Below, piece by piece: positions 1-20,181 of a stretch of 20,181 bases of DNA; the first letter of the stretch is position 1, and each line of letters starts with the position of its first letter. The position numbers and the translations under genes were made by a program. A model generated the notes under the pieces. It made no database searches, had not been told where the DNA came from, and was given only the letters and a program-made list of their open reading frames with translations. Source of the DNA: a virus. The stretch covers positions 1 to 20,181 of the IMG/VR virus record IMGVR_UViG_3300040801_001083, one strand, 5' to 3'.

Positions 1-1
1 G

Positions 2-301
2 CACCTCCCGAACCTCACGACGCTGTACGCCTGGGGCCACAGCGCGATCACGGACGCGGGGCTCGCGCACCTCCCGCACCTCACGACGCTGTACGCCTGG
101 GGCCACAGCGCGATCACGGACGCGGGGCTCGCGCACCTCCCGAACCTCACGACGCTGGACGCCTCGGGCAACAGCGCGATCACGGACGCGGGGCTCGCGC
201 ACCTCCCGAGCCTCACGAGGCTGGACGCCTGGGGCAACAGCGGGATCACGGACGCTGGACGCAAGGCCGTGCGAGGGAGACGATATGAACAAGCGAGTTA
301 G
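2..301 (+). CDS. Leucine-rich-repeat protein, C-terminal fragment (5' end outside window)
   Basis: This open frame enters from the left edge and stops at the TAG at 299-301. It encodes tandem 22-residue leucine-rich repeats of the form LPxLTTLxAxGxSAITDAGLAH, followed by a short basic tail (RKAVRGRRYEQAS) that probably caps the solenoid. The repeats fit the LxxLxLxxN/L scheme of LRR proteins, which usually bind other proteins or ligands through the concave beta face. The last 17 bases overlap the start of the next gene, so the two are probably cotranscribed. The repeats are nearly identical at the DNA level, which points to recent expansion. The reading frame and LRR identity are clear. The role (adhesion, host-range factor or effector) cannot be told from this fragment, and the start lies upstream of the window. 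Confidence 0.8.
   Translation, partial: HLPNLTTLYAWGHSAITDAGLAHLPHLTTLYAWGHSAITDAGLAHLPNLTTLDASGNSAITDAGLAHLPSLTRLDAWGNSGITDAGRKAVRGRRYEQAS
5..268 (+). repeat. Tandem 66-bp repeats coding for LRR units (three complete copies plus a divergent fourth)
   Basis: Units start at 5, 71, 137 and 203, exactly 66 bp (22 codons) apart. The first three copies differ at only a few positions, and each of those changes alters an amino acid (N/H, Y/D, W/S, H/N). No third-codon-position change separates them. The fourth copy diverges toward its end, where the solenoid stops. The array continues past the left edge. Confidence 0.9.
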
Positions 302-1217
302 AGAGACGCTGCGAGTGGGGATCGCCGAGGTCGAGGCCGGGTTGTCGAAGATCCATTCAGCGCAGAAGCTGATGGAGGTCGCCGGCGGCCGCGCGGAGGA
401 GCCCAAGGTCGAGATCAAGCGGCCCGAGCCGAATGCGATGGCGGGCCGTATCTTCTTCGCGTTCCTGCCGCGGGCGATCACGCCTATTGGACGTGACCGT
501 TGCATTATGCGACTCAGCCAGTCAATCTATTGGCGAGGCGGCGAATACAAGCTCCAGGCGAACGGCGACGCGCTGCGGCAAGCGCTCGCCAAGACGAACG
601 AGGATCTGGCGATCGTCCACAACTGCGAGGGGTCGGTCCATGCTGCGGCGTTTGATCCCAGCGCAGCGGATCACGACGAGGCCCTCGCGATGTATCACGA
701 GATCATTGACATTGCCAAAGAAGAGCGGCCGGACCTGCTTCACGGAATCTACGGCTTCCCGTACTGGTCGATTTACGACCCGGCCGGCGCATGGATGACG
801 GATAGCCGCGATGCGACGCGGGAATTGACTCAGCGCATGGATTTCGTCATTCCATCGGGCTACGACCGGATTCCTTGGCCAAAGCGATCGAACGAGGAGG
901 AGGCCGAGAAGCTGCGGCAGAATGTCGAGCTGATCCACGATAAGGTGCTGCTGAAACGTCAGCCGCTCGTCGTGGCCGTGAACCCGAGACGCGTTGGCGT
1001 ACAGCCGGAGGCGCCGCTCCACCGCGACGAGTTTCGGTCGAATATACGGGCATTGCGTCGAGGGTTTGACGACATCGGGCAGCCGCCGTCGGTGTACGTC
1101 TGGAACATCTCTTCGACGTGGACGCCAGGCAGCGAGAAGTTCGAGGGTGACGCGGATTCCACGACGCACGACGAAGCATGGTGGTACGAGATCGCGCGAG
1201 AGGAGCTGTTCGGATGA
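285..1217 (+). CDS. Hypothetical protein, possible TIM-barrel hydrolase-like fold
   Basis: This 310-residue protein has a predicted helical, charged N-terminus (residues 1-45). A series of strand-like segments with the spacing of a beta/alpha barrel follows: IFFAF (56-60), LAIVHNCEG (108-116), LLHGIYGFPYW (151-161), MDFVIPSGYD (185-194), PLVVAVNP (227-234) and VYVWNISSTW (270-279). Acidic or aromatic residues at strand ends (E115, Y194, W279) recall glycoside-hydrolase-like barrels such as lysozyme or hyaluronidase types, but no family signature is certain. There is no signal peptide. The ATG at 285 has GAGGGAGA just upstream and overlaps the LRR gene; the next gene starts in an ATGA overlap. 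It may be a virion-carried wall- or polysaccharide-active enzyme, but that is inference. Confidence 0.55.
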   Translation: MNKRVRETLRVGIAEVEAGLSKIHSAQKLMEVAGGRAEEPKVEIKRPEPNAMAGRIFFAFLPRAITPIGRDRCIMRLSQSIYWRGGEYKLQANGDALRQALAKTNEDLAIVHNCEGSVHAAAFDPSAADHDEALAMYHEIIDIAKEERPDLLHGIYGFPYWSIYDPAGAWMTDSRDATRELTQRMDFVIPSGYDRIPWPKRSNEEEAEKLRQNVELIHDKVLLKRQPLVVAVNPRRVGVQPEAPLHRDEFRSNIRALRRGFDDIGQPPSVYVWNISSTWTPGSEKFEGDADSTTHDEAWWYEIAREELFG

Positions 1218-1588
1218 CCCGCTACACCGTGCCGCACGACGCCATCCTCGAGCCGTTCACGATCGTTCAGACGCGCAGGTCGGCGCAGCTCCCGCCAGAG
1301 TTGATTGGCGTGGTCGTTCGTCCGAGCGGCTACGGCGCGTGGATCGTGGATGTCGGCATGGTGGATCGCCGGGTGCTGCCGATGGACGCACCTCGCAACC
1401 TTTGGGAGCTGAGAGTTGAGCACATCGAATTTGTTCTCAGCGAGTTCCCGCCAGAGGAGCGTTCGGGTCCACGGCATTTCCGCCCGGAGGTCGGACCAGT
1501 TGAGCCATCCATCCGTCATAGCCGTCGCCTGCAGGAGAAGCTCGACCGGCTGCGGTTCGATCACCGCAGGGCGAAGCGGCGGGCGTGA
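1214..1588 (+). CDS. Hypothetical protein, 124 aa
   Basis: I do not recognise the family. The start at 1214 is preferred because it forms an ATGA overlap with the preceding stop and has GAGGAG upstream; an in-frame ATG at 1178 would overlap the upstream gene by 40 bases. The first part looks beta-rich (ELIGVVVRPSGYGAWIVDVG). The C-terminus is strongly basic and helical (RLQEKLDRLRFDHRRAKRRA), which could bind nucleic acid or another protein. Translational coupling suggests it is made together with the barrel-like protein upstream. The frame stays open for 27 codons beyond its TGA, which is described separately. Confidence 0.6.
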   Translation: MTRYTVPHDAILEPFTIVQTRRSAQLPPELIGVVVRPSGYGAWIVDVGMVDRRVLPMDAPRNLWELRVEHIEFVLSEFPPEERSGPRHFRPEVGPVEPSIRHSRRLQEKLDRLRFDHRRAKRRA

Positions 1589-1600
1589 GGGGGCGAGAAG

Positions 1601-1672
1601 TTGCACCGTGACGCGATGGAGTATTTCGAGGAGGACGACTGCTATGCCCAGTGGCCGACCACGATCGAATAA
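1601..1672 (+). CDS. Possible small ORF (TTG start) or read-through tail of the upstream gene
   Basis: Immediately after the TGA at 1586-1588, the same frame is open to a TAA at 1670-1672. It contains a TTG at 1601 preceded by a purine-rich GGGGGCGAGAAG stretch and an ATG at 1616. The short acidic peptide (MEYFEEDDCYAQWPTTIE from the ATG) looks protein-like. It may be a separate micro-protein, a decayed gene end, or chance. A competing GTG-initiated frame (1608-1706) overlaps it. Confidence 0.2.
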   Translation: MHRDAMEYFEEDDCYAQWPTTIE

Positions 1673-1702
1673 CCAGCGGGTCAACAGTTGGAGTCTTGAG
1701 AC

Positions 1703-1792
1703 ATGAAGTTGACCGGATACGAAACGACGACTGGCCGGGTTATCGAAGATCCGGCCTCACGACAAGGAGAACGCGATGACAGAGACAGATAA
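1703..1792 (+). CDS. Possible small ORF, 29 aa
   Basis: The ATG at 1703 has GGAG about nine bases upstream and opens a 29-codon frame beginning MKLTGYETTTGRVIEDPAS and ending in a charged Arg/Asp-rich tail. Its last 17 bases overlap the next gene, whose own ribosome binding site (AAGGAG) lies inside this ORF. The first half looks like a plausible folded strand pair, but the length is too short for a firm call. Confidence 0.25.
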   Translation: MKLTGYETTTGRVIEDPASRQGERDDRDR

Positions 1793-2279
1793 CCAGCGGG
1801 GCGGCGTTTGCAACCAGACTCCAGCGCGCAGTGGTGTCAGTTGCATCGGCAGGATAGGTGGCGGTAAGGACGACTGGTTCGCTGAGTTGGACTTCGACAA
1901 CAACGAGGCGACGGTCGTTCGGCGTGGCAGTCGTGGCTACAACATCGGCCCGATTGCGACGGTCCCGCTCGGGCAGGTGTGGCCGGAGGACGACGACTAC
2001 GACGCCGAGCTGATGGACGACGAGCAGAACCGGAATCTCATGCTCATCGTGTTCGCGCCGGAACTTGTGCGGATCACCCAGGACATTCGCAACCGCTGCG
2101 TGAGGATGGCTGCTGACATCTGTCAGTTTCTCGACGACCAGAAGTCCGATCGCGAGAAGGTCCTGCGCACGGCCGCGACGTTCATCGAGATGATCGCCCT
2201 TGACATCGACGACTTCCAGGAAACGCTGCTTCCGCCTGAGCCGTGCAACCCTGAGCATCTGGCGGAGATCGAGCGATGA
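1776..2279 (+). CDS. Hypothetical phage protein, 167 aa
   Basis: The family is not recognised. The ATG at 1776 follows a good AAGGAG site. The N-terminus is Gly-rich with two cysteines (residues 12 and 23). A beta-like part follows (DDWFAELDFDNNEATVVRRG), then a highly acidic stretch (PEDDDYDAELMDDEQ), and the C-terminal half is helical with several Cys and Leu residues. The gene ends in an ATGA overlap with the next gene, so both are probably translated from one message. No signal peptide or membrane segment is visible. The acidic character and phage context would suit a small regulatory or virion accessory protein, but this is not supported by a motif. Confidence 0.6.
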   Translation: MTETDNQRGGVCNQTPARSGVSCIGRIGGGKDDWFAELDFDNNEATVVRRGSRGYNIGPIATVPLGQVWPEDDDYDAELMDDEQNRNLMLIVFAPELVRITQDIRNRCVRMAADICQFLDDQKSDREKVLRTAATFIEMIALDIDDFQETLLPPEPCNPEHLAEIER

Positions 2280-2524
2280 AGCGTTTCCGCACGAAGCCGG
2301 TCGAAGTCGAGGCGTTGCGGTTCGATCCGGATGGTTCGCATCGCGACGTGCTGCCGAAGGGCATTATTGCGGCTGAGATGCTGGATGAGTCGATCGAATA
2401 CTACATCAATCATCCGACGATGGGCGTGGAGTGGGTGCAGCCGGGCGACTGGCTGGTCTATCGAGGCGATCATGTTGAGCGGCACAACGCCGAGCAGTTC
2501 GCAGCCAGATTCGAGGAGTGTTAG
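2276..2524 (+). CDS. Small phage protein of the PGDW type, 82 aa
   Basis: The protein starts MKRFRTKPVEVEALRF and carries WVQPGDWLVYRG followed by a C-terminal EQFAARFEEC. This layout (basic KPVxxEAxxF start, central PGDW turn, closing FxxxFE) is recognisable from a very common family of small uncharacterised phage proteins, which usually end in a pattern such as PGDWIIxGxxGEFYPCKPDIFExTYE. The function of that family is unknown to me. The gene begins in an ATGA overlap with the previous gene and is followed after three bases by a large beta-rich gene. Its presence strengthens the phage assignment of the left arm. Confidence 0.75.
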   Translation: MKRFRTKPVEVEALRFDPDGSHRDVLPKGIIAAEMLDESIEYYINHPTMGVEWVQPGDWLVYRGDHVERHNAEQFAARFEEC

Positions 2525-2527
2525 CGC

Positions 2528-4201
2528 ATGTGGATACGCGACTTTGCATCCAGGGAGATCGCGACGGACGGGGAGGGCGCAAGCCCAACGCTTTCGTTCA
2601 CCGTGAAGAAGAACGAGATCATCGTCGCCGTATCGGCGATTTCCGGCGCAATCAGCGCTGGCACGCCTGCATGGCAGGCTGATGGGGAGTCGGCGCAGAG
2701 CATGAGCGGGGCGTCGGCGTTCGGCGTGGATACCTCGCTTGGCGCTGGCGCAACCGTACACGTCCTGTTCTCGCCGTCTGTCGGCGATGGATTGATCACA
2801 TGGGCGATAATCGGCAGCACCGATTATCGAGGCGTGTTGGCCGTGTACGCCATTCAGGCGGCGGGCTCGAGTCAAGATGATACTGACAGCGACAATGATC
2901 TCGGCGGCACGGATGGGCGGGCGAGCGTCACGGCTGAGGCGGCGGTCGAGCTTGCAATTCACACGTTCGCGCAGGCGGAGGACGCCAGCGGCGTTGTCGA
3001 GATCACAGACTACGACGGGGTGCAGGATGACGGTTCGGACAACGACGGCGACTACCAGCCGACCACGGTCGGCCACAAGCTAATGGAGTCGACCGGCGCA
3101 GACACGGTTGGACCCACAAGGGACGTCGCGTCAGGCTCCCCGACCTACGACGGCGGGCAGGCCGCCGTCCTGCTCGCCGCTGGCGCATCGGTTGAGTATC
3201 CTGGCGAGTCGAATACCAACAGACTTGTAGATTTTGCGACGGCGTTCGCGCAGGTGGCCGAGTACGCCGCTGGATCGTTGAGCGGCGGCAGCGATGGCTC
3301 GATGGAAGTCGGCCAAGTGGAGGGAACGAGTGATCTATTCGGCTGGTATTGGCAGTCAGACACGTTCAACGTCAGCGCTGGAGGATCCGTTCTCGTCTTG
3401 GTTGCGTGGCAGGGCGAGTACGTCGGCCCAATCGGTCCATCCGGAGCGCATATTCGGGTTGGCGATGTCCCAACGGTTTCAGGGGCGAACTTGGTCGGAT
3501 CGATTCGATCAGGCGAGTCTCAGGACGATGTGATTATTCAGGCGGCGCTCGCTTCGTACGAGGCTAGTGCGACGGGTCACCGGGTATGGGTCGAACATAT
3601 GACCGGCGATGTTGTTTTTTCGGACCCGCCCGATGAGGAAAACCCGATCGATGTCAACTCGCCGCCAGATCAGGCGCTTTGGGTCAAGGTCTACATTTTC
3701 GATGACACGTTCGTCGGTACCGATTCGCTTCGATACTGCTTGCTCGACGCTGAGCGCGGCCCTTGGTACGAGGACGACCCGCAGCAGGAGATCGGTTTCT
3801 ACGCTCCGCTTTCTGTTGACGACGCCGACAGCAACACGATGTCGGTGACGCTTTTCGCGGGCAACGGGATGGCGAGCGGCGGAGCATTCGAGAGCGGCAT
3901 CGGCCTTGCGGACACCGTGGAGTTGCGTGATTCGTTCTTCTCTGGCTCGTTCGGCTGCTTCCACGGACAGGGTGCAGCGGTGGCCGCGCAAGAGTACGAG
4001 TGGGGCGGTTCATTTACCAAGGAGGTCGTGAATGGCGCTGGTTTGGCGTTCGTTCTCGTCGGCGCGGATTACGAGGAGGGCGGCGGCGACGATCCGCCTC
4101 CGCCGCAAGATGATCCATCGCCGCGATGGATGCGCAACCGATACCGCCAGATCGGCGATCAGTCGAGGCGATCAAGCGGGCTGTTGGCAAGGGGGCATTG
4201 A
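2528..4201 (+). CDS. Large beta-rich putative virion surface or fibre protein, 557 aa
   Basis: This Gly/Ser/Ala/Asp-rich protein has alternating hydrophobic strand patterns and few charged helices, like phage decoration or fibre proteins with jelly-roll domains. Residues about 20-220 form one beta domain (SFTVKKNEIIVAVSAI near the start, QAAVLLAAGA at its end). Residues about 275-350 start similarly (FNVSAGGSVLVLVAW), suggesting a second related domain, and a third ends near GLAFVLVGADY (505-515). Two Asp/Asn-rich loops (117-129 and 161-175) resemble calcium-binding turns. The C-terminus changes sharply: an acidic, proline-rich linker (516-531) followed by a basic tail (532-557) rich in Arg. 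The start has GAGGAG nine bases upstream, and the stop overlaps the next ATG (TGATG). A virion location is inferred from fold type and position before the scaffold gene. Confidence 0.6.
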   Translation: MWIRDFASREIATDGEGASPTLSFTVKKNEIIVAVSAISGAISAGTPAWQADGESAQSMSGASAFGVDTSLGAGATVHVLFSPSVGDGLITWAIIGSTDYRGVLAVYAIQAAGSSQDDTDSDNDLGGTDGRASVTAEAAVELAIHTFAQAEDASGVVEITDYDGVQDDGSDNDGDYQPTTVGHKLMESTGADTVGPTRDVASGSPTYDGGQAAVLLAAGASVEYPGESNTNRLVDFATAFAQVAEYAAGSLSGGSDGSMEVGQVEGTSDLFGWYWQSDTFNVSAGGSVLVLVAWQGEYVGPIGPSGAHIRVGDVPTVSGANLVGSIRSGESQDDVIIQAALASYEASATGHRVWVEHMTGDVVFSDPPDEENPIDVNSPPDQALWVKVYIFDDTFVGTDSLRYCLLDAERGPWYEDDPQQEIGFYAPLSVDDADSNTMSVTLFAGNGMASGGAFESGIGLADTVELRDSFFSGSFGCFHGQGAAVAAQEYEWGGSFTKEVVNGAGLAFVLVGADYEEGGGDDPPPPQDDPSPRWMRNRYRQIGDQSRRSSGLLARGH

Positions 4202-4812
4202 TGGCGTTCCTCATAGCGTTAGCCGCGTCAGTGAACGAAGTGTCAGACGGAGACGTTGCCTGGACGAATCCAAGCAACATATTGACAAATGACGGTTCCA
4301 ACACGGAGATTGCATTGACGATCGCTTCGCCGCGATCAAACACGCTCCAGTTGCTCAACTTTTCGTCCGATCTGGCGGCGATTCCTGATGCGGCCACGAT
4401 TGACGGCATCGTGGTGGGGGTCGAGGGCGTCGCGATTGTGTCCGGCTTCGGCGCAAGCGCAGACCCGGACATCGACGTGCAGCTTGTCGTGGCGGGCTCG
4501 CCCACCGGCGATGTGCTTCAGATGCCTGAATGGCCGACGGGACCGCCGACAATGCGTAACACTGGCGGCGCATCCGAAACATGGGGGCTCGCGCTGACGG
4601 GTGCCGATGTCAAGGCGACGAACTTCGGCTTCCAGCACCAGATCGATCCCAACCTCTCTGGCGGACTTGCCACTTTGCAAGTGCAGAATGACTATGGCCG
4701 CATTATCGTTTACTACACAGAGCCGCCGCCGAGTGGCGGAGACGGCTCGCGGCGGTTCGTGCTGACCGGCGATTTTGGCGACCGGAGGCCGGGCGGCATT
4801 CATGGCAGATGA
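4201..4812 (+). CDS. Beta-sandwich putative virion protein, 203 aa
   Basis: The start at 4201 is chosen because it overlaps the previous stop (TGATG) and has AAGGGGG five bases upstream; an in-frame ATG at 4126 would add 25 residues inside the upstream gene. The protein shows a pattern seen in many phage genomes: VAWTNPSNILTNDGSNTEIAL near the start, then a central IDGIVVGVEG strand and a C-terminal DYGRIIVYYTEPP. This type is usually annotated as a hypothetical structural or receptor-binding-like protein. After the EPPPSGG linker comes a basic tail with RRFVLTGDFGDRRPGG, echoing the linker and basic tail of the preceding protein. It is probably a virion surface component made together with that protein. 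Confidence 0.6.
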   Translation: MAFLIALAASVNEVSDGDVAWTNPSNILTNDGSNTEIALTIASPRSNTLQLLNFSSDLAAIPDAATIDGIVVGVEGVAIVSGFGASADPDIDVQLVVAGSPTGDVLQMPEWPTGPPTMRNTGGASETWGLALTGADVKATNFGFQHQIDPNLSGGLATLQVQNDYGRIIVYYTEPPPSGGDGSRRFVLTGDFGDRRPGGIHGR

Positions 4813-4830
4813 TGATCAGGAGACAAACCT

Positions 4831-5733
4831 ATGACGATGCAATGGACGCATCCGATCGTGATGAGGGCGCCCGATGACGTTGACGCGGGCGGCGGCGAAG
4901 TCGATGACGGCGATGTGGACACGCCGGATGAGGGTTGGCTGGACTCGCTCGGCCTGCCGACGGAGCTTCGGAGCCATCCGACGCTTGAGCCGGTGAGGTC
5001 GGCCGAAGGGCTGGTCAAGTCGTACATTGATACGCATGCGATGGTCGGCAGCCGCATCCCGATCCCGAAGGAAGATGACGCGGACGGATGGGAGGAGGTC
5101 TATGCGAAGCTCGGGCGACCGGAGGACGCCGCGGGCTACGAGTTTCCGACTGAAGGACTGCCTGAGAACATTCAAATAGACGAGCAAATGGTCGAGGCGT
5201 TCCGCGAGGAGGCGCATCGGCTCGGGCTGAACAAGCAGCAGGCCGCGGCTCTATACCGATTCGAGCTTCAGCGTGGGGCCGAGGCGATGGATCGCATCGA
5301 CCAACAGCGGATCGACGCCCGGAAGCAGGCTGAGGAGGAGCTTCGCAAGGAGTTCGGCAACGCGTTCGATCAGGAGATCCGGCTCGCGAAGGGCGCGGTC
5401 GCGAAGTTCGGCGGCGATGAACTTGCCGCGATGCTTGACGAAACAGGGCTTGGCGACAATCCGCATTTGGTTCGGGCGTTCGCGAAGATCGGCCGGGCGA
5501 TCGCAGAGGATGAGATCCTCGGAGAAGGCGCACACGCGAAGCCGATGCACACGGCCCGCTCGGCCAAGGAGGAGATCGACCGGCTGGAAAACGACCGCGA
5601 TTTCCAGAAGAAGTTGCACGGCGGCGACGCGGCGGCGAACCAGTTGTGGCAGGAGCTTTTCTCGGCGGCATACCCAGGCGAACGCCAGCTTCGGGCCTCG
5701 TCCGGCGAGATGTCCGGTCGGGCAAAAATCTGA
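4831..5733 (+). CDS. Capsid assembly scaffolding protein
   Basis: This 300-residue acidic protein sits directly before the major capsid gene, as T7-like scaffold genes do. The N-terminus is acidic (residues 14-34). Residues 58-105 hold a motif typical of phage scaffolds: an AEGLVKSY helix, then RIPIPKEDDADGWEEVYAKL and GRPEDAAGYEF. Residues 115-175 are helical and probably coiled-coil (EAFREEAHRLGLNKQQAAAL onward). The C-terminal part is helical with a short basic end (SGRAKI), which in scaffolds commonly contacts the coat protein. The start follows CAGGAGAC with good spacing. Its role would be to template procapsid assembly and then leave. A strong terminator closes this transcript 24 bases after the stop. 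Confidence 0.85.
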   Translation: MTMQWTHPIVMRAPDDVDAGGGEVDDGDVDTPDEGWLDSLGLPTELRSHPTLEPVRSAEGLVKSYIDTHAMVGSRIPIPKEDDADGWEEVYAKLGRPEDAAGYEFPTEGLPENIQIDEQMVEAFREEAHRLGLNKQQAAALYRFELQRGAEAMDRIDQQRIDARKQAEEELRKEFGNAFDQEIRLAKGAVAKFGGDELAAMLDETGLGDNPHLVRAFAKIGRAIAEDEILGEGAHAKPMHTARSAKEEIDRLENDRDFQKKLHGGDAAANQLWQELFSAAYPGERQLRASSGEMSGRAKI

Positions 5734-5756
5734 CGAGGCCGACATTTATCGTCTCC

Positions 5757-5804
5757 CGGTGGGCCATTATGCGCGGAGTCGTCGCCGCGCGGCCCACCGT
5801 TTTT
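5757..5804 (+). terminator. Strong intrinsic terminator after the scaffold gene
   Basis: A 9-bp perfect outer stem (CGGTGGGCC at 5757-5765 with GGCCCACCG at 5791-5799) stacks on a 6-bp inner stem (GCGCGG 5771-5776 with CCGCGC 5785-5790), with a five-base ATTAT bulge on the left arm and an eight-base loop. Five T residues (5800-5804) follow directly. This fits a textbook rho-independent terminator. It lies only six bases before a promoter -35 box. Confidence 0.9.
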
Positions 5805-5810
5805 CATGTG

Positions 5811-5845
5811 TTGACAGGATGCCGGTCGAAGGGTATAGGTGTTGA
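5811..5845 (+). promoter_or_regulatory. Sigma70-type promoter for the major capsid gene
   Basis: A perfect -35 box TTGACA (5811-5816) is followed by a 17-bp spacer and a -10-like TATAGG (5834-5839), matching four of six consensus bases. Transcription would start near 5845-5847. Its position between a strong terminator and the capsid gene makes a chance match less likely. It implies use of the host RNA polymerase for capsid expression. Confidence 0.7.
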
Positions 5846-5851
5846 CGGCCG

Positions 5852-5985
5852 GGTTGCTCCGATTTCGGGGTCCGGCAGACGGCGTGGTCAGACACGCCGC
5901 CCACGGGAGCGTCATCCCGAGGGGCGTCCGCCATGACGGCGGGTTGCGCTGCCGCGATCGAAGGTGCATGATGCACGGAGCAACC
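5852..5985 (+). promoter_or_regulatory. Structured 5' leader of the capsid gene that can mask its ribosome binding site
   Basis: GGTTGCTCCG (5852-5861), only a few bases after the predicted transcription start, is perfectly complementary over 10 bases to CGGAGCAACC (5976-5985). The latter contains the GGAG Shine-Dalgarno of the capsid gene and ends one base before its ATG. Inside this closing stem are several hairpins. CGGCGTG 5880-5886 pairs with CACGCCG 5893-5899. CGTCAT 5910-5915 pairs with ATGACG 5933-5938, with a GGC/GCC inner stem. GCGG 5939-5942 pairs with CCGC 5952-5955. TGCA 5965-5968 pairs with TGCA 5972-5975. The layout is a multibranched RNA closed by a stem that hides the ribosome binding site, like a riboswitch, thermosensor or autoregulatory site. 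No ligand class is recognised. Confidence 0.6.
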
Positions 5986-5986
5986 A

Positions 5987-6901
5987 ATGAGCAGCACAAT
6001 CTCCGAAGCGCACGTTCAGATGTTCGGACGGAACATCGTCACGCGTGCGCAGCAGATGAGCAGCCGTCTGCGGCCCTACATGCGGGTGCGGACGGGCATC
6101 GTCGGCGAGGCGTGGACGGTGGAGCGGGCCGGGCCAGCCGATGCGGTCGAGATCACGTCCCGACATTCTTCAACGCCACTCGTCGATACGCCGCATGACC
6201 GTCGTCGCGGCTATCTCCGCGACTACGCGTGGGCGGACCTGATCGACAAGCAGGACAAGGTGCGTCTGCTCGCCGACCCGCAGAACGCATACTCGAAGGC
6301 GGGCGCGGCGGCGATGGGCCGTCGGATGGATTCGACCATGATCGCGGCCGCGTCGGCGGACGTGGTCACGGGCAAGGATGGCGACGGCACGGCCAGCCTC
6401 GGCTCGGGTCAACAGATCGCCGTCGATTTCGTGGAGTCGGGCGTCGCGACAAACAGCGGCCTGACCATCGGCAAGCTCCGCGAAGCGCGTCGGATCTTCG
6501 GCGTCGCGGACGTGGACGATTCCGATCTCGAGATGGACGAGTATCTTTGCGCGATCGTCTCGCAACAGCAGATCACGGATCTGCTTCGCGAGGACGAGAT
6601 CACGAACGCGGACTACAACACCGTCCGCGCTCTCGTCAACGGCGAGATCGACACGTTCATGGGGTTCAAGTTCATCCGGACTCAGCTTCTCACGCTGGCG
6701 TCCGCGACGGGCTATCGCACTTGCCTGTTCACGGCGGGCAAGGGCGCGATCGAACTTGGCATCGGGGCCGACCTGATGTACGACGTGTCGATCCGGAACG
6801 ACCTGAACCTCGCGACGCAGGTCTACTTCTCGATGAGCATCGGCGCGGTGCGGGTCGAGGAGGAGCGCGTCGTCGAGTGCCTCTGCGCCGAGCCGACGTG
6901 A
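5987..6901 (+). CDS. Major capsid protein
   Basis: This 304-residue protein matches a widespread phage capsid family recognisable by eye. It has SRLRPYMRVRTG near residues 26-37, then EITSRHSSTPLVDTPHDRRR (55-74), LRDYAWADLIDKQDKVRLL (77-95), a NAYSKAGAAAMGRRMDSTMI helix (100-119), a LTIGKLREARRIFG helix (159-172) and a C-terminal SATGYRTCLFTAGKGAIELG (239-258). The family is expected to have the HK97-like coat fold and to form the icosahedral shell. The start has GGAG six bases upstream. The gene stands alone between two terminators with its own promoter and structured leader, consistent with a need for very high but controlled output. Length and position after the scaffold are typical. Confidence 0.9.
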   Translation: MSSTISEAHVQMFGRNIVTRAQQMSSRLRPYMRVRTGIVGEAWTVERAGPADAVEITSRHSSTPLVDTPHDRRRGYLRDYAWADLIDKQDKVRLLADPQNAYSKAGAAAMGRRMDSTMIAAASADVVTGKDGDGTASLGSGQQIAVDFVESGVATNSGLTIGKLREARRIFGVADVDDSDLEMDEYLCAIVSQQQITDLLREDEITNADYNTVRALVNGEIDTFMGFKFIRTQLLTLASATGYRTCLFTAGKGAIELGIGADLMYDVSIRNDLNLATQVYFSMSIGAVRVEEERVVECLCAEPT

Positions 6902-6917
6902 TCTGACGCCTGAATCG

Positions 6918-6961
6918 GCGGCGGGGCGGTCGCTGACCGGCGCGTCCCGCCGCATCCTTTT
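6918..6961 (+). terminator. Intrinsic terminator after the capsid gene
   Basis: GCGGCGGG (6918-6925) pairs perfectly with CCCGCCGC (6946-6953); the pairing can extend inward by three pairs including a G-T wobble. An alternative inner hairpin CGGTC-GCT-GACCG (6927-6939) also fits. TTTT (6958-6961) follows after four bases. The short, slightly distant T tract suggests a moderate terminator that may let part of transcription reach the next gene. Confidence 0.7.
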
Positions 6962-7008
6962 CGGCCGGTCAACGGTCAACATCAACCCTCTGAACGAGGA
7001 CAATCAAC

Positions 7009-7518
7009 ATGGCGATTGAAACAATCATCGGAGACGCGATCACGCTGATCGACGCGGATCCGCCGACGAAGATGCTCGGCTCGAGCAACGGCGGCCGGGT
7101 CAAGACGTGGGTCGATCATTGGGCCATCGCCGCGGCGACCGCCGCGGACGACGGCTCGACATACCGGGTCGCCCGACTGCCGAAGAACGCGGTCATTCTC
7201 GAAGCGCGGATTCTGGTGGACGCGGCCGATGCGCCCGCAGATCTCGATTTCGGCTACATCGACGGCACGGCCGCGCAGAAGAAGGCGCTCGGCGAGGCCA
7301 TCACGACCGTCAACGGCGCGGCTGGCTGGTCGAGTCTGCTCAAGGATGAGCTTTCCGACCCGGACCAGTGTGGCCTCCAGCTTTGGGAGCGACTCGGCTT
7401 CACGGACGAGGCCGACTGCCCGCAGGAAGTCGATCTCGGACTCGAGGTCGACGGCACGGCGCAGGGCGGCTCCGCGATCATCAACTGCGCGATCATGATC
7501 TACTACGCGGTCCCCTGA
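7009..7518 (+). CDS. Putative head-associated structural protein, 169 aa
   Basis: A soluble protein without membrane segments, directly downstream of the capsid gene. It has strand-like segments AVILEARILVDAAD (61-74) and LDFGYIDG (79-86), and ends with a hydrophobic strand AIINCAIMIYYAVP. The sequence pattern (a YRVARLPKNAVILEARI core, then DLDFGYIDGTAAQKKALGEA) resembles small proteins that commonly follow the capsid gene in podovirus-like genomes and are found in virions, perhaps as decoration or head-completion proteins. The start at 7009 has GAGGA eight bases upstream. The gene is separated from its neighbours by a terminator on the left and a strong hairpin on the right. The precise structural role is inference. 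Confidence 0.6.
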   Translation: MAIETIIGDAITLIDADPPTKMLGSSNGGRVKTWVDHWAIAAATAADDGSTYRVARLPKNAVILEARILVDAADAPADLDFGYIDGTAAQKKALGEAITTVNGAAGWSSLLKDELSDPDQCGLQLWERLGFTDEADCPQEVDLGLEVDGTAQGGSAIINCAIMIYYAVP

Positions 7519-7539
7519 TCATCGGGGTTTCCGGCGCGT

Positions 7540-7572
7540 GAGCGATGGGGGCACGGAGCGCCCCCGTCGCTC
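7540..7572 (+). terminator. Long GC-rich hairpin after the 169-aa head protein gene (attenuator or RNA-stabilising element)
   Basis: GAGCGATGGGGGC (7540-7552) pairs with GCCCCCGTCGCTC (7560-7572) over 13 positions with one T-G wobble and a seven-base loop. No T tract follows (GATTCACATC), so classic termination is doubtful. It may slow or partly stop transcription, be a processing site, or protect the 3' end of upstream messages. Confidence 0.55.
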
Positions 7573-7614
7573 GATTCACATCAACGCTCAACGTCCACAT
7601 AAAGGGGCGACATC

Positions 7615-8010
7615 ATGGGATTCGAGGGACGTGTGAACAAGGCGCTCGGCCGGAACGTCCAGACGGGCGCATGGGTCGGCGCGTCGTTCAAAGACGGCTC
7701 GACCACTTCGGCCGCGGACTCGCTCGCGATTCCGATCACACACGGGCTGGTCATCAAGACGACCGGGGCCGACGCCGAGGCGCTGACGCTGGCGGACGGC
7801 GAGCCCGGCCAGTTGCTTACGATCACGCTCGGCACGGACGGGAACGGCGACGGCACACTGACGCCCGCAACGTCCCTGCACTTCGGGACGATCGTGTTTG
7901 CGGACGCGGGCGACTCGGCGACCCTGCTCTACGTCAACGATACCGTCGGGTGGGTCATCGTCGGCGCAAGCGGCCTGTCGGCGCAGCCGGTCGTGACGCA
8001 GCCCGCGTAA
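7615..8010 (+). CDS. Small beta-rich virion decoration or head-fibre-like protein, 131 aa
   Basis: The core AEALTLADGEPGQLLTITLG (residues 55-73) followed by GDGTLTPATSLHFGTIVFAD (78-97) and DSATLLYVNDTVGWVIVGAS (100-119) is a pattern found in many phages next to capsid genes. These are usually annotated as structural or head decoration proteins. The alternating polar and hydrophobic spacing predicts a compact beta fold. The start has AAGGGG about seven bases upstream. The preceding leader carries a strong hairpin. A decoration role is inferred from the fold type and location between head and tail genes. Confidence 0.6.
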   Translation: MGFEGRVNKALGRNVQTGAWVGASFKDGSTTSAADSLAIPITHGLVIKTTGADAEALTLADGEPGQLLTITLGTDGNGDGTLTPATSLHFGTIVFADAGDSATLLYVNDTVGWVIVGASGLSAQPVVTQPA

Positions 8011-8031
8011 ACTCCAGCAAGGGGGTGACGC

Positions 8032-8634
8032 GTGGCGGACATCGGCAAAGTCACCATCATCAATGCGGCCCTGCTCCACCTGGGGCAGGATCGCATTTCA
8101 TCGCCCGCCGACGACTCGCAGCGAGCGCGTTACGCGCTCGAGCGGTACGACATGATTAGGCAAGAAGTGCTGGTCAGCGTGCCGTGGAACTGCGCGCGTG
8201 AGCTTGCCGCCCTGTCGCAACTGGCGACGGACCCGGCGTGGGGATGGGCGTACCAGTATTCGCTCCCGGACGACTGCCTGCTCGTTCTTCGCATGGGCGA
8301 GAACACGAACGAATGGAAGGTCAAGGGACGGAAGCTACTGACGAACGCGGACTCGGCGAACATCGAATACATCTTTGATCTCGAGGATCCGGCGGTCATG
8401 ACGCCGCTGCTCCGCGAGTGCATCGCCATGAAGCTGGCGAGCGAGCTTGCGGTGCGGGTCGCGTCGATGCCGGACGCCCGCAGCCTGATGATTCGGCGGT
8501 ACGAGGAGTGCATCGCAAAGGCGGGCGGGGTCGAGGCGACGGAAAGCAGTTTGCAGAAGTTCATCGTCCGCGAGTGGGACGATGCGCACTATGGGTTCGA
8601 GGGAGGGGCGTATCGCGGATGGCATGAAAGCTGA
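8032..8634 (+). CDS. Tail tubular protein A-like (T7 gp11-like) protein, 200 aa
   Basis: The start is a GTG at 8032 with AAGGGGG nearby; the next internal ATG would remove the conserved N-terminus. Family features are clear: a start helix TIINAALLHLGQDRISSPAD (8-27), YDMIRQEVLVSVPWNCAREL (39-58), YQYSLPDDCLLVLRM (74-88) and a C-terminal helix LLRECIAMKLASELAVRV (126-143). In T7-like phages this protein forms the dodecameric adaptor ring between the portal and the tail nozzle and gives attachment sites for fibres. The gene overlaps the next one (TGATG), as expected for partners made in fixed ratio. Length is close to that of the family. Confidence 0.85.
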   Translation: MADIGKVTIINAALLHLGQDRISSPADDSQRARYALERYDMIRQEVLVSVPWNCARELAALSQLATDPAWGWAYQYSLPDDCLLVLRMGENTNEWKVKGRKLLTNADSANIEYIFDLEDPAVMTPLLRECIAMKLASELAVRVASMPDARSLMIRRYEECIAKAGGVEATESSLQKFIVREWDDAHYGFEGGAYRGWHES

Positions 8635-10703
8635 TGGCCCGATCGGTCCAGACCAACTTCAACGCGGGCGAACTCAGCCCATCGATGTACGGGCGAAGCG
8701 ACCTCAGCCGCTACGGTGCGGGCGCGAAAACGGTTCACAACTGCATCACGATGAAGGAGGGCGGCGCGAAGCGGAGGAGCGGGACGCGGTTCATCGCCGC
8801 GTCGAAGGACTCCAGCAAGGCGTGCCGCCTCATCGAGTACGTCTACGGGCTTCAGGACACCTACGTCCTCGAGTTCGGCGACGAATACATCCGCTTCTAC
8901 CGTGATTCCGGGCAGTTGATCGAGACGGGCACGACTCCGACGGAAGTCTCCTCTCCGTACAGCGAAGATGATCTCGCCGAACTGAAATGGACGCAAAGCG
9001 CGGACATCTTGTACCTCTGTCATCCCGACTATCCGCCTCACGTTTTGTTCCGAAGCGGGGCGAGCGATATCCTGCCCGGCGCATGGACGATGCAGGAATA
9101 CAGCGTCTCGGACGGCCCCTATCTGCCCCGGAACATTTCGTCCGTCACTCTGACGCCCGGCGCAGCGGCGACGGGAGCGCAGACGGTCACAGCGTCGTCG
9201 GCGCTGTTCGCGTCAACGGACGTGGGCCGCGTGGTGCGGATCAGCAACCCGGCCAGCGGCGAGGATTGGGGTTGGGGCGAGATCACGGTCTACACGAACT
9301 CGACGACGGTCACGGTGGACTTCACGCGTGCATGCGAGACGACGAACGCGACGGCCGACTGGTATCTCGGCGCGTGGAGCGAGACGACCGGGTATCCGCA
9401 TGTCGTGACGATTTCGGATGGGCGGCTCTGGTGGGCGACCACGGACAGCAATCCGGACATGATCTGGTCGTCGCGGGTCAATCGGTTCGGATCGTACAGC
9501 CCGTCGGCCTTGTCGGACGGCACGATCGACGACACATACGCGATCATCCGACAGGTGGACGACAATCAGGTCAATGCGATCCGGTGGTTGTTCACGGACG
9601 ACCGCGGCCTGCTGGTCATGTCGGGCGGCGGGATCTTCGTCGCCAACGGGGCGGATCAATACACGGCCCCGACGCCGGATTCCATGATCGTGCGGCGTCA
9701 GAATCGCGCCACGGTCGCGGCGACGGTGGAGCCGCACCGGATCGGCGACGATCTCCTGTTCCTCAGCGACTCGGCCCGCCAGGTCCATCAAATCGAGTAC
9801 CGCATCACGTCTGACCGGATCCTCGCCCCGGAGATCTCCGTGCTGGCGCGGCACGTCCTCGAGGACGCCGACGGCGCGATTGATTCGGCGGCGGCGCGTG
9901 AGCCGGATCAGGTGTTTTGGATGGCGCTGGCGGACGGCATGCTGGCGGGCGTGACGATCGAGCTTCAACAGGAAGTGTTGGGCTTCCATCGACACACGCT
10001 CGGCGGGTCGTTTGCCGATGGCGATCCGGTTGTGGAGTCGATCGCGGCGATCCGGAACGGGGCGTACGATCAGCTTTGGCTGGTCGTCAAGCGAACAGTC
10101 AACGCGGCGACGGTGCGCTACATCGAGGCACTGGAGCCGAACTTCCAGAACGCGGACGATGCGGAGGACGCGTACTTCGTCGATTGCGGGTTGAGCCTCG
10201 ATTCGGCGACCGAAGTCGGCGTCATCGCCGGGCTGGATCATCTCGAGCTTGAAATGGTCGATGTGCTGGTCGATGGCGCCGTGCATCCGCGATCTCAGGT
10301 GCAGGGCGGACGCGTGGAACTCGAGTTTGCGGGCAAAGTCATTCACGCTGGCCTGCCGTACACGTCCACGATCGAGACGCTTCCGCTGATCGCAAGCTCG
10401 CGGCAGGGCGACATCCGCACCCGCCTGATTCGACCGGACACAGCCCGCGTGCTGGTTCATCGAACGGCGGGCGTCGCTATCGGCCAGGGCGGCACGGACG
10501 CGCCAACCGATCCACTCGAGACGGTGCCCGCACGCCGAGTCGGCGACGACGTGAACGATGCGCCGCCGCTTCGTTCGGGCGTGGTTGAAGTCAGTCCGTT
10601 GGGCTCATCGTCGCCCGACCCGACGATCAAAGTGGAGCAGACATTGCCGTTGCCGATGCACATCCTTCAGATTGCCGCGGAGATCAGCGATGGCCGACTT
10701 TGA
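8634..10703 (+). CDS. Tail tubular protein B-like (T7 gp12-like nozzle) protein, 689 aa
   Basis: The N-terminus has the family hallmark FNAGELSPSMYGRSDLSRY (9-27) followed by NCITMKEGGAKRRSGTRFI. Further typical segments are DGRLWWATTDSNPDMIWSS and FTDDRGLLVMSGGGIFVANG in the middle, and DDLLFLSDSARQVHQIEY toward the centre-right. Such proteins form the hexameric nozzle at the tip of short tails, through which DNA leaves. The length fits the family (T7 gp12 is about 800 residues; environmental relatives are often near 700). It is translationally coupled to the gp11-like gene before it and overlaps the next gene by 14 bases. Confidence 0.85.
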   Translation: MARSVQTNFNAGELSPSMYGRSDLSRYGAGAKTVHNCITMKEGGAKRRSGTRFIAASKDSSKACRLIEYVYGLQDTYVLEFGDEYIRFYRDSGQLIETGTTPTEVSSPYSEDDLAELKWTQSADILYLCHPDYPPHVLFRSGASDILPGAWTMQEYSVSDGPYLPRNISSVTLTPGAAATGAQTVTASSALFASTDVGRVVRISNPASGEDWGWGEITVYTNSTTVTVDFTRACETTNATADWYLGAWSETTGYPHVVTISDGRLWWATTDSNPDMIWSSRVNRFGSYSPSALSDGTIDDTYAIIRQVDDNQVNAIRWLFTDDRGLLVMSGGGIFVANGADQYTAPTPDSMIVRRQNRATVAATVEPHRIGDDLLFLSDSARQVHQIEYRITSDRILAPEISVLARHVLEDADGAIDSAAAREPDQVFWMALADGMLAGVTIELQQEVLGFHRHTLGGSFADGDPVVESIAAIRNGAYDQLWLVVKRTVNAATVRYIEALEPNFQNADDAEDAYFVDCGLSLDSATEVGVIAGLDHLELEMVDVLVDGAVHPRSQVQGGRVELEFAGKVIHAGLPYTSTIETLPLIASSRQGDIRTRLIRPDTARVLVHRTAGVAIGQGGTDAPTDPLETVPARRVGDDVNDAPPLRSGVVEVSPLGSSSPDPTIKVEQTLPLPMHILQIAAEISDGRL

Positions 10704-11145
10704 GATCGTGAAGTTCGATCCGACGCACGTTCACAAACTGACCATTCAGTCGGGCCAGTGGCAGGAGCGCAAGGGGTTGTCGCAGTTCGATGATGAGCAA
10801 TGGACCGCCGTCGCGGCCAACGAGATTGCGTTCACCGGGAAGTACGACGATCGCATCGTCTGCATCGCTGGCCTGACGCCGCGGTGGACCGGACTCGCTG
10901 ACGCGTGGCTGATCCTCGACGAATCGGTCAAGGCGAAGGAGCTACTGCTCATCACGCGGTCGATCGTGGACATCGTGCTGCACTACATGCCCGATCCGTT
11001 TCACCGGATCCAGACGACGGTGCGCGCGGACTGGCCGAACGCGCATCGATGGGCGGAAATGCTCGGGTTCACACGCGAGGGCACGATGCGGCGGGGTGGG
11101 CCGTACGGCGAGGATCTCGATCTCTACGCCCTGGTGGAGGTTTGA
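10690..11145 (+). CDS. GNAT-fold internal virion protein (T7 gp13-like), 151 aa
   Basis: The start at 10690 is chosen over an upstream in-frame ATG at 10558 because it has CGGAG seven bases before it and leaves only a 14-base overlap with the nozzle gene. Features are IVCIAGLTPRWTGLADAWLI (56-75), a helix ELLLITRSIVDIVL (84-97), a strand RIQTTVRADWPNAHRWAEML (106-125) and GFTREGTMRRGGPYGEDLDL (126-145). The V..DWPNAHRWAEMLGF part is the GNAT-like beta5/alpha4 region. The acetyl-CoA loop motif (R/QxxGxG/A) is not evident, so enzymatic activity is doubtful. T7 gp13 and relatives with this fold sit in the same gene order and are needed for virion assembly or ejection. Confidence 0.75.
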   Translation: MADFEIVKFDPTHVHKLTIQSGQWQERKGLSQFDDEQWTAVAANEIAFTGKYDDRIVCIAGLTPRWTGLADAWLILDESVKAKELLLITRSIVDIVLHYMPDPFHRIQTTVRADWPNAHRWAEMLGFTREGTMRRGGPYGEDLDLYALVEV

Positions 11146-11148
11146 TCG

Positions 11149-11691
11149 ATGGGTGGAACTGAACTTCTCATCGCAGGCGCGGTCACGTCGGCGGCTGGCT
11201 CCCTGTTCACGGGATTCTCGACGATGGCGGCGATGGAGCATCAATCAGACATCGCGCACCGGAACGCGACCTTCCAGAAGCAACTCGGAGAACGCAACGC
11301 GCGAGTCGCGTTGGAGCAGGGTCGGGTTGAACGGGCTAGACTGCGGCGGCAGAACCGACGGCGGATCGCGTCATTCGAGGCGCAGGCGGCAGGAAGCGGG
11401 TTCACGGCGGCTGGCTCGCCGACCGATGTCCTGCTCGACATGATGGCCGAAGCGCGGCAGGACGAGAAGCTGATTACCTACGGAGCGCAGACGGCGGCGC
11501 AGCAGGCGAGGCTGACCGGGGAGCTTCAGCGGATCACCGGGTACGAGCGGGCGGCGGCGCTGGAGACAGAGGGCGTCTCGCGTGCGATCGGCGGAAGCGG
11601 GCAGGCTGGAGGATCGTTGCTGACCGGCTTCGTGGACGATGACGGGACATCGCTGTTCAACACGGGCGGCGGCGGAGGAGGCGCGGAATGA
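11149..11691 (+). CDS. Small internal virion protein (T7 gp14-like), 180 aa
   Basis: The protein starts with a weakly hydrophobic segment (ELLIAGAVTSAAGSLFTGFS, residues 5-24), then a long charged helix of likely coiled-coil type (33-75) and a conserved-looking turn AAGSGFTAAGSPTDVLLDMM (80-99). A second long helix (102-145) and a Gly-rich end follow. This architecture is common in phage genes between the nozzle and the large internal proteins. In T7, gp14 inserts into the outer membrane and forms the first part of the ejection channel. The start has GGAGG eight bases upstream; the stop overlaps the next start (ATGA). Confidence 0.7.
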   Translation: MGGTELLIAGAVTSAAGSLFTGFSTMAAMEHQSDIAHRNATFQKQLGERNARVALEQGRVERARLRRQNRRRIASFEAQAAGSGFTAAGSPTDVLLDMMAEARQDEKLITYGAQTAAQQARLTGELQRITGYERAAALETEGVSRAIGGSGQAGGSLLTGFVDDDGTSLFNTGGGGGGAE

Positions 11692-14264
11692 GTCGAGGCG
11701 CTCCACAAGTCGGGTTCCGGGTCGGCGTGCCGAGCGGCCAACTGTCCGCGTCCGGACTCGGGTCATCGGGTCCGCCGTCAAATATCGGGATCGGACTTGG
11801 GCAGGGCATGCAGGCGTTCGGCGAGGCGATGCAACAGGTCGGGCGTCGGCAACTGCGCACGGATCACGCCCGGCAGTACGGGGCGGCGCAGAACCGCGTG
11901 ATCGAGGCGATCGGCGAGGCCAAGTTGAAGTCGTTGGACGCGGACCCGGCCGTGATGGACGACGTGTTCAACTCCGAGCTCGGCGAGGTCGGCGAGTACC
12001 TGAACAAGATCGAGAGCGAGAACGTCCGAAAGGACGCGATGACGTTCTTCGAGCGGACGCGTCTGCGGGAGCAGTTCACGATCCGGACCATCGCGGCCGA
12101 GCGCTCGCACCGGATGGCGCTGGACGAGTTCGGACGCAAGACGGCGATGCTGCAGGGCGTCCTCGGATCGGGCGGGGTCACGCTCGAGGAGGCCAACCGC
12201 ACGGTCGAGGAGTACGCGAACAGCTTGCGGGGATCGCTGGTCGGCGACGAAACGATTGCGGACCTGATCGATCAGGGCGCGCAGCGGATGGCGATCTCGC
12301 ACATTGAGCACCTGATCGCCGCCGATCCGGCGAAGGTGAAGGACGCGCTGAATCGCGACATGATCAAGCCCTACATCGATCCGACCGCACGGGCATCGAT
12401 GCTGAAGCGGGCTAATGCGAATCTGGAATTGAACCAGACGCGGGCGGCGACGGAGGAATGGCGCTCGATCACGGACGACGGATGGCAGGAGTGGCTGAAG
12501 AATCAATGGATGACGGTGGGCGTGGCCGAGTTCATCGATGAAGTGGACGAAACGATCGCCGCAATCGCGAACTCCGGGGCCGAAGTGTCGGATCAGTTCG
12601 GTGCGGGCGTTTCGCCAAACCGGGCGGATCTCAGGGCGGCGTACTGGATCCCGATCATCGAACGCCTGCCGTATCTCGATCCGAAGATGAATGGGCTGGA
12701 GCGATTTCAACTGTTGGTCGCGAAAGGCCAATTCAAGCATCCAGCCATCCTCGAATCGATCGATAAGGCGTCGGCGGCGTTCGATACGCAGATGACGCAC
12801 GTTCAGAAGGTCAACACAGCGATCGCTGAATTGCGGCGTGCGGCGACCATCGGACCACGGCAGAATCAGACATTGCCGGATGCGCCCGCTGGCCTGAACG
12901 GATGGTACGAGGAGCATCGTCTGCTTCAGGGAACGATCGTCACGGCGGCGGAGGGCGTCGGCCGGTCGGGAATGGAGCTTCCGCCTCAGTTCGTCAACGA
13001 CTGGAGCGCGATGGTCGCGGATCCGCAGCGGCGGGACATGGGACGAGCGATGGAAACGCTGCTCGCCCTGTACCAGTTCTCGCCGATCCGCGCACGCGAG
13101 CTTGCGGAAGGGCTTGGGGACGCACGCGGCGAGTTGATGTGGCACGCAGCGTCCAACTCAATGCGGCGGCTCGGCGGCGCTGCGCCCGAACAACGATCGC
13201 AGCAGGCGATCGAACGGGCGGACGTGTTGCAGCGAGCGACGGACGGCGAACTCGCCGCGATGCGAGCGATGTTGAACGGAACGCCGGACGGAAAGGTCGA
13301 GCCGCTGGACCGGCGCGAAGTGATGCCGAAGATCCAGTTGCCGCTGCGCACATCCGCTACGGATATGGCAAAGGGACGCGGAACGCGGATGGATCTGACG
13401 GAGAACCAGGCTCGCGAATGGGACGCCCTGTTCACGATTCACGCTCTGACGAAGGCAAAGGGCGAGGGCATCGATCTTCGCGGGATGGACCTCGCGGACA
13501 CGGAGAACGCGACGATCGACGCGATTCGGGATTATGCCGGCCTGATGGCGACGCGAGAAGTGCTGATCGATACAGCCATCCCGATCGAATCGGCGATCGA
13601 AGTGCCGGTGTGGGGCACGTTCGGCGTCGTTGATACGCAGAAGCCTCGGGTCGAGTTCATGCCCATCGAGGCGCTGACCGGCTCGTCCTCCATCGCCGCG
13701 TCCGCGATTACGCGTACGCAGCGCCAAGCAATCAATCAGGCCATCGCAGCGCACGCGACGGCGCGGGTGATTGCCAACGTGTACGGCGGCATCGTCGAGG
13801 CCAAGCCAGGCCGGGCGTTCCACTACGGCGGCAACGCGTACGTCCCGATGACGTACGACGGGGAGATCCAGCACTTCCTCGAGGTCCGCCTTTCCGGGCC
13901 GGGCGTCAAGACCAAAGTGATTGATTATCAGACGAATCGCGAGTTGTACCGCACGCTGTTCTATCAGGGCGACTTGACGCAGCGGATGGACGATTTTCGG
14001 ATTGGCTCGTGGGCGAACCGTCAACCGAACATGGCGGCGTACTACGCGGCGCGGCAAGATCAGTTCGAGCGGGACACGCGGCGCGGGGAACTGTTCGCCG
14101 ATCTGGCCGACCGAAGGTTTTACGCCATGTTCGAGCGCATGCCGGACGTGGAGAACGACGTTGACATGCGGGAAGTCGGACGCTTGATGAACGCCGTCGC
14201 ACGGGAATACGGCTGGAGTGGGTACATGCCGCCTGATAATCCGCAGGACAATACTTCGCCATGA
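11688..14264 (+). CDS. Large helical internal virion protein (T7 gp15-like), 858 aa
   Basis: A Gly/Ser/Pro-rich N-terminus (1-42) is followed by a mostly helical protein rich in Ala, Glu, Arg and Asp. Early segments such as FGEAMQQVGRRQLRTDHARQ (44-63) and an AISHIEHLIAADPAKVKDAL helix (202-221) match the style of phage internal core proteins. No catalytic motif, signal peptide or membrane segment was seen. Size, fold type and position, coupled by ATGA overlaps to both neighbours, support a role as the gp15-like component of the ejection apparatus that spans the periplasm with the gp16-like protein. Sequence identity to T7 gp15 is not evident by eye, so the call rests mainly on synteny. Confidence 0.65.
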   Translation: MSRGAPQVGFRVGVPSGQLSASGLGSSGPPSNIGIGLGQGMQAFGEAMQQVGRRQLRTDHARQYGAAQNRVIEAIGEAKLKSLDADPAVMDDVFNSELGEVGEYLNKIESENVRKDAMTFFERTRLREQFTIRTIAAERSHRMALDEFGRKTAMLQGVLGSGGVTLEEANRTVEEYANSLRGSLVGDETIADLIDQGAQRMAISHIEHLIAADPAKVKDALNRDMIKPYIDPTARASMLKRANANLELNQTRAATEEWRSITDDGWQEWLKNQWMTVGVAEFIDEVDETIAAIANSGAEVSDQFGAGVSPNRADLRAAYWIPIIERLPYLDPKMNGLERFQLLVAKGQFKHPAILESIDKASAAFDTQMTHVQKVNTAIAELRRAATIGPRQNQTLPDAPAGLNGWYEEHRLLQGTIVTAAEGVGRSGMELPPQFVNDWSAMVADPQRRDMGRAMETLLALYQFSPIRARELAEGLGDARGELMWHAASNSMRRLGGAAPEQRSQQAIERADVLQRATDGELAAMRAMLNGTPDGKVEPLDRREVMPKIQLPLRTSATDMAKGRGTRMDLTENQAREWDALFTIHALTKAKGEGIDLRGMDLADTENATIDAIRDYAGLMATREVLIDTAIPIESAIEVPVWGTFGVVDTQKPRVEFMPIEALTGSSSIAASAITRTQRQAINQAIAAHATARVIANVYGGIVEAKPGRAFHYGGNAYVPMTYDGEIQHFLEVRLSGPGVKTKVIDYQTNRELYRTLFYQGDLTQRMDDFRIGSWANRQPNMAAYYAARQDQFERDTRRGELFADLADRRFYAMFERMPDVENDVDMREVGRLMNAVAREYGWSGYMPPDNPQDNTSP

Positions 14265-17200
14265 GGTCGAGAAGCGCCTACGCCATCCCGCCGCAAATGA
14301 CCGTGCCGACGGCCATGATGATGACGAGTCCAACGGACACGGCGGCGGCGGATGCGTACCGTCGCATCCGGCAGCAGCAGCGGCCGGTCGGCGCTCAACC
14401 CGCCGTGCCAGGCATGATGACCGGCGCCGAGTCGCTCGATCAATGGCCGACGGAAAGCCGGTTGGAGACGCGGGCGTATCTGCCGCAGTTCGCCGACCCA
14501 ACCCTGATGGAGCGGTTCACGGACGAGACGGGGAAGGTCATCCCCGGCGCGTACGCCAGATTCATCGACCACGGCATCGCAGTAAACAATGCGCTGAAAT
14601 GGGTATTCGAGTCGATGGGGCTCGAGGGCGCCGCGGCGTATCAGCAACAGGTCGTGGACACGACGCAGCGGGTCGCGCTCGACGAGACGCTGTTCGGACA
14701 GGCGGCGCAAGAGGGCGGGCCTGGCGCGTTCATCGGCGGCGTCGCGACAGATATGTTGCCGTCGCTCGGGGCGGCGAAGATCAGACGAGGGGCGAAGGGG
14801 GCTGCGTTGCTCTACTACGGCATCGTCGCCGCGGGCGGCGGATCCGAGGACTACGCGGAAACGATGCGCGGACGCGGAATGGAGCCGGACGCGATCTCGG
14901 CGATCACGGTCGGCGTCGGATACGGCGCAATCGAGGTCGTGACGGAGAAACTCGGCATCGACCTGATCGGCCTGAAGTACGGTCCCGAAGCGGCGAGGAA
15001 GATCGGCGATCTGGTCCTGAAGGGCGAGTTCTCGGCCGCAGGGCGAGCGATCGGCGGCATTGTGGGCGTCGGCGCGTCAGGCGCCTCGGAAGAAGCAATG
15101 GCGCAGTTGGGGCAGAACGCGATCGCGCTGGCGTTCGATCCGGAACGGCCGATTTTCGAGGGCGTCGGCGAGTCGGCGGTCGCGGGCATGCTCGGCGCCC
15201 AAATGCACATCGCGTCCAACTTCGGTCTGACGAGTGCGAAGAATGTGATTAAGCCGCCGAAGCCCGGCGACCCGGACTTCCGGCCAACGCGTCGGCAGGC
15301 GATGGCGTGGGAGTCGGCGCAGGCCGATCTGCTTTCGACCCTGCCGCACGCGTCGCAACAGGCGATCGTCAACCGGATCGACGTGTCGTTGCGCGGCGAA
15401 TCGACGGCCGAAACGCAAGCGATCGCGATTGGCGACGAGCGTGTCGAGATTGCGATCAATCGAATGGACGCTGAAGCGCAGCAGGCCGCAATCGAAGAAA
15501 TCGATTCGGTGCTGGACGATCAGGCTGCGGCGCTGACGGAGCTCGACCGCGAAAGCCTGCAACTGCTCCGCAAGCGCATTGAACTGATCAACCGCGGCCC
15601 GATGCAGCATCGCGACGAAGCCGATGCGGAGGCGTGGGAACGGGTCGTCAAGGAAGCGAAGGAGATCGAGGAGTCCGGACTTCCCGCCGACGGCCCGAGC
15701 GGCGAGGCGGCAGCGGAGATCGAGGCCAGTCCCGAGGTCAAGCAACGCCAGCCGTCGATCGCGCAAGAGGTCCGCGGTCAGATCAATGCGCTGTTCGAGG
15801 CGATGGGCATTCGACCAAGGGAGAAAGGTCGCCAGCCGATCACGAAAGAACAGCGGCAGGCGGTGCGGGACCAGATCGAGTATCAGGTGAGGTCCGAACG
15901 CGAGAAGGTCCGAGCGGCGCGAATGGATCAGAAGCAGAAGGACAAGGCGGAGCTTCAGCGGGTCGATGCGACGCTGCGGCGGCGCATCGCGGATCGCGAC
16001 ACGGCGATCGGCGTTCGCGACGAAGTGATCCGACTGGCAAAGCAATACATGCCGCCCGAGATGCGAGGCCGCATCCTGACGACGCTACCCAAGATTCGAC
16101 CTGGATCTCGGAACCTGATCAAAAAGCTGGCGCAGGCCGTCGAGACGATCAAGATGGAGATCGACAAGGCGGAGACGGCCGAAGCGAGATCCGCAGCGCG
16201 TGACGCCATGAAGGCGCTGAAGTCGGCCAAACTGCGACCCGAGTTTCACCAGCAAGTCAAGGAGAAGCTCCGTGAACTGAACATTCAACCGTCGGCTCTG
16301 TCGTCGAAGAAGCGCGCGGAACTCGAGGCGCTCGAGAACTACGTCATGGCCTACGGCGACACGTTTGGGATCGCACCGGCGAAGATCGCCGAACTTGCCC
16401 GCTTGACGCAACGGCCGGTGAGCGAGTTGTCGAAGGACGAGGCGCAATACGTCGCGGACATGATCGCGGCGACCCTGCACGCGAACGACATGACCAACAA
16501 GCTGATCATGTCGATCCGCAATCAGCAGCGGGCGGCGAGGATCGATCGCGTGCTGAAAGAGATGCAGATGGTCGGGTTCCTTGTCGAGCGTAAGCAATTG
16601 CCGTCCGGGCGATTGGAGCCGCCGACTCGGGTCGGCCTCTACACGATGCCGTTCTCGGCCATCGCGAACACGAATCAAGGCCAGCAGGCGGAACTGCTCG
16701 GCGGGCCGTACGGCATGACGTACAAGGTGCTGGCTGACGACATCTTTGAGGCTGAGCATCGGCAACTGTCGCTCTATCAATCGGGGACGAACGAGCTGCA
16801 CGCGGCGATGGATGATCACGGATTTCCGCAGGGAAGCGAGGCCGCGGCCAAGCTGTCACAGACCGCGGCGCAGGTGTACGGGCGGCTCGAGGCGTGGCGC
16901 CGCGGCGAACCGGCCCGGAAAGGCGACACGAAGGCGGACATTCGCGAGTTCACGCTGGAGTCCGGTGACACGATCAAGGTCGATCCGGATCAACGCATGC
17001 ACCTGATGGCCGCGCTCATGGACGAGTGGCAGATGCACCAGATCACGCGCGAAAATGGCGGCGCGCCGATTTACATCGATGGCACGCCGAAGGGGCAATA
17101 TCACCAGCTGACGGTGAACGACGCGTATCGGATCCTGAATCCGGAGGACGAGGAGGGGAAGAACTACAAGGCGTTCGTCACGCGAATGATGGACTACATC

Positions 17201-18871
17201 GCAGGCCCGGTGCGGGACGCGATGCGGCAGTATTCAATCGAGACGCACGGATTTGACATCACACAGGCGGGCTACTACTTCCCGATCAACCGCGTGATCG
17301 AGGGGCAGACAAGGGAGGATCTGAGGTCCGGCCCGAGCGTGTTCGCGGCGACCATCGAGGGGGCGTCCATCACGAAGTATCGATCGGGCGGCGCTCGGCC
17401 GATCCGCATTACCGGGTTCATCCAGACGTTCAACAACCTGACCTGGACGAACTCGCAGGTCACGCAGATGGGACCGGCGATCCGAGCCGCACGCGAGGTT
17501 CTCCAGTCGGCCGAGATCACGCGATTCATGAGCAATAGCCGCAAGGGCCGAATCATCCGCGCACGAATCAACGAGCGATTCGAGGCGATCGCGAAGGAGG
17601 CGTTGGGATCGCCGCCGCCGTCGAGCATCTCGAACGACTGGCTGAAGCCGCTTGTGCAGAACATCGGCAAGTCGCTGCTTGGCTTCAACCTCGCGGTGCC
17701 GTTCTACCAGCCCGGCTCCATCTTCTGCATGAGGCATGTTCTGCCCGTTCGGAACGTCAGGCGGGCGGTTCGATTCGTCACCGATCTCCGCAACGCGCAC
17801 TATGTGTTCGGCGGCGAACTCATGCAGGAGATCCATCGCACGTCGCCGTACGCGTGGCATCGCGGTCGGCAAGGGGCGCAGGGCATCGTGCATGCGGGCG
17901 TCAGCCGTTCGCCGCAACTGACCGGCCAGAAACGCGATTGGACCGAGGGATCGATGTTCGCGATCTCGGCTATGGACAATGTCGCCATCCGCGTTGCGTA
18001 CCTCGCCGCCAAGTTCACGGTCGAGGACACGGTCGCAGAGATTCAGCAGAAGAACGAGGCTCGCGACGAGATGGAGATGGCGAAGATCAAGACGCCCACG
18101 GAGGAGCAGCAGCGCGACATGACGCGCAAGCTGACCGACCTCACCATCCAGCAGACGCAGCCGACGTGGAACGCCCTGCACGACACGTCGATCGGCGTCG
18201 AGGCCAAGAGCAATGTCCTGTTCAAAATGATGTCGATGTTCCGCTCGCAGCGCAACAAGAATCTTGGCATGACGGTCATCGAACTCTACCGATATCGCCG
18301 AGCGCGTCATCTGCCGCCGAAGGAGCGGACGCTGGCGAGGCGTCAGATCCGTCGAAATCTCCGATCAATTTGGATCTATCAGCCGCTCTACATCATGTTC
18401 TTCAAATGGCTGCGGCGCTTCCTCGTCTACGGGTTGCCGGGGCTGTTGGCCGGGAAGTCATGGGATTGGGCGCGCGAAAAGACCGGCGTGGACAACCTTC
18501 AGTCGCAGCTCGCGCAGTATGTCGAGCTTGGCATCGGCAACGTGTTCTTCGCCGACAAGCTGGCGTTCGTCGTCAATCGAACGCTTCTGCCGGAAAGCGG
18601 GCGGCGATTCGAGCCGGACGCGAGCCCAGTCGCGGGACTGGCCCGTGACCAGATGATGTCATTGATCGAGGGTTCGACGTATATTCGGGACGAGGAGCGG
18701 TCGGAATGGGGCTGGACGGAGCCGATTCTGGACTTCGTTCAGGCGGCGGCAGCGCTGGCCGGGAAGCCGATCGTGTCGCCTTTGCGGGATATTCGTGCGA
18801 TCATCCGATCGATTCGCGAGGAAGAAGATGAGGACGATTCCGGCCGACGGGCCACGACGGTAGGAGGGTGA
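14261..18871 (+). CDS. Giant internal virion protein (T7 gp16-like position), 1536 aa
   Basis: The longest gene of the window, starting in an ATGA overlap with the gp15-like gene. Residues 155-320 are rich in small and hydrophobic residues with helix pairs (ALLYYGIVAAGGG, AISAITVGVGYGAIEVV, AGRAIGGIVGVGASG), suggesting membrane insertion. Residues about 400-480 and 525-660 are charged and probably coiled-coil. Around 1130-1170 comes a segment with LLGFNLAVPFYQPGS, then a helical region to 1345, and a second hydrophobic zone WIYQPLYIMFFKWLRRFLVY (1371-1390) continuing to LPGLLAG. The C-terminal third resembles the end domains of large polyvalent phage proteins. No lytic transglycosylase motif is visible, unlike T7 gp16. 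The likely role is a co-ejected protein forming the inner-membrane part of the DNA channel. Confidence 0.7.
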   Translation: MRSRSAYAIPPQMTVPTAMMMTSPTDTAAADAYRRIRQQQRPVGAQPAVPGMMTGAESLDQWPTESRLETRAYLPQFADPTLMERFTDETGKVIPGAYARFIDHGIAVNNALKWVFESMGLEGAAAYQQQVVDTTQRVALDETLFGQAAQEGGPGAFIGGVATDMLPSLGAAKIRRGAKGAALLYYGIVAAGGGSEDYAETMRGRGMEPDAISAITVGVGYGAIEVVTEKLGIDLIGLKYGPEAARKIGDLVLKGEFSAAGRAIGGIVGVGASGASEEAMAQLGQNAIALAFDPERPIFEGVGESAVAGMLGAQMHIASNFGLTSAKNVIKPPKPGDPDFRPTRRQAMAWESAQADLLSTLPHASQQAIVNRIDVSLRGESTAETQAIAIGDERVEIAINRMDAEAQQAAIEEIDSVLDDQAAALTELDRESLQLLRKRIELINRGPMQHRDEADAEAWERVVKEAKEIEESGLPADGPSGEAAAEIEASPEVKQRQPSIAQEVRGQINALFEAMGIRPREKGRQPITKEQRQAVRDQIEYQVRSEREKVRAARMDQKQKDKAELQRVDATLRRRIADRDTAIGVRDEVIRLAKQYMPPEMRGRILTTLPKIRPGSRNLIKKLAQAVETIKMEIDKAETAEARSAARDAMKALKSAKLRPEFHQQVKEKLRELNIQPSALSSKKRAELEALENYVMAYGDTFGIAPAKIAELARLTQRPVSELSKDEAQYVADMIAATLHANDMTNKLIMSIRNQQRAARIDRVLKEMQMVGFLVERKQLPSGRLEPPTRVGLYTMPFSAIANTNQGQQAELLGGPYGMTYKVLADDIFEAEHRQLSLYQSGTNELHAAMDDHGFPQGSEAAAKLSQTAAQVYGRLEAWRRGEPARKGDTKADIREFTLESGDTIKVDPDQRMHLMAALMDEWQMHQITRENGGAPIYIDGTPKGQYHQLTVNDAYRILNPEDEEGKNYKAFVTRMMDYIAGPVRDAMRQYSIETHGFDITQAGYYFPINRVIEGQTREDLRSGPSVFAATIEGASITKYRSGGARPIRITGFIQTFNNLTWTNSQVTQMGPAIRAAREVLQSAEITRFMSNSRKGRIIRARINERFEAIAKEALGSPPPSSISNDWLKPLVQNIGKSLLGFNLAVPFYQPGSIFCMRHVLPVRNVRRAVRFVTDLRNAHYVFGGELMQEIHRTSPYAWHRGRQGAQGIVHAGVSRSPQLTGQKRDWTEGSMFAISAMDNVAIRVAYLAAKFTVEDTVAEIQQKNEARDEMEMAKIKTPTEEQQRDMTRKLTDLTIQQTQPTWNALHDTSIGVEAKSNVLFKMMSMFRSQRNKNLGMTVIELYRYRRARHLPPKERTLARRQIRRNLRSIWIYQPLYIMFFKWLRRFLVYGLPGLLAGKSWDWAREKTGVDNLQSQLAQYVELGIGNVFFADKLAFVVNRTLLPESGRRFEPDASPVAGLARDQMMSLIEGSTYIRDEERSEWGWTEPILDFVQAAAALAGKPIVSPLRDIRAIIRSIREEEDEDDSGRRATTVGG

Positions 18872-18873
18872 CG

Positions 18874-20181
18874 ATGACAGTCACGACCAACGATAGTCAG
18901 GTGAGCTACACGGCGGCGGGCACGCTCAATGAGACGTTCACCGTCTCGTTCCCATTCTTCGCCGCCTCGGATCTTGTCGTCATCGACGACGACGGAACGA
19001 CGCAGACGGTCAAGACGCTGAACAGCGACTACTCCGTCACGGGCGGAGACGGCTCGACGGGCACGGTGACGTGGCTTGGGACGCCAACGGCGTCGAACAC
19101 GATCCAGATCTCGCGACACGTCCCGTTCACTCAGGCGACGGAGTTCCCCGAGGCGGGTCCGCTGGCGACGGACTCGTTGCAGGATACGGTCGATCGACTC
19201 TGCATGCAGATCCAGCAGCTTGCCCGCAGGACGGGCGGGCCGACATACCTCCCGGCGTCGATCGACGGCGTGGACGAACTGCCGACCCCGGACGCTGCGG
19301 ACATTGGGAAGTACCTCCAGGTCGCCGCGGCATCAACGGTCCAGTGGGCGACGGTGGATCCGTTCATCGCGCAAAACCTGATCATCAACGGAAACTTCTC
19401 CGTCGGGCAGCGTGGGACCAGCTTCACCAGCGCGACGACGCCCGCGAACGACGACGACACCTATTTGCTCGACCGCTGGATCCTGCTGTCCGACGGCAAC
19501 GATATCGTGGACGTGTCGCAGAACACGACGGTCAAGCCCGACGGCGCGTACGCGTCGATGAAATGCGAGGTCGAGACGGCGAACAAGAAGTTCGGATTCC
19601 TTCAGGTTCTCGAGGGACGCAACGCGGCGCAGCTTGTCGGCAAGACGTGCAGCCTGTCGTGGAAGATGCGGACCTCGACCGGGGTGGTGATCGAGAACGT
19701 CCGCGTGCGGCTGCTCGAGTGGACGGGCACGATCAATGCGGTGACGAGCGATGTGGTGTCGGCATGGAACGCCGAAGGGGCCGATCCGACGCTCGCGGCC
19801 AGTTGGGCGTACGCAGGTCCAGACACGGTCGATCACACGCCCGGCGCGTCCGAGTTCAGCGAGCATTCGATCGAAGGCATCGATCTGACATCGAGCAGCG
19901 CGACCAACCTCGCGGTGTTTATCTGGATCGACGACACGGACGCCGCGGTCGGCGATCTACTTTACCTCGGCGACGTGCAACTCGAGCCGGGCGACACCGC
20001 GCACGACTTCACATCGCGTCCGTTCGAGGACGAGTTGCGGTTGTGCGAACGGTACTACGCCAAGACGTTCACCTACGGAACGGTCCCGGCGCAGGCGGCG
20101 GGAAACACGGGCGCATTGGTCGATGTGCAGAACGGGGATAGCCATTCCGGCATCTGGACGTTCCCGGTTCGCATGCGGGGC
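18874..20181 (+). CDS. Tail fibre protein, N-terminal part (3' end outside window)
   Basis: The ATG at 18874 has a very strong AGGAGGGTGACG leader and the frame stays open to the window end (436 codons). Residues 9-120 match the T7 gp17-type attachment domain: QVSYTAAGTLNETFTVSFPF (9-28), SDLVVIDDDGT (32-42), TLNSDYSVTGGDGSTGTV (48-65) and a LATDSLQDTVDRLCMQIQQL helix (97-116). This domain fixes the fibre to the tail tube. From about 168, NLIINGNFSVGQRGTSFTS begins a beta-sandwich, probably carbohydrate-binding, module with LYLGDVQLEPG and ERYYAKTF near 370-396. That module is frequent in phage receptor-binding proteins. The protein is expected to recognise the host surface. Confidence 0.85.
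   Translation, partial: MTVTTNDSQVSYTAAGTLNETFTVSFPFFAASDLVVIDDDGTTQTVKTLNSDYSVTGGDGSTGTVTWLGTPTASNTIQISRHVPFTQATEFPEAGPLATDSLQDTVDRLCMQIQQLARRTGGPTYLPASIDGVDELPTPDAADIGKYLQVAAASTVQWATVDPFIAQNLIINGNFSVGQRGTSFTSATTPANDDDTYLLDRWILLSDGNDIVDVSQNTTVKPDGAYASMKCEVETANKKFGFLQVLEGRNAAQLVGKTCSLSWKMRTSTGVVIENVRVRLLEWTGTINAVTSDVVSAWNAEGADPTLAASWAYAGPDTVDHTPGASEFSEHSIEGIDLTSSSATNLAVFIWIDDTDAAVGDLLYLGDVQLEPGDTAHDFTSRPFEDELRLCERYYAKTFTYGTVPAQAAGNTGALVDVQNGDSHSGIWTFPVRMRG

Follow-up and report, generated by a model that had tools for sequence, protein, structure and literature searches.

Comparison of capsid gene leaders points to a conserved and widespread two-module RNA with which the capsid transcript begins in podophages that have PF19821-type capsids and diverse bacterial hosts. 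We tentatively read its two bulged hairpins, at somewhat less than even confidence, as twin protein-binding sites that would tune capsid synthesis. Sequence analysis supports the modules themselves, their covariation, their restriction to capsid leaders and, in the window, the predicted exclusivity of one module and a helix that masks the Shine–Dalgarno (SD) sequence; the window is the whole stretch of DNA analyzed here, a virus record of 20,181 bases. The grounds for a real, cis-acting leader RNA are good, and those for any particular function are weak. The balance of capsid and scaffold protein is poorly understood in tailed dsDNA phages. The element precedes the capsid genes of pelagiphages, which rank among the ocean's most abundant phages, as well as those of Vibrio phages in culture, which makes it directly testable.

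In the window, a capsid-assembly protein gene of scaffold/protease-like type (4831–5733, + strand; PHROG 3742, of unknown function, and PHROG 458, "protease") corresponds to the gene found 5' of the capsid gene in annotated relatives. It is followed by an intrinsic terminator (5757–5804, +), a long G+C stem and then TTTTT, which closes off upstream transcription and whose stem also appears in a weak cmscan alignment. Next comes a predicted sigma-70-type promoter (5811–5839, +), with a −35 box TTGACA at 5811–5816, a 17-nt spacer and a −10 box TATAGG at 5834–5839; transcription is expected to start near 5846. A simple consensus scan did not list this promoter because position 6 of its −10 box is G. 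The major capsid protein gene (5987–6901, +; PF19821, Pfam E 1.5e-75; PHROG 3437, PHROG E 9.5e-68) starts with an ATG at 5987, and its SD, GGAG at 5977–5980, lies 6 nt upstream of that codon.

Most relatives (34–48% capsid identity) keep the order of scaffold and capsid genes, commonly with 130–300 bp between them; in HTVC010P and HTVC203P a small ORF is annotated in this gap. Several large reading frames of the window (285–4812 and 11688–18871) lack a Pfam or PHROG match, among them proteins of 557, 858 and 1536 aa, the latter two compared with Pfam only; the late gene order is otherwise podovirus-like. A strong intrinsic terminator at most ~60 nt 3' of the capsid gene was seen in L010, L035, L039, L192 and L197, and most other relatives lack one; such a terminator would make the capsid mRNA partly monocistronic.

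The two-copy module in capsid leaders

A recurrent module became apparent on reading about 80 leaders, and comparison of about 100 leaders of the PF19821 capsid family resolved it into a two-copy RNA element. Each module has a GG/CC step, a 4-nt strand on one side (GUAG, GCAG, AUAA, ACAA and others) facing a single U or C, and then a second stem. In RNAalifold predictions for one cluster, the fourth nucleotide of the long strand pairs with the single one, leaving three bulged nucleotides (R-Y-A) adjacent to a wobble pair. The module can thus be written 5'-GG/RYA/R-C-3' facing 5'-G-Y/CC-3', with the 3-nt bulge beside a G.U, A.C or A-U pair. Copy A has its long strand first and copy B has it last, and in pelagiphage-type leaders both copies are of type B. 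By eye, the capsid leader of L104 appears to contain three modules in which the bulge is CAA and A stands opposite A.

Both copies are present in the window. Copy A (5848–5876, +), found by descriptor and comparison and with equivalents in many relatives, runs GCCGG, bulge GUU, G-CUCCG, loop AUUU, CGGGG-U, CCGGC, and its bulge adjoins a G.U pair; copy B (5923–5950, +) runs GGCG-U, CCGCC, loop AUGAC, GGCGG, bulge GUU, G-CGCU, so that its bulge is that of copy A. The third bulge position is U in both copies of the window and A in most other leaders. Two modules arose in only 0.25% of 2000 shuffles of the window. Copy B ends 36 nt before the ATG; among the 22 leaders scored as having two modules, 14 have a corresponding distance of 28–46 nt, and it is 34 nt to the annotated start in phiVC8, and 73–78 nt in some pelagiphage leaders. 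A narrow covariance model (R1), built from 13 sequences without the window, recovered L010 (1e-8), L002 (0.004) and, weakly, L009 and phiVC8. It did not find the window, and the window's membership therefore rests on descriptor, position and spacing. In a full-length alignment of all clusters MAFFT misaligned the second module, and RNAalifold alone missed module B on the cluster alignment.

The descriptor was written from leaders L001–L107 and then applied to shuffles and to leaders fetched later. Of the 74 training leaders, 49 had at least one module (against 2.7 in shuffles) and 34 had two that did not overlap (0.03); among the 28 held-out leaders the numbers were 14 (1.2 in shuffles, at most 5) and 7 (0.02). 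The reverse strand yielded modules in 5 of 103 leaders. Under stringent scoring, 22 of 68 representatives carry two modules, and the others have one module, a variant or none.

The modules also covary. As a guard against circularity, module B was picked on its core letters alone, and pairing between the three positions flanking it on either side was then scored. Of 41 representatives, 63% formed all three pairs, whereas permutation gave 14% on average and at most 32% in 2000 permutations; each flanking position showed four to six pair types. The pair adjoining the bulge was G.U, A.C or A-U in every fully paired case. G.U and A.C wobbles are similar in shape, and their exchange across genomes therefore argues for a real pair at this position. 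A sequence-only alignment of 13 leaders from one cluster contained compensatory changes, including a GC-to-AU exchange beside the bulge and a CG-to-AU exchange within module B, and none of 500 shuffles reached its covariation score. Within a genome, the 4-nt strand is identical in both copies in 64% of cases versus 23% when permuted, an agreement that shared ancestry explains in part.

Linkage to one capsid family

Scanned on both strands, the window (5848) and the complete genomes of phiVC8 (5510) and Baldr (8383) each contain the twin module once, at the capsid leader; no strict twin module was found on either strand of HTVC203P or MW202510. For a search blind to proteins, IMG/VR was scanned with a DNA pattern of 15 fixed bases representing one form of module B. 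Among the matches listed, 64 of 80 sites are followed by a PF19821-like capsid gene, 48 of these with a module A upstream, and most of the remaining 16 look like chance; one site (L241) lies at a contig end before a short reading frame resembling a truncated capsid start. Because matches to this pattern mostly precede PF19821-like capsid genes, the RNA element travels with that capsid family. It is dispensable, since six alphaproteobacterial prophages with related capsids (L092–L096 and L107, mostly from gut or rumen genomes; capsids 39–41% identical) do without it; their leaders are short, ~71–86 nt, and mostly just a terminator.

The deposited "putative promoter" of the phiVC8 capsid gene (L199, 5551–5601) covers module B, and a better promoter, TTGACT-17-TATAAT at 5452–5480, lies upstream of both modules. 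Upstream of the leader in phiVC8 (5452–5501), L001, L011, L018 and L109, a TATAAT-like −10 box sits within an inverted repeat. The repeat would therefore fold into a hairpin in read-through transcripts but not in those initiated at the promoter; the phiVC8 annotation marks the site as a terminator.

The proposal that the leader is a structured, previously undescribed RNA agrees with the database searches, in which neither the window nor 20 relatives had an Rfam 15 match at the gathering threshold. Permissive thresholds gave sub-threshold, chance-like matches or none; L19_leader, Atu_Ti1 and sX7 were set aside as far below their gathering scores, on the wrong strand or matching a generic terminator stem. 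A literature search of partial coverage, which leaves room for an earlier description, returned none of a capsid-leader RNA, and we know of no widely conserved capsid-leader RNA in tailed dsDNA phages.

The SD-masking helix of the window

The sequence-only reading of this DNA had described a 10-bp helix closing the leader over its ribosome binding site, and much of that description holds for the window. The two 10-nt arms, GGTTGCTCCG at 5852–5861 (+) and CGGAGCAACC at 5976–5985 (+), are exact reverse complements; the left arm falls within copy A, the right arm contains the GGAG, and the promoter placed just before the left arm, TTGACA-17-TATAGG, is plausible. When folded and compared with shuffled sequences, as had been proposed, positions 5845–5995 (151 nt) reach −78.5 kcal/mol with the arms paired, against a dinucleotide-shuffle mean of −65.6 (z −3.2). 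The GGAG is hidden in the predicted fold, with an unpaired probability of ~0.002 versus a mean of 0.45 in shuffles. In partition-function calculations on transcripts from 5845/5846 ending between 5990 and 6400, it stays buried with up to 400 nt of coding sequence added, and it is partly exposed in transcripts that lack the left arm.

The helix also exceeds chance. With the last 22 nt fixed and the remainder shuffled, 48 of 20,000 shuffles (0.24%) had an uninterrupted helix of 10 bp or longer involving those 22 nt, and in 5 of 20,000 (0.025%) such a helix was anchored within the leader's first 22 nt; these figures call for the usual caution with a helix picked out of a 20-kb window. None of eight other gene starts tested in the window has a comparable helix. 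The only other exact two-arm match among IMG/VR sequences (L090) was rejected as a chance match inside an unrelated long gene.

The inner hairpins proposed between the arms are real, with boundaries better drawn at 5881–5898, 5904–5919, 5923–5950 (copy B) and 5964–5976. By folding and sequence, linker hairpin 1 (5881–5898, +) pairs GGCGUG with CACGCC, and a small hairpin directly 5' of the SD (5964–5976, +) has the form GUGCA-UGA-UGCAC. Linker hairpin 2 (5904–5919, +), CGGGA-GCGUCA-UCCCG, has a counterpart with a similar loop (GCGUUA/GCGUCA) 5' of copy B in the L035–L077 cluster. In the window its loop (GUCAU) could pair with that of module B (AUGAC) in a kissing interaction, which was not seen in relatives read by eye.

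The left arm is the 5' strand of copy A, so module A and the SD helix are predicted to exclude each other. In simulated growing transcripts module A forms early with probability 0.98, still has 0.94 at nt 5980, and gives way to the SD helix, at 0.91, from 5986; the leader folds to −73.4 kcal/mol with module A forced and to −78.5 when free. By these predictions the SD of the window is paired in the ground state and open in an alternative state through the module A fold. Folding models make masking a real prediction for the window alone, and reaching the masked state in the cell would depend on refolding speed and on ribosomes.

Masking of the SD as a shared mechanism found no support in the comparison with relatives. 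A comparable helix at p ≤ 0.05 was found in 5 of 67 representative leaders (3.4 expected) and is absent from the other 62, its partners lie at unrelated places among the leaders, and several members have no recognizable SD. No near relatives of the window, in which covariation of the 10-bp helix would show, turned up in searches with its scaffold protein, tail tubular protein and downstream proteins; matches, where there were any, did not exceed 40% identity. The idea that the essential act is to sequester the SD in a long-range helix until a ligand or factor frees it draws on the nonrandom helix and buried SD of the window, and on an excess at p ≤ 0.01 in 4 of 67 capsid leaders (window included) versus 0 of 117 other gene starts. 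As read from the sequences, the window and L003 use a strand of module A for this helix and L106 a strand of module B, which hints at repeated independent wiring in a few members. In 12 of 54 SD-bearing leaders the SD is less accessible than in ~90% of shuffles, and some occlusion may be more general than we credit here. Given the rarity of the helix among the 67 leaders and the members without an SD, masking is a lineage feature at most and looks like a local addition; we consider it unlikely that it is the element's essential act.

Candidate functions and known systems

The view that the leader gates capsid translation fares better in part: the RNA is structured, and it is reasonable to consider the capsid or scaffold protein as its ligand, but the conserved part is two bulged hairpins and not the mask. 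A protein operator with two sites is suggested by several features taken together: the conserved bulge letters and wobble geometry, the matched duplication, the location at the 5' terminus and the tie to a single capsid family. In this operator reading, each module presents a hairpin with a 3-nt bulge (R-Y-A; GUU in the window) between the GG/CC step and a wobble-like pair, and the two copies would be twin sites for one protein, our best guess being the capsid protein or the scaffold. We infer the binding, the identity of the protein and the direction of control from sequence. The bound protein would tune capsid synthesis; in the window, a bound or freshly made leader with module A folded would leave the SD open, a relaxed free leader would close it, and masking would be a window-specific output. 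The fuller proposition—that a large class of dsDNA podophages, with SAR11, Vibrio, Alteromonas and other hosts, places the major capsid gene under a conserved two-site RNA operator bound by capsid or scaffold protein, with, in some GC-rich members, a riboswitch-like toggle between operator hairpin and SD-masking helix—is improbable as a whole.

Three further explanations are only partly separated by the data. A 5' stability or processing element, in which hairpins shield an abundant capsid mRNA from decay or direct its processing, is consistent with the high stability and with the position at the very 5' end, after the predicted promoter. Plain hairpins would suffice for that role, however, and the preserved bulge and wobble geometry, together with the identical letters of the two copies, suggests that the RNA is recognized; we consider a stability function rather unlikely.

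A nascent-RNA element acting on RNA polymerase, a put-like antiterminator for the late operon, finds its model in HK022 putRNA (putL), a pair of stem-loops with which a phage transcript begins, immediately downstream of its promoter (PMC9378689). The position just after the promoter fits, as do the intrinsic terminators after the capsid gene in several relatives, although most relatives have none. Positions 20–40 kb of HK022, scanned with the same descriptor, contain no twin module; put itself was not located there, so that put is compared by description. HK022 put serves early operons and binds RNA polymerase, whereas the present element is tied to the capsid gene, and linkage to one capsid family is unexpected for a polymerase-binding element. 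The scan, the capsid linkage and the scarcity of terminators led us to demote this hypothesis to one of low probability.

Least probable, by a little, is a translation enhancer or ribosome standby element that aids initiation, also in SD-less members: the second module often ends 28–46 nt upstream of the start codon, immediately beyond the footprint of an initiating ribosome, and several members lack an SD, but the wider spacing in some pelagiphage leaders tells against it, and genomes with SD-less capsid genes use SDs less in general (21 of 65 versus 112 of 182 other ORFs), so the leader need not replace an SD and a role as its substitute is unsupported.

Among known systems, SD-masking riboswitches and RNA thermometers (for example, ROSE) resemble the window, where the SD is predicted to lie, in the ground state, within a long helix incompatible with another hairpin. 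They differ in that the mask here is not conserved in the family, and the leader matches no Rfam family and no known ligand aptamer. The capsid gene of T7, gene 10, has its own T7-type promoter and a structured leader between scaffold and capsid gene. The arrangement is shared, whereas the phages considered here have a host-type promoter, a different capsid family assignment and twin bulged modules.

In RNA phages of the MS2/Qbeta/PP7 type, the coat protein binds a bulged hairpin before or at the start of a phage gene and represses it autogenously. The capsid leaders likewise place a bulged hairpin 5' of a phage gene, protein binding being the RNA phages' feature. They differ from the MS2/Qbeta/PP7 operators in belonging to dsDNA tailed phages, in having two identical modules with an asymmetric 3-nt bulge, and in lying ~35 nt upstream of the start codon instead of on it, features known here from sequence. 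If capsid or scaffold protein binds, the element would be a compact new RNA–protein module, and operator control by coat protein, known from RNA phages, would reach into a large group of tailed phages as well.
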